Source of the DNA: Planctomycetaceae bacterium
GTDB taxonomy: Bacteria; Planctomycetota; Planctomycetia; Planctomycetales; Planctomycetaceae
Length of the DNA: 64,000 nucleotides
Direction of reading: 5' to 3'
Assembly (NCBI GenBank): GCA_024742875.1
Contig: JANSXP010000002.1
Span: forward strand, 124,001 to 188,000
This document shows positions 1-64,000 of the stretch, piece by piece. Under the pieces are notes generated by a model. The model did not search any database. It saw only the letters and a program-made list of their open reading frames with translations, and was not told the origin of the DNA. The first letter of the stretch is position 1, and the number at the start of each line of letters is the position of its first letter. The translations under genes were made by a program, and so were the position numbers.

Positions 1-644
1 GTGACCAGATACAGGCCGACACACTGGCGGGCGAAGCGCCGATAAGACCGCACGACAAGCGTTTTACGAATACGTTCGCAGCCTCCGCAGATATCCAGAA
101 ACTGACGCGCTTCGGCATCCAGCACGCGCATGTCATCGCCGTCAATTTGTCCGGCAGATTTCCAGCCGCGGATCTGCCGGTAGATGCGCGTCATCAGATA
201 GCCGGGCACGTGCTCGGGCTCGTCGGTGGCAGCCGCGAACCCTGGCAGTGACTGCAACATGGCGCCTTCCCGCAGGTGATCTTTCAGGCCAAACGAGAAC
301 GCCACGATATTTGTGCAGAAGGACGTTTGCTCGGCCGTGTCTGTGTCGCACAGATCACACGCTTTGATGGCGAGATTGCGACTGACGTTGACGAGAGCGC
401 CCCACAGTTTTCGTGCTTCCCACCAGCGATCGTAAGCTGTATTGGTACGAAAAACGAGCAGCCAGCCCAGCACGAGGGCGAATGCTGCGTGCAGATCTGC
501 GGGCATCTCAATGTACAGGTGGTAGCGGGTTCTGGTCTCCACATAGACGGCAACCAGTGCGTACACCGTCATGCCGAAGACGAATCGAGAGACGCTTTGT
601 AAAGTGCGTCGCCGAATCAGGGCGGAAAACTCGGCTCCGTTCAT
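1..644 (-). CDS. Bestrophin-family anion channel, N-terminal part (3' end cut by window)
   Basis: Reading the minus strand from the ATG at 644-642 gives 214 codons with no stop before the window edge, so the gene is partial. The protein carries the bestrophin / UPF0187 signature [15 protein letters not shown] at about residues 65-80, preceded by a hydrophobic stretch ([10 protein letters not shown]) and followed by a LVNVSRNLA helix. Bestrophin-like bacterial proteins are pentameric inner-membrane anion channels. A GTG two codons upstream (650-648) is an alternative start. The downstream two thirds of a usual family member would be about complete here, with only the C-terminal region missing. 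The assignment rests on the signature motif and is fairly safe; the transported ion is not known. Confidence 0.85.
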
Positions 645-791
645 GGGCACCGCTTTAGCTGCAGGTCAGAAAATGGGCCACCAGACCACGCCGAATTCTG
701 CACGAGGTTCAGGCAGGCACAGGAATTCGTCCGGCGACACACGCTATACTGTGCGTTGACGCATCATAATCAGGAACCGGTTTTCCGACTC

Positions 792-1730
792 ATGTCACAA
801 CGCGACTACTACGAAGTTCTGGGCCTTTCCCGTTCTGCCTCCGCTGATGAGATCAAACGCGCCTATCGCAAGCTGGCCAAACAGCATCATCCGGATGCCA
901 ATCCTGACGACCCATCGGCCCAAAAAAAATTCGCCGAAATCACCGAGGCCTACGAGGTCCTCAGTGATCTGGAAAAGCGACAGAAGTACGACCAGTTCGG
1001 ACACAACTGGAGCCGTGTGGGTGGTGGCCCCGGTGGCGATCCGTTTGGGGGGTTCGGCGGAGGGGGCGGCGCGGGATTCGACCTGAATGACATCCTCGGC
1101 GGCATGTTTGGCGGCGCAGGGGGAGGCAGTCCCTTCGGCGGAGCAGGGGGACGGGGTGGACGTCGCCAGCCCCGCGCTCAGCAGGGGCAGAATATCGACG
1201 TGGAAATCCGAGTCCCCTTTCAGGTCGGCATCGAAGGCGGAGAACACGAACTGACGCTTCAAACCGGGGGCAAAGTGGAGAAGCTGACGGTCAAAGTGCC
1301 TGCCGGCATCTCGGATGGAGGCAAGGTGCGACTGGCGGGGCAGGGCCAGCCAGGCGCAGGAGGCGGTCCCGCTGGTGATGTGATCGTCACGGTAAAGATA
1401 GCCGGACACCCGTGGTTCTGGCGCGACGGCAACAACCTGATGGTCGAGATTCCCATTACACCGTCGGAAGCCGCGCTGGGCGCCAAAGTGGATGTCCCCA
1501 CCCTGTCTGACGGCACCGTCCTGATGACGATCCCACCGGGCACTTCCAGCGGCGCCAAGCTGCGTTTGCGAGGCAAAGGCGCTCGCGATCCCCGCACGGG
1601 AGATCGGGGAGACCAACTGGCGCAGCTGAAGATCGTGAGCCCGAAAGACCTGTCGCCTGAAGCGGAAGAGCTGTTTCGTCAGCTGCAGGAAGCAGCGCCG
1701 CAGACACCAAGAGAAGGTCTGTGGGGCTAG
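792..1730 (+). CDS. cbpA: DnaJ-class co-chaperone, CbpA type
   Basis: A 312-residue J-domain protein that would stimulate DnaK ATPase activity in the cytoplasm. The J domain occupies residues 4-68 with the HPD triad at 33-35. A Gly/Phe-rich linker follows (about 76-140), then the two beta-rich substrate-binding domains and a short C-terminal dimerisation tail. The CxxCxGxG zinc-finger repeats of classical DnaJ are absent, which makes it a type II (CbpA-like) protein. I chose the ATG at 792 because the J domain begins just after it ([11 protein letters not shown]); the open frame extends 12 codons upstream without homology. No dnaK or grpE is nearby. The symbol is by architecture only. Confidence 0.9.
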
Positions 1731-1890
1731 CTCCGAAACACTCGCTCGCCCGGATCGTGTCGCATCGCCCGCTGCCTGCTGAAACGTTCTTCCCCTGAGA
1801 AGAAACCCTGTGTTCCGGGGGCACCGACTTGCGTGCGGCCGGCGGATCCATCATTCTCATGGATCACTTTATCATCCGAAAGGCGGGCCG

Positions 1891-2664
1891 ATGAGACACA
1901 AGTTCACGTATTCTGTTCTGTTGATGATCGCCATCGATTGCTCCGTCGCCGCCGGTGACACTGGCGTGGGGGCCGCTCCACTGCCGGGGGCCGAAATGAT
2001 CATCGATGGTTCGCGCGAAATGCTCGACGAGAAATGGACGTACTGGGAAGGTCCCCGCTTTTCTTCTTCACTGCCTATCAAGTGGAAAATCGTGGATGAC
2101 CCGGTCGATGACGGCACCGTTGTGATGACTGATGATCCGGTCGCAGCCGGCGGCAGGTACGGCACGGCGGATATTGTGACAAAAAACAAGTACCGCGATT
2201 TCCGCCTGCACGTGGAGTTTCTGATCAGCAAAAAAGGGGGCAACAGCGGTGTCTACCTGCAGAATCGGTACGAGATTCAGGTGCTGGATGGCGACAAGAC
2301 CAAACACGGCATGGGGGCCGTCATTAACGAAACAGAATCTCCCTACGCGGCTTACAACGGGGTCGGCAAATGGAACGCGTACGACATCACGTTTCGCGCG
2401 GCTCGGTTTGAAGATGGCAAGCTGACCGAACGCGCACGTGTGTCCATGTACTTCAATGGACAGAAGGTCCACAATCACGTGGAAATCAAAAAGGTCTGGG
2501 GAGGTCCCAACTCCGGAGTGGACGGCGGCAATGACAAGGGCTTCGGGATCACGGACACACCACAAGGCCTGAAACTGCAGTGCGAAGGCCACGATGTGCG
2601 TTATCGCAACACGTGGATCAAAGTCCTGGACCTGAAAGAGAACAGCACGGACTTCACAGAGTAG
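1891..2664 (+). CDS. Secreted DUF1080 (3-keto-disaccharide hydrolase-like) protein
   Basis: 257 residues starting at the ATG at 1891. The N-terminus (RHKFTYSVLLMIAIDCSVAAG) is a signal peptide, so the protein is exported. The rest matches the DUF1080 concanavalin-like fold: DGSREMLDEKWTYWEG near the start, the core GGNSGVYLQNRYEIQVLD, and the end pattern GHDVRYRNTWIKVLDL. Members of this family are very numerous in Planctomycetes and are thought to act on keto-sugars or bind polysaccharides; the substrate here cannot be read from sequence. It is followed 164 bases later by the large heme dehydrogenase on the same strand, which may be co-regulated. Confidence 0.85.
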   Translation: MRHKFTYSVLLMIAIDCSVAAGDTGVGAAPLPGAEMIIDGSREMLDEKWTYWEGPRFSSSLPIKWKIVDDPVDDGTVVMTDDPVAAGGRYGTADIVTKNKYRDFRLHVEFLISKKGGNSGVYLQNRYEIQVLDGDKTKHGMGAVINETESPYAAYNGVGKWNAYDITFRAARFEDGKLTERARVSMYFNGQKVHNHVEIKKVWGGPNSGVDGGNDKGFGITDTPQGLKLQCEGHDVRYRNTWIKVLDLKENSTDFTE

Positions 2665-2828
2665 CGTCTCATCACCACGGCCCACTTTTGAGGTGTCCAC
2701 TGCCATCCTGCGTGGGCTTAAACGTCCTGAAGACCGCGTCTTGACGACCTCCATTTCCCCTCCATTCCCGCTTTCAACACCCCCGACCCATCAACCCACC
2801 CTGCCACTCACTCACATCGAGGATTGAT

Positions 2829-5800
2829 ATGCTTCGCGCTCTTGTTTTCGCTTCTGCAGTTCTGACAGCCAGCTTTCCCGCGGTTGCGCAGCAGACGACC
2901 TGGAAACAGGCACCCGTTGTCGAAAAGTCTCAGCCACGCGGCGACACATCGGCTGTCCCCCCAGCAAACGACAGCCAGATCAGTGACGCGGAATTGCTCG
3001 GCGGCCCTGCGGCGGACTGGATCTGGGGGCCGGATAATGATTCTGGCTATTTGCTGCAGGTCACTTTTTCTGCCCAGGACGCCACGGCCGCACGTGTCAT
3101 CGCTTCCTGCGACAACATCGGTAAGGTCTTCCTGAACGGTCAGCAGGTGGCATCGGGATCAGAGTGGTCTGACCCGATGTCGGCGGACGTGCTGAAACAC
3201 ATTCGCAATGGCGAAAACACGCTTTCGGCCGAGGTCAGCAATGCGGGCGGCGTGGCCGCTTTTGTGGCGCGACTGGCGTGGAAGGATGCCGACGATAACG
3301 TCCATCATGTGGTCTCCAGCAAACAGTGGACGCTTCGTTCCAAGAACCTGACAGACGGCGACAGTGTGGAAGTGCGAGCCGCTTACGGCTCCGGCCCCTG
3401 GGGTCGTGTTTTTGATCAACTGGACATGTCGCCTGGACGCGTTCCTCGCGGCGTATTTGAATTGCTGCCCGGCTATCAGGTGGAAAAGCTGTTTGCCGTC
3501 CCAAAAGAGCAGCTGGGTTCATGGGTCTGCATTGCGTTTGACGCGAAAGGCCGTCTGCTCGCCAGCGATCAGGGAGGCAAGGGCATCTGCCGCATTACTC
3601 CGGCCGCCATAGGAGCAGCCGACGGCAAAACCGTCGTGGAGCATCTTGACTTCTCAAAATGCGAATTTCAGCCCACCGGCGCTCAGGGCATTTTGTGTGC
3701 CTTCGACTCCGTTTACTTTTGCTGTAACGGTGGTCCTGGCAGCGGACTTTACCGCGCCCGCGACCTCGACGGCGATGATCAGTTTGATGAGTGTGTGCGA
3801 CTGAAGTCTTTCCGAGGTGGTGGCGAACATGGTCCGCACTCACTGCGACTGTCGCCGGATGGCAAACGCATCTTCGTGATCGCCGGCAACCACACAGACC
3901 CACCGTTTGCTGCCGGCGAAGATGCCACCAACGAGAACTATTCCAGCCGTATCTCCACCGACTGGGGAGAAGACCTGCTGCTGCCTCGCATGTGGGATGC
4001 CAACGGTCATGCCCGCGGTAAGCTGGCACCCGGTGGCTGGATTGCCAGCACCGATCCCGACGGTGTCACGTGGGACATCTGGAGCATTGGCTACCGCAAT
4101 CCCTACGACATGGCGTTCAACGCCGAAGGCGAACTGTTTGCTTACGATGCCGACATGGAATGGGACGTGGGCAGTCCTTGGTACCGCCCCACCCGTGTGG
4201 TCCACGCTACCAGCGGCAGTGAATTCGGCTGGCGCAGCGGCACCGGCAAATGGCCCGAGTATTACTTCGACAGCCTGCCGCCACTGGTCAACATTGGCCC
4301 CGGCTCACCAGTCGGCGTGGACTTTGGCTATGGCCTGAAATTCCCGGCGAAATACCAAAAGGCGCTGTACATCTGTGACTGGACGTTCGGCACGATGTAC
4401 GCCATCCACCTGGACCCGACGCAGTCAACCTACAAAGGCACGCGGGAGGAATTCGTCTCACGATCTCCGCTGCCACTGACAGACTGCGCTGCAGGTCCGG
4501 ATGGCGGCCTGTACTTTACCATTGGGGGTCGCGGCGGGCAGTCCGAGCTGTACCGTGTCACCTATGTGGGCGAGGAATCGACAGAACCAGCCGACTATCT
4601 GCCCAGCGATGAGCTGGCAGATCGCCGCAGCACGCGACGGCAGCTGGAAGACCTGCACAGGGAGCCATACAGCGAACAGACACTGAAACGGCAAAGAGAA
4701 CTGCTCCGCAATATCGATCTGGAGTCCATGTTCGAGGACCGTTTTCTGATGACGGCACTGCGCACTGCGCTGATCTCGCCGGAATTCGCCGGCCGCATGG
4801 AACAACAACTTCGCAATGGGAGAGCCACTCTTTCTACAGCGATGATCGCCGAGATGATCCTCACAGGATCCCGGGTCGCGTCGCTGCCCGCCACGGAACT
4901 CGATGCGGCAGAACTCCGCTCAAAACTGCTGGCGGCGGTCCCACAGGCCTCGTGGTCCGCTGCGTCAGATCAGGAAAAGCTCAACCTGCTGAGGGCTCTT
5001 TCTGTTTGTTTCACGCGTCTGGGCGAACCGAAAGAGGCGGAACGAATCGCCCTGCTGACGCAGTTCGACGACTGCTTCCCCGCTGACGATGACCGGCTCA
5101 ATCGTGAATTGTGTCAGCTGCTGGTGTATTTGAAGTCAGAAACCGTGGTCGGCAGGACTGTGCAGCTGCTGAACGCTCCGCCGCAGCGCGAAGACATCGA
5201 CATGGGCGAACTGCTGAACCGCAACGCAGGTTACGGCCGAGCTATCAAAGCCATGATTGCCAACCAGCCGGATAAATCTCAGGTCTGGTTTGCTCTGTGC
5301 CTGCGCGTCGCCACCGCTGGCTGGACGCCGGAACTGCACAGCGATTACTACCGCTGGTTCGGACGGGCGCAGAAATGGTCCGGTGGCAACAGCTTCCGCA
5401 AGTTTTTGCAGAACATCGAAAACGAAGCCTGGGATCGCACGCCGTTTGACCATCGCGTGCTGGTGGAAGCCACCGGGGCCCGCACGCCCTACGTGGTGCC
5501 GGAGCTGCCCAAACCACAGGGGCCTGGCAAAAAGTGGACGCTGGAAGAAGTCCGCGCACTGGCGGCCGAGCGTTTGACCAATCGTAACTTCGACAACGGC
5601 AGGAAAATGTTCGCCGCCACACGCTGCATTGTCTGCCATCGCTACAACGGCGACGGCGGTGCCACAGGACCGGATCTCACCCAGGTCGCCGGCCGATTCA
5701 ACATGAATGCCCTGACGGAAGCCATCATGGAGCCCAGCAAGGTGATCAGCGATCAGTACATGGCCAGCACAGTCCTGACGGCTGCCGGTAAGACGGTGAA

Positions 5801-6029
5801 TGGACGCATCGTGTCAGAAAACGAGGAGCAGATCAGCGTGCTGACCGACCCGGAAGACAGCACCAAAATTGTCGACATCCCGCGTGACGATATAGATGAG
5901 ATCCTGCCTTCAAAGACGTCCATCATGCCGGCCGAACTGCTCCACCAGCTCAATGAGGAGGAAGTCCTCGACCTGCTGGCTTATCTGCTGTCACGAGGTG
6001 ACAAACGCAATCGGATGTTCGCCCGTTAA
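2829..6029 (+). CDS. Secreted membrane-bound dehydrogenase-like protein with PVC-type c-heme domain
   Basis: 1066 residues. A signal peptide (residues 1-20, ending in VAQ) is followed by a beta-sandwich region (about 60-180). Next comes a sorbosone/glucose-dehydrogenase-like beta-propeller (about 200-570, with repeated DPDG and YRNPYDMAFN motifs), then a helical repeat region, and a C-terminal planctomycete heme-binding domain with CIVCH at 933-937. The end (ELLHQLNEEEVLDLLAYLLS) is the usual close of that domain. It would be a periplasmic sugar or alcohol oxidising enzyme passing electrons to its own cytochrome. The stop overlaps by 3-4 bases the stop of the convergent molybdoenzyme gene. 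Substrate unknown. Confidence 0.88.
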   Translation: MLRALVFASAVLTASFPAVAQQTTWKQAPVVEKSQPRGDTSAVPPANDSQISDAELLGGPAADWIWGPDNDSGYLLQVTFSAQDATAARVIASCDNIGKVFLNGQQVASGSEWSDPMSADVLKHIRNGENTLSAEVSNAGGVAAFVARLAWKDADDNVHHVVSSKQWTLRSKNLTDGDSVEVRAAYGSGPWGRVFDQLDMSPGRVPRGVFELLPGYQVEKLFAVPKEQLGSWVCIAFDAKGRLLASDQGGKGICRITPAAIGAADGKTVVEHLDFSKCEFQPTGAQGILCAFDSVYFCCNGGPGSGLYRARDLDGDDQFDECVRLKSFRGGGEHGPHSLRLSPDGKRIFVIAGNHTDPPFAAGEDATNENYSSRISTDWGEDLLLPRMWDANGHARGKLAPGGWIASTDPDGVTWDIWSIGYRNPYDMAFNAEGELFAYDADMEWDVGSPWYRPTRVVHATSGSEFGWRSGTGKWPEYYFDSLPPLVNIGPGSPVGVDFGYGLKFPAKYQKALYICDWTFGTMYAIHLDPTQSTYKGTREEFVSRSPLPLTDCAAGPDGGLYFTIGGRGGQSELYRVTYVGEESTEPADYLPSDELADRRSTRRQLEDLHREPYSEQTLKRQRELLRNIDLESMFEDRFLMTALRTALISPEFAGRMEQQLRNGRATLSTAMIAEMILTGSRVASLPATELDAAELRSKLLAAVPQASWSAASDQEKLNLLRALSVCFTRLGEPKEAERIALLTQFDDCFPADDDRLNRELCQLLVYLKSETVVGRTVQLLNAPPQREDIDMGELLNRNAGYGRAIKAMIANQPDKSQVWFALCLRVATAGWTPELHSDYYRWFGRAQKWSGGNSFRKFLQNIENEAWDRTPFDHRVLVEATGARTPYVVPELPKPQGPGKKWTLEEVRALAAERLTNRNFDNGRKMFAATRCIVCHRYNGDGGATGPDLTQVAGRFNMNALTEAIMEPSKVISDQYMASTVLTAAGKTVNGRIVSENEEQISVLTDPEDSTKIVDIPRDDIDEILPSKTSIMPAELLHQLNEEEVLDLLAYLLSRGDKRNRMFAR

Positions 6030-7975
6030 CCGACAGCGTCAACATCGGCCGACGACACGGTGACCATTTCGTCATAGTAAACGGCACACTCACCGTCGTC
6101 GGTCAGTTCAGCGTGGATCAGGGCGTTGGCACTGCGCCCCGCAAAGTGCCAGCCCCCTTTTTCCATCAGCAGAATATCGGGCCGCTGATTGGCATCAAAC
6201 TTCAGCCGGACCGACAGCGAACCTCGACTGGACGTGAGCCGCACAACATCGCCATCCGCAAACCCCGCGGCTGCCTCGGGATGAATGACGGCCGTGGCGG
6301 GTCCGTTTTGTGTCTCGGTGGGCCATTGTGAAGCCTGCGACAAACGCGTGGAAACCGCCGTCAAACGCAGGCCCGTACAAGCGGGAGTCTTCAGCTCTTC
6401 CGCCAGTTCGGTCAAAAGGTTGACCCTGCCCGATTCGGTACCAAATGTGCGTCCCTCAAACAGCACTTTCCTGGCAAAAGGATTGGCGACGGCGCCTTTC
6501 GCGAATGCCGACTGATCGACGCCCACCGTCTTCAGCTTCGTCAGCAGGCGATCTTTCCAGACAGACGCCTCCACATCAAACCCTTCGTCGATGCCCAGCC
6601 GACGCGACAGCTGGCGAAAGATTTCGTGATCGGACAGCACGCCCGTCGGAGAATCGACGACTGGTCGCACTTCATGCAGATAGTGGTGCCCATAGGAACC
6701 GATGAAGTCGTCTTCTTCCAGAAACGTGGTGGTTGGCAGCACCAAATCTGCGCAACGGGCGGTATCTGTCAGGAACGGATCCACCACCACTGTGAACTCA
6801 CGCGTGCGGAGGGCCTGGGCCACTGCTTCAGAATCCGGCAGCATGGCCACCGGATTGGCGCCCCAGATGTAGGCCATTCGAATCGGAGGATCACTGGCCT
6901 CCAGAATACCGGGACCGAACAGCGGTTCGGGAATCGCTCTGGGAGCCGTGAAACCATCGGAAAAACTGAAGTCATAGGCGTCTCGTCGCACGTAGTAAAA
7001 CGAAGCACCGCCGCCGGGGATACCAAGGTTGCCAGACACGGCTGCGAGCGCATCGATCGCACGAATGGTGGCCGCACCGTGCCTTCGTCGCTGCAGCCCC
7101 CAGCCAATCAAACTGGTGGTGGGCCCCTCCGCGTACGCCTGAGCCAGTTGCTGCAGCTGCTCCGGTGAAACGTCGGCAGCCGCCGCCCACTGGGCATGAC
7201 TTTTCGAAAATGCGAGGTCCCGAAAAGCGCTCAAATGGTCACAGTAACTTTCGGCGTCCGGATCCACGCCGTCGTTTTCGAACAACCACCTTGCGATTCC
7301 CATCGCAATTGCCGCATCCCCGCCAGGACGCGACTGCACATAGAGATCGCTGATGGACGCCGTCTGATGGGCGACCGGATCGATCAACACAATGCGGGCC
7401 CCGTTTGCGCGGGCTTTTTTGAGTTCCGGGATCAGATGAATCGAACTGACAAAGACATTCTTACCCCACAGGAAGATGGTCTTCGCATTGTGCAGGTCAA
7501 AGAAGTCACTGCTGTCGAAGATGCCGAAATCTGTGAGCTGTGCGGCTTCACCAGCCCCAGAACAGACGTCTCCGCTTTTGACGGTCACCGGGCCGAGCCG
7601 TTCGAAGAAGTGGTCCCCGACGTGCTTCATGATGCCCATCGAACCACCACAGCGGTGATGGAAAATCGAAGCCCCACCCGACTCCGCCACAAACGTCTGC
7701 ATGCGGTCGGCAACCAGATCCAGCGCTTCGTCCCACGTGATCGTCTGAAAATCGGCCCCCTTTGTGGGCCGGTAAAGCGGTTGGGTGAGACGCTCGGTCG
7801 AGTTTTGCCGGTCCGGAAAGCGACTGGTGCGCTGACAGATGAAACCCTGGGTGACCGGGTGTTCAGGATCCCCCTGCAGACGGACGACACGCCCGTTTTC
7901 AATCGTGGCAATCAAACCACAGGCATCGGGACAGTCACGGGGGCAGGCCGTTTTTTGGGTGATGGTGTTGTGCAT
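6026..7975 (-). CDS. Molybdopterin oxidoreductase (bis-MGD family, one 4Fe-4S)
   Basis: 649 residues from the ATG at 7975. The start is supported because it directly precedes the iron-sulfur motif: C11, C15, C19 and C47 form the Cx3Cx3C...C cluster site of this family. The body has the Mo-bisMGD binding domains (GSMGIMKHVGDHF, GGAFFYY-like and WGANPVAMLPDSEAVA segments), and the C-terminal dinucleotide-binding domain ends with NALIHAELTDDGECAVYYDE. A cysteine in SGDVCSGAG (about residue 140) lies where a metal ligand is often found, but I cannot prove that role. There is no Tat signal, so it is probably cytoplasmic. No partner subunits are adjacent. Substrate unknown. Confidence 0.85.
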   Translation of the reverse strand: MHNTITQKTACPRDCPDACGLIATIENGRVVRLQGDPEHPVTQGFICQRTSRFPDRQNSTERLTQPLYRPTKGADFQTITWDEALDLVADRMQTFVAESGGASIFHHRCGGSMGIMKHVGDHFFERLGPVTVKSGDVCSGAGEAAQLTDFGIFDSSDFFDLHNAKTIFLWGKNVFVSSIHLIPELKKARANGARIVLIDPVAHQTASISDLYVQSRPGGDAAIAMGIARWLFENDGVDPDAESYCDHLSAFRDLAFSKSHAQWAAAADVSPEQLQQLAQAYAEGPTTSLIGWGLQRRRHGAATIRAIDALAAVSGNLGIPGGGASFYYVRRDAYDFSFSDGFTAPRAIPEPLFGPGILEASDPPIRMAYIWGANPVAMLPDSEAVAQALRTREFTVVVDPFLTDTARCADLVLPTTTFLEEDDFIGSYGHHYLHEVRPVVDSPTGVLSDHEIFRQLSRRLGIDEGFDVEASVWKDRLLTKLKTVGVDQSAFAKGAVANPFARKVLFEGRTFGTESGRVNLLTELAEELKTPACTGLRLTAVSTRLSQASQWPTETQNGPATAVIHPEAAAGFADGDVVRLTSSRGSLSVRLKFDANQRPDILLMEKGGWHFAGRSANALIHAELTDDGECAVYYDEMVTVSSADVDAVG

Positions 7976-8302
7976 AACGTGAGCATATCCACAGGCAACT
8001 CGAGGGGAAAGTACAGGGCGACGGCACGTGGCCTGCGACACGCAGCGACGGGCTCGGTTCAGGCTCAGTGGCAGAAAGCAGATTGCCAAACGGCAGAATC
8101 AGTAATCAACGCGTCGTGTGCACGTGTTTCGCTGCCGCCCATCTCCTAAGCTGTCGTGGGCTGCCTCACAAAGCAAAAGTCGCACGCAACGCTGTAAGGG
8201 TGTTAGCAGAGCGATCGTCGTGCGGGTGAGCAGCACAGTGGGTGTGCGCCCCGCGGACCGAACACTCCGACCATCTAGCCCTATTCTCAGTAAAGACTCG
8301 TC
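7976..8302. other. Divergent intergenic region, no gene seen
   Basis: 327 bases between the diverging molybdoenzyme and AhpD-like genes, so it should hold both promoters. Open frames here read through from the neighbours and show no family motif. I see no convincing riboswitch; in particular I could not identify a molybdenum-cofactor RNA motif. Confidence 0.5.
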
Positions 8303-8932
8303 ATGCCGATCGTACAACCCGTTGAAGAATCTGCCGCCGTCGATAAGGCTGTTCAGGCCTTCGCCCGCATCAAAGAAGTGCTTGGCGTCGACGAGGTTCC
8401 TGAGATCTTTCGCTACATGGGCAACGTGCCGTCCTTTGTGCATGACTTCTTTATGAACTTCCGCAAGTTTGTGCTCAGTGGCGGCAAACTGGCGGAAAAG
8501 GAAAAGATGCTGGTCGCTCTGGCCGTCGCCGGGCAGGCAGGCTCGCAACCGTGGATCTCTTATCTTTCTGAGTTTGCCTCCGCCCGAGACATTACGCCGG
8601 AGGAAATTACAGAGGCACTGGCTGTGGGTGCCACCAACTCCATGTACAATGTGCTGTTCAAATTTCGCGACATCAGCGGTCGGGATGTGTTTGAAGGCAT
8701 GCCGGTCGGATTGCGGGCCCACACGTTTCAGTCCACCTCGCTGAGTGACCAGACGGTTGAACTGATCAATCTGGCGCTGAGCGATATTAACGCGTGCAAA
8801 CCCTGCACAGCGGCCCACGTAGAGAAGGCAAAAAAAGAGGGCGTCAGCGACGAGGCTATTTATGAGGCCATTCAGTGCGCGGCCACGATGATCTGCGGCA
8901 CACAGTTTCTCCGTTCGATTGGTGTCAACTAG
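8303..8932 (+). CDS. AhpD-like / carboxymuconolactone decarboxylase family protein
   Basis: 209 residues, all-helical. It contains two CMD-like repeats. The second has the AhpD redox motif C165-K-P-C168 with H172 (CKPCTAAH), the thiol pair and proton relay typical of alkylhydroperoxidase-D enzymes; the first repeat lacks the cysteines. It would act in the cytoplasm as a thiol peroxidase or reductase. The ATG at 8303 follows closely after the sequence TAAAGACTCGTC, which has no strong ribosome-binding site. The gene stands alone on the plus strand. The family assignment is firm; the physiological oxidant is not known. Confidence 0.85.
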   Translation: MPIVQPVEESAAVDKAVQAFARIKEVLGVDEVPEIFRYMGNVPSFVHDFFMNFRKFVLSGGKLAEKEKMLVALAVAGQAGSQPWISYLSEFASARDITPEEITEALAVGATNSMYNVLFKFRDISGRDVFEGMPVGLRAHTFQSTSLSDQTVELINLALSDINACKPCTAAHVEKAKKEGVSDEAIYEAIQCAATMICGTQFLRSIGVN

Positions 8933-9230
8933 CCGCTGCCGCGACCTCCCATTGCAACCCGCAGAAGGCCCTTGATGGCCTCGCTGCGTGCCGACATGGG
9001 CGTGCGAACGACGACCGTGTTGGGCCATCGCCGTCACACGCGTGAGCCGATGACGGGGCGGCAACTGCGCGACGGCTGGCCGCCTGGGGGAGACGCTTCC
9101 CGCGAGCTGATAGAGCATCCCCACGGGCCGCTCGAGCATTGCGTGCGATCGTCTCCTTCACGAGAGCATCTGTGCAACGTCGCAAAGATCGCGACGCCAC
9201 GGCGGGCAACCGGCAGCGTGCGCCGCTGTC

Positions 9231-9285
9231 AGAAATGGGGCCATCAGAAATGGGGCCATCAGAAATGGGGCCATCAGAAATGGCG
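9231..9285. repeat. 15-bp tandem repeat, about 3.7 copies
   Basis: The unit AGAAATGGGGCCATC is repeated at 9231-9245, 9246-9260 and 9261-9275, with a partial fourth copy to 9285. Each junction holds CCATCAGAAATGG, a short inverted repeat (CCAT...ATGG). A related unit occurs at 24826-24870. Confidence 0.9.
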
Positions 9286-9480
9286 GCCAGAATTCTGACG
9301 GTCAGTTTGATCATCATGACGGCTTATTGGTCACGGCGGCTTAATGATCGTCGCCGCAGTTGAACCGTCGCGGAAGTTTTCGGGTGGGCGAGGCGAGTCC
9401 ACAGGAAATGCCCGGTCAAACGGTGGCGGATACAGCACACGTGCAAGGCGTGGAGCAACGGCGCGTAAACAGCGCATAAA

Positions 9481-9510
9481 AAAGCGCCTCCCCCTTGCGG
9501 AGGAGGCGCC
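9481..9510 (-). terminator. Hairpin with A-tract, possible minus-strand terminator
   Basis: GCGCCTCC (9485-9492) pairs with GGAGGCGC (9503-9510). It is preceded on the plus strand by a run of A residues, which would be a U-tract for minus-strand transcripts. No minus-strand gene is recognised immediately upstream, so its client is unclear. Confidence 0.45.
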
Positions 9511-10088
9511 TGCAACCAGATGGCGATGGAAGTGCGGGCCGTTGACCTCCATCACCGATGACTGGTAAAGCACTGCGTGTGCCAAACGCCGAAAGAAATC
9601 GTCGTGGAACCGAAACGGCGATTTTCCCAGTGTTTCTGAATTGTTGCGGCGGATTACATTCGGGGATCTCGTTATTCACCCGTGATCAATCCTGATCCAC
9701 CCTGTACTTGAGTGCGTGAATCAGATTTTCTCAGGGTAGAAATACTCCGCAGACCCCCAATCGTGCGGGGCCTCGGCATCGCCGCTGCAGAGGTGTGTAC
9801 ACATGCACACTCTCCTTCGGTGATTCGGCGGCTTCCATGGCGGATCCTGCGTTTTGAACGAACATTTCGCGCCAATCGGGGCGTGTTGGGTGTCGGCGCG
9901 CTGTTTTCCAGCGATTCCGGCCCGTCAGTCGGTCCAGCGGGCGACAGCCCGCCTGGCAAAACATTGCGAGGCCCTGATTTCCGGGCTAGCATTTGATAAT
10001 CGCACGGCCATTTGCCGTTATGATTTTCAGATGCCGACGTTTACCAGAGTCGTCACTGTTACTGAGCCAAGCAGCGGGGAACGTGCTC

Positions 10089-12038
10089 GTGAGCACCATC
10101 AATCCGACCACCAATACGTCACTGCCGATCGAAGATCAGGATCTAGATCACGGCGTGTGGGATGTTCTGTACGATATGCCAGCCTGGGGAATCAGCCTGC
10201 TGGTTCACATTGGGATCATTGTCGCCCTGATGAGCATCACCTGGGTCATTGAGACTCAGGTTCGTCCGGAAATCACGTCCACCATCGAACCGGAAGAAGT
10301 CCGGCAGGAACAGTTTGTCATCGACACCGAGGTGACCGAAGAAATCGGCAGCCTCAGTGATATGAACATCGTGGGGCCTTCAATGGCCACAGCTCAGGCC
10401 ACCGGCTTCGACAACCACATCGAGCAGGAAGACCGTATCTCCGAAGACATCATTGATCCTCGGGTGCAGTTCCGCGAGCAGATGCCGACGCCCAACGAGG
10501 CAGACATTCTCGAATCCATCGACCTGACCGGCACGACGGAACACGCCGGCGGAACCGCAGGTGCCATCGACCGCATCACTCAGGAAATCGCCGCCTCACT
10601 GCGACAGCGGAAAACACTCGTTGTGTGGCTGATGGATGAATCCGGGTCCATGGAAGAACGCCGCGCAGAAGTGGCCGATCGATTCAAAGGCATTTACGAC
10701 CAGTTGGGCGCTCTGGACGTGGGAGCAGATGAAGCTCTGCGTTCCGCCGTCATCAGTTATGGCAAAGATGTCCACATCCTGCAGGGCGAACCCACCGCCA
10801 GCGTGGAAGACCTCAACAAAGCGGTTGCCTCCATCAAGAACGACCCGTCCGGTCTGGAGAACGTGTTCTCTGCCGTCGACACGGCCGTGAAAAAGTTCCG
10901 CACCGACAAGCGTCGCATGAAGGCCAACATGATGATCGTCATCGTGACGGACGAACGTGGCGATGACTACGCCGCTTTGGAAACGGTTGTTCGCAACTGT
11001 TCGCGGGAAGGTGTCAAGGTATACTGCGTTGGCAACACGTCCGTGTTTGGACGCGAGAAGGGGCTGGTCCATGTGAAGTGGAAGTCGCCCGACGGTGAAG
11101 AATTTGAAGACGATCTGGAAGCCGACATGGGTCCGGAAACCTTCATGGCGGAAGGCATTCAGCTGCCGTTCTGGAATCGCCGTGCCAGTGGCCTCAGTCG
11201 TATGTCGTCCGGCTATGGTCCTTACACCCTCTCTCGACTGTGTGCGGAAACCGGCGGCGTGTTCTTTGTCGCTGCGGACAACAACCGCAACCGATGGGAT
11301 GACACCATCATGCGACAGTACTCGCCCGACTATCGTCCCGCCAAGGATTATATGCGTCAGCTGTCGACCAACGGAGCCAAAGCGGCCCTGGTCAATGCGG
11401 CCCGTCAGACGATGCTGGATGGCAGTTCCGTGCCTTTGCCACAGACCACATTTGCCGCCCAGAATGACAACATTCTGCGACAGCAGATTACTGAGGCTCA
11501 GAAGCCACTGGCGACCCTCGACTATTACCTGCAGCAATTGCACGGCGCACTGGAAGCCGGCGAACGTGACCGCAACAAGCTGGACTCCGATCGCTGGCGT
11601 GCCAGCTACGACCTGGCCATGGGGCGCGTGCTGGCCATGCGTGTGCGAGCGTTCGGCTACAACGCCATGCTGGCGGAAATGAAATCCACACCGAAGACCT
11701 TTGAGAAAGAAGGCAGCAACCAGTGGCGCCTGCAGCCCGCTGGCGAAATCAACGCCGGTGCCACCGTGCGTAAGCTGCACAAAAAGGCGCTCGAATATCT
11801 CAAGCGTGTGATCGACGAACACCCCGGCACACCATGGGCACATCTGGCGTCTGTGGAACTGGGTGACCCGCTGGGCTGGGAGTGGAAAGAACACCGCATC
11901 CAGGTGGCGGCCAACAACATGGGCAATGGCAATAACAACAACCCAAACTCCCCGCAGTTCGCCCCGGAAGAGGAACGTCGCCGTCAGGAGCAGCGTCGAC
12001 GCGAACAGAAGAAAGCACAGTTCAAACCCAAGATCTGA
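10089..12038 (+). CDS. Membrane-anchored vWA-domain protein with TonB-like transmembrane helix
   Basis: 649 residues from the GTG at 10089, chosen because GCGGGGA at 10074-10080 sits 8 bases upstream; the open frame begins at 9993. A single transmembrane helix lies at about 34-54 and contains S36-L-L-V-H40, the SxxxH pattern of TonB. An acidic periplasmic linker (55-175) follows. A von Willebrand factor A domain (about 178-370) has the MIDAS motif D183-E-S185-G-S187. The C-terminal 200 residues are helical and end in an Asn-rich and Arg/Gln/Lys-rich tail. vWA domains bind metal and protein ligands; the partner is unknown. It shares its N-terminal plan with the protein at 31234. Confidence 0.8.
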   Translation: MSTINPTTNTSLPIEDQDLDHGVWDVLYDMPAWGISLLVHIGIIVALMSITWVIETQVRPEITSTIEPEEVRQEQFVIDTEVTEEIGSLSDMNIVGPSMATAQATGFDNHIEQEDRISEDIIDPRVQFREQMPTPNEADILESIDLTGTTEHAGGTAGAIDRITQEIAASLRQRKTLVVWLMDESGSMEERRAEVADRFKGIYDQLGALDVGADEALRSAVISYGKDVHILQGEPTASVEDLNKAVASIKNDPSGLENVFSAVDTAVKKFRTDKRRMKANMMIVIVTDERGDDYAALETVVRNCSREGVKVYCVGNTSVFGREKGLVHVKWKSPDGEEFEDDLEADMGPETFMAEGIQLPFWNRRASGLSRMSSGYGPYTLSRLCAETGGVFFVAADNNRNRWDDTIMRQYSPDYRPAKDYMRQLSTNGAKAALVNAARQTMLDGSSVPLPQTTFAAQNDNILRQQITEAQKPLATLDYYLQQLHGALEAGERDRNKLDSDRWRASYDLAMGRVLAMRVRAFGYNAMLAEMKSTPKTFEKEGSNQWRLQPAGEINAGATVRKLHKKALEYLKRVIDEHPGTPWAHLASVELGDPLGWEWKEHRIQVAANNMGNGNNNNPNSPQFAPEEERRRQEQRRREQKKAQFKPKI

Positions 12039-12066
12039 TGGGGCAGAACTGTTTGCAAACTCGGCG

Positions 12067-12095
12067 ACGCCCGGCCTCGACGCCGGGCGTTGTCA
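12067..12095 (+). terminator. Likely terminator of the vWA gene
   Basis: ACGCCCGGC (12067-12075) pairs perfectly with GCCGGGCGT (12082-12090) across a 6-base loop, 29 bases after the vWA stop. The following sequence TTGTC has only a weak T-run, so a stabilising 3' hairpin is also possible. Confidence 0.55.
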
Positions 12096-12194
12096 TGCGC
12101 GAATGATGCTGTGCACGACTGGCGAGTCCCACCTCAGCGAGGACGGACTTCTGCCAGCACAGAGTCCGCGTGACAGCCGATACAAACCGTCGCG

Positions 12195-13043
12195 TCAGTG
12201 AGCCGCCTGCTCCAGCAGTGCAGCAATCTGCGGGTGCCCGCACTCTCTGGCCCAGTCAGCGGCCGTACCGTCAAAAATCTGATCACGGATCATTCGATCT
12301 GCGCCCAGGCACAGCAGCGTCTTCACGGTATCAGCGCTGCCTGAGACCACCGCCTGATGCAGGGGCGTTGAATGAGCATGCAGCCCTGGCGGATTGAAGG
12401 CATTCAGATCCGCAACCGTGTCCCCCAGCAGTGCGACAGCCTGCGCCTGGCCGTTGATCGCCGCCATCACGAGTGCCTCCTGCAGCAAATTGGCTCCGGC
12501 ACCACCCTGCATCACTCGCACGTCCTCAACGCGCCCCAGACCAGCCGCCACCGGCAGCGTCAGATCAGCTCCAGACGCCAGCAGCGCCTCACAGGCGGCG
12601 GTTTCCCGATGCGCCAAACTGGACTGCATGCCGGAGTTGGGATCGGCGCCATGGCGGACCAGCGCACGGCACATATCCGCCTGATGACCGGATTCACGCG
12701 CTACGCAGCCGGACGCCACCAAAGCCAGGGTGTAGTTCAGTACCTCGGGCAGATCGTTGACGCCCGCCGTCAGGGAAGCCGTCGCCACAACTTCAATCAC
12801 CTCCACCACATTGGGCGGAAGCTGGCGACGGCGAATGGGATTTTCCGCCACAAACCACAACAGACGCGGACTGGCAAAATAGTCGCCGGCGAACTGCCCG
12901 TCCTCTGCGGCCGTTTGCGTGAGCAACTGCGGATGGTCGTGCAGCCATTGTTTCAGCTGTTCCGCCTGGCCGTCATCCATCAGTTGCACGGCCTGCCGAA
13001 AAAGGGGGTCGTCGATCTGAACCTGTTTGGGTGCGTTATTCAC
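12195..13043 (-). CDS. Ankyrin-repeat protein
   Basis: About 282 residues. I prefer the GTG at 13043 because GGAG lies 9 bases upstream; a GTG at 13058 in the same frame is possible. The C-terminal half has ankyrin repeats, clearest in the last two: HSTPLHQAVVSGSADTVKTL and the following GADRMIRDQIFDGTAADWA unit. Earlier, more diverged units occur from about residue 100. There is no signal peptide or membrane segment, so it is probably a cytoplasmic protein-binding scaffold. It is divergent from argS with about 190 bases between. No specific partner can be inferred. Confidence 0.75.
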   Translation of the reverse strand: MNNAPKQVQIDDPLFRQAVQLMDDGQAEQLKQWLHDHPQLLTQTAAEDGQFAGDYFASPRLLWFVAENPIRRRQLPPNVVEVIEVVATASLTAGVNDLPEVLNYTLALVASGCVARESGHQADMCRALVRHGADPNSGMQSSLAHRETAACEALLASGADLTLPVAAGLGRVEDVRVMQGGAGANLLQEALVMAAINGQAQAVALLGDTVADLNAFNPPGLHAHSTPLHQAVVSGSADTVKTLLCLGADRMIRDQIFDGTAADWARECGHPQIAALLEQAAH

Positions 13044-13236
13044 GGTTTGTTTCTCCACGGCGAATCGGCGTAGTGCGTCTCGGCTGGGCCTGCCTCGTGA
13101 TAACTTCCCGGCTGTCGCGTGTCACGCGGTCCGAACCCAACAGACAATAGGTATTCCCGATTGCCTGGCCTTGCAACCGGGGCCAGGGGCCGCGACCATC
13201 CGCCTTTTCCGCCCTTTGCCGACGCAAACTGCCCTT

Positions 13237-15192
13237 ATGAGTATTCTGCAAGAACTGAAGACACGCTTCGCCGCCGCCCTGGAGCCGCTCACCGACGATG
13301 TTGAGCCACTGCTGGAGATGATTCGGGCGTCAGCAGACCCCAAATTCGGCGACTTTCAGGCCAATTGCGCCATGCCTTTGGGCAAAAAGGCGGGGCGACC
13401 ACCACGCGATGTGGCGGCGGACATCGTGGAACGACTGCAGCTGGACGACTTTTGTGAGCCGCCGGAAGTAGCCGGCCCGGGCTTTATCAACCTGAGACTG
13501 AAAGACGACTGGATTGCCGCTCGGCTGGCCGCCATTGCGGGCGATGACCGACTGGGTGTGGCCCCCACAGACAAGCCCCGGCACGTGGTGGTGGACTTCT
13601 CGTCTCCCAACGTGGCCAAGCCTATGCACGTGGGTCACCTGAGAAGCTCGGTGATCGGCGATGCGATTTGTCGCACACTGAAGTTCGCCGGTCACAGGGT
13701 CACCAGTGACAACCACATTGGCGACTGGGGCACGCAGTTTGGCATGATCATTTATGGTTATCGCCACTTCGTGAATGCCGAGCAGTACGCGGCCGATCCG
13801 GTGAGCGAACTGGCAAGACTGTACCGACTGGTCAATCAGGTGTCGGACTATCACAGTGCCACCGCGAAGCTACCCACCCTGCAGTCCGACCTGGAGCAGC
13901 ACCAGCAGGCGCTGGCAAATGCTGAAGCGGCCGCCGACCCCGCCGACAAAAAGGCAAAGAAGAAACTGAAGAGCCTGCGGAAGGCGGTGGCGTCCACAGA
14001 AGAAAACATCACAAGCGCGAAGAAAAAAATCAGCAGCGTCGCCGATGACGCTGACCTGCAGGCTCTGGCCGCCGCCCATCCGGATATTGCCAGATTGGCA
14101 CGGCTGGAAACCTCGAAGCTGCATGCCGGCGATGCGGACAACCAAAAACTGTGGGACGAATTTCTGCCCGCCTGTCTGGCCGCGCTGGATCAGGTGTATG
14201 CCCGCCTGGATGTGTCGTTCGACCTGACGCTGGGCGAAAGTTTTTACAATCCCATGCTGCCGGGCGTTGTCGACAGTCTCAAAGAAAAAGGACTGGCAAC
14301 CGACAGTGAAGGGGCCACGTGTGTGTTTGTGGAAGGCAACGACGCGCCATTCATCGTGCAAAAATCGGACGGGGCCTATACATACGCGACAACCGACCTG
14401 GCCACGATTCAGTATCGGGCCGACGAGCTGCAGGCCGATGAGGCGCTGTATGTGGTCGACGCCAGGCAGTCAGAGCACTTTAATCTCCTGTTTCAAACCG
14501 CTGCGATGTGGGGGTACGACAGGATGACGTTTCGACACGTCAGCTTTGGTACCGTGATGGGCAAAGGCGGCAAGCCGTTTAAGACACGCTCCGGATCCAA
14601 CATCGGCCTGGAAAGTCTGATTGACGAAGCCGAACAGCGAGCCCGCATTGTGGTCGATGAAAATGACAGGGAACGTCAGGCGCTCAACGATCAGCAGCGG
14701 TCAGATGTCGCCAAAATCGTGGGCACCGGCGGCATCAAATACGCCGATCTGCATCACAACCGGGACAGTGACTATGTGTTCGACTGGGACAAGATGCTGG
14801 CCAAGAGCGGTGACACGGCCACATACATGCAGTACGCCTACGCACGGATCTGCGGCATCTTTGCCGAACTGAACATTGACCGGACCACGTTCGCCAGCGA
14901 CCGGGCAACCGTGTTGCTCACGCAGCCTCCCGAACGCGCTCTGGCGCTGCAGCTGCTGCAGTTTGATCAGGCCATTGACGGTGTGCTGGCCGAATATCGC
15001 CCCAATCAGCTGACCGCATGGCTGTTTGAAACGGCAGGCAAATTCAGTTCGTTTTATGCCCACCCGGAATGTTCGGTCAAAGGGGCAACCGGTGAACTGC
15101 AGCAAAGTCGACTGGTGCTGTGCGATGTGATGGCACGGGCCCTGAAGACCGGGCTGTCACTGCTGGGCATTCAAACGGCAGACGTGATGTAA
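13237..15192 (+). CDS. argS: Arginine--tRNA ligase
   Basis: 651 residues from the ATG at 13237; the frame is open further upstream but homology starts at SILQELKTRF. This class I synthetase charges tRNA-Arg. The N-terminal additional domain (1-115) is followed by the HIGH-type motif H131-V-G-H134 in VDFSSPNVAKPMHVGHLRSS. The KMSK-like region MGKGGKPFKTRSG lies near 440-455, and the helical anticodon-binding domain ends in GLSLLGIQTADVM. An unusual Lys/Ala/Glu-rich segment at about 210-280 looks like a helical hairpin inserted in the catalytic domain. cmoA follows 17 bases downstream, so both tRNA-related genes are probably one transcript. Confidence 0.95.
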   Translation: MSILQELKTRFAAALEPLTDDVEPLLEMIRASADPKFGDFQANCAMPLGKKAGRPPRDVAADIVERLQLDDFCEPPEVAGPGFINLRLKDDWIAARLAAIAGDDRLGVAPTDKPRHVVVDFSSPNVAKPMHVGHLRSSVIGDAICRTLKFAGHRVTSDNHIGDWGTQFGMIIYGYRHFVNAEQYAADPVSELARLYRLVNQVSDYHSATAKLPTLQSDLEQHQQALANAEAAADPADKKAKKKLKSLRKAVASTEENITSAKKKISSVADDADLQALAAAHPDIARLARLETSKLHAGDADNQKLWDEFLPACLAALDQVYARLDVSFDLTLGESFYNPMLPGVVDSLKEKGLATDSEGATCVFVEGNDAPFIVQKSDGAYTYATTDLATIQYRADELQADEALYVVDARQSEHFNLLFQTAAMWGYDRMTFRHVSFGTVMGKGGKPFKTRSGSNIGLESLIDEAEQRARIVVDENDRERQALNDQQRSDVAKIVGTGGIKYADLHHNRDSDYVFDWDKMLAKSGDTATYMQYAYARICGIFAELNIDRTTFASDRATVLLTQPPERALALQLLQFDQAIDGVLAEYRPNQLTAWLFETAGKFSSFYAHPECSVKGATGELQQSRLVLCDVMARALKTGLSLLGIQTADVM

Positions 15193-15209
15193 GACGGCAG
15201 GACCCGCTT

Positions 15210-15932
15210 ATGAACCAGGATCGCATCTATTCTGCCCCACTGAAGAACGTGGGAGACTTTGAATTCGACGATGCGGTGGCCGACGTGTTCCCCGACATGA
15301 TTCGCCGCTCGGTTCCCGGCTATGGTTCCATGCTGACAATGATTGCGCAGTGCGGTGAGCGCTTCGGTCAGCCGGACACTCATATCTACGACCTGGGTTG
15401 TTCACTGGGAGCCGGCACGCTTTTGCTGCGGGAGCACGCCCCGGCCGCGGCGAAAATCGTGGCGGTCGATAGTTCGGCCGCCATGATCAGTCGACTGGAC
15501 GGCATTCTCGCCGCACAGTCTCAGCCCGGACCGGTGGAAACACGGCTGGCCGACATTCGGGACATGCCCATCTCCAGCGCATCACTGTGCGTGCTGAACC
15601 TGACGCTGCAGTTTCTCTGTGTCGAAGACCGCACGCCGCTGCTCGAGAAAATCGCGGCGGGCACACACCCCGGAGGCGCGCTGCTGCTGTCAGAGAAGAT
15701 TTGCTTTCAGGACGAGACGCAGCAGCAACTGATGACGGACCTGCACCACGATTTCAAACGGGCGCACGGATACAGTGATCTGGAGATTGCACAAAAGCGG
15801 ACAGCCATCGAAAACCGACTGGTGCCGGAAACACTGGAGGCGCACATAGAGCGCTTGCAGGCCGTCGGTTATCGGACCGTCACTCCCTGGTTTCAGTGCT
15901 TCACCTTTGCTTCACTGCTTGCTGTGAAGTAG
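15210..15932 (+). CDS. cmoA: Carboxy-S-adenosyl-L-methionine synthase
   Basis: 240 residues from the ATG at 15210. The N-terminus (FEFDDAVADVFPDMIRRSVPGY) is the characteristic CmoA opening, and the Rossmann SAM-binding motif is YDLGCSLGAGT near residue 65. CmoA converts SAM and prephenate into carboxy-SAM, which CmoB uses to make 5-oxyacetyl-uridine at the tRNA wobble position. The length is close to the family norm. It directly follows argS. cmoB is not in this window, so the downstream half of the pathway must be elsewhere or replaced. The call is confident because of the conserved N-terminal block. Confidence 0.9.
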   Translation: MNQDRIYSAPLKNVGDFEFDDAVADVFPDMIRRSVPGYGSMLTMIAQCGERFGQPDTHIYDLGCSLGAGTLLLREHAPAAAKIVAVDSSAAMISRLDGILAAQSQPGPVETRLADIRDMPISSASLCVLNLTLQFLCVEDRTPLLEKIAAGTHPGGALLLSEKICFQDETQQQLMTDLHHDFKRAHGYSDLEIAQKRTAIENRLVPETLEAHIERLQAVGYRTVTPWFQCFTFASLLAVK

Positions 15933-16018
15933 ACGTTTCGCCATGATGAGACGCATTAACGCCATCACCAGCAACAGCCTCCACTTTAGCCCACCCACCG
16001 ATCACAGAAAGCAGCCCT

Positions 16019-16804
16019 ATGTTTGGAATGAATCGGCAGGAATCCGCAGACTCACCGCTTGATCGACGCAGCGTGCTGAAAGGATCTCTGGCCGCGAGCG
16101 CCGCGGCGGCAGTTTCCAGTCTGGCGTCCACCGCAACGGCCAGCCCGGCTACGACTCGTTCAGATTCCCCCGCCAGCGCCAAAGTGATTCTCTTTCAGGG
16201 AGACAGCATCACCGACGCCGGGCGAGACCGCAAACGCCAGGGCACCAATGACAGCCGATCGCTGGGTCGCGGCTATCCAGCGTTCGTGGCGGCTGACCTG
16301 CTGTCGGAGAAACCAGCGCACGGTTATCAAATTCACAACCGCGGCATCAGCGGCAACAAAGTGCCGGATCTGAAAAAGCGGTGGGAGGCCGACTGCCTGC
16401 AGCTCAAACCCGAAGTCCTCAGCATCCTGATTGGTGTCAACGACATCTGGCACAAGCTCAATGGCCGCTATGACGGCACAGTGGAAGACTACGAAAAGGG
16501 CTACCACGATCTGCTCGTGGAAACGCAGGCGGCATTGCCGGAAACCACCATCGTGATTTGCGAACCCTTTGTGCTGCGATGTGGAGCGGTCAACGACAAG
16601 TGGTTTCCGGAGTTTGACCAGCGGCGCGAAGCAGCCCGATCGATTGCTGACAGCATGGGCCTTTTGCTGGTTCCCTTCCAGGAGATGTTTGACAAAGCGT
16701 GCGCGGATGTGCCGGCCAGCTACTGGGCGGGCGACGGCGTGCACCCCACACTGGCCGGACACGCCCTGATGGCGGCCGCGTGGCGAAAAGTGGTTGGCAT
16801 CTAG
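16019..16804 (+). CDS. Exported SGNH/GDSL hydrolase
   Basis: 261 residues. The N-terminus has a Tat-like signal: R16-R17 in DRRSVLKG, then an Ala-rich hydrophobic segment ending near ATASPA (about 43). The SGNH blocks are visible: GDSITDAGRD with the nucleophile S63, the Gly block region, GVNDIWH near 139-145 (block III Asn), and GDGVHPT near 239-245 with the catalytic Asp/His. It would be a periplasmic or secreted esterase, likely removing acyl groups from a polysaccharide. The ATG at 16028 (MNRQESAD) is an alternative start. The gene is convergent with the NUDIX gene. Confidence 0.85.
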   Translation: MFGMNRQESADSPLDRRSVLKGSLAASAAAAVSSLASTATASPATTRSDSPASAKVILFQGDSITDAGRDRKRQGTNDSRSLGRGYPAFVAADLLSEKPAHGYQIHNRGISGNKVPDLKKRWEADCLQLKPEVLSILIGVNDIWHKLNGRYDGTVEDYEKGYHDLLVETQAALPETTIVICEPFVLRCGAVNDKWFPEFDQRREAARSIADSMGLLLVPFQEMFDKACADVPASYWAGDGVHPTLAGHALMAAAWRKVVGI

Positions 16805-16872
16805 CCCGACCTCTTTCGCAAATCCCAGACGTAAGTGCGGCGACGCACCGCGCTGGCGCAGGAATTTGTCAG

Positions 16873-17436
16873 CTACGAGTGATCGCTCAGCACGTCGATC
16901 CAGCGTCTCTGGATCAACAGGCAGGTGGGCGCGTGTGTGATGCGGCCATCGCACACGGCCGCATACGCATCGGTCAGTGTCATGCGAACCGGTTCAATCA
17001 ACTCGGTGCCTTCCGGCTGCGCGTCCTCAAAAGTCAGATCGGTGGCCAGAAACAGGACGGTGGGGGAAACGACGCTGGCGGTGAACGGGTCAATCGTGGT
17101 GAGCTGCTGCCAGCTGGCCGCGCGAATGCCCAGTTCCTCATGCAGTTCGCGCGACGCACACTCCATCGCCTCTTCGCCAGGCTCGCGTCCGCCGCTGACT
17201 GCTTCGAGCGTAACACGACCAACAGCATAGTGAAACTCGCGGGTGAGGATCACGTCGTCCCCGTCGATCGCCAGCACGCACACCCCTGGTTTGATCGTCA
17301 CTACACTGTGCGTGCCTGGCAAGCCGTCCGGTCGGATCACGTCGTCTTTACGGACACTCAGCCAGGGGTCGCTGTATTCGTCAGTGGTCTTCAGCACGGT
17401 CCAGGGACCGTGCTGCTTTCGGTTGTCATCCGTCAT
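16873..17436 (-). CDS. NUDIX hydrolase, ADP-ribose pyrophosphatase-like
   Basis: 187 residues from the ATG at 17436, which has GAAGG 8 bases upstream; a GTG at 17445 in frame is less likely. The Nudix box is seen in GGREPGEEAMECASRELHEE followed by LGIRA, with the REXXEE metal-binding core. The preceding region (VLTREFHYAVGRVTLEAVSG) matches the ADP-ribose / NDP-sugar pyrophosphatase branch. It would hydrolyse nucleoside-diphosphate derivatives in the cytoplasm. A perfect 16-bp palindrome lies just upstream at 17468-17483. The exact substrate is not determined by sequence. Confidence 0.85.
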   Translation of the reverse strand: MTDDNRKQHGPWTVLKTTDEYSDPWLSVRKDDVIRPDGLPGTHSVVTIKPGVCVLAIDGDDVILTREFHYAVGRVTLEAVSGGREPGEEAMECASRELHEELGIRAASWQQLTTIDPFTASVVSPTVLFLATDLTFEDAQPEGTELIEPVRMTLTDAYAAVCDGRITHAPTCLLIQRRWIDVLSDHS

Positions 17437-17822
17437 ACCAAACACCTTCGTGACGTCTCATCAGGTCGATCACACGTGTGATCAGAATGAACGTTGCTGT
17501 GTGTCATCTGTCTCACACCCGGAAAACAGTCAGTTTTCCACAAATCATTGGCAGACAACAGCTTAGCAGAAAACCGACAGTCAACAGTCGGCAGCCGGCA
17601 TCGCATTCGCCTTTTCTCGTAGTCACTGGCACACAGCCAATAACCTCGGAAGGAACTGAGTTTTGATAGCAGTCAGCCGCATCGCACTGCAGCAGCTGCA
17701 CACAAACATCTTTGTTCCGCAGCGGACACTCGTCGACTCACCACGGAGCATGGCCGGTCGCACGGTTCGCTGCGGGACAGGATGTCTGACAACCTCAACT
17801 GTTCGAAAAAAGGAATCACGAC
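17437..17822. other. Divergent intergenic region with two inverted repeats
   Basis: 386 bases separating the NUDIX gene and the small secreted-protein gene. It contains the perfect palindrome at 17468-17483 and the inverted repeat GGAAAAC-N5-GTTTTCC at 17521-17539. No additional gene is supported. Confidence 0.6.
17468..17483. promoter_or_regulatory. Perfect 16-bp palindrome, possible operator
   Basis: GATCACACGTGTGATC is a perfect dyad 32 bases upstream of the preferred NUDIX start. Its size and position suit a dimeric repressor or activator site. The protein that binds it is unknown. Confidence 0.5.
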
Positions 17823-18149
17823 ATGAAAAATACACTGATGATCATGCTGGCGGCCGGTGGGATGTTTCTCGCGACCTCTGCAGAAGCCAACGCTCAGAGC
17901 TGGCGAACTCGGAGTTCAGGCTTTGGCATTTCACTGAATTACGGCAATCCCGGCTACGGGTACAATGGCTATCGTGGCAGCTACCGCGGCCTGAACCAGG
18001 GCTACCTGCCTGGCTACGGCTATGGTCATGGCATTGGCTACAGCGACTTTGGACGCAGCCGCTATCCGGTATACAACAACTACCGTGTGCCGTCGTATCG
18101 CTATGTCGCACCGCGTCGCTACGACTATGGATGTCGCTACGGCTACTAA
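17823..18149 (+). CDS. Small secreted Gly/Tyr/Arg-rich protein
   Basis: 108 residues. The signal peptide is clear (KNTLMIMLAAGGMFLATSAEANAQ, cleavage near residue 25). The mature part is a low-complexity Gly-Tyr-Arg sequence with repeated GYG, YNGY and YRG units and ends in YGCRYGY. AGGAATCACGAC before the ATG contains a good ribosome-binding site. It is followed by a strong terminator. Short exported Gly/Tyr proteins occur in planctomycetes and may take part in the cell surface or matrix, but I do not recognise a defined family. Confidence 0.7.
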   Translation: MKNTLMIMLAAGGMFLATSAEANAQSWRTRSSGFGISLNYGNPGYGYNGYRGSYRGLNQGYLPGYGYGHGIGYSDFGRSRYPVYNNYRVPSYRYVAPRRYDYGCRYGY

Positions 18150-18221
18150 GCCGGCGGCACACGCCGGTCACCAAAATGGTCACTCACCAGTCGACTGACC
18201 GATTGACAGATTCTCAACTCT

Positions 18222-18255
18222 GACTGATTCGCCCTGCGGCGGGTCAGTCTTTTTT
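18222..18255 (+). terminator. Terminator after the small secreted-protein gene
   Basis: GACTGA (18222-18227) pairs with TCAGTC (18244-18249), extended by CGCC/GGCG, and is followed by a run of T residues to 18255. The hairpin overlaps the last codons of the convergent sulfatase gene. Confidence 0.8.
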
Positions 18256-19998
18256 GATGGGTGTGAGCAGATTGATATCGATGGAGTGCACGTCGATCGC
18301 ACGTTCTCCGACCAGTCGTTCGGCACGCAGTTGCAGTGTGGTTTCACCAGAGTCCAGATGAAATCTTCCCACACGCAGCGGTCGAAAATCCTTCACAAAG
18401 TAGTGGGATTTTTCGACACGCTCTTTTGACTTGTCGTACAGCGGCGGATCAAACGCCGTCGTGATGTCAGCGGCGACCGATGGACCGCGTTCATCCTGCA
18501 GACAAATCCGGCAGCCCACATCGTCTGCGCGACACGTGTAATGCAGGATCACTTCGTACTGTCCGGACTGCCCGATATCCACATGCCACGATATGTGATC
18601 GTCAGCCGATGTCCAGTTCACAAAGAATGAGTTATTCGGCGCTTTGGAGCTGCGTCGGATGTTGCCATGGGCTATGCCGTCACGTGCAGGCAACGTAGTA
18701 AACGGGCCGTAGCCCACAGTAAATGGCCGTTCGCGAGAGCGCTGAAACTCCACCGCCATCTGCTGACGGAACGTCTCCGCCGCCGACTGCAGTCGGGTGG
18801 CCACTTTGGGAAATTTGCCCGCCACATCGTTTTGCTGTCCACGATCGACCGTGATATCAAACAGATGACCGCCGGCATCAAGGCGAAATCGCTGGCTGCG
18901 GACACTCACCCGATTGCGCCAGATGGAATACAGCAGTCGGTCGGCGGACTGCTCGCGCCTTCCCCGAATGACGGCCGACAGATCCACACCGTCGATCCGT
19001 CTTTCTTCGGGCACTGGCAGCTGGGCCAGACCGCACAGTGTCGGCAGAAGGTCGATGGCACCGGCCGTACCCGTGACAACGCGACGGGCTGGAATCCGAC
19101 CGGGCCACTTCCAAAAGCAGGCTGAGCGCAGGCCCCCTTCATCAATCGTCCCTTTGCGTCCCTTCATGCCGCCGTTCCACCGCCAGGAATTGGGGCCGTT
19201 ATCAGAGAAGAACAGGACGATGGTGCGGTCTGTCAGCTGCAGACGACGCAACTGCTGCAGCACGCGTCCAACATTCCAGTCGAGGTTTTCGCACAACGCC
19301 AGAGCAGCGCGGGACATGAGCGGATCCTCTTTGTCAGGATCCGTATGACGCTGCGATAGTTTGCGTCCGTCAAACCTGTCATAAAAGCGATCCGGCACCA
19401 TCATGGGAGAATGAGGCGTGTTGAACGGCACGTAACAAAGAAAGGGCGTGTCACGATGCTGGGCGATAAACTCCAGTGCATGGTCCGTCACATCATCAAC
19501 CAGAAACCCATCACCGCGAACACGGCGACGATTGTGGTCCAGTGGCGGACTGAAATAGTGGCCCCAGTGACCGGATGTGAAACCGTAAAATTCTTCAAAA
19601 CCACGATCGCACGGGTGATAGGGAGGCTGTGTGCCGTTGTGCCATTTGCCAAAAGCGCCCGTCGCGTAACCGGCCTCCTGAAAAACGTCAGCCAGGGTGG
19701 TTTCTTCAGGATTCAGCCGGCCCTGACCTTCGCTGACACCACGGACCCCTGTGCGCGGGTGGTAGCGGCCCGTGAGAAATTCGGCGCGGGTCGGCGCGCA
19801 GACGGCGCACACATAGAAGTTTTCCAGCGAAGCACCATCGCGCGCCAGAGAATCAATATGCGGTGTCTGCAGGTTGCGATTGCCCTGAACACTCAGATCG
19901 CCCCAGCCCATGTCATCGGCCAGAAAGATCACAACGTTGGGGCGATCAGCGCCCAGCGCAGCACCACAAAGCAGCAAAGCCAGCAGACAGTCTCTCAT
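18244..19998 (-). CDS. Secreted type I sulfatase with C-terminal extension
   Basis: 584 residues. A short signal peptide (1-17) precedes the alkaline-phosphatase-fold sulfatase domain. D28 and D29 in FLADDMGWGD are metal ligands. C67 in C67-A-P69-T-R71 is the residue converted to formylglycine. Further blocks are GKWH, NTPHSPMMVPDRFYDRF and FFSDNGPNSW. After about residue 430 an extra domain of about 140 residues (WHVDIGQSGQYEVILHYTC) resembles a carbohydrate-binding beta-sandwich. It would desulfate a polysaccharide outside the cytoplasm. The ATG overlaps the murG stop by 4 bases, which suggests translational coupling. No formylglycine-generating enzyme is in the window. Confidence 0.92.
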   Translation of the reverse strand: MRDCLLALLLCGAALGADRPNVVIFLADDMGWGDLSVQGNRNLQTPHIDSLARDGASLENFYVCAVCAPTRAEFLTGRYHPRTGVRGVSEGQGRLNPEETTLADVFQEAGYATGAFGKWHNGTQPPYHPCDRGFEEFYGFTSGHWGHYFSPPLDHNRRRVRGDGFLVDDVTDHALEFIAQHRDTPFLCYVPFNTPHSPMMVPDRFYDRFDGRKLSQRHTDPDKEDPLMSRAALALCENLDWNVGRVLQQLRRLQLTDRTIVLFFSDNGPNSWRWNGGMKGRKGTIDEGGLRSACFWKWPGRIPARRVVTGTAGAIDLLPTLCGLAQLPVPEERRIDGVDLSAVIRGRREQSADRLLYSIWRNRVSVRSQRFRLDAGGHLFDITVDRGQQNDVAGKFPKVATRLQSAAETFRQQMAVEFQRSRERPFTVGYGPFTTLPARDGIAHGNIRRSSKAPNNSFFVNWTSADDHISWHVDIGQSGQYEVILHYTCRADDVGCRICLQDERGPSVAADITTAFDPPLYDKSKERVEKSHYFVKDFRPLRVGRFHLDSGETTLQLRAERLVGERAIDVHSIDINLLTPIKKD

Positions 19999-21164
19999 CC
20001 CCTGCTCCCTTTTTCCGACTGGGCGACGTTCAGAATGGCGTCTGCCGCCTGCCGCGCGGCCAGCGGCTGCGCCAGGCGGCCAAGGTTGTCGGACAGTTCA
20101 TCACGCGCCGTGTCCGACGTCAACAGTTTCTGCACGGCCGCGCGGAGTAAGGTGGCCGCATCCGGAGCCCGCTCGTCGACCAGCACGGCAGCGTGCCGTT
20201 GCACCAGATATTCGGCATTGTATCGCTGATGCTCGTCAGCAGCAGTCGGCAGGGGGACAAGGATGGCGGGTGTCGCAGCGGCCGCCAGTTCGGCCAGCGT
20301 CACTGCTCCGCAGCGGCAGATCACCAGATCGGCGGAAGCCAGTTGCACGCACATGTCTGTCAGGAAAGTGACTGTCGTGAGCGATACACGATCGGGCAGC
20401 GTGGGAGCTGTCGGCGCTGGACGGCTGTGGCTGTCGTCGACTCCCGTCTGATGCAGCACGTCCAGAAAGACCTCAGCGTCCCAGTGGAGCAGCATCTTCT
20501 GAACCAGTTCATTCAGCCGGCGGGCGCCCTGGCTTCCCCCGACGACCAGCACACGCATCACTGACGGCCGAGTTTGAGTTGTGCCCCCCTCATGGCTGAT
20601 TGCTTCGAAGAACGAGGGGGAAACTGGCACACCCACCTGCCGAATGGGGCAGGGCAACAGCTGTGTGACCGCCTCAGCCAGCGGCCAGCCGGTCAGCAGA
20701 ACCTGGCAGAATCGCGCCAGCGTTCTGGTGGCCCGACCGGGAATCCGATTCAACTCCAGCAGCACAACAGGAATGCCCCGCCACCACGCAGCCAGCACGC
20801 CTGGCAATGACGCAAATCCGCCCGTGCCGACCACAACGTCCGGGCGTTGCTGCTGGAAACGGCGGCGACACAGAAAAAACGACTGCGTCAGCCGCGCAGC
20901 AAATCGGACACCTGGCGATGACCGCATCAGCGGCTGCACGAAAATCTGCTCCTGGGAAACAGGGGGCGTGCCGGCTGTCAGCACCCGCTGATCGACAGGA
21001 CGTGCACTGACAAAAAACTGCAGCTGCGTCTGGTGATCACGCTGGCAGAGCTCTTCGGCGATCGCCAGAGCGGGCGTCAAATGCCCCCCTGATCCACCAC
21101 CGCAAAAGGCGACGCGCACGGGCTGGTCGGTATGCGTGGGCTCCGCTGAAGTTTCAGACGTCAT
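19995..21164 (-). CDS. murG: UDP-GlcNAc:lipid I GlcNAc transferase (MurG)
   Basis: 389 residues. The N-terminal GT-B motif is GGGSGGH at 22-28 (FCGGGSGGHLTPALAIAEEL). The C-terminal half has GGSQGARRLNELV and the UDP-sugar site CRCGAVTLAELAAA followed by PAILVPLPTAADEHQ. It makes lipid II at the inner face of the cytoplasmic membrane. The start has AAGGTGG about 10 bases upstream. It lies outside any dcw cluster, between a DUF1444 gene (18 bases upstream) and a sulfatase (4-base overlap). A real murG supports a peptidoglycan wall in this planctomycete. Confidence 0.92.
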   Translation of the reverse strand: MTSETSAEPTHTDQPVRVAFCGGGSGGHLTPALAIAEELCQRDHQTQLQFFVSARPVDQRVLTAGTPPVSQEQIFVQPLMRSSPGVRFAARLTQSFFLCRRRFQQQRPDVVVGTGGFASLPGVLAAWWRGIPVVLLELNRIPGRATRTLARFCQVLLTGWPLAEAVTQLLPCPIRQVGVPVSPSFFEAISHEGGTTQTRPSVMRVLVVGGSQGARRLNELVQKMLLHWDAEVFLDVLHQTGVDDSHSRPAPTAPTLPDRVSLTTVTFLTDMCVQLASADLVICRCGAVTLAELAAAATPAILVPLPTAADEHQRYNAEYLVQRHAAVLVDERAPDAATLLRAAVQKLLTSDTARDELSDNLGRLAQPLAARQAADAILNVAQSEKGSRG

Positions 21165-21182
21165 GTCTGTGCAGCCACCTTC

Positions 21183-22505
21183 TCACAACTCGCAGTATTC
21201 ACTGACACCGTCGGCAGAGATCACAAGCAGCCGGCTCGTCAGCGGATGATGCATCGACTGATAATCCTGAACGACCCGCTTTTGAATCTGCCCGATCAAC
21301 TCCGGGTGGTTCAATGATACGGCCACAAAGAAGTCCCGATTGGGAACCCCGACAATCAGTTCGGCGCCCAGCACCTGCCGCAGTCGACCGTGCAGCTGCT
21401 CTCCCAGAAGCCGGACGCTGTTGTACGGACTGGGATTGACGGGTACCAGCATGCGGGCATCGTCCTCGTCACCCACCAGACTCACCTCGAGGGGATTTTC
21501 GTCGGCAAAGACCTGCAGGTTCTGCATAGCCAGATCGTGCAGCTGTTCCCGCGAAAGCCTCCAGTGCGTCAGCATGCGTTCGTGCACGAACCGATAAGAC
21601 TCTTCTTCGTCGAGGACGTACATCACCGTCAAGCCGCCCACCCAGGGTGCCTGCACAAATTCACTCATTGACTCATCGGCGTCCGCTTCCGGATACAGCA
21701 TCGGCATGATCCGCTCACGCGCTTCCGGCAGCTCGGGCATCAGCTGTTCGGGGCCCAGCTCATGAAGGCGGACGATCGCCGTCATCCCCGGCAGCACAAT
21801 GTCCTTCAGACGTTCCGGGCTGTGAATGTAAGAGCGGTAAAAATTGGACAGGTTGATCTCAGAGCCGTCGAGACTCACACTAAAACTGCCAGTTGGTTTC
21901 ACCTCCAGCAGGGGAAAGTGTTTCTCTGCCAGCTCAATCACCTGCTGCCGAAACAACATCGGCGGACAGGCGAAGACCTCCGCAAACAGAATGGAGTTCA
22001 GCATCTGTTCGCAGGTGTTCACTGTGGCCGCGGACAGCGGCCGGCCGTGAGGTGACTGCAGACTGGCAACGATCATGATTTCGCGAAATTCGACCACCCA
22101 CAACCGCCATTCATAGGTGGGCGACGGCTTGAACATCTGCTTCCACCACGGCACCAAACGACGACCACGGGACATGCCCTGCCAGGTGCGGCAGCGCCCC
22201 GGCAGCTCCAGTCTCCGTGCCTCAGTGGACGTGATCACCCCGGGGAACAGGGCGGATGCCTCAAACGATGACGCCGATTTTTCCGGTTCTGATTCATCGA
22301 CCCAGGCGGCGTACATGGTCATCGACCACCCGGGCTCTGGGTTGTCATCGGCCCCGTCATTGGGTGCCTGCGGGCGAATCTCCAGAAACGCCTCAGACTG
22401 TTCCAGCTGCAGCGTGGTGGGAACATCAAACGAGAACCAGTTGGCAGGCCCCTGAAACGACACGTACTGCGGCTCGGTGTCATCCGAGTGATCGTGCGAA
22501 TCCAT
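21183..22505 (-). CDS. DUF1444 / YtpQ-like protein
   Basis: 440 residues with no signal or membrane segment. The C-terminal 260 residues align in pattern with Bacillus YtpQ (DUF1444): MYVLDEEESYRFVHERML, then SREQLHDLAMQNLQVFA, and SVRLLGEQLHGRLRQVLGAE followed by VGVPNRDFFVAVS. The N-terminal 170 residues (QGPANWFSFDVPTTLQLEQS) look like a separate beta-rich domain. A strong AGGAGG lies 7-8 bases before the ATG. It is the first gene of a run with murG and the sulfatase. The function of DUF1444 is not established. Confidence 0.75.
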   Translation of the reverse strand: MDSHDHSDDTEPQYVSFQGPANWFSFDVPTTLQLEQSEAFLEIRPQAPNDGADDNPEPGWSMTMYAAWVDESEPEKSASSFEASALFPGVITSTEARRLELPGRCRTWQGMSRGRRLVPWWKQMFKPSPTYEWRLWVVEFREIMIVASLQSPHGRPLSAATVNTCEQMLNSILFAEVFACPPMLFRQQVIELAEKHFPLLEVKPTGSFSVSLDGSEINLSNFYRSYIHSPERLKDIVLPGMTAIVRLHELGPEQLMPELPEARERIMPMLYPEADADESMSEFVQAPWVGGLTVMYVLDEEESYRFVHERMLTHWRLSREQLHDLAMQNLQVFADENPLEVSLVGDEDDARMLVPVNPSPYNSVRLLGEQLHGRLRQVLGAELIVGVPNRDFFVAVSLNHPELIGQIQKRVVQDYQSMHHPLTSRLLVISADGVSEYCEL

Positions 22506-22674
22506 AAGTGTGCCTCCTGTGAGTTCCTCGCCGCCACGCCCCGTTCAGGCGCTTCTTAATTGTAGGCACCAGACGGACGTGTTTCGACAACAGAAGCGCA
22601 ATCGACGACTGGCCAGGGAAAAGACGATTCTGTAACGTCAGCGGCTGGTCCGTTGTCTGGTCGGGAGAAACCAA

Positions 22675-24819
22675 ATGCGAACGTCCAATCCTCTGCTTGC
22701 GGAGTTCCCTGTGCGCATCACTCAACTGCTGATCTTGGTCCTGGCCTTCGGCCGCCCGCTGTGGGCAGCAGGCGGCGCAAATCAGTCAGCGCCCCAGTGC
22801 CGACCAGCCTGCGACGTGGTGATCTATGGCGCGACGTCTGCCGGCATCGCGGCAGCCATTCAGGTACGTCGGATGGGCCACTCGGTCGTGGTGCTGGAGC
22901 CGAACGATCGGATGGGCGGCCTGACGACCGGCGGACTCGGCCAGACCGACATCGGCAACAAGGCGGCGATCGGCGGGATCTCCCGCGAATTCTATCGACG
23001 TATCCGCAGGCACTATGCCAACCCGAAAAACTGGATATGGCAGGCCGCTGACGATTATCAAAGTCACGGGCAAAGTCGTTCGGCAGACGGCGAAGACGCC
23101 ATGTGGACCTTCGAGCCATCCGCTGCTCTGGCGGTGCTGCAGCAGATGGTCCACGATCACAATGTGACGGTGCGGTACGGACAGGCGCTGGACCGTTCCG
23201 CAGCAGGCGTCAGTCGGAAGAACGGTCGTATTGTGGCCGTTCGCACACTGCCCGGCGATGAGTGGCAGGCAGACGTCTACATCGATGCCACTTACGAGGG
23301 CGATCTGATGGCCGCGGCCGGTGTCGCCTTCACCGTGGGCCGAGAAGCCAACGCCGATTATGGCGAAACGCTCAACGGCGTACAGACCCGCCGCGCCGTA
23401 CATCATCAACTGGTGGACAGCGTGGATCCATGGATCATACCAGGCATGCCCGACAGTGGTCTGCTGCCGGGGATCGACCCTGACGGACCTGGCGAAGAGG
23501 GCGGACGCGACCATCGCGTTCAGGCTTTCTGCTTCCGGATGTGCCTGACGGATCACCCGGATAATCGCATTCCCTTTGTCCGGCCCGACGGATACCAGGA
23601 ACGGGATTACGAACTGCTGCTGCGAAATTTTGAGGCAGGCGCCACGCGACTTCCCTGGTCAATGGGACGCATGCCCAACCGCAAATCAGACGTCAACAAC
23701 AATCGTGGCGTCAGCACCGACTTCATCGGGCAGAATTATGACTACCCCAACGCCACGTATCTGCAGCGGGCCGCGATTGTCCGCCGCCATTTCGTGTACC
23801 AGCAGGGGTTAATGTGGACACTGGCCAATCACCCGCGCGTGCCGGCAGCAATTCGCCAGGAGGTGTCTCGCTGGGGCACGTGCAAAGATGAATTCGCGGC
23901 GCCGTCCGGCTGGCAGCAGCAGCTGTATATTCGTGAGGCCCGCCGCATGATTGGCAGCTATGTCATGACGCAGCACAACTGTCAGGGCCGCACCACTGCA
24001 CCACGACCGGTCGGGCTGGCCGCTTACACAATGGACTCACATAACGTGCAGCGATACGTCGGACCGGACGGCAGTGTGCGGAATGAAGGCGACGTGCAGG
24101 TGGGCGGATTCTCCCCCTATCCCATTGACTACGGTGCGCTGGTGCCTCGTCGCACCGAATGCGGCAACCTGCTGGTCCCCGTGTGCCTGAGTGCCAGCCA
24201 CATCGCCTTTGGTTCCATTCGCATGGAGCCCGTTTTTATGGTGCTGGGACAGTCGGCCGCCACGGCCGCCGTTCTGGCGGTAGAAGACGATATTGCCGTG
24301 CAGGATGTCGATTACACCAAACTGCGACAGCAACTGCTGCACGACCGGCAGGTCCTTACCTGGACGGGACCGGTCCGCAAACCAGTTGCTGGTGTCACGG
24401 CCGAATCGCTGGACGGAATTGTGGTTGATGACCAGCAGGCTCAGCGAACGGGCTTTGAAACGATCAGCACCTCAGCAGGACCGTTTCTCGAAACCGGCTA
24501 TCGGCACGACAGCAACGATGGCAAGGGTCAGCAGAACATCACCTTTCTGGCGAACGTCACGACGCCTGGACGCTATGATGTACGTCTGGCGTGGACCGCC
24601 CACAGCAATCGGGCCAGACGAGTCCCCGTGACCATCACGCAGGGGGACACCGTCGAAGTCCGCCACGTGGACCAGACGCAGCGACCTCGCCAGGCGCCGT
24701 TCGAGACGATCGCGACACTAACACTCACGACCGGAGAAGTGGCCATTGAGGTTTCCAATACCGGGACCATCGGATTCGTCATCGCTGACGGCGTGCAGTT
24801 GATCGCCGCAAGAGATTGA
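22675..24819 (+). CDS. Secreted FAD-dependent oxidoreductase with golvesin-like C-terminal domain
   Basis: 714 residues. A signal peptide (about 13-32) precedes the FAD-binding Rossmann motif (DVVIYGATSAGIAAAIQVRR, G52-x4-G57) of the PF12831-type family common in planctomycetes. The dinucleotide-binding half continues with EPNDRMGGLTTGGLGQTD. The C-terminal 120 residues (NITFLANVTTPGRYDVRLAW) match the golvesin / Xly-type beta-sandwich often joined to carbohydrate enzymes. Both the ATG at 22675 and a GTG at 22711 have good ribosome-binding sites. The substrate is probably a sugar derivative in the periplasm, by analogy only. Confidence 0.85.
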   Translation: MRTSNPLLAEFPVRITQLLILVLAFGRPLWAAGGANQSAPQCRPACDVVIYGATSAGIAAAIQVRRMGHSVVVLEPNDRMGGLTTGGLGQTDIGNKAAIGGISREFYRRIRRHYANPKNWIWQAADDYQSHGQSRSADGEDAMWTFEPSAALAVLQQMVHDHNVTVRYGQALDRSAAGVSRKNGRIVAVRTLPGDEWQADVYIDATYEGDLMAAAGVAFTVGREANADYGETLNGVQTRRAVHHQLVDSVDPWIIPGMPDSGLLPGIDPDGPGEEGGRDHRVQAFCFRMCLTDHPDNRIPFVRPDGYQERDYELLLRNFEAGATRLPWSMGRMPNRKSDVNNNRGVSTDFIGQNYDYPNATYLQRAAIVRRHFVYQQGLMWTLANHPRVPAAIRQEVSRWGTCKDEFAAPSGWQQQLYIREARRMIGSYVMTQHNCQGRTTAPRPVGLAAYTMDSHNVQRYVGPDGSVRNEGDVQVGGFSPYPIDYGALVPRRTECGNLLVPVCLSASHIAFGSIRMEPVFMVLGQSAATAAVLAVEDDIAVQDVDYTKLRQQLLHDRQVLTWTGPVRKPVAGVTAESLDGIVVDDQQAQRTGFETISTSAGPFLETGYRHDSNDGKGQQNITFLANVTTPGRYDVRLAWTAHSNRARRVPVTITQGDTVEVRHVDQTQRPRQAPFETIATLTLTTGEVAIEVSNTGTIGFVIADGVQLIAARD

Positions 24820-24825
24820 TCCCCC

Positions 24826-24898
24826 ACCATCAAATGGACCACCATCAAATGGACCGCCATCAAATGGACCGCCATCACCTGCCCGCCATCACCTGCCC
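24826..24898. repeat. Tandem 15-bp and 14-bp repeats
   Basis: Three 15-bp units (A/G)CCATCAAATGGACC run from 24826 to 24870, followed by two 14-bp units GCCATCACCTGCCC to 24898. The first type contains CCAT-CAA-ATGG, a small inverted repeat also seen in the repeat at 9231. It lies between two convergent genes. Confidence 0.9.
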
Positions 24899-24917
24899 GC
24901 CATCCATCGGCGTCCGT

Positions 24918-25319
24918 TCAGTCGGCAATCCACGTGGCGATGGACAACACGTCAGCACGATACAGGGCAACCGCGATCGCCGCACTGCCGACCCAGGCCA
25001 TCGCATAGGCCATCGTTCGACGGCGAAGCCACCCACGGGCCACCACAACGGGCACCACGGCAAATGCCGCCAGCATCAACCCCATGTGCACCATGTGCGG
25101 GATACCGTAAAGAAACCCACTGGGATCATCGACTCCCGGACGGGCCCAGCGTCCCAGTGCACAGCTGGCCGCCAGCCAGAACGGGCAGACATAGGCAAAA
25201 CTCACCAGCGGCAGACAGCACAGCACTGCGTCGACCACAAGGCAGGATTTCCGGCGCCCCGGTGTCGCACCCGGTGCACGAATATCCAGCGCGGGAGTCT
25301 GAAAAGGATTCTCGGCCAT
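24918..25319 (-). CDS. Small integral membrane protein (NPFQTP N-terminus)
   Basis: 133 residues from the ATG at 25319, chosen over 25343 because GAAGGCGGGAAC lies directly before it and because the protein then begins MAENPFQTP. This NPxxxP-type start is frequent in small planctomycete membrane proteins. Three or four transmembrane segments are visible (about 28-55, 70-92, 100-128). No catalytic motif is seen. It is the last gene of the uvrC - release-factor-like - membrane protein run. Function unknown. Confidence 0.6.
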   Translation of the reverse strand: MAENPFQTPALDIRAPGATPGRRKSCLVVDAVLCCLPLVSFAYVCPFWLAASCALGRWARPGVDDPSGFLYGIPHMVHMGLMLAAFAVVPVVVARGWLRRRTMAYAMAWVGSAAIAVALYRADVLSIATWIAD

Positions 25320-25356
25320 GTTCCCGCCTTCACTCACGATCAATCGGACAGCCCGC

Positions 25357-25878
25357 TCAGCTTTTCAGACGCTTCATCCCACGTGCCTGTCGTTCGCGAT
25401 TGAGTTTTTCCAGTGCCGGGGGTTCTTTGGCAATAAAACGAATCAGCTGAGACGTCGAACACCCCAGTGCGGCGGCCGCCCGTCGAACGTCGTACGCTTT
25501 GGCATCCACCGCATCCAGCGCTTCGGCCAGCATCGCAGGAAAATCGGCATGTCGGTCGCTGCAGCTGATTTTGTTGTCTCGGCATCGAGACGACCAGAGG
25601 GCTGAGGGCTCGACGAACTCACTGCTGACATTGCGCACATGAACAGCCAGCGTCAGCCGCAGTCGCCGCACGGCCACCCGACGATTTTCTTCCTGACTGC
25701 GACGTTCGGCCGCCAGCGCCAGCTGACCCGACGGGCGATGCAGGATCTCAATGGCCGTCTCCACTTTGTTACGACGCTGGCCGCCAGGGCCAGCCGCTTT
25801 GGTGCGCCGGACGTCACAGTCTTCCAGCAGTTGATCGACAGGCAGCGAGGACGGATGAAGATCGCAGGTTTCTGACAT
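25357..25878 (-). CDS. Peptide chain release factor-like protein (GGQ domain)
   Basis: 173 residues. The class I release-factor catalytic motif G32-G33-Q34 sits in RRTKAAGPGGQRRNKVETAI, the same context as ArfB and the RF-1 domain. There is no codon-recognition domain, so it probably hydrolyses peptidyl-tRNA on stalled ribosomes. The C-terminal part (from about residue 110) is longer than in ArfB and is helical, with a helix-turn-helix-like AAAALGCSTSQLIRFI segment, possibly for RNA binding. It starts 11 bases after the uvrC stop and is likely co-transcribed. Confidence 0.8.
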   Translation of the reverse strand: MSETCDLHPSSLPVDQLLEDCDVRRTKAAGPGGQRRNKVETAIEILHRPSGQLALAAERRSQEENRRVAVRRLRLTLAVHVRNVSSEFVEPSALWSSRCRDNKISCSDRHADFPAMLAEALDAVDAKAYDVRRAAAALGCSTSQLIRFIAKEPPALEKLNRERQARGMKRLKS

Positions 25879-25889
25879 GGCACAGACTG

Positions 25890-27264
<1,375 letters not shown>

Positions 27265-27532
27265 CGATTTGCAGAAAAGTCAGACGAATTCCGGTGTTTG
27301 TTTGATCAGTGTGAGCAGTGTCGCAGTTGTGGTTACGGTGAATGCGACTCGGGTTTTCCTGCTTCTGGACGGATCCTAGACAAGGCTTTGGCAATTAACA
27401 AAGTTTGTTGGAATCCTCTGACAGCCACTTGCAATTCTTTCAGGATCTGGAAAATTGTCGCCCACATGGAGTTGGTGCAGAATTGTCACCATGACCAACG
27501 GTTTGGTTTACATAAAACGCGAAAGGGAACAC
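27265..27532. other. Divergent intergenic region
   Basis: 268 bases between uvrC and the lipoprotein gene; it should contain both promoters. It includes a perfect short dyad AACAAAGTTTGTT at 27397-27409. No gene is supported. Confidence 0.5.
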
Positions 27533-27709
27533 ATGTCTTTTCTCCGAACTTTGAGCCTGATGCTCCTCGGTTGCTGCTTTATTGTTGGCTGCACCAGTGA
27601 AGAGCCACCTGCAGATCCACCAGCCGCCGACACTGATCACGAATCAGAAGCTGGTTCCGGCAGTGGCGAAGAGCACGCCGACGAAGGTGCTGGCAGCGAA
27701 TCCAAATAA
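27533..27709 (+). CDS. Small acidic lipoprotein
   Basis: 58 residues from the ATG at 27533, which has GAAAGGGA 4 bases upstream. A lipoprotein signal peptide ends at the lipobox I-V-G-C20. The mature part is only about 38 residues and very acidic (EEPPADPPAADTDHESEAG), with Asp, Glu, Ser and Gly. It would be a membrane-bound periplasmic peptide; small acidic lipoproteins of this kind are common and mostly uncharacterised in planctomycetes. A strong terminator follows. Confidence 0.7.
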   Translation: MSFLRTLSLMLLGCCFIVGCTSEEPPADPPAADTDHESEAGSGSGEEHADEGAGSESK

Positions 27710-27761
27710 TTCGCTGACACCACTGCGTCAAAATCGCTTCCAGCGAATGGCGCACTGAACC

Positions 27762-27805
27762 AAAAAGACGATGACGACGTCCTTACGTTGTCATCGTCTT
27801 TTTTT
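27762..27805 (+). terminator. Rho-independent terminator, probably bidirectional
   Basis: AAAAAGACGATGACGAC (27762-27778) pairs with GTTGTCATCGTCTTTTT (27787-27803) across an 8-base loop, with one mismatch and a T-run to 27805. It ends the lipoprotein transcript and insulates dapL. Confidence 0.88.
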
Positions 27806-27903
27806 GCGCGGCGCCGGCACGGCTGCCTGGAAATCCGGACAACACGCCGTAACACTGACGCCCCGATAGATTCCTCTGCACCACTTACGAAATCATACAC
27901 CAA

Positions 27904-29136
<1,233 letters not shown>

Positions 29137-29161
29137 ATCGACAACAATTTGATACACACAG

Positions 29162-29198
29162 ACGCCTGACGAGTGACTGCTTGTCAGGCGTTTGTTTT
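29162..29198 (+). terminator. dapL terminator
   Basis: ACGCCTGAC (29162-29170) pairs with GTCAGGCGT (29183-29191), followed by TTGTTTTT. Confidence 0.88.
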
Positions 29199-29342
29199 TA
29201 CAGGAATTCCCCGGCTGCTGGCAACTTTGTCGCATTCACAGAAGTTTCACAGCAGCCGCGGCGGCTCTTAAAATAGCGTTGACGAACTGTAATTCTGGCG
29301 AGTCTAATAGTGGGACTTCCCCACACCGTCAGGAGCAGTTGC

Positions 29343-29699
29343 ATGCCGGACGAGATGCCGATTGAGGATATGACTCTGCAGGAGCGGCTGAAGAAAGCCG
29401 ACTACCTGGCTCGCGAACTGAGCGAGCACCTGCGTCAGGCGTACCTGCCCCGTCTGGGTTCTCTGCGAAGTTCGGCCAAGGTCTACGACCCAGGGGAAGT
29501 CAGCGACAACCAGATTCTGGAACTGACGCTGGCCGTGCTGCAGGCGGAAGAGTTCACCGATGATCTGTGCGGGCGCCTGAACCAGCACCTGAACAGCATC
29601 GCGGAAGAGATGCGGGACATGCTGTTTCGCGGCAAAGCGGCCGACGCTGAGGATGCCAACCAGCCCATCTTCGATGTGGATGACCTGCTGGCCGACTGA
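29343..29699 (+). CDS. Hypothetical small cytoplasmic protein
   Basis: 118 residues from the ATG at 29343, which has AGGAG 7 bases upstream; the frame opens at 29310 but the shorter start is better. The protein is mostly helical and acidic (MTLQERLKKADYLARELSEH; LTLAVLQAEEFTDDLCGRLN) with coiled-coil character, and ends in IFDVDDLLAD. No family is recognised. It has its own ribosome-binding site downstream of the dapL terminator, so it is probably transcribed separately. Confidence 0.65.
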   Translation: MPDEMPIEDMTLQERLKKADYLARELSEHLRQAYLPRLGSLRSSAKVYDPGEVSDNQILELTLAVLQAEEFTDDLCGRLNQHLNSIAEEMRDMLFRGKAADAEDANQPIFDVDDLLAD

Positions 29700-29806
29700 C
29701 GGCACAACGGTCCCTGCGGCCGTGGTCCATCGCGACAGCGTGCGAATGCTGGTCGGAGGTCGACTCTGGGGTCAAACGATGTCGTCAGGCGTGCGCCCTG
29801 CCCGGA

Positions 29807-30982
29807 CTATTCCGTCAGCGTCACATCAATCGTGCCCCGCTGCCCCTCGCGGATGATGTTGATCGAAACCGAGTCACCGGGACGGTAACGTTCCACTTCC
29901 GACAGAAATGCGTCCACCGTTTCGGTTCGTTTGCCATTCACACCAATGATGATGTCGGCCTTGTCGCGGTCCTCAATTTCGAAGACCACAAAGCCGCGTT
30001 TACGCCGCACCAGTTCCGGCCCCTTCAGCCCGGCCGCGACGGCAGCCCCTTCAGGGTCCATCCGCAGAATCAACAGTCCCTGTTCCGTCTTCAGCACCTG
30101 CAGGATGCCAATGTCGGGACGAATCACACGACCGTGTTCCAGCAGTTCAGGAATCACGCGAGCGATCAGGCTGGACGGGATGGCAAAACCAATGCCCGCG
30201 CTTTGCCCCGTGCTGCTGGCGATGGCCGTGTTCATGCCAATCAGCCGACCGTGGGAGTCCAGCAGCGGTCCTCCCGAATTCCCCGGATTGATGGCCGCAT
30301 CAATCTGAATGACGGACTTGATCGAGCGGGAACGCGTCACGGGCAGTGTGCGATTCAGACTGGAGATAATGCCGGTGGTCATTGTGCGTTCCAGGCCAAA
30401 CGGATTACCGATTGCATAGACCTGATAACCAACTCTCAGTTTGCTGGAGTCACCCAGCACAACTGGTTCCAGCGTGCCTTCCGGGACGTCAATTCTCAGA
30501 ATGGCAATGTCGTTGAGTGGATCCACGCCGACGGGCTCACCTGTCACTGTCTGGCCGTTAAACAGCGTGACGACAATGCGATCTGCGTCTTCGATCACAT
30601 GAAAATTGGTCATCACGTGGCCCGCGCGATCAATCACAAATCCGGAGCCCGCGTCTTCGGTCGGATTCTCCCGCCACATCAGTCGCTGCCCGGCGGCGCG
30701 GGTGGCGATGTTGACGACGCTGCGATTGCTTGACTCGTAGACATAAGCCGAGGCAGCTTCGTATGGCGTCAGGCCCTGTTCGGTGTAGGCATTGGGCGGG
30801 CGTTTGCGTGCGCTGGCCGGCCGCGGTGAGCCGGCATTCTGCCCGGCAGGAACCTGCAACGTGTTTCTGCCTGCCCCTGTCTGTCCGACGGCAGCCGTCA
30901 GGTGTTGTGGTGAGCCGGCCAGCCAGCAGCCGCACAGGATTCCTGCCAGACCGGCAAAGAAACTGACAATGACGTGTTTCAT
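29807..30982 (-). CDS. Membrane-anchored HtrA/DegP-like serine protease with PDZ domain
   Basis: 391 residues from the ATG at 30982; the frame is open to 31072 but the hydrophobic anchor (KHVIVSFFAGLAGILCGCWLAG) starts here. The trypsin-like triad is H128 (MTNFHVIEDADR), D158 (NDIAILRIDV) and S236 (INPGNSGGPL). One PDZ-like domain follows at about 285-385, with an unusual insertion of basic residues (VRRKRGFVVFEIEDRDKADI). It would degrade or refold damaged periplasmic proteins. It is divergent from the prenyltransferase-repeat gene at 31234. Confidence 0.9.
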   Translation of the reverse strand: MKHVIVSFFAGLAGILCGCWLAGSPQHLTAAVGQTGAGRNTLQVPAGQNAGSPRPASARKRPPNAYTEQGLTPYEAASAYVYESSNRSVVNIATRAAGQRLMWRENPTEDAGSGFVIDRAGHVMTNFHVIEDADRIVVTLFNGQTVTGEPVGVDPLNDIAILRIDVPEGTLEPVVLGDSSKLRVGYQVYAIGNPFGLERTMTTGIISSLNRTLPVTRSRSIKSVIQIDAAINPGNSGGPLLDSHGRLIGMNTAIASSTGQSAGIGFAIPSSLIARVIPELLEHGRVIRPDIGILQVLKTEQGLLILRMDPEGAAVAAGLKGPELVRRKRGFVVFEIEDRDKADIIIGVNGKRTETVDAFLSEVERYRPGDSVSINIIREGQRGTIDVTLTE

Positions 30983-31233
30983 GGCATATCCATCCGTGGA
31001 GTCCCCAGAAGCGGAGTCGGCAGAAGGTAGCAAATGTGGAGTCACGGCGGCTAGAAGAATTGCGGCCTCCAAACAGCCGTTTCATCCATTTAAAGTGGCC
31101 GGAAAATCAGCCTTCTGCACGGGATTCCCGGATTCACAGCGGTGAAGCTGCAGCAAAACCCGTATTATTGAGCGTCCTTTCCCGCACACTCCGTGCCGCA
31201 CATTCAGTGCCCCACACTCAGTGGAACCCCAGC

Positions 31234-32865
31234 ATGTCGCAAGCGGATATTCAATCAGACCTGCCAGCAGCGCCAGCGGATTCGGTTCGCAAGGCAGCCG
31301 GTCGCGGGTCGCAGCGACGTCCTCGTCGCCGGGGCCGCGGCAAACCGCCCGCCTGGACCATCTGGCTGGCCACGCAGTTTGTGAATGCTCGCACGCTGTG
31401 CACTCAGACATTTCCCACATGGGTGTCCGAACACCGTGAACAGGCGGCGATCGCCGGTGTCAGTCTGGCCGTGCACTTTGTCATCGCTGTGCTCATGGCA
31501 TTGTGGGTGCTGCCGTCAGACTACACGCCCGACTTTTTTGATCTGATCGTGACGCGCGAAGCAGAAGAGTCCCAGGTGGTGAAAGTGGAACCCATCGCCG
31601 AGCTGCTGCAGCCGGACAAGATTGAAGAGCTGAACGTCAACTCCAATCTGAAGAAACTGCTGTCTGATCTGGACGACGGTGACACTTCGATGGAGATGAA
31701 TGACGTTCTGGATCGTGACCTGTCGTTTGACCTGGAACCCACCGATGCGGAAATGGAGTCCGTTTTTCGCAAAGGCGAATTCGGAGGACGCTCCAAAGCG
31801 GGCAAGCAGGCGGCGCTCAAAAAATACGGGGGAACGGCGGCCAGCGAGAAAGCCGTCTCCATGGGGCTGCGATGGCTGCAGAGCATTCAGCAGGAGGATG
31901 GCTCCTGGCATTTTCGCCAGGTCGGAGCAGGCGCACAGCCCGGCGCCTTCCAGCGGACGGAAGTCGGCGCGACGTCACTGGCGCTGCTGTGCTTTCTGGG
32001 CGCCGGTCATACGCATTTTGATGAGGGCCCCTACAAGGAAACGGTGGCCAAAGGACTGGCCTATATCGGCACCCAGGCGGAGATTTCTCAGGGGACGGCC
32101 GACCTGCGGGGCAGCTTTGAGGGCAACGCCGGCATGTACGTTCACGGGCTGGCCACGATCTGCATTAGTGAAGCGCACGCCCTGGACCCACGGAACAAAG
32201 ATCTGCAGAAGCTGACCGGTATGGCGGTCGGCTTCATCGAAAAAGCGCAGAACCCGTTCAGTGGTGGCTGGCGATACACGCCACGATCCGATGACGCCGA
32301 CACTTCGGTGGCGGGGTGGCAGATTATGGCACTGCACAGTGCCAAAGCGGGCCGCGTTCGCGTTTCCAGCAAGACCATGAGGGAAGCCAGAGAGTTTCTG
32401 CGAGAAGCTCAGACAGACCGCAGTGGCGCGTTCTACTGCTACAACCCCGCCCGCAAGAGCCGTTCAAAAACCATGACGGCTGTCGGCCTGCTGTGCCGCA
32501 TGTATCTGGGCTGGAAGAAAGACCACGAGGGTCTCCAGCAGGGCGTTGCCTATCTGGCCAAACAGGGGCCCGATCGCAACAACATGTACTATAACTACTA
32601 CGCCACACAGGTCCTGCGACACTGGGGCGGCAAGGAGTGGGACAGCTGGAATAAGAAACAACGGTCCATGCTGGTCAGCACGCAGATCACCGAAGGCCCG
32701 GCGGCCGGCAGCTGGCCGATCACTGACAACCATGGCGACGCCGGCGGTCAGATTTATCAGACCGCCCTGAGCATCCTCACACTGGAAGTCTACTACCGCC
32801 ATCTGCCGATTTATCGCAAGCTGGACGAAGCCGAAGGCGCTCAGGCCGAACGGGCCGTCCCCTAG
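31234..32865 (+). CDS. Membrane protein with TonB-like helix and prenyltransferase/squalene-oxidase-like repeats
   Basis: 543 residues from the ATG at 31234 (the frame opens at 31036). A basic cytoplasmic segment (RRPRRRGRGK) precedes a transmembrane helix at about 73-93 containing S77-L-A-V-H81. An acidic linker follows, then an alpha/alpha-toroid with repeats such as MGLRWLQSIQQEDGSWHF. The family is widespread in planctomycetes. The metal-binding residues of true prenyltransferases and the acid motif of squalene cyclases are not evident, so this is more likely a periplasmic binding or structural toroid than an enzyme. The segment just before the toroid (GGTAASEKAV) resembles GGTAG in the vWA protein at 10089. 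Confidence 0.75.
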   Translation: MSQADIQSDLPAAPADSVRKAAGRGSQRRPRRRGRGKPPAWTIWLATQFVNARTLCTQTFPTWVSEHREQAAIAGVSLAVHFVIAVLMALWVLPSDYTPDFFDLIVTREAEESQVVKVEPIAELLQPDKIEELNVNSNLKKLLSDLDDGDTSMEMNDVLDRDLSFDLEPTDAEMESVFRKGEFGGRSKAGKQAALKKYGGTAASEKAVSMGLRWLQSIQQEDGSWHFRQVGAGAQPGAFQRTEVGATSLALLCFLGAGHTHFDEGPYKETVAKGLAYIGTQAEISQGTADLRGSFEGNAGMYVHGLATICISEAHALDPRNKDLQKLTGMAVGFIEKAQNPFSGGWRYTPRSDDADTSVAGWQIMALHSAKAGRVRVSSKTMREAREFLREAQTDRSGAFYCYNPARKSRSKTMTAVGLLCRMYLGWKKDHEGLQQGVAYLAKQGPDRNNMYYNYYATQVLRHWGGKEWDSWNKKQRSMLVSTQITEGPAAGSWPITDNHGDAGGQIYQTALSILTLEVYYRHLPIYRKLDEAEGAQAERAVP

Positions 32866-32934
32866 CGTGAACCGCATGTCTCCCGAAACGTCAGGTGGCT
32901 TCTGGTAGTGCCAACGACGTCTGTGCTGCGGCCA

Positions 32935-33855
32935 TCATGAGTGGAGCAGCCCCAGTATTCCCAACCCGTAAAAGGTGTACTCCGCATCTGTCTGCTGATC
33001 CCAGCTGGCGCCGCGAAATCCGCCCTCGGGCGCTTCGATCTGACTTTCCAGCCAGTGCAGCACCTGCGGTGGTTTAATGATATCGCGGCGGCCGAGGTCC
33101 TGACCGGTCAGCAGCCCCGTGAATGTGGACAGACCATCGGCAAAAGGAATGCGCGTATTGGCCTGAAAGCCGCCTTCGGTGCTGACGACGTCCGTCAAAA
33201 AGCCCTGCACATCGTCTTCGATATCCGGGTCCATGCCGCCCAGACTGTGGAGCAGGGCCACGGCCGCGGCTGTCGGATTCGTGCCGCTGCGACGCATGGG
33301 GGCAATCTCGACAAAGCCCCCGTCGTCACGCTGACGATCGTAGAGAAACTGAATCAGTCGATTGGGGCGGGGGACCTTATGACCCAAAAGTTCGTAGGTC
33401 AGCGCCACCATAAATGAGTGGTACGTGCTGCCGGCGGAGCCTTTCACACTCTTGGCGTAACCGCCATCCGCCACCCGTGTGGATTCCAGCGTGGCAGACA
33501 CCTGTGCGACGAAATCCGCCGGGGCATCCGCCAGCAAATCGTCGCCTCCGGCGGCCTGCACGACCAGAGCGCTGTACAGCCAGCTGAGCAGATCGATGAC
33601 GTTCAGTTCCAGGGGGGAATGCTGCTGCAGGAATTCGGCAATCTTCTCCGGGTGAGCGCCCTCCAGCCCTCCAGTCACCGCCAGCCCCCGCACGGCAAAT
33701 CCCGTGTAATAAAGATCGGAATCGCCTTCCCGCCCGCGAAATCCGCCGTCGGCCATCTGCTGTGTCAGCAGGAAGGCACGATGTCGTGCCAGACGCTCAG
33801 AATCCAGTGTTTTCAGGCCCCGACTCACCCGGTCCGCAAGTTGAAACAGGTACAT
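32935..33855 (-). CDS. Prenyltransferase-like repeat protein (geranylgeranyltransferase beta-like)
   Basis: 306 residues from the ATG at 33855; a longer frame to 34092 would overlap the guaA start. Repeats of an alpha/alpha barrel run throughout: LLTQQMADGGFRGREGDSDL, ADGGYAKSVKGSAGSTYHSF, QRDDGGFVEIAPMRRSGTNP and the final EGGFRGASWDQQTDAEYTFY. The DxxGGF-type repeats with Tyr and His resemble the beta subunit of protein geranylgeranyltransferase. No signal peptide is present, so it is probably cytoplasmic. It is convergent with the related membrane protein at 31234. Confidence 0.75.
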   Translation of the reverse strand: MYLFQLADRVSRGLKTLDSERLARHRAFLLTQQMADGGFRGREGDSDLYYTGFAVRGLAVTGGLEGAHPEKIAEFLQQHSPLELNVIDLLSWLYSALVVQAAGGDDLLADAPADFVAQVSATLESTRVADGGYAKSVKGSAGSTYHSFMVALTYELLGHKVPRPNRLIQFLYDRQRDDGGFVEIAPMRRSGTNPTAAAVALLHSLGGMDPDIEDDVQGFLTDVVSTEGGFQANTRIPFADGLSTFTGLLTGQDLGRRDIIKPPQVLHWLESQIEAPEGGFRGASWDQQTDAEYTFYGLGILGLLHS

Positions 33856-34066
33856 CGAACTGAAAATTCCCGTCAGATCCAGGGGAAAAAAGAGGGCCGC
33901 TGTCAGTAGATGGTAAACGGCCGATGAAGAATGGATTCCGACTCTGGTGGGCAGAGGATTATTGAGAAACCGGCCGTGTTTGCTAAACTCCGACGTTTCC
34001 CCTTTCGGAAACCTCTCCAACAGGCGCCATCCTATCGCATGGCCCCTGCATAAGCGAACGACACAG

Positions 34067-35662
34067 ATGACTGGATCCCCTTCGACCGGCAATTCGGCCG
34101 CCGTCTCCGATACCCCATTTGGTCAAAACGAACTCGTTCTGGTCCTCGACTTCGGAGGCCAGACGGCTCAGCTGATCGCCCGCCGTGTGCGCGATCAGAA
34201 CGTCTTCTGCCAGCTGGTTCGGCACGACCTTTCGGCCGCACGTATTAAAGAGCTGAACCCGCGGGGACTGATTCTGTCCGGAGGTCCAGCCAGCGTGTAC
34301 GGCGAAGGCGCGCCGCAGGTGGACCCGGCCATATTTGATTTGGGCATCCCCGTGCTGGGGATTTGCTATGGCCTGCACCTGATGTGCCACGTGATGGGCG
34401 GAGAAATTCTGCCGGCCGATTCGCGAGAGTTTGGTCGGGCCCCCTGTTCCTCGGTGGGCAACAATGATCTGTTTGCGGAGATCCCGGAAACCTTCACGGC
34501 GTGGATGAGTCACGGTGATCAGATCCGCTCGATGGATGATCGCTTTGAAGCCATTGCTTCAACGGAGACCTGTCCCAATGCGGCCGTTCGCCATCGCGAC
34601 CTGCCGATTTACGGCATTCAGTTTCACCCCGAAGTCACGCACACAGAATTTGGCGGACAGATACTGGGGAACTTTGTACGAGGCATTTGTGGCTGCGAGG
34701 GCACATGGCGCATCAGTTCTCTGATCGAACAGCAAAAGCAGCACATTCGCGAAGTCGTGGGCACAGACCGCGTCATTTGTGGGCTGTCTGGCGGGGTCGA
34801 CTCGTCTGTTGTCGCCGCACTGATCTCCGAGGCCATTGGTGATCAGCTGTCCTGCATTTTTGTGGACAACGGACTGCTGCGTAAAGGAGAACGCGAACAG
34901 GTCGAACAGCACTTCACCGACCACTTCAAAACCGACCTGCACGTGGTGGACGCCCGCGAGCGTTTTCTCACGGAGCTGGACGGAGTGGACGACCCGCAGA
35001 AAAAACGCAAGATCATCGGCCGCGTGTTTATTGAGTGTTTTCGAGATGAAGCGGCCTCCATCCCCAACGCGAAATACCTCGCCCAGGGCACACTTTATCC
35101 GGATGTGATTGAAAGCGGCGCCAGCCCGGACGGACCGGCAGCCACCATCAAGTCACATCACAACGTGGGCGGCCTGCCGGAAGAACTGGGCTTTGAACTG
35201 ATTGAACCGCTGCGGGATCTGTTTAAGGACGAAGTGCGTCGCATGGGACTGGAACTCGGACTGCCGGAAGAAATGGTCTGGCGGCACCCATTCCCAGGAC
35301 CTGGCCTGTCTGTCCGCTGCCTGGGGGCTGTCACGGAAGAACGCCTGAGCATCATTCGCGAAGCCGACGCCATCCTCATCGAAGAACTGCACAACGCGGG
35401 CATCTATCGGGACATTCAGCAGGCCTTTATCGTACTGCTGCCCGTGCAGTCGGTTGGCGTGATGGGCGATGCCCGCACATACGAGAATGTGGCCGCTATC
35501 CGCGCCATTCAGTCCGAAGATTTCATGACGGCCGACTGGTATCCCTTCCCGCATGACCTGCTGGCTCGCATTTCCACGCGGATCATCAACTCGGTGCGGG
35601 GCATCAACCGTCTGGTTTACGACATCAGCTCCAAGCCGCCTTCCACGATTGAATGGGAATAG
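34067..35662 (+). CDS. guaA: GMP synthase (glutamine-hydrolysing)
   Basis: 531 residues from the ATG at 34067. The N-terminal class I glutaminase has the nucleophile C100 ([11 protein letters not shown]) and the His/Glu pair in [13 protein letters not shown]. The PP-loop ATP pyrophosphatase motif SGGVDSS lies near 241-247. The C-terminal dimerisation domain ends with the diagnostic PSTIEWE. It aminates XMP to GMP. Normal length. The gene is divergent from the prenyltransferase-like gene and followed by a 235-base gap. Confidence 0.96.
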
Positions 35663-35897
35663 CGGCCCCCAAACGCCACGGTTGTGAAGACCAACAGCGT
35701 TGCCGTTGCGATCTGCTCGGCCGCTCACCGACTTGCTGACTGCATGCTGCGCGGATGATCGCCGCAAGCGGACCGAGGTGATGAGATGCGGCACGGTTGG
35801 CATTCGCCGCGGCTTCGATCATAGTGAATGGTTAAGAAACACAACACGCTTTATCGCCCGTTCACCGATCGCCCGCCCGCACAGCCTGGAGCCCGCC

Positions 35898-37238
35898 ATG
35901 AATCACGTATCTGCCAGTCGACGCGCTTTTCTACAAACCTCTGCCGGCCTTGCCGCGGCCGGTGCTGCCGGCATCTGTTTCCCGTGGACGCAATCGGCAG
36001 TTGCCAGTGCGTCTCCCAACGCACGTCCGCGACTGGCCAGCATCGGCGTAGGCGGAATGGGGAAAGGTGACGCCCGAGGCCATCGCCGCTTCGCTGACAT
36101 TGTAGCCATCTGCGATGTGGACCGACGGCACGCCGAGCAGGCGAAAGCGGATGAGCGCATCAACGCTCCTGGTGCGGAGCTCTATGGTGACTATCGACGC
36201 GTCCTCGATCGCAATGATGTGGATGTTGTCAGCATCGCCACGCCCGATCACTGGCACGTCAAGATTGCCATCGAAGCACTCGAAGCCGGCAAGCACATAT
36301 TCTGCCAGAAACCGCTGACGCTCACACTCGAAGAAAACCAGCTGGTGCGTGCCGCCTGCCGCAAACACAAAGGTCGCGTCTTCTTTATCGGCACGCAGCA
36401 GCGCAGCAGTCGGGACAAATTTCTACGGGCCATCAACATGGTGCAGCAGGGCCTGCTGGGCGACATTCGCAAGGTGACAGTCGGCATCAACGGCAGCCCC
36501 ACCGGCGGCCCGTTCAAAACGTCAGACGTCCCCTCACCACTGGACTGGGACTCGTGGCTTGGACAGGCCCCCAAAGTGGACTACATCGCCGAACGCTGCC
36601 ACGGAAAGTTTCGCTGGTGGTATGAATACTCGGGCGGCAAGTTTACCGACTGGGGCGCTCACCATATCGACATCGCGTCCTGGGCCCTGAATGAACTGGG
36701 AGAAGGGCAGGGGCCCGTCGAAATTGACGGCACCGATGCAAACCATCCTGTGGACTACAAAGACGGGTACGCCACGGTGACAGATTCCTTCAACACGTCA
36801 CATGACTTCGCCGTGAAGTGCCGCTTTGCCAGCGGCGTGCAGATGGTCGTCGAAAGCCGGGGCGACAACGGCATACTGTTTGAAGGCAGCAAGGGACGAA
36901 TCTTCGTCAACCGCAGCAAGATCACCGGTGTGCCGATCGAGGAGAACTGGGACAAAGACGTCTACGGTCCCGAACAACTGACCGAACTGTTCAAAGGCAA
37001 ACCGGCGGAGGGCCACAAAGACAATTTCTACCGCTGCATCTCTGAAGGCGGCCTGCCAGTCTCGGACGTGTTCTCGCATCTGCAGGTGATGAACTCCTGC
37101 CACCTGTGTTCGATTGCCGCACGACTGCAGCGGAAGATTCAGTGGGACCCCGCCACCGAAACCATCGTGGGCGACCCTCTGGCCGCCTCACTGGCCGCCC
37201 GAGAGCAGCGAAAAGGATATGAGATTCTGAAGGTCTGA
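35898..37238 (+). CDS. Tat-exported Gfo/Idh/MocA-family oxidoreductase
   Basis: 446 residues from the ATG at 35898. R8-R9 followed by AFLQTSAGLAAAGAAG is a Tat signal, so the enzyme is probably folded with its cofactor before export. The NAD(P)-binding motif is LASIGVGGMGKGD, with ICDVD at the end of the second strand and the catalytic-region motif EAGKHIFCQKPLTLTLEE (the EKP-like lysine). WEYSGGKFTDWGAHHID-type sequence is typical of the planctomycete branch. Substrates are probably sugar derivatives. A terminator follows. Confidence 0.9.
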   Translation: MNHVSASRRAFLQTSAGLAAAGAAGICFPWTQSAVASASPNARPRLASIGVGGMGKGDARGHRRFADIVAICDVDRRHAEQAKADERINAPGAELYGDYRRVLDRNDVDVVSIATPDHWHVKIAIEALEAGKHIFCQKPLTLTLEENQLVRAACRKHKGRVFFIGTQQRSSRDKFLRAINMVQQGLLGDIRKVTVGINGSPTGGPFKTSDVPSPLDWDSWLGQAPKVDYIAERCHGKFRWWYEYSGGKFTDWGAHHIDIASWALNELGEGQGPVEIDGTDANHPVDYKDGYATVTDSFNTSHDFAVKCRFASGVQMVVESRGDNGILFEGSKGRIFVNRSKITGVPIEENWDKDVYGPEQLTELFKGKPAEGHKDNFYRCISEGGLPVSDVFSHLQVMNSCHLCSIAARLQRKIQWDPATETIVGDPLAASLAAREQRKGYEILKV

Positions 37239-37275
37239 CCGGCCCGCCGCTCAGCAATCTGGCCCTGAAGACACG

Positions 37276-37317
37276 ATCGGCCCGATTTTCCCCGGGAAAG
37301 TCGGGCCGACCTTTTTG
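37276..37317 (+). terminator. Terminator after the Gfo/Idh/MocA gene
   Basis: CGGCCCGA (37278-37285) pairs with TCGGGCCG (37301-37308), followed by ACCTTTTTG. Confidence 0.85.
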
Positions 37318-37542
37318 CGGCCGCATTCGGGCCAAAACGTTCAATTTTCCAGACTCCAGCCGGGGGGCGTCTATAACGCCCTGCATGGTCGTTAATGACA
37401 CCCGAAACGCACGGTCTTCCCTTCATCGACAGGGAAGACGGTCAGGGATCGCTGAAGGTCGGCGATTCTCCCCGGGATGTTGCAGCGTCATGACACGCAT
37501 ACCCCCACATCCTGTTTTCCGCGGCGTGGCCGCAGGTGCTGT

Positions 37543-38073
37543 ATGAGGCGCAGAAAAGTGACCACCACACTGATCATCATTGCCGGAGTTCTGGTGCTGG
37601 GTGTCGCCGGGACATTTGTGATGAGCCTGACGGCGGCTCGCCCCGGCAACCTGGGCGTGCAGGACGGCCGACTGGCTGACGCTCCGGCCAGTCCCAACTG
37701 CGTCTCCACGCAGACGTCGGAACGCAGTCACTGGATTGCGCCGATCAGTTTCGAAGGTTCCGCACAGGATGCGATGAGCACCATGACAGCGGTTGTCGAA
37801 GAGATGCCAGGCAGCACCATCATCGAGCGTGAAGATCTGTATCTTTACGCCGAATTTCGCAGCCCGCTGTTTCGCTTTGTGGATGACGTGGAATTTCTGA
37901 TCGAGCCGGAGTCAGGCCGCATTCATTTCCGCTCCGCATCACGCGTCGGCCACTCCGATCTGGGTGCCAACCGAAACCGCATGGAGCAGTTCCGCACGCT
38001 GTTCGATTCTCGATTCGTCTCGTCCGAGCTGCCGACCGACGCGGCCAGCAAACAGACGGCCGTCTCGCACTGA
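37543..38073 (+). CDS. DUF1499 membrane-anchored protein
   Basis: 176 residues from the ATG at 37543. An N-terminal transmembrane helix (TTLIIIAGVLVLGVAGTFVM) anchors a domain that matches DUF1499: NCVSTQTSERSHWIAPI at the start and FRSPLFRFVDDVEFLIEPES followed by IHFRSASRVGHSDLGANRNR. The conserved pattern of RSASRxGxSDxGxNRxR is complete. Function is not established for this family. The gene stands alone and is convergent with mazG. Confidence 0.82.
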   Translation: MRRRKVTTTLIIIAGVLVLGVAGTFVMSLTAARPGNLGVQDGRLADAPASPNCVSTQTSERSHWIAPISFEGSAQDAMSTMTAVVEEMPGSTIIEREDLYLYAEFRSPLFRFVDDVEFLIEPESGRIHFRSASRVGHSDLGANRNRMEQFRTLFDSRFVSSELPTDAASKQTAVSH

Positions 38074-38130
38074 CCTGACTTCACACCGACGCAGTATCAT
38101 CAGCGCATCGGGAATTCGCAGCGTCCGACA

Positions 38131-39078
38131 CTAGCTGCGATTCTCGTCGCCTGCACGCTCTGTCTCGCGACGCTTGGCCGCCTGATAGGCAGCCTCCATT
38201 TCGGCCAGTGTCGCCTCTTCCATGGAACGACCGGCGGTCTTCATGGCCCTTTCGATGGCCTGAAAACGACGACTGAACTTTGCGTTGCTTTTGCGAAGCG
38301 CCTCTTCGGGATTGATGCCCCAGCGACGGGCGATGTTGGCCGCCACGAACAGTACGTCCCCCAGTTCGCTCTCAACGCGCGCTTTACGGTCCGCCTCCTG
38401 AATGTGTTCATCGGGAATCCGCCGTGGTTCAATGGAGGCGGGAACAACGGGAATCACACCATCGTCAAACAGTTCATCGGCCAGTTCCTGAATCTCCTCT
38501 TTCAGCTTGTCAAACAGCATGCAGCGATCCGGAAAGTCATAGCCGACCGACGCGGCGCGGGCCGCCACGCGATACGCTCTGGCCAGTTGCGGCAGATCCT
38601 GAGGGATGCCTTCCAGCAGTGAGGTCCGCTCTCGCTTCTCATGATTCTTGGCCGCGTTCCAGTGACGTTTTACGTCTTCCGTGGTCTCAGCGTGCTGGTC
38701 CCCAAAAACGTGTGGATGCCGCTGCACCATTTTCTCGGCAATCTGGCGGACGACATCAATCAGCTCAAAACGTCGTTCATCGGCAGCAATCTGAGCATCC
38801 AGAATCACCTGCAGCAGCACGTCCCCCAGTTCTTCCTGAATGGCCGCGTTGTCGTCTGAGTCGATGGCCTCCAGCAATTCGTACGTTTCTTCCAGCGTAT
38901 ACGGCTTGATGGTGGCCAGCGTCTGCTCGCGGTCCCACGGACAGCCGTCAGGAGAACGCAGCGTGGCCACGATTTCACAGAATCGCTGAAACTCAGGCAG
39001 CAGCGCGGCGAAATCCGGAGGGACGCCCTGCGGATGGGCGATGTCAGACGGGCTGTCAGCAGGATTGTCGGGAGTCAT
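38131..39078 (-). CDS. mazG: Nucleoside triphosphate pyrophosphohydrolase
   Basis: 315 residues, longer than E. coli MazG. The first MazG domain begins at LRSPDGCPWDREQTLATIKP and has the metal-binding EETYELLEAI ... EELGDVLLQV helices. The second domain has LKEEIQELADELFDD and ESELGDVLFVAANIARRWG. It hydrolyses NTPs to NMP and PPi and helps remove aberrant nucleotides. It is the third gene of a minus-strand run after the ECF sigma factor and the surface protein, separated from the latter by 62 bases. Confidence 0.93.
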   Translation of the reverse strand: MTPDNPADSPSDIAHPQGVPPDFAALLPEFQRFCEIVATLRSPDGCPWDREQTLATIKPYTLEETYELLEAIDSDDNAAIQEELGDVLLQVILDAQIAADERRFELIDVVRQIAEKMVQRHPHVFGDQHAETTEDVKRHWNAAKNHEKRERTSLLEGIPQDLPQLARAYRVAARAASVGYDFPDRCMLFDKLKEEIQELADELFDDGVIPVVPASIEPRRIPDEHIQEADRKARVESELGDVLFVAANIARRWGINPEEALRKSNAKFSRRFQAIERAMKTAGRSMEEATLAEMEAAYQAAKRRETERAGDENRS

Positions 39079-39140
39079 GCGGGACTTGTAGACGCCCGAT
39101 CAGCCAGCGCCAAGTCTGCTGAAAGACGAACGGCCTGCGT

Positions 39141-40064
39141 TCATTCATCGACCGGTGATTCGTTCTCAACGCTCACAAGGGACGGCGTGGGACCTTCGAT
39201 GGCCAGCTGATAGCCGTGACTGAACAGCTCATCGAGCGACGGAAGTTCCAGCCCTGTGATGCGGGCAGCCAGACTGGGGGTCGGCTGAACGAGCGATACC
39301 GCAGGAACAGTGTCAGCGGCACTCGTCGGTTCGGACGGGAGCAGCCGCTGACCATCATTTTTTTCGTCCGCCTGGTCCTCCGCGGCAGACCGAGCGTCCG
39401 GACTCGTTTCTTCGGCATCTCGACGAGACTCAGGCAGTTCATCGGGAGTGGGCAGCAGTTCGATCTCAGGAATCACGCCACTGTCTGCCTCGTGCTGCTC
39501 GGCTTCCACGGCAGGCTCCACCGACACCTCAGCCGCCTCACTGCGTGTCACTGGCGAAACTGTCACGTCCACAGTTCGTGCGGGACGCACGACCGTGGAG
39601 TCCTGAGCGTCTGCATCGGGATCCACACGCAGTATATTGGCCGCTTCAGCGTCCACGGCATCAAACAGCTGACCGCGAAATTCGGGCGCTGTTACGGCAG
39701 GACTGAGCAGCATGTTGTCGGTCATCATCATCACGGGCATTTCATCGCTCGTGTCCCGCGTCATTTCGGCCATCATGTCAGTCATCAGATCGCTCATCAT
39801 GCTGTTCATCAGATCGTCGGCCGGGTAAGAATGCTCGGCCGTCTCGTAGTCGCCGGACAGATCAGATCGTGACAAAACCAGTGCGGATGCGGGCTCGGCG
39901 GGAGTGTCGGCGGACACAGCTGGCACGGCTGCCAGTTCGGAACTGGCGGCCGACAGCAGCCGTCGCGCATCGAGCAGTTCTGCGACAAACACGGATCGGC
40001 GTCGGGCGCGGAGGCGACGCGAGGCAGGTGTGAGAAATCCGAAGGAAGACGTGGGCACTGACAT
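39141..40064 (-). CDS. LEPR-XLL-like surface protein with Met-rich stretch
   Basis: 307 residues from the ATG at 40064. The N-terminal basic stretch (SRRLRARRRSVFVAELLDARRLLSAAS) resembles the LEPR-XLL export motif of large planctomycete surface proteins (consensus LEPRxLLSA). The rest is acidic and disordered, rich in Ala, Glu, Asp and Pro. Residues about 100-135 hold a dense Met-rich segment (NSMMSDLMTDMMAEM and VMMMTDNM). No folded domain is recognised. It follows the ECF sigma gene by 89 bases and may be its regulator or target. The LEPR-like reading is an inference from a short motif. Confidence 0.6.
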   Translation of the reverse strand: MSVPTSSFGFLTPASRRLRARRRSVFVAELLDARRLLSAASSELAAVPAVSADTPAEPASALVLSRSDLSGDYETAEHSYPADDLMNSMMSDLMTDMMAEMTRDTSDEMPVMMMTDNMLLSPAVTAPEFRGQLFDAVDAEAANILRVDPDADAQDSTVVRPARTVDVTVSPVTRSEAAEVSVEPAVEAEQHEADSGVIPEIELLPTPDELPESRRDAEETSPDARSAAEDQADEKNDGQRLLPSEPTSAADTVPAVSLVQPTPSLAARITGLELPSLDELFSHGYQLAIEGPTPSLVSVENESPVDE

Positions 40065-40153
40065 AATGATTCTCCGCTTAAGGACGTCCGAACATCCTTC
40101 AGAGGCGTTCAGCAGCACGCGTCTTACAGCGAAAAATGCGTGCGGCAGCCCAC

Positions 40154-40747
40154 CTATCGGCCGGACGACTGCAGTATGGCGGCCAGTGCCCGACGGGCGC
40201 GGGACATTCGCATATCGATCGCTTCCGGTGCGAGGTTGACCGCCAGGCCAATCTTGCGGGACGGCCAGTTCAGTGCGTAGCGGAGCACAAGGACATGGCG
40301 ATCCACTTCACCAAGTTTCCGCAGTGCGCCTCGGACGCGGTCTGTGGTTTCAATCTTCATCAGCAGGGCCGACGGCTCAAAGCGTTCGGTGGCCAGGACG
40401 CCGGGAGTGCACCGAGCAGGGCGTTCGGTCAGTCCTCTGCGAAAACGATCGTAGAGCCAGTTGGTCCCCACCTGTCTGAGCCAGGAAACAGGATGACGAA
40501 TTGTGCGTTCGCCCTGTTCCAGAAATCGGGCAAACGCCTCCTGCAGTGCGTCGCTGGCGATCTCCGGGTCAGCGCATTTGGCGTAAAAGGCGGCCCATAG
40601 TTCCGGAGAGTACGTCCGGTAAATGCGATCCACCTCATCGCTCCACGCCACCCCGCCACCGATCACCCGATCATCGAGGATGAGCGTTTCGTCCGCCCGA
40701 TCATCGGCCGTGTCTTCGAGTCGCGGCGGGAGCCTGGAAACATTCAT
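40154..40747 (-). CDS. ECF RNA polymerase sigma factor
   Basis: 197 residues from the ATG at 40747, with AGGAAG 7 bases upstream. Region 2 is YRTYSPELWAAFYAKCADPE ... DALQEAFARF, and region 4 is KLGEVDRHVLVLRYALNWPSRKIGLAVNLAPEAIDMRMSR. It is a planctomycete-type sigma-70 of the SigZ/ECF01-like group by general pattern. It would direct transcription of a stress or surface regulon. No membrane anti-sigma factor is adjacent; the following gene is the acidic surface protein. A 14-bp repeat lies just upstream. Confidence 0.88.
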   Translation of the reverse strand: MNVSRLPPRLEDTADDRADETLILDDRVIGGGVAWSDEVDRIYRTYSPELWAAFYAKCADPEIASDALQEAFARFLEQGERTIRHPVSWLRQVGTNWLYDRFRRGLTERPARCTPGVLATERFEPSALLMKIETTDRVRGALRKLGEVDRHVLVLRYALNWPSRKIGLAVNLAPEAIDMRMSRARRALAAILQSSGR

Positions 40748-40766
40748 GGGGATCTTCCTGGAATCG

Positions 40767-40796
40767 TTCTGTGGACCACTTTCTGTGGACCACTTT
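40767..40796. repeat. 14-bp direct repeat upstream of the ECF sigma gene
   Basis: TTCTGTGGACCACT occurs twice in tandem (40767-40780, 40781-40794), followed by a partial TTCTGA. It sits 20 bases upstream of the sigma start, so it overlaps the leader or promoter. Confidence 0.8.
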
Positions 40797-40995
40797 CTGA
40801 GCACGCTCCTGACCAAAGTCTTACCGCCAGTCGACGACGGCGTGTGAATTGCGGGTCTGGGTCCGAATCCCGGGAATGCAGATTTCCGACGTCAGTTTGG
40901 CAGTGTGGTCCGCATCACGTTCCGACGACTGGTAAGATGGGGATGGTCCGCAGGCGATGGTGCCCGCGTGACCAACTCCCAAGAATCAGCTCCGG

Positions 40996-42123
40996 ATGAA
41001 AGAGGAAATGTCCAAACGTGTCGTTCTGGCGATGAGCGGTGGTGTCGACAGTTCGGCGGCCGCCGTGCTGCTGCACCAGCAGGGTTACGAGGTGATCGGC
41101 CTGTTCATGCGATCGGGCGAGACCGAGAAGGCGGCCTGCGCGGTGACAGGCGACGGTCTGCTGCCCGTGCTGGATACGCCCGCCCACAAACAGGGATGCT
41201 GCAGCGCCGAAGACGCGGCCGACGCGCGGCGTGTGGCGGACGAACTGGGCATCCCGTTTCACTCGCTCAACTTTCAGGATTCGTTCCGTCGCATCAAGGA
41301 CTACTTTGCCGACGAGTATCTGGCCGGTCGCACGCCCAACCCCTGTGTGCAGTGCAACAACTGGCTGAAGTTTGGCAAGCTGTGGACATTTGCCGAGCAG
41401 GTGGGCGCGGATCACATTGCCACCGGTCACTACGCTCAGATTCGACAGGATGCGGCGGGCCGGTATTCGCTGCACTGCGGCGCCGATCCAAAGAAAGATC
41501 AGTCCTATGTGCTGTTCGGCATCGAGCCGTCGCTGCTGAGCCGGATCCTGCTGCCGGTCGGCGGATACCAGAAGAGCGAAATTCGCGCGTTTGCCGAGGA
41601 TGCCGGACTGCGGGTGGCCCAGAAGAAAGACAGCTACGAAATCTGCTTCGTTCCCAACGACGACTACGCGGGCTTTCTCAAGTCCTATCGCGGCCACAGT
41701 GACACCGAAGGAGACTTTGTCGATCCCTCCGGCAATGTCCTGGGACAGCACGGCGGCTATGAAAAGTTCACCGTCGGACAGCGCAAGGGCCTGGGCATCA
41801 CGTTTGGTGAGCCACGGTTTGTGATTCGTGTGGATGCGGAGTCCAGACAGGTGGTGCTTGGTCAGCGGGAAGATCTGGCGACGACCACCATCAAGGCAAC
41901 CGGCCTGAACTGGCTGACAGCCCCGCCAGCCGGGCCATTCACCTGCGAAGCCAAATTTCGCTACCAGCAGCAAAGCCGCCGCTGTCAGGTGGAACTTACG
42001 AACGACGACACGGCCGTACTGACCCCGGACGAGCCGGTCATGGGGGTGGCCCCCGGCCAGGCGGCCGTGATGTACGACGGCGATCGGGTTCTGGGCGGCG
42101 GCTGGATTCAGGCACCCGCCTGA
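40996..42123 (+). CDS. mnmA: tRNA-specific 2-thiouridylase
   Basis: 375 residues. It adds sulfur to U34 of tRNA-Lys, Glu and Gln. The ATP-binding PP-loop is SGGVDSS at 14-20. The catalytic cysteines are C117 in NPCVQCNNWLKFG and C217 in YEICFVPNDDY. The C-terminal beta-barrel ends in GVAPGQAAVMYDGDRVLGGG. The ATG at 41008 is also possible; the GAGGAA in between favours neither start clearly. It is divergent from the sigma gene by 248 bases. Together with argS and cmoA this is the third tRNA gene in the window. Confidence 0.93.
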   Translation: MKEEMSKRVVLAMSGGVDSSAAAVLLHQQGYEVIGLFMRSGETEKAACAVTGDGLLPVLDTPAHKQGCCSAEDAADARRVADELGIPFHSLNFQDSFRRIKDYFADEYLAGRTPNPCVQCNNWLKFGKLWTFAEQVGADHIATGHYAQIRQDAAGRYSLHCGADPKKDQSYVLFGIEPSLLSRILLPVGGYQKSEIRAFAEDAGLRVAQKKDSYEICFVPNDDYAGFLKSYRGHSDTEGDFVDPSGNVLGQHGGYEKFTVGQRKGLGITFGEPRFVIRVDAESRQVVLGQREDLATTTIKATGLNWLTAPPAGPFTCEAKFRYQQQSRRCQVELTNDDTAVLTPDEPVMGVAPGQAAVMYDGDRVLGGGWIQAPA

Positions 42124-42192
42124 CACGTCCACAAAGGCACCAGCGGGCGGGTTGATCGTCGTACGGCTCTGCGCCGCTGACGCTTTCTCCTG

Positions 42193-44046
42193 CTACGGCT
42201 GAGAGGCGGTCTGGACCTCACTGGCCGTTTCACCAGTGCTCACGTCACCAGTCGTCACATCGCCCGCGGCCGCATCGTCAGCCTCGGGCTGCCCCTCCGC
42301 GGGCTCAGTTTTTGTAATGTTGTCTGACGGCGTCTGAGGAGCTTCAGGATCCCCCTCTGCGGGGTCTTCGGGCTGTTCGGCCGGTTGCTTAACGGCCGGC
42401 TCAATCAGCTGGCGATCTCTCAGCGTGTCTCCCAGTCGCAGCTTCCACACGCCCGCCTCATCCTCGAGCAGCAAAAATCGTTTGGAGATTTCTGTCAGGC
42501 GGGCATTGATGTCGGCCACAACCAGTCGATCGCCCACTTTCAGCTCAGGACGCTTGTTTTCGATCTGATTCCAGAACCACGCCACCGGCACGCCATCCAG
42601 TTCCACGGCGGCCGTAAAACGTGTTACAGCGGCTGTGTCATCCTGCACGTTGAGAACCACTGTTTTGCTGGCTGATTTGGACGGCGAGCCACTGTCGGCC
42701 ACCTTGACGGTAAATTCGTATTCACCGGGAGCGAAGGTCTTGGGTGGCTGCCAGCTCAGAGCATCCCCGTCAATCGACAGGCCCTCCGGCGCACCATCCA
42801 GCGAGAAGGACAGGTCGTCCAGATCGCCATCGTCCTCAGCCTTCAGATCGAGTGAAAAGTCGCGTCCGAGAATGACGGCCGCCGATCGGGCCACGGTCAG
42901 CACAGGGGCGGCGTTGGCCAGCTGCACGGTCACCGTCATCGTTTTTTCCATATTCAGCTCGTCATTGTTCTGCTGAGTCAGCAGAAACGTCAGCTCATGC
43001 TTTTCCGCCTGGGCATCCTCGGGAACAACCCATTCAAATTCTCCCGTTTCGGCATCATACGTCATGCCGTCAATTGCCCCGTCCATCGCAATGGTGGCCT
43101 TGCCGACATCCACATTGATGTCCCGCGGCTTGATCGACATCTTCAGCGTCTTGCCCGGCTCAACGGTCTTATTGGACACGGTAAACGTGGGCCGATAGAC
43201 CTTTTCCGGTTTCGGCTTGGTGAACAGCGACTCAGCCAGAAAGGCGGAGTAGCGATCAAAATTCACGCCGTCCTGCAAAGGCGACACGCCAAACAGCTGC
43301 ACGTACTCATTGCCTTCGTGGGCGGCCGCTTTGGTGCCCTCCACGCCACGTTCAATTTCCCACGTGTTGCCGGAACCGCCCACCACTTCAATCATTTCCC
43401 GACCCACCTGGACCTTGAAGGGGAACTTGTCCGGAAAGTCGGCCGACTCACCCACGACGACCGTCGTGGCTTCCGCGTCCAGTTTTTCGGGCAGGTGGGT
43501 GCGGGCAAACACATCACCACGCGACGGACTGCCCGCCACACTCAGTCCCTGCAGAGTCATGGTGACTTCCATGCGAGGCGTGCCCTGGGATCCGGTACTC
43601 TCCACGTCCAGTGCGCTGACACGCTGCTTCAACTCCGCCTGCTCAAACAGAAACAGAAACCGACTCAGGTCGTCGAGGCTGGCTTCTCCCTCCACCTCCA
43701 CACTGACAACGTTGTATTTGCCCGATCGCGACTCGGTGCGACCTGGCGTCACTTTCAGCTGTGCAAAGCGGCACTGCTCTGCCAGGTTGGTCACCCAGGT
43801 CAGATAGATCCGCTGGGCATCATTGACCGAGGGCGGCAGGCTGATCTGTTTGGTGTCCTCAATCAACTGCTCGGCCAGGTCGACCTGCCAGTCTTTCTCC
43901 TCGGCCCGCTCCAGACTGCGGCTGGCCGAGTTCAGCGAGGTCTTCGCCTTCTCAATGGGGCCCATGTACATCGGCTTGCCGATCATGAATCCCAGCACAC
44001 CGGCCAGCACACCACCAAGTACTTTTGTTCGTTTTGATTCGTCCAT
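42193..44046 (-). CDS. PilO/GspM-like protein with Ig-like repeats and possible GspC/PilP-like end
   Basis: 617 residues. A transmembrane helix (about 8-25) and a helical stretch (30-65) lead to a ferredoxin-like PilO/GspM-type region (about 75-180, RIYLTWVTNLAEQCRFAQLK; SLDDLSRFLFLFEQ). A beta-rich segment follows, then two Ig/cadherin-like repeats (about 300-475; AAPVLTVARSAAVILGRDFS, YEFTVKVADSG). After these, LKVGDRLVVADINARLTEIS and GVWKLRLGDTL resemble a GspC/PilP homology region. The C-terminus is acidic. It closes the secretion operon, 85 bases after the PilM/N gene. It would be the inner-membrane platform protein in the periplasm. Confidence 0.75.
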   Translation of the reverse strand: MDESKRTKVLGGVLAGVLGFMIGKPMYMGPIEKAKTSLNSASRSLERAEEKDWQVDLAEQLIEDTKQISLPPSVNDAQRIYLTWVTNLAEQCRFAQLKVTPGRTESRSGKYNVVSVEVEGEASLDDLSRFLFLFEQAELKQRVSALDVESTGSQGTPRMEVTMTLQGLSVAGSPSRGDVFARTHLPEKLDAEATTVVVGESADFPDKFPFKVQVGREMIEVVGGSGNTWEIERGVEGTKAAAHEGNEYVQLFGVSPLQDGVNFDRYSAFLAESLFTKPKPEKVYRPTFTVSNKTVEPGKTLKMSIKPRDINVDVGKATIAMDGAIDGMTYDAETGEFEWVVPEDAQAEKHELTFLLTQQNNDELNMEKTMTVTVQLANAAPVLTVARSAAVILGRDFSLDLKAEDDGDLDDLSFSLDGAPEGLSIDGDALSWQPPKTFAPGEYEFTVKVADSGSPSKSASKTVVLNVQDDTAAVTRFTAAVELDGVPVAWFWNQIENKRPELKVGDRLVVADINARLTEISKRFLLLEDEAGVWKLRLGDTLRDRQLIEPAVKQPAEQPEDPAEGDPEAPQTPSDNITKTEPAEGQPEADDAAAGDVTTGDVSTGETASEVQTASQP

Positions 44047-44131
44047 TGTTCTTCAACCGGATAAGGCGTCAGAGGAAAAGCGGGCTGCCAGAAAACAGCA
44101 GCCGGCTTGATTGATCAGGGAACGGCAGACG

Positions 44132-45595
44132 TCAGGCTTTCGCCGCACTCGATTCTTCGGGAACGGGAATGCGAACATCCAGTTCCACTTCCATGCTGTA
44201 ATCAGGATCACGCAGGCTTTGCTGCATTTCATTAGGCGTGACGTCAAAGCCGGCTTCCCGCAGACGACGCTCCAGATCTTCGATATCACGGCGTGATTTG
44301 GCCAGACCGTTGGCAGAGATCGAACCGACGTGCGTTTTGGAATCCAGATGCTGGAACTTCACATCCTTGATAAACACGCGTTCTGTGCTGCCCATGATCT
44401 CGCGGATTTTCACCATCTGATCCAGCCAGCCGATGTCGCGATTGGACCAGGCTTTCAAATCTTCAGCCAGTTCCAGCTGGTTTTTGGCCGCCTTATAGCG
44501 GTCTCCCATGTCGGCCACGTCCTGCTTGATCTGCTTCGTCTGTTTCTCATAGCCCGACACCGCACTGTCGCGATACTTCCAGCCGCCAATGACCAGCAGG
44601 GCCAGACCACCGCCGATCAGAATCTTCTTCAACCGGCCGTAGTCTTTCTTCTCCGGCGCTTTGCGGGGGTTGATCAGGTCCACGTTTTGAACAGACGCAG
44701 CACGCCCGGCCACTAAAGCGCCGGAAATCGCCAGCAGGTCCGACGCCGAGACACCCGCAAAACTGCCGGAGACGAGTGTGTCGTTGGGATCCACGCGAAC
44801 AACGGTGGCGTCGTTGAGTCGTTTGGTGATCGAATCGGGAACCACGGCCGTCACTTCAGGACTGCCAATCAGCGTGAGGCGGCTGACGGTATACGCGCCC
44901 ATGTCTTCGGCGGCCGCCATCCGGGCGCGGGACACTTCCGCCCGTACGGCCTGCTCGGCCGCTTCGATCGACGTCCAGGATGCTCCGCTGTGCGAAAACG
45001 CGACGGAGTTGCCGTTCATAAAGATCATCTCGATGGAGTCTGACCCCAGGGCGATGATGGCTTCCACGTTGCTGCCGGCATCAGATGACACCAGTCCCGC
45101 GTTGACCGCCGAGGCGGCAATGCCAAACGAACTGACGCGAACACTGCTGAGCGTCAGTCGACAGGTCGACAGCGCTTCCATCACGGCCGTCACATGCTGC
45201 TGCGGGAGCGTCACCAGAATGACTTCACGTGTCTCGGCCCCGGGAGCAGCGGGCAGCGGAACAAAGTCCAGACAAACCGACTCGACGGGCACGGTCAGCC
45301 GCGTGGCCGCCTGCATGCGGACCAGTTCCGGAATTTCGTCGTCACCCAGATTCGGGAGCGTGATGCGATGAAAGGTCACCAGATCACGGGGAAAGACAAC
45401 AACCGCCTCTTCGGCCTTCATACCGGCCGATGAGAGGGCTTCCGTCAGTTTCTCTCCCAGTTCCCGCGCGTTGAGCGTGCCGCCTTCCCGATCCACGGTC
45501 ACCGCCGACTCGATGCGTACGGACTTGCCGCTGGCTGTTCCGGTGGCCGCGATGATCTGGTCGCGATCCCATTCGATGACGATTGGTTGAGCCAT
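44132..45595 (-). CDS. gspL: PilM-PilN / GspL-like assembly platform protein
   Basis: 487 residues. The cytoplasmic actin-like domain spans about 1-310: IVIEWDRDQIIAA opening, FHRITLPNLGDDEIPELVRM, and IIALGSDSIEMIFMNG. A transmembrane helix (KILIGGGLALLVIGGWK, about 325-345) is followed by a periplasmic coiled coil and a small PilN/GspL-type domain (MGSTERVFIKDVKFQHLDS). PilM and PilN are separate proteins in type IV pili but fused in GspL, so this is a GspL-like protein. It is 210 bases after gspK, the largest gap in the operon. Confidence 0.82.
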   Translation of the reverse strand: MAQPIVIEWDRDQIIAATGTASGKSVRIESAVTVDREGGTLNARELGEKLTEALSSAGMKAEEAVVVFPRDLVTFHRITLPNLGDDEIPELVRMQAATRLTVPVESVCLDFVPLPAAPGAETREVILVTLPQQHVTAVMEALSTCRLTLSSVRVSSFGIAASAVNAGLVSSDAGSNVEAIIALGSDSIEMIFMNGNSVAFSHSGASWTSIEAAEQAVRAEVSRARMAAAEDMGAYTVSRLTLIGSPEVTAVVPDSITKRLNDATVVRVDPNDTLVSGSFAGVSASDLLAISGALVAGRAASVQNVDLINPRKAPEKKDYGRLKKILIGGGLALLVIGGWKYRDSAVSGYEKQTKQIKQDVADMGDRYKAAKNQLELAEDLKAWSNRDIGWLDQMVKIREIMGSTERVFIKDVKFQHLDSKTHVGSISANGLAKSRRDIEDLERRLREAGFDVTPNEMQQSLRDPDYSMEVELDVRIPVPEESSAAKA

Positions 45596-45805
45596 AGTTG
45601 TTCAATTCAAAACAAGGTGTGGTGCCCGCTTTGCCACCGCAAAGCCGACCTGCACTGTATTAAACCCCGCCCGACCCCCTGCGGCGCCGGTGCTGCCTAA
45701 AGGCAACAGTCGTCAATAGTTAAGTCAATCCGATTGTACGTTTTGGTCCGATTGTCTGATCCGAGATTCCGGACTTCTGATCGCCCCGACACCGTCGCCT
45801 GCCGA

Positions 45806-47485
45806 TCAGCGGTCATAGATGGGTTTCAACTCGTCGGGATGGAAGGCGCGTCCCAGCGACGTCAGATCCCGGATGAACATCACCCGCGGTGGATACTCGG
45901 TCGCATCCACCATGGCTTCCAGCCGAGTCATCGGGCCACCGTTGCCAAAGTGCCCAATCACCTGAAACCGGTGCACATCGCCACCGGTCGTGATGTACGG
46001 TCCCAGTTCCCGCAACTGCTGCAGATCGATCAAACCTTCGGTGAACAGCCAGGCGGCCGTCTGGCGACGCACCATGATGCTGGCGGAACCGCCCTGCATG
46101 CCGACTTCCGGTCGCGAGGCGATAATGTCGTCCACGATGGTGCCCGGCAGTTCGCTGGGGATGGCATTGGAGACGGACGTGAGCACTTCGGCCCGCGCCT
46201 CATTGATATTCACACGGCCTTCCACGTAGGAGTCATCATTGATCGTCAGATACTTTTCCAGCTCCGGAAAATCGTTGATCACATTGTCTTCTGACCAGGG
46301 ACTCACAAACGACTTGCTGCCCGAGGAGTAGGTTTCGACCGGATTGGTCTCACCGCCAATCAGCTCATACAGCGACGTGAACTGAAACGTGGGTACCACC
46401 GTCAGGTTGATGTCGTTGCGGGAGATCTTTTCTTCAATTCCCGATTCCGGCAGTTCGAAGGCCTGCTGGGCGTATTCGGTGCCGCCAATGCGATAGGCCA
46501 CAATGAAGCTGGCCGCGTCTTCGCCATACAAAGCTTCGATGTCATCGTACAAAGTGGTCATCTCACCGCTGTTGAGATTGATCTTGGGATCGCCGTCGGG
46601 GTTGGTGTTACGCTCTCGACTGGTCGCGGTGAGATATTCCTTCCAGCCAAGATCCAGCACGCCATCCGCATTGTCCGGCGGATAAGAGGCGTCCCCATCA
46701 TTCTCATTGGCATCGAGCCGACCATTGTTGTTGGTATCTTCCCCGTAGAAATATTCCGGCAGGACGCCCTGAACTTTCAGCAGTTCGTTGATGTCCTCCA
46801 TCGGCCCGTTTTTGCATTCATAAGGCACCGTCAGCGACTGGTAGTCGCTCGTCTCCGCGCCGCCGGGTCGGCGGTCGTCGTCAGAGTCCAGCCAGTCCAG
46901 CGTGGCATTGAGGATGTCTTCGGTCATGTTGGGGATGTTTTCCACGGCCAGATTGGCCAGCCCCAGTGACTCCTCGCCGAGGGCCACTCGCGCCTCATCC
47001 AGCTCGTAGAGTGTCAGCAGCTGATTCACGTTGAATTTCGCACTCTCGTTGGCAATACCAAACCGATGCCCGCCCGTGGTCAGATTGGTTTCATCAAAGG
47101 CGATCACGGTGAACATCACCTGGCCGCGTTCGTTGGGCGAATCGAACAGTATCTGTCGGCTGAAACTGTCCGGGTTGTCATAAAAGTCGATGGTGTCGTC
47201 GGTGTCGCTCTCCATGATCCGCGTGGCCACCAGTTCCACGCCGGATTCCGCCGCCGTACGGGCAATCACATCGTCACCACCCATCACCACAGCGCGGTGT
47301 TCGACCAGCATCGTGCCCGAGTAGTTGTAGGCCGCAAAGATCAGCAGGACCACAGTCACCAGCACAACCATCAGGATAAAACCGTCGCGATCGACCGGCT
47401 GCGAACAGTGGGGGCGGCGTACCGCGGCCTGCTGCCGTTTCCGCTGCTGTCTCCTGTGGCGACGCTGCTGTTTGTTTCGCATCAC
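45806..47485 (-). CDS. gspK: Type II secretion minor pseudopilin GspK
   Basis: 559 residues, larger than the usual 320-340. The N-terminus is basic, then a hydrophobic pseudopilin-like helix (GFILMVVLVTVVLLIFAAYN) follows. As in other GspK proteins there is no strict Glu5 consensus. The large globular domain has Asp/Asn-rich loops (DTNNNGRLDANENDGD, a calcium-binding-like pattern) and T2SSK helix-hairpin-helix-like INLNSGEMTTLYDDIEALYG. GspK caps the pseudopilus. It overlaps gspJ by 4 bases. Confidence 0.85.
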   Translation of the reverse strand: MMRNKQQRRHRRQQRKRQQAAVRRPHCSQPVDRDGFILMVVLVTVVLLIFAAYNYSGTMLVEHRAVVMGGDDVIARTAAESGVELVATRIMESDTDDTIDFYDNPDSFSRQILFDSPNERGQVMFTVIAFDETNLTTGGHRFGIANESAKFNVNQLLTLYELDEARVALGEESLGLANLAVENIPNMTEDILNATLDWLDSDDDRRPGGAETSDYQSLTVPYECKNGPMEDINELLKVQGVLPEYFYGEDTNNNGRLDANENDGDASYPPDNADGVLDLGWKEYLTATSRERNTNPDGDPKINLNSGEMTTLYDDIEALYGEDAASFIVAYRIGGTEYAQQAFELPESGIEEKISRNDINLTVVPTFQFTSLYELIGGETNPVETYSSGSKSFVSPWSEDNVINDFPELEKYLTINDDSYVEGRVNINEARAEVLTSVSNAIPSELPGTIVDDIIASRPEVGMQGGSASIMVRRQTAAWLFTEGLIDLQQLRELGPYITTGGDVHRFQVIGHFGNGGPMTRLEAMVDATEYPPRVMFIRDLTSLGRAFHPDELKPIYDR

Positions 47486-48336
47486 AATTCCTCCCCCACA
47501 TAGGGCCGGGCCACCGGCACGGGAATCACGAGTCGGTGTTCGGTGTCGGGGATCCAGCCGGGGATGTCTTCCGGTTCCCGCGGATCGTTCGGATCGATGA
47601 TGGTGCGGAGCTTGAGAATTACTTCAATGGCCTGCGGCATGGCGTTGGATTCTGTGCTGTCCCACTCGGGCTGATACTCCAGGCCATCCCAGTACTGAAA
47701 CTGCATGTCGGCCACTTCCCGCGCGATCAGCTCAGACGCCGCTTCCTGCGTGGCCATATCACTGGCATTGATGGCCAGACTCAGCCCCGCCAGATCGCCC
47801 TGCATGCGGGCCAGACCCACGACGTTGTCCGTGGAGTCGGGGTCGGCAAACGTACTGCCGACGGCCCCCGCCAGATCGCCTGCACCGCTGTCGGCAAGAA
47901 AGTAGCGAATGATCATCGCATCACTGCTGCGATCATTCGGATCGGTCAGCAGTTGTCGGTCCACGTAAGCCGTGTCCCGCGTGGGACGGCTGATATACAG
48001 CACGAGGTCTTTGTCAGTGCCAAACAGTCCGTTGTCATACGAACTCATCTCTGTGCCGGCATCCTCGTCCTCAGTCTGGTTGTCCTCTTCGTCGGAGTCC
48101 AGTGTGTCCTGCTCCACGAATGTCACCGACTTGATATCACGGGCGATAAACCGCAGCAGCGAACGCGCGACCTGCACGCGCTCAATTTCGTCGTAGCTGT
48201 CCGCGGCCGTCGTCCAGTAGATGTTCATGGCCGAGTACATGGCGGCCATCAGCAGCGATGTCAGGCCGACGGCCAGCAGGACTTCGATAATCGTGAAGCC
48301 GCCGCGATGGCTGGTTTTGGCAAATCGTGAGGTCAT
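47482..48336 (-). CDS. gspJ: Type II secretion minor pseudopilin GspJ-like
   Basis: 284 residues. The prepilin peptidase site is HRGG-FTIIEVLLAVGLTSL: cleavage after Gly, with Glu5 present. A long hydrophobic helix follows, then a beta-rich domain with LLRFIARDIKSVTFVEQ, typical of GspJ. An acidic insertion (DSDEEDNQTEDEDAG) is unusual. Four-base overlaps with gspI and gspK indicate coupled translation, consistent with formation of the GspI-J-K tip complex. Confidence 0.85.
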   Translation of the reverse strand: MTSRFAKTSHRGGFTIIEVLLAVGLTSLLMAAMYSAMNIYWTTAADSYDEIERVQVARSLLRFIARDIKSVTFVEQDTLDSDEEDNQTEDEDAGTEMSSYDNGLFGTDKDLVLYISRPTRDTAYVDRQLLTDPNDRSSDAMIIRYFLADSGAGDLAGAVGSTFADPDSTDNVVGLARMQGDLAGLSLAINASDMATQEAASELIAREVADMQFQYWDGLEYQPEWDSTESNAMPQAIEVILKLRTIIDPNDPREPEDIPGWIPDTEHRLVIPVPVARPYVGEEL

Positions 48337-48761
48337 TCGGACGCCTCACTTTCCAGAGCGGCATCCAGAAACAGCTGCGGGTCCCGCATGTAGCGAGTCA
48401 GCTGAAAATAGGCGTTGGCTTCATCGCCCGCCATGTGCTCCACCAGCACCACAATCTTCAGCAGACTGGTGCCGTCCGCATCTTCGATGGTCGTGGTCAG
48501 CTGCCACTCATCGTTGTCTTCAAATCGCTCCGAGACGGCCGTCATCTCGCGAATCCCCGCGACGTACTCGCCCATTACCGATTCGCAGCGCACCACGGCT
48601 TCGGCTTCCAGACGGGCACTCAACCGAGACTCATGCCCGATGTTGATGATGCCCAGCACAGCCGTCAGCGAGCCCAGAAAAATGGCAGTCGCCACCAGCA
48701 CTTCAATCAGCGTGAGCCCGCGTCGGCCGAGGACCGGATGTTTGCAACGGCGCTGCATCAC
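48333..48761 (-). CDS. gspI: Type II secretion minor pseudopilin GspI-like
   Basis: 142 residues. The prepilin motif is RRG-LTLIEVLVATAIFLGSL with Glu5. The rest is a small helical and beta domain with SRLSARLEAEAVVRCESVMG, the usual GspI length and layout. It overlaps gspH and gspJ by 4 bases each. Confidence 0.82.
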   Translation of the reverse strand: MMQRRCKHPVLGRRGLTLIEVLVATAIFLGSLTAVLGIINIGHESRLSARLEAEAVVRCESVMGEYVAGIREMTAVSERFEDNDEWQLTTTIEDADGTSLLKIVVLVEHMAGDEANAYFQLTRYMRDPQLFLDAALESEASE

Positions 48762-49360
48762 AGGTCGTCCTCCGGATAAACCTGTGAGACCCGCGTGGTC
48801 CCTGTGAGGCCCCGCAGCGTGACGTCCGACGTGAGTCCCGCCGCGTTGGAAACCCGAAACGTGAAGTCGTCCGCGGTGCCATCAAAGCGAAACATCACGG
48901 GTGTCGACCACCGTAGTCGGGCCAGTTCGGCACCCCCCAGATCTCCAAATCGCGCGGCTTCCAGAATCTCGGACTGTTCCTCTTCGCCTTTGGCCCGGCG
49001 AATGGTGATGCCCTCTTCCAGCGGCATCAAGGCATAGTACTGCTGATCGGTGCGGGTGGAGGTCTGCTCGGTGGATTCCTGAGTGGTCACATCGTTGGGC
49101 AGCACGACCAGATGACGACCGCCCACTTCGTACCGCACTTCGTAATCAATTCCCGTTTCAATACTGAACCGCCGTGCTTCGGCCAGTGCGTCACGCAGTT
49201 GGTCGGCCTCGCCAAAAACCGCGTTCTCCCCCACCATCGACATCAGGTTGGGCACCGCCAGCGCAGCAATGGTCACCACAATGCTGAGAACCAAAATCAG
49301 TTCCAGCAAAGAGAACCCCGGATCAGGGTGGCGGTCATGCTGTGCGACGGTCTTTTGCAT
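48758..49360 (-). CDS. gspH: Type II secretion minor pseudopilin GspH-like
   Basis: 200 residues. The prepilin motif is DPG-FSLLELILVLSIVVTIA with Glu5. The C-terminal domain has FGEADQLRDALAEARRFSIE followed by TGIDYEVRYEVGGRH, the typical GspH pattern. It is separated from gspG by 98 bases containing an inverted repeat, and overlaps gspI by 4 bases. Confidence 0.82.
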   Translation of the reverse strand: MQKTVAQHDRHPDPGFSLLELILVLSIVVTIAALAVPNLMSMVGENAVFGEADQLRDALAEARRFSIETGIDYEVRYEVGGRHLVVLPNDVTTQESTEQTSTRTDQQYYALMPLEEGITIRRAKGEEEQSEILEAARFGDLGGAELARLRWSTPVMFRFDGTADDFTFRVSNAAGLTSDVTLRGLTGTTRVSQVYPEDDL

Positions 49361-49376
49361 AAGTGGTTCACACGAC

Positions 49377-49413
49377 GAAACCGCACGGGGGCCAAAGCGG
49401 CCTGTGCGGTTTC
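49377..49413 (-). promoter_or_regulatory. Intercistronic hairpin between gspG and gspH
   Basis: GAAACCGCAC (49377-49386) and GTGCGGTTTC (49404-49413) form a perfect 10-bp stem. There is no T-run, so it is more likely an mRNA stabilising or partially terminating structure that favours the major pseudopilin. Confidence 0.6.
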
Positions 49414-49458
49414 CTGTTGGCCCCGAAGAGCAATGTCGATCCGAATACGAGGCCCGGA

Positions 49459-49920
49459 TTACTGTGCGTCGCGGCGGACGTTGCTGATGTCGTCAGAGTC
49501 GAGGGCACCGCCATCGTCTTCCGTGTTGGCACCAAAAGACCAGATTTTTGGCTTCATGTCGCCGTCGGAATACGAGTACTGGAACTCGTTGCCCCAGGGA
49601 TCCATTGGCACTTCTTCCATCAGCGGCTTTTGCTCTTTGCCCATGGAATCTTCCCAGGGCTCAGCCAGCTGGCTGATCATTTCTGAGCCGGTGCCCGCCT
49701 GATAGACGCCGTTGTTCTTCAGAGCTTTTCGCTTAAACGCGTCTTCGATGTTCTTGATGGTGGCCCGCGCGATGTCGTTGTTGGCGTCCGTTCGACTGCT
49801 CAGCAGGTTCGGAGCAACCATCGCTGCGATGGCCACGATGATTCCCAGGACGATCAGCAGTTCCAGCAGAGTGAAACCGGACCGAACGACGGGCCGTCGG
49901 TTTGTTCGTGTTGCTTTCAT
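49459..49920 (-). CDS. gspG: Major pseudopilin GspG
   Basis: 153 residues. The prepilin motif is RSG-FTLLELLIVLGIIVAIA with Glu5. The C-terminal region PMDPWGNEFQYSYSDGDMKP is the typical GspG calcium-site region with the Asp pair. ATIKNIEDAFKRKALKNNGV is the helix following the first domain. It is the main subunit of the periplasmic pseudopilus. Confidence 0.92.
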   Translation of the reverse strand: MKATRTNRRPVVRSGFTLLELLIVLGIIVAIAAMVAPNLLSSRTDANNDIARATIKNIEDAFKRKALKNNGVYQAGTGSEMISQLAEPWEDSMGKEQKPLMEEVPMDPWGNEFQYSYSDGDMKPKIWSFGANTEDDGGALDSDDISNVRRDAQ

Positions 49921-50021
49921 GTTCGTTCCTTTGGTTTTCGCCTTTGGTGCAGGCAGGTTATGCGTGATGAAAATCAGGGACAGTGGAGTCCGGCGAAACG
50001 ACTCGGTCGGCCCCGGTGAGT

Positions 50022-50037
50022 GAACCCCTGGGGGTTC
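50022..50037. promoter_or_regulatory. Small inverted repeat between gspF and gspG
   Basis: GAACCCCTGGGGGTTC forms a compact dyad in the 165-base gap before gspG. It could be an attenuating hairpin or regulatory site; no T-run follows. Confidence 0.4.
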
Positions 50038-50085
50038 GTTTCTGATTCGAGTTATTCGATGGTTTGTCTGAGTTGATACATTCTT

Positions 50086-51297
50086 TTACGACGATGTGGA
50101 CATATTCAGAATCGGCAGCAGCAGCGCGGCAATCACAAACGTAACGATGCAGGCCATCACCAGCAGCATGATGGGCTCCAGCAGTCGCACGGCCACGTCA
50201 ATTTTGCGGGCCGTCGTTTTTTCCAGACTGTCGGCAATATTGACCAGGACATTTTCCAGATTGTTGGCCTCTTCGGCGATGGAGATCATCTCCACAATCT
50301 CTTTGGAAAACTGGCCACTGGCTCGCAGTGGCACCGCCAGCGATTTACCGCCCGAGACATTGTCAGCCGCATTGCCAATCGCTTCGCTGAGCACCACATT
50401 GCCACTGGCATCTTTGGCGATCTGCAGCGACTGCAGAATGGGCACGCCGTTATTCAGCAGCGTGCCCAGCATGCGGCAAAAGCGGGCCACGGCGAGGTTC
50501 CGCACAATCGGGCCAATGCCTGGCGTCTTCAGCTTGATGCGGTCCAGCTGATCCTGAGCCTCTTTGTTATCTGACACATACACGATGCCGCCGATCACGA
50601 CGGCACCAATGGCCGGGAAAATCACGTACCAGTTGGCCTGCAGAAAATCACTGAATGACATCAGCGCTGTCGTCGCCCAGGGCAGCTGCCCCTGTTCCCG
50701 CATGCGACTAAAGATGGAGGCAAACTCCGGCACAAACCAAACCAGCAGCACGCTGATAATAATGGTGCCCACACCCATCAGAAACAGGGGGTAGACCATG
50801 GCGCCGGTGACTTTGCCCTTCAGCTCTTCCTGGTGATCGTTGAAGGCCGCCACACGCGACAGCACGTCTTCCAGAAAGCCGCCTTCTTCCCCCGCTTTGA
50901 CCATACTCACGGTCAGGCTGTTGAACACGCGCGGGTGCTTGCGCATCGCGTCATTCAGACGCGTACCTTCGGCCACCTGCTCGTGGATGTCCTGAGTGAC
51001 AAACTTCAGCGTGGGATGGGTCGACTGGCCCTGCAGCAGTTGCAGAGATTTCAGCAGCGGCACACCCGAACGCAGCAGGTCGGCCAGCTGATTATAGAGC
51101 GTGGTCAGGTACTTGCCGGGAACACGTTTAGATCCGCTGACCTTTTGTTTTTTGGACGCCTCCGACAGCCCGATCTGCATCGGAAACAGGCCCTGGCTCT
51201 GCAGCGAAGACAGCGCATCTTTCTCGCTGCCGGCCGTCAGGATTCCGGCGACCTGCTTACCGCTGAGTTCTCGGGCCGTGTAAGCGAATTCTGGCAT
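50086..51297 (-). CDS. gspF: Type II secretion inner-membrane protein GspF
   Basis: 403 residues, the family length. Two GspF/PilC domains are seen: LYNQLADLLRSGVPLLKSLQ in the first, and FCRMLGTLLNNGVPILQSLQ in the second. Transmembrane helices lie near 170-190, 220-240 and at the C-terminus (IMLLVMACIVTFVIAALLLP). It anchors the ATPase to the membrane and helps move pseudopilins. Confidence 0.94.
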   Translation of the reverse strand: MPEFAYTARELSGKQVAGILTAGSEKDALSSLQSQGLFPMQIGLSEASKKQKVSGSKRVPGKYLTTLYNQLADLLRSGVPLLKSLQLLQGQSTHPTLKFVTQDIHEQVAEGTRLNDAMRKHPRVFNSLTVSMVKAGEEGGFLEDVLSRVAAFNDHQEELKGKVTGAMVYPLFLMGVGTIIISVLLVWFVPEFASIFSRMREQGQLPWATTALMSFSDFLQANWYVIFPAIGAVVIGGIVYVSDNKEAQDQLDRIKLKTPGIGPIVRNLAVARFCRMLGTLLNNGVPILQSLQIAKDASGNVVLSEAIGNAADNVSGGKSLAVPLRASGQFSKEIVEMISIAEEANNLENVLVNIADSLEKTTARKIDVAVRLLEPIMLLVMACIVTFVIAALLLPILNMSTSS

Positions 51298-51404
51298 GAC
51301 AAGCTATGGCAACAGGCCGGACGGAATGTCAGGCAGCCAACATTGAGGTAGGTGAGGGAGAAAGCCGGGCTGGACGCAGAGGAGGTAGGGTGCGTCCCCT
51401 TATT

Positions 51405-53096
51405 CTATTCCTGTCCGATCAGGTCTCCACGTGTGATCCGACAAATTTCTTCCACGCTGGTCCCGCCCGCCATGACCTGCTCCCAGCCGCTTTGCCGCAG
51501 AGTTGTCATGCCGTGAGCCAGAGCGTGAGCACGGATCCGTGTCGCGCTCTCGTTTTCCGCACACATTTCCTGCAGTTTTTCGTCCGTGGTCAGCAGCTCA
51601 AACACGCCCGTTCGCCCTGAGTACCCCGTGTCGCCGCACTCGCGGCAGCCCACCGGCTCATAGACAAATTCGGTTTGATCTTTGGGGAAGTCGTGCGGCA
51701 GATCGGCCTGATCCACCGGCACCTTCTTCTTACAGTGACTGCACAGTCGACGCACCAGTCGCTGAGCCAGAATGCCTTCCACCGTGCTGGCCACCAGATA
51801 CGGCTCCACGCCCATATCCACAATTCGTGTGAACGCACTGGGCGCGTCGTTGGTGTGCAGCGTGCTGAACACCACGTGGCCGGTGAGTGAGGCCTGAATG
51901 GCGGCCTGAGCCGTTTCGCCGTCTCGAATTTCCCCGATCAGCACCACGTCCGGGTCGTGTCGCAGGATACTTCGCAGTCCGGCGGCAAACGTCAGTCCGA
52001 TGCGGCTGTGTACCTGAATCTGACTGATCCCATCCATCTGATATTCCACCGGATCTTCCACGGTGATGATCTTGGTGGACGGGCTTTTGATTTCATTAAG
52101 AGCACTGTAGAGCGTGGTCGACTTACCCGAGCCCGTGGGACCTGTCACCAGAATGATGCCGTGGGGCAGATCAATCAGCTCTTTGAACCGCCGCGAAATG
52201 GTGGGCGGCATGCCCACATTCTCCAAATCGAACGTCATTCTGGCTTTGTCCAGAAGACGCATTACGACACCTTCGCCGTGGGCCATGGGGATGATCGACA
52301 CACGCACGTCGACTTCCCGACCGGACACCCGCAGCTTGATACGCCCGTCCTGGGGCAGACGTTTTTCGGCGATGTTCAGGTGCGACATAATTTTCAGTCG
52401 CGTGACAATGGCCGAGTAGAAGTGGTTGATCTCCGCCGGCACCGGCTGCACCCGCAGCATACCATCGATGCGGTAACGGACCCGCAGGCTGTTCTCGAAC
52501 GGCTCAATGTGAATGTCACTGGTCTGCAGCTTGACCGCTTCGATGAGCAGCTCATTCACCAGCCGAATGACCGAGGGAGCCTGCGCACCTTCAGCCAGTT
52601 CACCGAAGTCTTCCTCAATTTCTTCAAGCAGCTCGATGCCTTCTTCGCTGCGCTGCCGCACCAGTTCGTTGATGGTGTCACCACCAACACCCAGCAGCTC
52701 ACGAATCCGCAGTTCCAGCTCATTGCTGCGCGTCAGCACCGGTTCCAGTCGCAGACCGCTGACCGTGCCCAGCTCATCGATTCCCTCCAGATTGAGCGGA
52801 TCATCGGTCGCCACCACCACGTGACCGTTCTGCCGGTACAGCGGCAGCAGTGAGTGACGATAGATGGCGGAGGTGGGGAACTGATTCAGCAGTTCGATGT
52901 CGACATCCACCTCTTTGAGGTCGATGTACTCCATGCCAAATTCCGTCGACAGCGTTTTCAGCACGGCGTCTTCAGTGATCATGCCCATCTTGATGAGGGT
53001 CTGATCAATGCGGCTGCCGTTTTGCTCACCGCGAGCAACATTCAGCTGCTCTGAGGTGATCAGGCCTTCGTCAACGAGAAGCTGTCCGAGTTCCAT
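51405..53096 (-). CDS. gspE: Type II secretion ATPase GspE
   Basis: 563 residues. The N-terminal GspII_E domain begins [20 protein letters not shown]. The Walker A motif GPTGSGKST is near 316-324, with Asp box and Walker B ([13 protein letters not shown]). A zinc site of four cysteines lies in CSHCKKK (near 450) and [11 protein letters not shown] (near 485), typical of GspE and PilB. It powers pseudopilus assembly. It starts 43 bases after gspD. Confidence 0.95.
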
Positions 53097-53139
53097 ATCT
53101 GTTGCTCACTTTCCGGTGTTGCGTTTCCAGGAGGCGTGT

Positions 53140-56100
53140 CTAGCGACGACCGCCACCGGCACCTCGGCCACCACCGAATCCACCACCACCAGCCCCGCGT
53201 CCGCCAGCAGCGCCTCCCGCACCTCGACCACCACCAAACGGACTGCCGCCCGTGGTGCCGCCGCGCTGTCCGCCAAAGCCACCGCCCTGACGAATACGAT
53301 CCTGAATGGCCTTCTGAAAGGCGTCCTGCGCCGCATTATTGGAAGAGCTGCCGCCGGAGGAATTGCTGCTGCTGCCCGTCGTGCTGCCCGTTGTGCGTGA
53401 GGAAGAAACAGAAACACGCGGCAGCAGATTGGTCAGTGACTGCTGAATCATGGACGCGTCAGAATGCTGCAGCTGAATCACACGAATGCCGGGATTGGCT
53501 TCCTGCGTGCGGTTGTCAATATCCTTGACCACACCTTCGACCGCTTCGAACAGCTGCTGGTTGCAGTTCACGTACAGGGTTCCGGTTTGCTCATCGGCTT
53601 CCACCAGCAATCGCACCTGAGAGGCCGGATCGTTGGACTTGCCACCGCCACCAAACATGGCCGCCAGGGGGTTTTGCTGGTTTTGACGACCGTTGTTGCC
53701 GCCCTGAGCTTCCGTGTAGGTCTTGAACAGTTCCTTCACACGCAATTCCACGTCACGAACGTCGGCATACATCACCTGAATGGCGTGTGGCTGCATGTCT
53801 TTGAGGGACTCGGGAATGTTGTCAGAGTCAATCACATCCAGAAACGCAAGAGCGTCTTTGATCATGGACTGTGGTCCGGTCATGAACAGCGAGTTGGTGC
53901 GAATGTCGGGAATGATCTTCAGTGACTGTGGCCCGCTGCTCAGCCCACTCAGGCCAGTGGCATCCATCAGTGAACTGCCCATGCTGCCGATCCCACTGGC
54001 CAGACTTCCCAGCATGCTGCCGCCGCTCGCGGCTGATGTGGTGGCCACCGAACTGCTGGGAAAAAACTGCGACAGCATGTCGGCTGCCTCAAGAGCGTCG
54101 GCGGACTTCAGATAGACGACCGTGTATTCCGGCTTGAACGGCATGGACTGGTGCAGCTCGTCCAGCAGGTCCTCCAGCCGATCCAGCATGGCTTCATCGG
54201 GGGACGACAGCAGCAGCTCGTCGCCGATGATAATCACATCCAGATTGTCCGGATTGATGCCCGTCTCATCGGTGGAGTTGGCGAGCTGCTGAAACGACTT
54301 CACAGAAATGAACTCTCCCTGCTGCGGCTTTGTCGTGGCCGCCAGGCCGCGTTCTTCACGCTGAATGCGGGCAATTGTTTCCCGCCATGGACGCCACTGG
54401 CTGTCGGGAATGGTGTCCGACTTTGACAGGTTGTCGCGAGGAGTGCTGGCTGGCTGATTGTCCTGCACGCCACCGGGCAGCTCCTCGGTGGTGCGGCGTT
54501 CCCGAATGGGACCGCTTTCGTTGGGAATCACGATGTTGATCTTCTGGGTTTCGTTGGCATCCCAGGCCTGCTTGAGAATACGCACAAAGTCGTCCGGGTT
54601 GCGGCCCTGCAAAGCGAATCGTCGTACGGTGCCGCCGTCGCCACGCTGGCGGACGCCCGAGCCGTCTTCTCCCATGTCGGCGAGGATGGCACGGATTTGT
54701 GTGATCTGCTCAATGCCACCGCGAACAATCAGCACGCGACGGTACAGGTCGGTTTCAATCGTGGGGGCGTCGTCGCCATCGTTATAAAACAGGCTTCGCA
54801 GTGTGGCGGCCGCTGTCAGCGGATCCATCTGTGCCAGAGGAATCACGGCCACGCTGCCACCGCTGCCACCGCCGTCCAGCTTGCGGATCAGCATGGCCAC
54901 TTCTTCGTGCTGTTTCTCACCGGCCATCACGTGGATGGTGCCCGCTCGGCCGTCTTCATTGACCACCTGCACGCCCGGCATGTTCATGGCCGTCAGCGTC
55001 TTGGCCACTTCATCCGCCTGAGCGCCCGTGACTTTGTAAACTTCCAGATAGGTGCCGCGGCTGCGGCGGGAGATGGCATTGCCGTAAGCGTCTTCGTCAA
55101 CATCCAGTGTCGTGAGGATACTGTTGACCAGTTCGTGCTGCTGTGCCGTGCCGGTCACCAGCAGACTGTTCAGTCGCAGGTCGGCGGCCACCTGAATTTG
55201 CGGACCGGATTGCGTGGGCTGACGGCTCTGCTGAGGCTGCGTCCGCGACTGCGAGCGTGCCTGCATTCGCTGCTGCATCTCCACGGCCGCACTCACATTG
55301 GTGGCTCCCTGCTGCATGCCGAACTGCGTCAGTACGGCTGTCTGAGCTTCTTCCGCATCCATATTCCGCAGCGGGTAAGACTTAAACAGCAGCGCGTTCT
55401 CTTTGTCCATCCCCATGGCCAGCGTCAGCAGACCGTGAATTTTTCGCAGGCTGCCGCCGGTATCGGTGATGATCAGAATTCGAGATTCGGTCAGGGCGAT
55501 GATGTTGCCGTGTGGCCCCACGAGTGGCTCCACTTCCTGAGCCGCACGACCGGTCTCCATGCCGGTGACAGGAATCTTCACGGTCACCAGCTGATGCTCG
55601 CCCACTGTGGGATCGCTGCCCAGCTCCAGCAGTTCTTCAATCGTGACTTCCGGCACCAGATACGGCGGGATGCCGTTGTCGATGTTCATCACAATCACAA
55701 AGCTGTCATTTTCAATGACCGCATAGCCTTTTCGCAGCAGAGCTCCGTTGAGGATATCCAGCGTGCGGCGAGCCGAGTACTCATTGGGATCGGTGTGTGT
55801 GAAGGTTCCCGGCGGGACCTGCGTCAGTTCCAGCGTCAGGCCGGCACCATCAGCATACATCTGCAGCACCTGCTCCCAGGGAGCACCACGGAAATTGAAG
55901 CTGAACTTCTCAACGCGTTTCGTTTCGCCCGTGGACTCACCACCAAAGCTGCTGATGACGGGGCCACGGGGTGCCTGCGGAGCCTGTGGAGAGGTGGCAT
56001 CCGGAGCTCCGCCATTCGACGGCGCCGCCGCCACTTCTTTGCGCTCGTAGTAGGCGGACTCTTTTTCGTAGCGAGAACGCTGGGCGTCAGACAGGGCTGA

Positions 56101-56664
56101 CAGCAGTTTTTCATTCCACTCGACGCGGAACTTCTCACGATCTTCTGCCGAGGAGTCATATCCCAGCTTGCGAGATGCGGATGCCCGCTCGCCATTGAGC
56201 TCGGAGATCTTTTCGGTCTGCTCTTCCGTCAGCCCGTACTCTTCCACCACCACGGGGTCAGAAAAGATGCGTGTGCCCGCGCTCTCAATGAAAATGCCGC
56301 GGAGCTTATTCTTCTGAACAGAGTCCAGCACCTTGACGGCGTTCTCTTTGAACGCCAGACGCTGCTTCGAAACAGCGGCCGTCATTTCGGCTCGAATTTT
56401 TGACTGCTCGTCCTTGTCTTCCGTGTCGGCAATCTTCTTCAGATAGGGCTCGAAGAATTCGCGGCCCGGCGAGGACTGCTTTTGCAGTTCTTCCAGTTTG
56501 GTTTTCTGAGTGCCTGACAGACCCAGTTCGTCACGCACTTCCTCGCGACGCAGCATGTCCGCCTCGGAGACCGAGCGATTTCGCTGACCGAACACCGGTG
56601 CTGTGACAAACAGACACACGGTGAACAGAAGAACACGAAACGTGAGTGTATTCTGGTTGGGCAT
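53140..56664 (-). CDS. gspD: GspD-like secretin-N repeat protein with Spy-like N-terminus and no visible secretin barrel
   Basis: 1174 residues. A signal peptide (1-27) precedes a helical region (about 40-200) with LSGTQKTKLEEL, LTEEQTEKISEL and LSDAQRSRYEKE, like the LTxxQ motifs of Spy/CpxP. An STN/N0-like domain follows (LTLELTQVPPGTFT). Several secretin-N repeats come next (ESRILIITDTGGSLRKIHGL; RVLIVRGGIEQITQIRAILA; PDIRTNSLFMTGPQSMIKDA). The C-terminus is a Ser-rich then Gly/Arg/Phe-rich tail. I find neither the conserved secretin barrel nor the VPxLxxIPxLGxLF motif. It is the first gene of the operon. Confidence 0.8.
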   Translation of the reverse strand: MPNQNTLTFRVLLFTVCLFVTAPVFGQRNRSVSEADMLRREEVRDELGLSGTQKTKLEELQKQSSPGREFFEPYLKKIADTEDKDEQSKIRAEMTAAVSKQRLAFKENAVKVLDSVQKNKLRGIFIESAGTRIFSDPVVVEEYGLTEEQTEKISELNGERASASRKLGYDSSAEDREKFRVEWNEKLLSALSDAQRSRYEKESAYYERKEVAAAPSNGGAPDATSPQAPQAPRGPVISSFGGESTGETKRVEKFSFNFRGAPWEQVLQMYADGAGLTLELTQVPPGTFTHTDPNEYSARRTLDILNGALLRKGYAVIENDSFVIVMNIDNGIPPYLVPEVTIEELLELGSDPTVGEHQLVTVKIPVTGMETGRAAQEVEPLVGPHGNIIALTESRILIITDTGGSLRKIHGLLTLAMGMDKENALLFKSYPLRNMDAEEAQTAVLTQFGMQQGATNVSAAVEMQQRMQARSQSRTQPQQSRQPTQSGPQIQVAADLRLNSLLVTGTAQQHELVNSILTTLDVDEDAYGNAISRRSRGTYLEVYKVTGAQADEVAKTLTAMNMPGVQVVNEDGRAGTIHVMAGEKQHEEVAMLIRKLDGGGSGGSVAVIPLAQMDPLTAAATLRSLFYNDGDDAPTIETDLYRRVLIVRGGIEQITQIRAILADMGEDGSGVRQRGDGGTVRRFALQGRNPDDFVRILKQAWDANETQKINIVIPNESGPIRERRTTEELPGGVQDNQPASTPRDNLSKSDTIPDSQWRPWRETIARIQREERGLAATTKPQQGEFISVKSFQQLANSTDETGINPDNLDVIIIGDELLLSSPDEAMLDRLEDLLDELHQSMPFKPEYTVVYLKSADALEAADMLSQFFPSSSVATTSAASGGSMLGSLASGIGSMGSSLMDATGLSGLSSGPQSLKIIPDIRTNSLFMTGPQSMIKDALAFLDVIDSDNIPESLKDMQPHAIQVMYADVRDVELRVKELFKTYTEAQGGNNGRQNQQNPLAAMFGGGGKSNDPASQVRLLVEADEQTGTLYVNCNQQLFEAVEGVVKDIDNRTQEANPGIRVIQLQHSDASMIQQSLTNLLPRVSVSSSRTTGSTTGSSSNSSGGSSSNNAAQDAFQKAIQDRIRQGGGFGGQRGGTTGGSPFGGGRGAGGAAGGRGAGGGGFGGGRGAGGGRR

Positions 56665-57090
56665 TGAAAGGATGCCTTCAGGTAGGGCAGGCTTGGAGGA
56701 ATCGGTAGGCCGGGAAGACGGTATTCCAGTTGCCAGAACACCGCGAGGAGCCGAAAAGAGTCTCTACATTTCCCAGATTCGTCTCGGAAACCAAGTATTC
56801 TTCGGCAAGGTTAGGGTGATGCAAGGGAATACTGCAGGGTGCGTTGGAGTTGCCGATTGTGACAAATGACCGTTCGCCCGGGACAGGTCGATAGACGATT
56901 ATTTCTGTTGGTTCGCTTTGACCAGCATTTTCCTTTTGGGAATTCAATTCAAATTTGCAAAGATGACGAACCGTACTACTCACGTTAGGCTGTGCGCTCT
57001 TTCCGTTTCACTTCCCGCCTGAATTTCACTGCGTGTTACGCATCGTTACACGTTGTGCCACCCCACCTGCTCCTGCCAAAGGCTGAGTCC
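56665..57090. other. Divergent control region of the secretion operon and the EF-hand gene
   Basis: 426 bases, partly AT-richer than its surroundings (AATTCAATTCAAATTT near 56943). It should hold the promoters of both gspD and the EF-hand gene. I see TTGACC near 56917 but no convincing paired -10, so I do not assign promoter boxes. No gene is supported. Confidence 0.5.
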
Positions 57091-58236
57091 ATGAAGTCAC
57101 TTGCTTCTGCTGTTGTATTGGTCGCACTGGTTCTGGCAACCACTCCGGATGTAATGGCTCAGCGGGGCGGCGGTCGGCCCGGTGGAGGCGAACGTGGAGG
57201 CTTTGGTGGCGGACGGCAGGGCGGCGGCGAACGCCCTGGTGGCGGCGGTCCCGGTGGCGGACGCGGAGGATTCGGCGGCGGTGATCGTGGCAGCTTCGGC
57301 GGTGGCCGCCCCAGTTTCGGGGGCGGTTCCGGCGGCCCGGGTGGCGGGTCAGGCGGACGTGGAGGCTTCGGCGGAGGCCGGCCCACATTCGACACCAACG
57401 GCGACGGCCAGATCGACAAAAGCGAAATCGCCGCCATGCCTGAAGGATTCCGACAGGCAATGGAATCACGCGGCATCAAAATTGAGCCCGGCTCTGTTGA
57501 CCAGTTTCGTGACAGCATGCGGAAACAGTTCGAACAGCGAGCGCGGGAAGAAGGCTGGTCGTGGGGAGGTCGCCGCGAGGAAGAACAGAGCAATGGTGAC
57601 CGCAAAGAGTCAGCCAATCGCGGGCGTTATCAGCCGGCCGCTCCGTTTCGCCCACGTGAGCGCGAACGAGTGACGGTCGACCTGCCCCCCAAATACAGCG
57701 AACTGGATCTGGACTTCGATGGACAGGTCGGACTGTATGAGTGGATCACAGCCAAACGGGAATCACTGGAAGAGTTCGATGAAATTGACGGCAATGCGGA
57801 CGGCGTGCTGACTCCCAAAGAGCTCAAGTTCTTTGACGAAATCGAAGCCGCCTCCGAAGCCAAAGTCACGTCATTCAAACGTGACCGCGTCATGATCATC
57901 GACGGCAAGGGCACCTTCAATGGCAAGTCCGGCAACAAAAAGACCACCAAAAGCAACATGTCGGCCGAAGAGCGGGAACAGACCGTCCAGAAAGGCAAAA
58001 ACTACTTCGGCCAGATGGACAAGAACAAGAACGGAAAGATCGACCGTGAAGAATGGGAAGCCAGTCGCCGCATTCGTCCATGGTTTGAAAACTCGGGCAT
58101 CAAACTCACGGACATGTCCGAAGACGATTTCTCCAACAACTTCCTCAAAGCTGTCGAACTGATGAAGGAAAATCAGGGCAAGTCGAAAGACGGCAAAGAA
58201 GAGCGTCGCGACGAAAAGCGCGAGTGGCGCCGCTAA
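57091..58236 (+). CDS. Secreted EF-hand protein with Gly/Arg-rich region
   Basis: 381 residues from the ATG at 57091, where a signal peptide starts (KSLASAVVLVALVLATTPDVMAQ). Residues about 26-100 are low complexity, with RGG, FGGG and GPGGG units. Four EF-hand loops follow: DTNGDGQIDKSE (about 101), DLDFDGQVGLYE (about 206), DGNADGVLTPKE (about 233) and DKNKNGKIDREE (about 310). The middle part is basic and charged. It is probably a calcium-binding exported protein. It diverges from the secretion operon and shares its Gly-rich style with the GspD-like tail. Confidence 0.85.
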   Translation: MKSLASAVVLVALVLATTPDVMAQRGGGRPGGGERGGFGGGRQGGGERPGGGGPGGGRGGFGGGDRGSFGGGRPSFGGGSGGPGGGSGGRGGFGGGRPTFDTNGDGQIDKSEIAAMPEGFRQAMESRGIKIEPGSVDQFRDSMRKQFEQRAREEGWSWGGRREEEQSNGDRKESANRGRYQPAAPFRPRERERVTVDLPPKYSELDLDFDGQVGLYEWITAKRESLEEFDEIDGNADGVLTPKELKFFDEIEAASEAKVTSFKRDRVMIIDGKGTFNGKSGNKKTTKSNMSAEEREQTVQKGKNYFGQMDKNKNGKIDREEWEASRRIRPWFENSGIKLTDMSEDDFSNNFLKAVELMKENQGKSKDGKEERRDEKREWRR

Positions 58237-58623
58237 ATGCCGTTCGCCGCGGTCATTGACCGCGGCCCAGGCCGCCCCGAGGCAAACGTGCTGGCAAAAC
58301 GGACTGCCAGGCCAGAACGCCAAGCCGCACTGCCGCACTGCCGCACTGCCGCACTGCCGCACTGCCAGAACGGATTGACAAAGCCTTGCCGCAGAATCGG
58401 ACAGCAGCACCTAACCCACGTCCCGGAGTTTTCGCCCGACTAACTGGGGAAAACTCCGGTTCGCATTGTGAGTCGCCACTCGCGATTGCAGCGGTGGGAA
58501 TTCGGGCGCACGTGCCTGTGGCCGTCCCGGCGTTCAGCTACAATCGGGCAGGCAGGACTCGCCGGACGACAGGCGAGTTGGCTGTTGCCCATCTCCTCAT
58601 TCAGATCAGCAGACTGACGGTTC
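58237..58623. other. Intergenic region with 8-bp repeats, no gene seen
   Basis: 387 bases between the EF-hand gene and surE. It contains the 8-bp tandem array at 58324-58363. Open frames on either strand show no motif. Confidence 0.5.
58324..58363. repeat. 8-bp tandem repeat, five perfect copies
   Basis: GCCGCACT is repeated five times without mismatch. Length variation by slippage is likely. Confidence 0.95.
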
Positions 58624-59379
58624 ATGAAGTTTCTCATCACCAATGATGACGGTTTTGAAGGTCCGGGTCTGGCCGCCTTGTACAACGCTCTGAAGCCACT
58701 GGGAGACGTCCGTGTTTCCGCGCCGGCCGTCTGCCACAGTGCCAAAGGGCATGCCGTCAATACGCACAGCAACATCGTGGTCGAACACCGCAGCGTCGAT
58801 CCTTTTGGCCCCATTGACATTGTGAGTGCCTCGCCGGCCGACTGTGTTCGCGTGGGACTTTGTGCGCCGGGCGCTGAACGACCCGACTTTGTGGTGGCGG
58901 GCATCAATACGGGCGCCAATCTGGGTGTCGACCTGTTCTACTCCGGCACGGCCGCGGCCGCCCGTGAGGCCGCCATTCTGGGCATTCCGTCGCTGGCGCT
59001 GTCTCGCTATATCAAGCCCGGCATGCCCATCAATTGGGATGCCCTCGCACAGCACGCCTCGCGTGTGATTGCCTCTCTGATTTCCGAAAACCTGCGGTTG
59101 CCGGCCGGCCAGTTCTGGAACGTCAACTTCCCCGCGATTGATGGGGATCAGCACCCGGATGACATTGAGTTTGTGCCGCAGGGAACACTGTCGCACGACA
59201 TTGGATTTGAGCGCGTGGAGGACGAATCCGGAACAGAGCGGACCGTTCTGCAATACACGGGCGATTTTCGAGCACGCGGTCGCACGGGAGCCTGCGATGT
59301 CAGTCGGCTGTTCGAGGAGAAAATCACGGCGACGCCCATCGATCTGTGCACCACAGCCGCACACCCCAAAGTGCCCTGA
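58624..59379 (+). CDS. surE: 5'/3'-nucleotidase SurE
   Basis: 251 residues. The metal-binding N-terminus is N7-D8-D9 in KFLITNDDGFEGPGLAAL. The second conserved block is PADCVRVGL and the third VVAGINTGANLGVDLFYSGT, with IPSLALS after it. SurE removes phosphate from nucleoside monophosphates and short polyphosphates in the cytoplasm. It is followed 201 bases later by prs on the same strand, so both act in nucleotide metabolism, but the gap suggests separate promoters. Confidence 0.95.
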   Translation: MKFLITNDDGFEGPGLAALYNALKPLGDVRVSAPAVCHSAKGHAVNTHSNIVVEHRSVDPFGPIDIVSASPADCVRVGLCAPGAERPDFVVAGINTGANLGVDLFYSGTAAAAREAAILGIPSLALSRYIKPGMPINWDALAQHASRVIASLISENLRLPAGQFWNVNFPAIDGDQHPDDIEFVPQGTLSHDIGFERVEDESGTERTVLQYTGDFRARGRTGACDVSRLFEEKITATPIDLCTTAAHPKVP

Positions 59380-59580
59380 ATTGTGCCCAAAAGCAGCCGG
59401 ATGACTGAGGAATGTGCTGGCGAGGTGCCGAATGTCGGGACACAATCGCGCCAGTCGCCGCTTTATCCACTCTGCTGACACACCCCGGATTGACTATCCG
59501 CCATATTTGCGTCAGCATCCCGATTGTGAACCGGTGATTAAGATCCCGCATTTGCTTTCCGGACAGGGCAACACACCAAG

Positions 59581-60528
59581 ATGTATGAACGTCTGACGAT
59601 CCTGAGCGGTCGAGGCAACCCAGCACTGGCCTCCGAAATTGGCGAGTATCTGGGCATTGGCCTGGGTCACGTGGACATCGGCAATTTTCCGGATGGCGAA
59701 ATCAGCGTGAAGCTGAACCAGAACATCCGGGGTTGTGATGTTTTCATCTGTCAGGCGACCTCCCCTCCGGTCAACGACAACCTGATGGAACTGCTGGTGC
59801 TGATTGACGCCTGCCGTCGCGCCAGTGCGGCCCGCATCACGGCCGTCATTCCGTATTTTGGCTACGCCAGGCAGGATCGCAAAGACTCGGGCCGCGTGCC
59901 CATCACGTCCAAACTCGTGGCCAATTTGATTGTCCAGTCGGGCGCCCATCGGGTGCTGACCATGGACCTGCACGCGGCTCAGATTCAGGGCTTTTTTGAT
60001 GTCCCCGTGGATCACCTTTACGCGGCCCCGATTCTCGATCGGCACTTTCGCACACTCGCCATTCCCGAAGAGGAACTGGTGATCGTCAGTCCGGACGAAG
60101 GCAGCATCAAACGCAGCCTGCAGCACCAGGAAAACCTGGGTGGATCTCTGGCGATCGTCGATAAACGACGGGCCAACGCTCTGGAAACCCGTCAGGCCAA
60201 TCTGATTGGCGGTCCCATCGACGGCAAAACGGCACTGATCTTTGACGACATGATCACGACGGCCGGCTCCATCACAGGAGCTGTGCGAGTCGCTCGCGAA
60301 CACGGGGCCCGAAAAATCTATGTCGGGGCAACGCACGGAGTCTTCTGTGGCCCCGCCGTTGATCGACTGAATTCGTCCGAAGTGGACGGAGTGATTGTGG
60401 CCAACACGTGCCGCGATGCTTCCAATTCGGACATCCGCAATCTCACGACCGTGTCTGTGGCGCCGCTGCTGGGGGAAGCCATTCGTCGTGTGCACCGCAA
60501 CGAATCTGTCAGCCATCTGTTTGACTGA
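59581..60528 (+). CDS. prs: Ribose-phosphate pyrophosphokinase
   Basis: 315 residues, the usual length. It makes PRPP from ribose 5-phosphate and ATP. RQDRKDSGRVPITSKLVANL (about 97) holds the ATP-binding loop. The PRPP loop is FDDMITTAGSITGA (near 221), and the end SVAPLLGEAIRRVHRNESVS followed by HLFD is typical of Prs. It is convergent with the kinase gene. A weak TTGACT lies upstream near 59490. Confidence 0.96.
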   Translation: MYERLTILSGRGNPALASEIGEYLGIGLGHVDIGNFPDGEISVKLNQNIRGCDVFICQATSPPVNDNLMELLVLIDACRRASAARITAVIPYFGYARQDRKDSGRVPITSKLVANLIVQSGAHRVLTMDLHAAQIQGFFDVPVDHLYAAPILDRHFRTLAIPEEELVIVSPDEGSIKRSLQHQENLGGSLAIVDKRRANALETRQANLIGGPIDGKTALIFDDMITTAGSITGAVRVAREHGARKIYVGATHGVFCGPAVDRLNSSEVDGVIVANTCRDASNSDIRNLTTVSVAPLLGEAIRRVHRNESVSHLFD

Positions 60529-60578
60529 CAGGTTGTCTGAGTCACGGAGGCGTCAGACCAATCACCCGACACGGCCGA

Positions 60579-62369
60579 TCAACTCTGATCGGGCCGCAGC
60601 GCGATGGACTTTAGGTCGGCAAAGTTGACAGCCCCGTCGTTGGCTCGGATCACGACTTCCCGTAACTGCCCGTCCCGCAGTTCGCAACTGCCCACCAGTT
60701 GCTCGTTGACGGTCACAAACCAGCCGTTCAAATGTTTCTCAACGACCACGACCTGATACCCGGGACTGTCATCTGTCCGCTGTTTCAGGGGTACGGTGGG
60801 CGATTCAGTGAACACCATAAACGCGCGTTCCGATTCGATGTCCGTCCCCGCACCAAACTGAACGCCCTCCGGACTGATACGCAGCGCCCGGTAATCCATG
60901 CCGTCGGCTGACACGGCAAAACAGATGTCGGCCGTGGCGCCGTCATCGAACAGTTCCAGACGTGTGCTGAATCGAAACAGATCAGGAGCGTCTTCTGACG
61001 GCTCGGGGATCTGAAAATGAATGGCTGCGCGTTCGCCCCGCAGCACGCCCACTTTTTCACTGTCGACATCCACCCAGAATGATCCGCCCAGCGCGGCCTG
61101 ACGATGTCGCCGATCCGGCAGCTCTTCACCGTTGAAAAAGAATGTGGGCAGGCCGGCCGCTTCCACGTTCTGCGGCATCAGGCGGGGGCGCTGCAGTGCG
61201 ACTCCTATCGCTGCCGCCATCAGGGCCGCCGCCAAAAGGCCAGTCAGCAGCGGTTTTCGGCCTGCCGAACGCGTCACACCACGCTCCAGAGGCAGTGGTT
61301 CCAGCTCCGGCAGCGGCTCATCGGCGCCATCCACAATCCTCTGCAGCCGCTCCGCCAGTTCCTGATAGCTGGCAATGCGATCTTCCACCTTGTGGTGCGT
61401 CATATCGAGGATGAGCGCCAGCACAGAGGCCGGCAGGTCGCCCGTGGCCTCCTGTCGCCACTGTTCATTGCCCGACATCTTGTCAGCAATCGCTTTGAAC
61501 GCATTGGCGCCGTGAAACGGCTGCTGTCCGGTCACCATGTGATACAGCGTGGCGCCCAGTGAGTAGATGTCGGCACGATGATCGACCGTGCTGTCCACCA
61601 GCTGTTCGGGAGCCGCATACGAAGGCGTGCCCAGGGTGGCTCCATCGACCGTCAGGCGCGTGGCATCTGTGCTGGTCAGCCGACGAAACGCCAGTCCGAA
61701 ATCCGTCACTTTGACAAACGGTCCCCGCGCATTGACACGTTTGCTGCCACGCTCCATCAGCAGCAGATTGGCGGGCTTGATGTCGCGATGCACGATCCCG
61801 GCCGATGCCGCATCATTCAGGGCACTGACAACCTGCTGGACGATGTCGAGCGCACAGTCAGTGGACAGGGCCCCCTCGCGCTCGATCAGATCCTGCAGGG
61901 ATTCGCCATCAATGAACTCCTGGGCAAGGAAGATCCGCTGATGGTGCACGCCGTAATCATGGACCACCACGACATTGGGATGCTGCAGACTGGCACCAAT
62001 CCTGGCTTCAATGCGACTGCGGGCGGTGGCCGAATCACTCTGCAGCACGCTCGGCTTCAGCAGCTTGAGCGCCACCATGCGGTCCAGTTTGGTATCCCGC
62101 GCTTTGTAGACGGCACCTGTGGCCCCCACACCCACGACATCCAGAAACTCGTAGCCTGGCAAAAAGGTATCGGGCTCTGCCAGAGGACGCAGCATATCCA
62201 CATCGGCAGAACTGATGAGGCTGGCTTCCACCGCATGATCACAGACATCGTGACGGGTACTGCCGGCCACAGTTTCAAACTGCTGTTCTGTGAGCAGCCC
62301 ACGTTCGACAGCCAGCTGCAGCAGTCGGATCCCGGCATTGCGGTTTGTCGGATCCGCGCCTTCCGTCAT
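60579..62369 (-). CDS. Membrane Ser/Thr protein kinase
   Basis: 596 residues. A 70-residue N-terminal helical segment is followed by a Hanks-type kinase (about 73-345). The glycine-rich loop is VGVGATGAVYK, the lysine K102 is in MVALKLL, and the catalytic loop is IVHRDIKPANLLL. The DFG motif is VTDFGLAF, and the activation segment ends in SYAAPEQL. A transmembrane helix (LTGLLAAALMAAAIGVAL, near 375-392) separates it from a periplasmic beta-rich domain that looks like a laminin-G-like sensor. It overlaps the upstream redox lipoprotein by 4 bases. Confidence 0.92.
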   Translation of the reverse strand: MTEGADPTNRNAGIRLLQLAVERGLLTEQQFETVAGSTRHDVCDHAVEASLISSADVDMLRPLAEPDTFLPGYEFLDVVGVGATGAVYKARDTKLDRMVALKLLKPSVLQSDSATARSRIEARIGASLQHPNVVVVHDYGVHHQRIFLAQEFIDGESLQDLIEREGALSTDCALDIVQQVVSALNDAASAGIVHRDIKPANLLLMERGSKRVNARGPFVKVTDFGLAFRRLTSTDATRLTVDGATLGTPSYAAPEQLVDSTVDHRADIYSLGATLYHMVTGQQPFHGANAFKAIADKMSGNEQWRQEATGDLPASVLALILDMTHHKVEDRIASYQELAERLQRIVDGADEPLPELEPLPLERGVTRSAGRKPLLTGLLAAALMAAAIGVALQRPRLMPQNVEAAGLPTFFFNGEELPDRRHRQAALGGSFWVDVDSEKVGVLRGERAAIHFQIPEPSEDAPDLFRFSTRLELFDDGATADICFAVSADGMDYRALRISPEGVQFGAGTDIESERAFMVFTESPTVPLKQRTDDSPGYQVVVVEKHLNGWFVTVNEQLVGSCELRDGQLREVVIRANDGAVNFADLKSIALRPDQS

Positions 62370-63025
62370 GGCTGCGTCTTTTCGCGCGCCTGCATCGCGG
62401 TGAGTGTTCGCAGCAGCGCCTTGACGGACGGTCGGTCAGCCGACTTGTCGTTGCCCACATAGGCGAACTGGATGCGTCCCTGCTTGTCGATGATGTAGGT
62501 TGACGGATGGGCGAGATTGGATTTGATGTTGAAGAACTCCACCGCCTCCAGCGAAGTGTCCAGGACAATCGGGAAAGGCACTTTGTCGACCTGTCCCTTG
62601 TCGGTGGTGCGGGCGGCTTCCGTGAACTCATTCAGGTGATCGGCATTGCCCGGATAGACAACAAGGATCTCCGTATCGAGATTCTGAAACTCTTCGTAAT
62701 TGGCAATCAGCCGAGCGGTCTGTGTTGTGCAGAAAGGACACAGCATGCCCGTCCAGCCTTCGGTAAAGACCAGCACCACATTCTGCTTTCCGGCGAACTC
62801 CGACAGCAGAACTTTTTCGCCCAGTGTGTCGTAAAAGACCAGCCCCTCAAGACTGTCCGGGGGCTCCACATTGGTTTCCACATCATCTTTGAACTGAATG
62901 CCCGAACCCTGTCCGGTGTTCAGGGACACGTCCGCATCAATGGTGGTCCCACCAGCGTCCTCAAACGCGCAACCAGCGGTCCCCGCGACCAGCAGCAGGC
63001 AGAACATACAGATCAGATGTTTCAT
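62366..63025 (-). CDS. Thioredoxin-fold (peroxiredoxin/AhpC-TSA-like) lipoprotein
   Basis: 219 residues from the ATG at 63025; a longer frame exists but the signal peptide starts here. KHLICMFCLLLVAGTAGC19 is a lipoprotein signal. The domain has the redox site C96-P-F-C99 in TGMLCPFCTTQ, and PSTYIIDKQGRIQFAYVG near the C-terminus, as in AhpC/TSA and TlpA-like proteins. It would act in the periplasm as a thiol reductase or peroxidase. Its stop overlaps the kinase start by 4 bases. Confidence 0.82.
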   Translation of the reverse strand: MKHLICMFCLLLVAGTAGCAFEDAGGTTIDADVSLNTGQGSGIQFKDDVETNVEPPDSLEGLVFYDTLGEKVLLSEFAGKQNVVLVFTEGWTGMLCPFCTTQTARLIANYEEFQNLDTEILVVYPGNADHLNEFTEAARTTDKGQVDKVPFPIVLDTSLEAVEFFNIKSNLAHPSTYIIDKQGRIQFAYVGNDKSADRPSVKALLRTLTAMQAREKTQP

Positions 63026-63685
63026 GACAGTCTCATGATCCCGCACGCAGAGCGTGTCCTGGTTGTACCGGGCCTGATCGCTCAGGGATGAACCCGGGTG
63101 TCGTCGGGCCACCAGACGTCTGGTCGCCGGCTGCAGTATTTCTTCAGTCGGTGTGGTGCATTGCTGGTCACTGGCGATCTGTCGCCAGCTCTCAGCCACC
63201 TGTCTCAGTCACCGGCCGCACCAGCGAACTCCACAGAATGCAGGGCCGCCTGACTGATGTGCATCATCTCACAGATCAGTTCCGGGCAACACCGTGATAT
63301 CACAGTGCCAAACAACACGGCCCCCATCTGCTGTATATAGTCTAACCGCGCAATAGAGGCATACCAACAGATGAGCGACACCACGAGCGAAATCTGTGTG
63401 ATCAGGGTCACACAACATCGGCGTAAACGCCAACGCCGTTACCTTCGATCGTGCTTCGCTGCGGCTGATTCTTACGGCTGCAGCTAAGACGACAAGAGCC
63501 GATTTTCCTTCGCCGTTTCGCCGAGACCAAACCGTTCGCCAGGTGGCAGCGCTCAGGGCCAGAACGGTCAGTAAGACGGGAACCGTCTGTCGCTTCTCTG
63601 GAGTGCCCGGTGCCCGCCGGGCTTTTGGCTCTCGACAGGGGCCATTCCCTCTGACAACTGCTGCCGCCATCGACGGAGATTCGAC
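63026..63685. other. Divergent intergenic region, no gene supported
   Basis: 660 bases between the redox lipoprotein and the YHS gene. Open frames on both strands lack motifs. A GCCCGG/CCGGGC hairpin with four T residues lies at 63605-63626, about 60 bases before the YHS start; it could be a terminator or leader attenuator. Confidence 0.5.
63605..63626 (+). terminator. Possible hairpin terminator or attenuator upstream of the YHS gene
   Basis: GCCCGG (63605-63610) pairs with CCGGGC (63617-63622), followed by TTTT. The gene immediately upstream is on the other strand, so a leader role is also possible. Confidence 0.35.
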
Positions 63686-64000
63686 ATGTTGACCTCGGCC
63701 ACGCCTGCCCCAACACCTGCCCCAACACCTGCCGACCACCTGTCCCGCAAGCGACATCTGCTGGCACCGCTGATCACGGCCGCCCTGATTGCCTGTTCGT
63801 CTGCCGCGGTGGCTCAGTCTCCTCGGCGCATTGGCCTGCAGGGCTATTGTCCTGTCACGCTGATTGACTCGGACTATCTGCAGAAGGGGCATCCGGGCCT
63901 GACGCAAAAGTACGATGGGGTGGAGTACCGCTTCACCAGTCGGGCCGCCCGGCGGGCGTTCAACGCCAACCCGCAGAGGTATCTGCCGGTTTTCGGCGGT
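63686..64000 (+). CDS. Exported YHS-domain protein, N-terminal part (3' end cut by window)
   Basis: 105 codons from the ATG at 63686 to the window edge, with no stop. An N-terminal Thr/Pro/Ala repeat (TPAPTPAPTPAD) precedes a hydrophobic export signal (LAPLITAALIACSSAAVAQ). The mature part begins with a YHS domain: GLQGYCPVTLIDSDYLQKG, YDGVEYRFTSRAARRAFNAN. YHS domains occur in metal- and copper-related exported proteins. The start of the repeat, in register with a 12-bp DNA repeat, is unusual for a signal peptide; translation might begin later. Confidence 0.75.
   Translation, partial: MLTSATPAPTPAPTPADHLSRKRHLLAPLITAALIACSSAAVAQSPRRIGLQGYCPVTLIDSDYLQKGHPGLTQKYDGVEYRFTSRAARRAFNANPQRYLPVFGG

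Follow-up and report, generated by a model that had tools for sequence, protein, structure and literature searches.

A TonB-like anchor joined to a terpene-cyclase-fold toroid in a planctomycete protein, a probable relative of envelope force transducers

The anchored toroid protein studied here is encoded in a window of 64,000 nucleotides of planctomycete DNA (the whole stretch that was analysed) and is quite probably a force transducer of the TonB/TolA kind, or directly derived from such a transducer, its unusual effector being a toroid of the class II terpene cyclase fold. The protein consists of an N-terminal transmembrane helix, a linker and the toroid. The SxxxH motif of the helix is conserved among relatives, the anchor belongs to a family shared with vWA proteins, and paralogs are linked to exbB/exbD and to a TPR gene. 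The N-terminus was assigned to the cytoplasm on the basis of the positive-inside rule. The features of the protein are as follows:

31234..32865, + strand: anchored toroid protein, 543 aa (ORF with ATG at 31234; orthologs in relatives)
31234..31434, + strand: basic cytoplasmic N-terminus, residues 1-67 (11 K/R vs. 4 D/E; topology via the positive-inside rule)
31435..31509, + strand: TonB-like transmembrane helix, residues 68-92 (AlphaFold2 helix, pLDDT about 90)
31462..31476, + strand: SxxxH motif, S77-LAV-H81 (SLAVH), conserved in relatives
31510..31794, + strand: acidic periplasmic linker, residues 93-187 (low confidence, pLDDT 41-68 in blocks of ten)
31795..32802, + strand: alpha/alpha toroid, residues 188-523 (AlphaFold2, pLDDT about 90)

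An earlier, sequence-only reading of this DNA had described the ORF, the helix with S77-LAV-H81, an acidic linker and the SLLVH motif of a vWA protein in the same window, and all of these were recovered; the linker (95 residues, 93-187) indeed carries 25 D/E vs. 9 K/R. The GGTA junction that it took to be common to the two proteins did not stand. GGTA is present in both window proteins, but in only 1/30 vWA relatives and 13/99 toroid relatives, and was thus rejected as a chance likeness; only the GG at the toroid opening is conserved. The convergent neighbour of the gene (32935-34092, minus strand) encodes a second toroid, which resembles protein prenyltransferase beta subunits (PF00432, E 4e-15) and is absent from the recurrent neighbours of the window-gene orthologs.

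The S...H pattern was found in the transmembrane helix of 63 of the 70 named relatives. Among the remaining seven, the N-terminus is cut by a contig end in L100, L126, L133 and L136 (L100 starts inside the motif region), L148 has a different N-terminus with transmembrane segments and no SxxxH, and the last two (L149, L150) are short and secreted. The N-terminal part of the L148 toroid appeared DnaJ-like by eye. When the 29 close relatives (L052-L080) were considered, 24 carried [STA]xxxH; His is replaced by Leu in the same-genus orthologs L052, L058 and L059, L063 has NxxxH instead of SxxxH, and an anchor was looked for in L077 and not found. All neighbouring toroid genes, which were found by blastp clustering and not by motif, carry SxxxH (23/23). 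A second SxxxH toroid gene stands in tandem beside the ortholog at 22 loci (e.g., L083, L084, L090 and L122), and large vWA genes likewise occur as tandem pairs in several genomes. As background, S...H was present in 5/176 predicted transmembrane segments and in 4/64 single-TM ORFs of the protein's own genome. In an excerpt of PMC12905483, the SHLS motif is defined as S-x3-H-x6-L-x3-S in the N-terminal transmembrane helix. The window protein has S and H exactly, with M88 at the third and V92 at the fourth position; among motif-bearing relatives the third position is L/M in 81/87 and the fourth is most often V (41/87). A crude strand pattern for the ExbD-binding D-box was found in 38/87 orphan toroids, 0/19 exb-linked toroids and 8/26 vWA proteins, and the AlphaFold2 model of the window protein has no strand after the helix at the place of the D-box.

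The same anchor is carried by a vWA protein of the window:

10089..12038, + strand: large vWA protein sharing this anchor (GTG start assumed; VWA PF00092 at E 1e-13; anchor match)
10194..10208, + strand: SLLVH motif of this vWA protein, read in the sequence

SxxxH is present in 26/30 vWA loci and SxxxN in 4/30, the window vWA protein being counted in. That the helix of the toroid protein parallels that of the vWA protein, as proposed earlier, was confirmed by HHalign: 63 anchors of toroid relatives matched 30 vWA anchors with a probability of 98.1 and a score of 66.9 over 47 columns, while 40 permutations of the helix columns reached at most a score of 23.6 and a probability of 43.6, and a control with the transmembrane helix of ExbD scored 10.5. 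The likeness of the two anchors is thus far above these controls. Since the toroid anchor windows were selected by the S...H pattern, S and H are invariant in alignments A1 and A2 as a result of that selection, and the motif counts relied on come from loci chosen independently of the motif (named relatives, long paralogs, neighbouring toroids and ExbD loci). The anchors of exb-linked toroids gave a weaker anchor match (probability 78.5) than the vWA proteins. Pfam searches on the anchor returned no family common to the members.

Paralogs of the window protein were found to adjoin motor genes. In its own genome, the order at C117 is ExbB-ExbD-toroid, the toroid carrying AxxxH, while at C21 the ExbD and toroid genes overlap by 4 bases and the toroid carries SxxxH. 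A gene for a transglutaminase-like protein (L015:807-2294; PF01841, E 5e-14) lies upstream of the ExbD-toroid pair at C21. Twenty long toroid paralogs were picked from relatives by frame length alone; [SA]xxxH is present in 19 (17 S, 2 A; none in L254), and exbD lies directly upstream in 17 loci, L242 being cut by the contig and L247 and L254 having none. A homolog of the C117 TPR gene was detected in 9/20 of these loci (phmmer, E at most 6.2e-32), exactly those in which ExbB adjoins the toroid. In the opposite search direction, 29 ExbD loci were newly fetched as the best-scoring among 59 class genomes, not as a random draw, and in 25 of them ExbD is followed directly by an [SA]xxxH gene, often in the order TPR-ExbB-ExbD-toroid. 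The 19 downstream genes that were fetched further are all toroids (E at most 2.6e-81) and the other six (L238, L239, L243, L248, L249 and L253) were already within the L235-L254 set; no [SA]xxxH gene lies directly downstream of ExbD in L277, L278, L279 and L283. The TonB likeness ascribed to the anchor by the sequence-only reading is therefore backed by the adjacency of paralogs to exbB/exbD in both search directions. Anchored small vWA proteins were also found near ExbB or ExbB-ExbD-ExbD at 3/20 loci (L215, L220 and L232). Additionally, a single gene at C50 of the own genome (L042:7612-9180) combines ExbD (PF02472, E 4e-18) with a protein kinase of the Ser/Thr type (PF00069, E 2e-50), and it adjoins ExbB and a second ExbD.

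In TonB-ExbBD and TolA-TolQR, the SHLS helix docks at the motor periphery, according to the excerpt of PMC12905483. By analogy, the N-terminal helix of the window protein would dock on the proton-driven ExbB/ExbD motor through Ser77 and His81, and the disordered acidic linker would extend into the periplasm. The alpha/alpha toroid, taking the place of TonB's small C-terminal domain, would bind a putative envelope partner or ligand, and the turning motor would move or strain the linker and the toroid, so that rotation or pulling may be transmitted to the cargo of the toroid.

The modelled C-terminal module has the alpha/alpha toroid fold of class II terpene cyclases. Comparison of the model with known structures gave Z 26.5 to squalene-hopene cyclase 2sqc (rmsd 3.2, 290 aligned), 26.0 to the monodomain class II terpene cyclases 8paj/8pak, about 24 to drimenyl diphosphate synthase, and about 22-23 to sugar epimerases and other toroids; among the matches listed, the VIA-align list is occupied by toroids. 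In Pfam, the protein matches SQHop_cyclase_C alone and below the threshold (E 6.5e-4), and neither PF00432 (Prenyltrans, protein prenyltransferase beta subunit) nor the TonB domain was matched at E 0.1, the C-terminal module being the toroid. DxDD is the motif of class II cyclases. It is absent from the window toroid and present in 4/90 toroids. The earlier suggestion that the toroid has lost its catalytic residues thus holds for DxDD only, since E313 is kept in all of the 82 anchored toroids (fraction 1.00) and D356 in 0.98 of them, each also in 7/8 secreted toroids; Y302, W346, Y403 and Y452 are near-invariant too, in anchored and secreted toroids. A profile of residues 299-405, meant to align the GGWRY...D(T)SV stretch (D356) with the cyclase DxDD, gave weak matches to drimenyl diphosphate synthase and squalene-hopene cyclase, with alignments passing through the repeat motifs. 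Given that E313 and D356 are retained though DxDD is missing, the pocket of the window toroid may, judging from residue conservation, still be working.

A tree built from 90 toroids unites all of the 82 anchored forms in one group (support 100/99), apart from the secreted ones, and places the exb-linked toroids mainly in two groups inside the anchored clade. Six short toroid paralogs of the own genome (L016-L021), which are without the transmembrane linker and were taken as secreted, form a separate group. The nearest branches to the window protein are L052 and L059, followed by L058, and none of them has the His. Moreover, exbB/exbD were found near the window gene or its orthologs in 0/70 loci within the flanks examined, and none were found on the window's contig. 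E. coli tonB and exbBD are also unlinked, and by the same analogy the window copy would use a motor encoded elsewhere. Because the gene is unlinked and the His is lost in the nearest orthologs, motor coupling may be fading in this lineage, though the window protein itself keeps the motif, and our confidence in motor coupling is thus higher for the family than for the window protein.

These observations also bear on a rival explanation, in which the orphan copy, an enzyme or a binding protein tethered to the membrane, took over its anchor from an ancestor coupled to the motor but has ceased to use the motor itself, and acts through its toroid on an envelope lipid or glycan. The lack of exbB/exbD at all 70 orthologous loci and the loss of His in three sister orthologs agree with it, as do the near-invariant residues of the putative pocket in anchored and secreted toroids alike and the fold neighbours (terpene cyclases, sugar epimerases, glycosidases). 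A passive tether, however, would need neither S nor H, yet both persist in 63/70 relatives and 23/23 neighbouring toroids, and we regard this explanation as unlikely.

Much less probable still is a true class II terpene cyclase of the squalene-hopene type, tethered to the membrane. The Z scores to 2sqc and 8paj/8pak speak for it, together with a profile match to 1gsz (E 7.5e-11) via repeated QW motifs, but the sequence matches are limited to such repeat motifs and DxDD is missing here and from nearly all of the toroids. Furthermore, the known substrates of class II cyclases are of cytoplasmic origin, whereas the toroid was assigned to the periplasmic side. As for SxxxH being a chance feature of hydrophobic anchors, the pattern does arise in the single-TM background (4/64 ORFs), but its presence in 63/70, 23/23 and 19/20 of the relatives and the permuted-core controls refute this at the family level, leaving it a negligible prospect for the window protein. 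The reading as a TonB/TolA-like transducer, or as a protein derived directly from such a transducer, is thus the one we prefer.

With TonB and TolA the window family shares the single N-terminal S-x3-H helix (S16 and H20 in E. coli TonB, S18 and H22 in TolA) and a disordered periplasmic linker. Their partner genes ExbB/ExbD (TolQ/TolR) adjoin toroid paralogs too, though not the window gene, and the window protein differs in having a toroid as the C-terminal module and a linker that is acidic rather than proline-rich. Class II terpene cyclases, including the monodomain enzymes, have the toroid fold and QW-like motifs in common with the window protein, which is however without DxDD and has a membrane anchor, its family being linked to motor genes. 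Protein prenyltransferase beta subunits share the alpha/alpha toroid, but their Pfam family is unmatched by the window protein. A further parallel comes from the PVC group, where, in an excerpt of PMC12204202, vWA proteins with the SHLS motif adjoin TPR and TolQ/TolR-like genes and force transduction is proposed (Williams-Jones et al., 2025). The idea and the operon of TPR and motor genes are the same, with a vWA fold there and a toroid here; the window vWA protein carries the same anchor profile as the window toroid relatives, while the toroid protein itself has no vWA domain. The words 'prenyl', 'squalene', 'toroid' and 'cyclase' are all absent from the text of PMC12204202 that was searched, and no report of a toroid-bearing TonB-like transducer was found by title and abstract in the open-licence literature. 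As far as this literature shows, vWA transducers are known since 2025 and the toroid version is new. Anchored toroids next to motor genes suggest an undescribed family of envelope machines. The side-docked-helix partners of ExbB/TolQ-type motors described so far are, as far as we found, TonB, TolA and the vWA proteins, and a toroid partner beside the best ExbD gene in most sampled planctomycete genomes would widen the roles of these motors. The genes also form a concrete set on which to study what powers the unusual planctomycete envelope. The set may explain the role of many planctomycete 'squalene cyclase-like' proteins.

Finally, the modules carried by the anchor were surveyed with profile A2 (70 rows), searched at E 1 in related genomes. 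The profile matched 38/39 of these planctomycete genomes, and not just the two starting proteins, with matches on toroids, large vWA proteins, small vWA proteins and other C-terminal modules. The earlier proposal of a single anchor family with exchangeable periplasmic modules is thereby supported. Because the anchor is common to vWA and other modules, one motor type could serve a set of interchangeable periplasmic tools, to which the window protein would belong without being linked to the motor genes. On balance it seems somewhat likely that Planctomycetia commonly have a proton-driven envelope machine of TPR, ExbB, ExbD and a TonB-like toroid, in which a ring resembling terpene cyclases stands in for TonB's grip. 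Among 20 matched frames taken for lengths unlike the typical toroid or large vWA protein, inspection by eye revealed 11 small vWA and four LDLHV-type modules, two other modules (L230 and L231), one short frame (L218), a shortened toroid (L222) and an Hsp70 fusion (L224). Of the small vWA proteins, three were scanned and all matched Pfam VWA, two with scores short of the curated cut-off; five further scanned proteins, LDLHV-type and other modules included, had no match at E 0.01. The 'LDLHV-E-PGG' module presumably resembles YfaP/DUF2135, but L221 and L223 matched no Pfam family at E 0.01. In L063, the anchor (with NxxxH) and toroid stand behind a long N-terminal part, while L222 (1640-2206, minus strand) retains the anchor and only the last part of the toroid, the gene being shortened or decaying. 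In L224 (1-2941, minus strand), Hsp70 (PF00012, E 1e-111), a transmembrane anchor and a toroid with a sub-threshold SQHop match form a single frame, in which a cytoplasmic chaperone-like domain is linked to a periplasmic module.

Follow-up and report, generated by a model that had tools for sequence, protein, structure and literature searches.

The window, a 64,000-nucleotide stretch of contig JANSXP010000002.1 from a Planctomycetaceae bacterium, carries an operon resembling those of type II secretion systems (T2SS), and the gene in the gspD position encodes a protein rich in secretin N domains that ends without a secretin pore. Does this machine lack an outer-membrane channel and, if it has one, what part does the pore-less protein play in it? 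The first-pass annotation had recorded the many secretin-N-type repeats and a Ser/Gly-rich tail in place of the pore, and had proposed either that no canonical outer-membrane channel exists or that the ring is made of N domains.

The gene (53140..56664, minus strand) has an ATG start and encodes 1174 aa; we refer to its product as the N protein, the putative ring half of a split GspD. Profile searches and structure prediction bore out both sequence observations. Pfam Secretin_N (PF03958) matched with E=3.1e-38; six stretches fell within E<=10, of which three were within E<=0.01. The secretin core (PF00263) did not match even at E<=10. The NCBIfam GspD profile TIGR02517 scored 136 bits, below its equivalog cut-off of 351, and its best stretch covered profile positions 160-291 of 600. 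The AlphaFold2 monomer model (57-sequence alignment, mean pLDDT 73, pTM 0.36) contained no barrel. The top Foldseek matches were periplasmic domains of GspD, PulD and XcpQ, including XcpQ N0-N2 and GspD N-domain structures. Together, Pfam, the model and Foldseek place Secretin_N domains and an N0-like periplasmic domain of the secretin family in this protein.

All parts of the N protein are given here on the minus strand. A putative signal peptide, read from the sequence, occupies approximately residues 1-26 (56587..56664) and contains a hydrophobic helix at residues 6-20 in the model. It is followed by a predicted all-helical domain (residues 34-204; 56053..56565), which has no Pfam match and only by eye resembles Spy/LTXXQ-type repeats. 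The best-conserved part is an N0-like domain (residues 254-330; 55675..55905), delimited from the model and alignments. Then come seven Secretin_N (N1-type) domains (residues 359-1056; 53497..55590), supported by Pfam, the model and Foldseek, with a predicted beta-alpha-beta-beta-alpha fold and with disordered insertions in some of them. In the model, an eighth N1-type domain, of which only the first half is present (residues 1057-1085; 53410..53496), leads into the tail (residues 1086-1174; 53143..53409), which is Ser-rich, then Gly/Arg-rich, and predicted to be disordered; it matches the inter-module linker of fused relatives (see below). The minus-strand orientation, the N-terminal helical domain and the tail as a conserved feature are additions to the initial description. 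The proposed ring of N domains is likely.

Behind the N gene, also on the minus strand, lie genes for a GspE-like ATPase (T2SSE, MshEN; 51405..53096), a GspF-like platform protein (50086..51297) and a GspG-like major pseudopilin (49459..49920). They are followed by genes for GspH-like (48758..49360), GspI-like (48333..48761), GspJ-like (47482..48336) and GspK-like (45806..47485) pseudopilins, a GspL/PilM-like protein (44132..45595) and a GspM-like protein (42193..44046). GspE, GspF, GspG and the minor pseudopilins that mark a T2SS are therefore all present in the operon; its E, F, G and K proteins score below the strict equivalog cut-offs, and its GspL resembles PilM. The GspM-like protein was assigned mainly by position (weak GspM match, E=0.024). 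It has 617 aa and Ig-like (He_PIG) domains, and therefore other periplasmic parts of the machine look enlarged too. Its gene is the final T2SS gene of the operon in the window, with no gspD or lipoprotein gene after it.

In four relatives (G028, G020, G030 and G009) the operon reads N-E-F-G-H-I-J-K-L-M-D and continues with a lipoprotein gene, the labels reflecting gene size, gene order and resemblance to the genes of the window; D stands for a large, separate GspD. N and, approximately 14-23 kb downstream of it, a large D share one strand in 23 sampled genomes (G009, G014, G016, G020, G028, G029, G030, G048, G056, G058, G059, G063, G078, G082, G087, G095, G099, G112, G120, G131, G135, G137 and G139). 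In Thalassoglobus neptunius (L134) and at L117 the operon is divided otherwise, with N and gspE on one strand and gspF onward on the opposite strand. On its other side, the N gene adjoins a divergent gene for an EF-hand protein with a Gly/Arg-rich stretch (56992..58236, plus strand). This neighbor is conserved: a similar divergent EF-hand ORF was found next to the N gene in 35 of 58 relatives, and EF hands occurred in 35 of 87 adjacent divergent ORFs versus 3 of 507 other ORFs. The protein may be a calcium-binding partner or a substrate of the machine.

A hidden or truncated pore, within the N ORF or directly 3' of it, was ruled out. Besides the negative PF00263 result, gspE starts 43 bp past the stop codon of the N gene, which makes a pore 3' of the gene impossible. 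Furthermore, no secretin-core match was present in the N ORF at any of 80 loci, the best 80 of 127 relatives found in GTDB genomes by an alignment-based search; a search of the same contigs with the single N protein sequence had returned no relatives. The relatives come from planctomycete genomes, the closest records being named Fuerstiella, and among the same best 80 of 127 the gene 3' of N on the same strand is usually gspE. The terminal Arg of the N protein is shared by all 21 aligned relatives, and 53 of the 67 complete relatives from the database also end in Arg. Stops or frameshifts were seen in isolated cases only, such as one TAG in G002. Differences from the N gene of a congener amount to 0.30, 0.20 and 0.57 at codon positions 1, 2 and 3, a sign of purifying selection.

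A separate pore was found in the same genome, which has nine PF00263 matches above the family cut-off. The best of them is a GspD of 1316 aa, encoded on contig C137 (L009:6331-10281); it combines six Secretin_N stretches with a single secretin domain (PF00263, E=3e-42) and, at 368.8 bits, passes the TIGR02517 cut-off of 351.35. It aligned over nearly its full length with GspDs of other genera (39-46% identity, 789-924 bits), and four of these full-length matches close an operon headed by an N orthologue. Its match to the GspD that belongs to a second T2SS of the same genus reached only about 555 bits. In the tree, it groups with the GspDs that close N-headed operons, with a support of 100/99; the lower forks are weaker, and the fork is marked as open. 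The lipoprotein gene adjoining it is homologous to the one 3' of gspD in the relatives' operons, and its product may be the pilotin of this GspD. In the window's genus, D and its lipoprotein gene lie away from the operon (L009, L066), so the secretin of the operon's own clade is present but unlinked. The C137 GspD was assigned to the N protein by orthology, and that both belong to the same machine is well supported. A 765-aa protein encoded on contig C131, close to a different GspE-like gene, was also considered as the partner and set aside, since its alignment with the C137 GspD is confined to the secretin core.

In 19 genomes of three other families (f3, f4 and f8), the N and D modules are joined in a single protein of 1892-3269 aa. 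All 19 have the N part first and the secretin core near the C terminus. In G052, for example, the fused protein has 2137 aa; a single alignment of the N profile (438 bits) extends over residues 157-984, and two pieces of the D profile account for residues 1111-2101. In 15 of 15 fused f3 proteins, the 40-residue stretch with the highest Gly/Arg content of the whole chain falls after the N part and before the D part. The junction in G042 (...GGGGRGGRQALADP...) and the tail of the window's N protein share one type of sequence, and many split N proteins terminate in ...GRGGR. The tail is therefore most simply the linker at which the chain divides. These 15 proteins are related and therefore do not represent 15 independent events. 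In the two fused proteins of f4 there is no Gly/Arg-rich junction (one that was read is Ser/Arg-rich), and in the two of f8 the module borders are uncertain. The split-form GspD keeps its own N0 domain, whereas the fused proteins lack it.

The distribution of the N module was analyzed with a 501-aa piece against 119 genomes of the class. Matches were obtained in 78 of the 119, and some of these matches are paralogues or canonical secretins whose N domains are similar. Most genomes of the window's family encode the module as a separate protein of approximately 1150-1360 aa; separate forms also occur in f5, f9, f11 and f14. In f2, no listed genome matched the piece in this class-wide search.

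We propose that a very long type II secretion channel is probably split into two chains here, the N protein being one of them. This is supported by the pore-less N protein, by the presence of the operon-clade GspD and the operon lipoprotein in the genome, by the linkage of N and D in relatives, by the colinear fusion in three other families with its Gly/Arg-rich junction in f3, by the fold matches to T2SS secretin periplasmic domains, and by the lack of a GspC match in 20 relatives. In secretins, the pore sits in the outer membrane and the N-terminal domains face the inner membrane (PMC5745081, PMC8134430). Since the fused chains begin with N and end with D, the N protein should form the rings proximal to the inner membrane. 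The N0-like and seven N1-like domains would build a periplasmic ring stack at that end, and the C137 GspD would sit on top with its own rings and the outer-membrane pore. The half domain and the Gly/Arg tail would act as a flexible join, which in the sister families continues into the pore protein. The extra rings would reach across the wide planctomycete periplasm; an enlarged periplasm is described for this group (PMC5394234). Tandem stacking of N protein rings under GspD, its order and its role in a wide periplasm are inferred. Several points speak against the proposal: the structure model is a monomer with a pTM of 0.36, the partner gene is unlinked in this genome and was assigned by orthology, the two fused f4 proteins have no Gly/Arg-rich linker, and the f8 borders are uncertain. 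The split GspD also keeps an N0 that the fused chains lack, so a simple end-to-end stack of the two chains does not necessarily follow.

The N protein could instead serve as a connector that replaces GspC, the main rival to a split channel and a possibility of some weight, though an unlikely one. No GspC profile match (PF11356) was found in 20 relatives' genomes, where a divergent GspC could escape the profile; the split GspD retains N0, the usual GspC/GspB-binding domain (PMC9239104), and the additional helical domain of the N protein, as modeled, could be a docking part. But no membrane segment other than the signal helix is predicted, the domains are ring-forming N domains, and in 19 genomes the N module is itself the N-terminal half of the secretin chain. 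The same fusion, seen in three families, weighs against the idea that the N protein builds a second, independent periplasmic ring or tube, for instance a pseudopilus sheath, that is encoded in the same operon and does not touch GspD. Further pore-less Secretin_N proteins outside T2SS operons in some genomes, such as the one on contig C153 here, speak for such a structure, which we nevertheless hold to be rather improbable.

That the N-domain ring is the entire channel of a machine without an outer-membrane pore, as the first-pass annotation had put forward, would fit the lack of a pore in the N gene and elsewhere in the window's operon. Since a true GspD of the operon's clade is encoded in the genome, is operon-linked in relatives and is fused to N in others, this reading falls, and we give it hardly any credence. 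Least plausible of all, to the point of being nearly negligible, is decay: the N protein would be a degenerate GspD, the truncated remnant that stayed behind when the real gene moved. The protein does stop inside a half domain and continue as low-complexity sequence, but the half domain and the Gly/Arg stretch also occur inside intact fused proteins. Moreover, the ORF is intact and pore-less at the 80 loci (best 80 of 127), with invariant residues; its differences are in excess at third codon positions; and operons that still carry GspD have the N gene too.

Compared with GspD, the T2SS secretin (TIGR02517; PulD, XcpQ, EpsD), the N protein shares the N0 and repeated N1-type domains, the best fold matches and the first position in a T2SS-like operon. 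It differs in having no pore, a score far under the curated cut-off, an N-terminal helical domain, a Gly/Arg tail and a number of N domains that exceeds the N0-N3 set of described GspDs. The mitochondrial T2SS, compared from papers only, also has Secretin_N-only proteins (GspDN1-3) apart from a pore-bearing GspD (PMC8134430, PMC10128026), and a yeast two-hybrid test there showed an interaction between N-domain proteins and the separate pore protein (PMC8134430). Those proteins, however, are short and eukaryotic, and their pore protein has no N domains, whereas the bacterial N protein is one long chain and N0 and N domains are retained in its pore protein. Extra rings have a precedent in PilQ of Thermus thermophilus, in which an unusually high number of stacked rings, six, is said to span a wide periplasm (PMC5745081); unlike the N protein, PilQ is a single polypeptide with its own pore and belongs to a type IV pilus rather than a T2SS-like machine. 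GspC and GspB, inner-membrane partners that bind N0 (PMC9239104), offer a possible functional parallel as links between secretin N0 and the inner membrane, but the N protein has no Pfam match to them and is itself built of N0/N1 domains.

According to a 2023 review, the bacterial T2SS pore is an oligomer of a single polypeptide, unlike the mitochondrial one (PMC10128026), and our literature search, whose reach excluded most subscription journals and all preprints, found no description of a bacterial split secretin. A ring chain and a pore chain that are separate in some bacteria and fused in sister families form a natural system for studying how ring number and channel length are controlled and how two chains register in one channel. 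There is also a consequence for annotation: the first gene of such an operon invites the name GspD, although the real pore may lie far off on the chromosome. For planctomycetes, with their unusually wide periplasm, the split provides named genes for a long envelope-spanning channel. Crateriform structures are described as outer-membrane pits from which 12-nm fibers emerge and which bind the outer to the inner membrane like press studs (PMC5394234). It is a speculative and rather doubtful idea that the split or fused giant secretin is their molecular body, the ring half being the pin to the inner membrane.

Other unusual proteins were observed in this genome and in its genus. In the genome of the window, a 1308-aa protein encoded directly upstream of a PilT-like gene (contig C33, L021 3522-7448) had no Pfam match at E<=0.01, and PF00263 scored at chance level only. 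G002 and G004, of the same genus, have a second T2SS-like operon with its own linked GspD (L063, L064, L067, L068). The first gene of this operon encodes a pore-less Secretin_N protein, of 2141 aa in one congener and 2202 aa in the other, without a Gly/Arg tail; 11 Secretin_N stretches were counted in the one of the pair that was scanned. The C153 protein mentioned above (L010 6754-9255) is a second pore-less Secretin_N protein of the window's own genome; it has 833 aa and four such stretches, and lies outside the T2SS operons seen. Directly after it, a protein with EF hands and a P-domain is encoded (L010 9297-11009), and the genes a few kilobases upstream of this pair look exosortase-like by eye.
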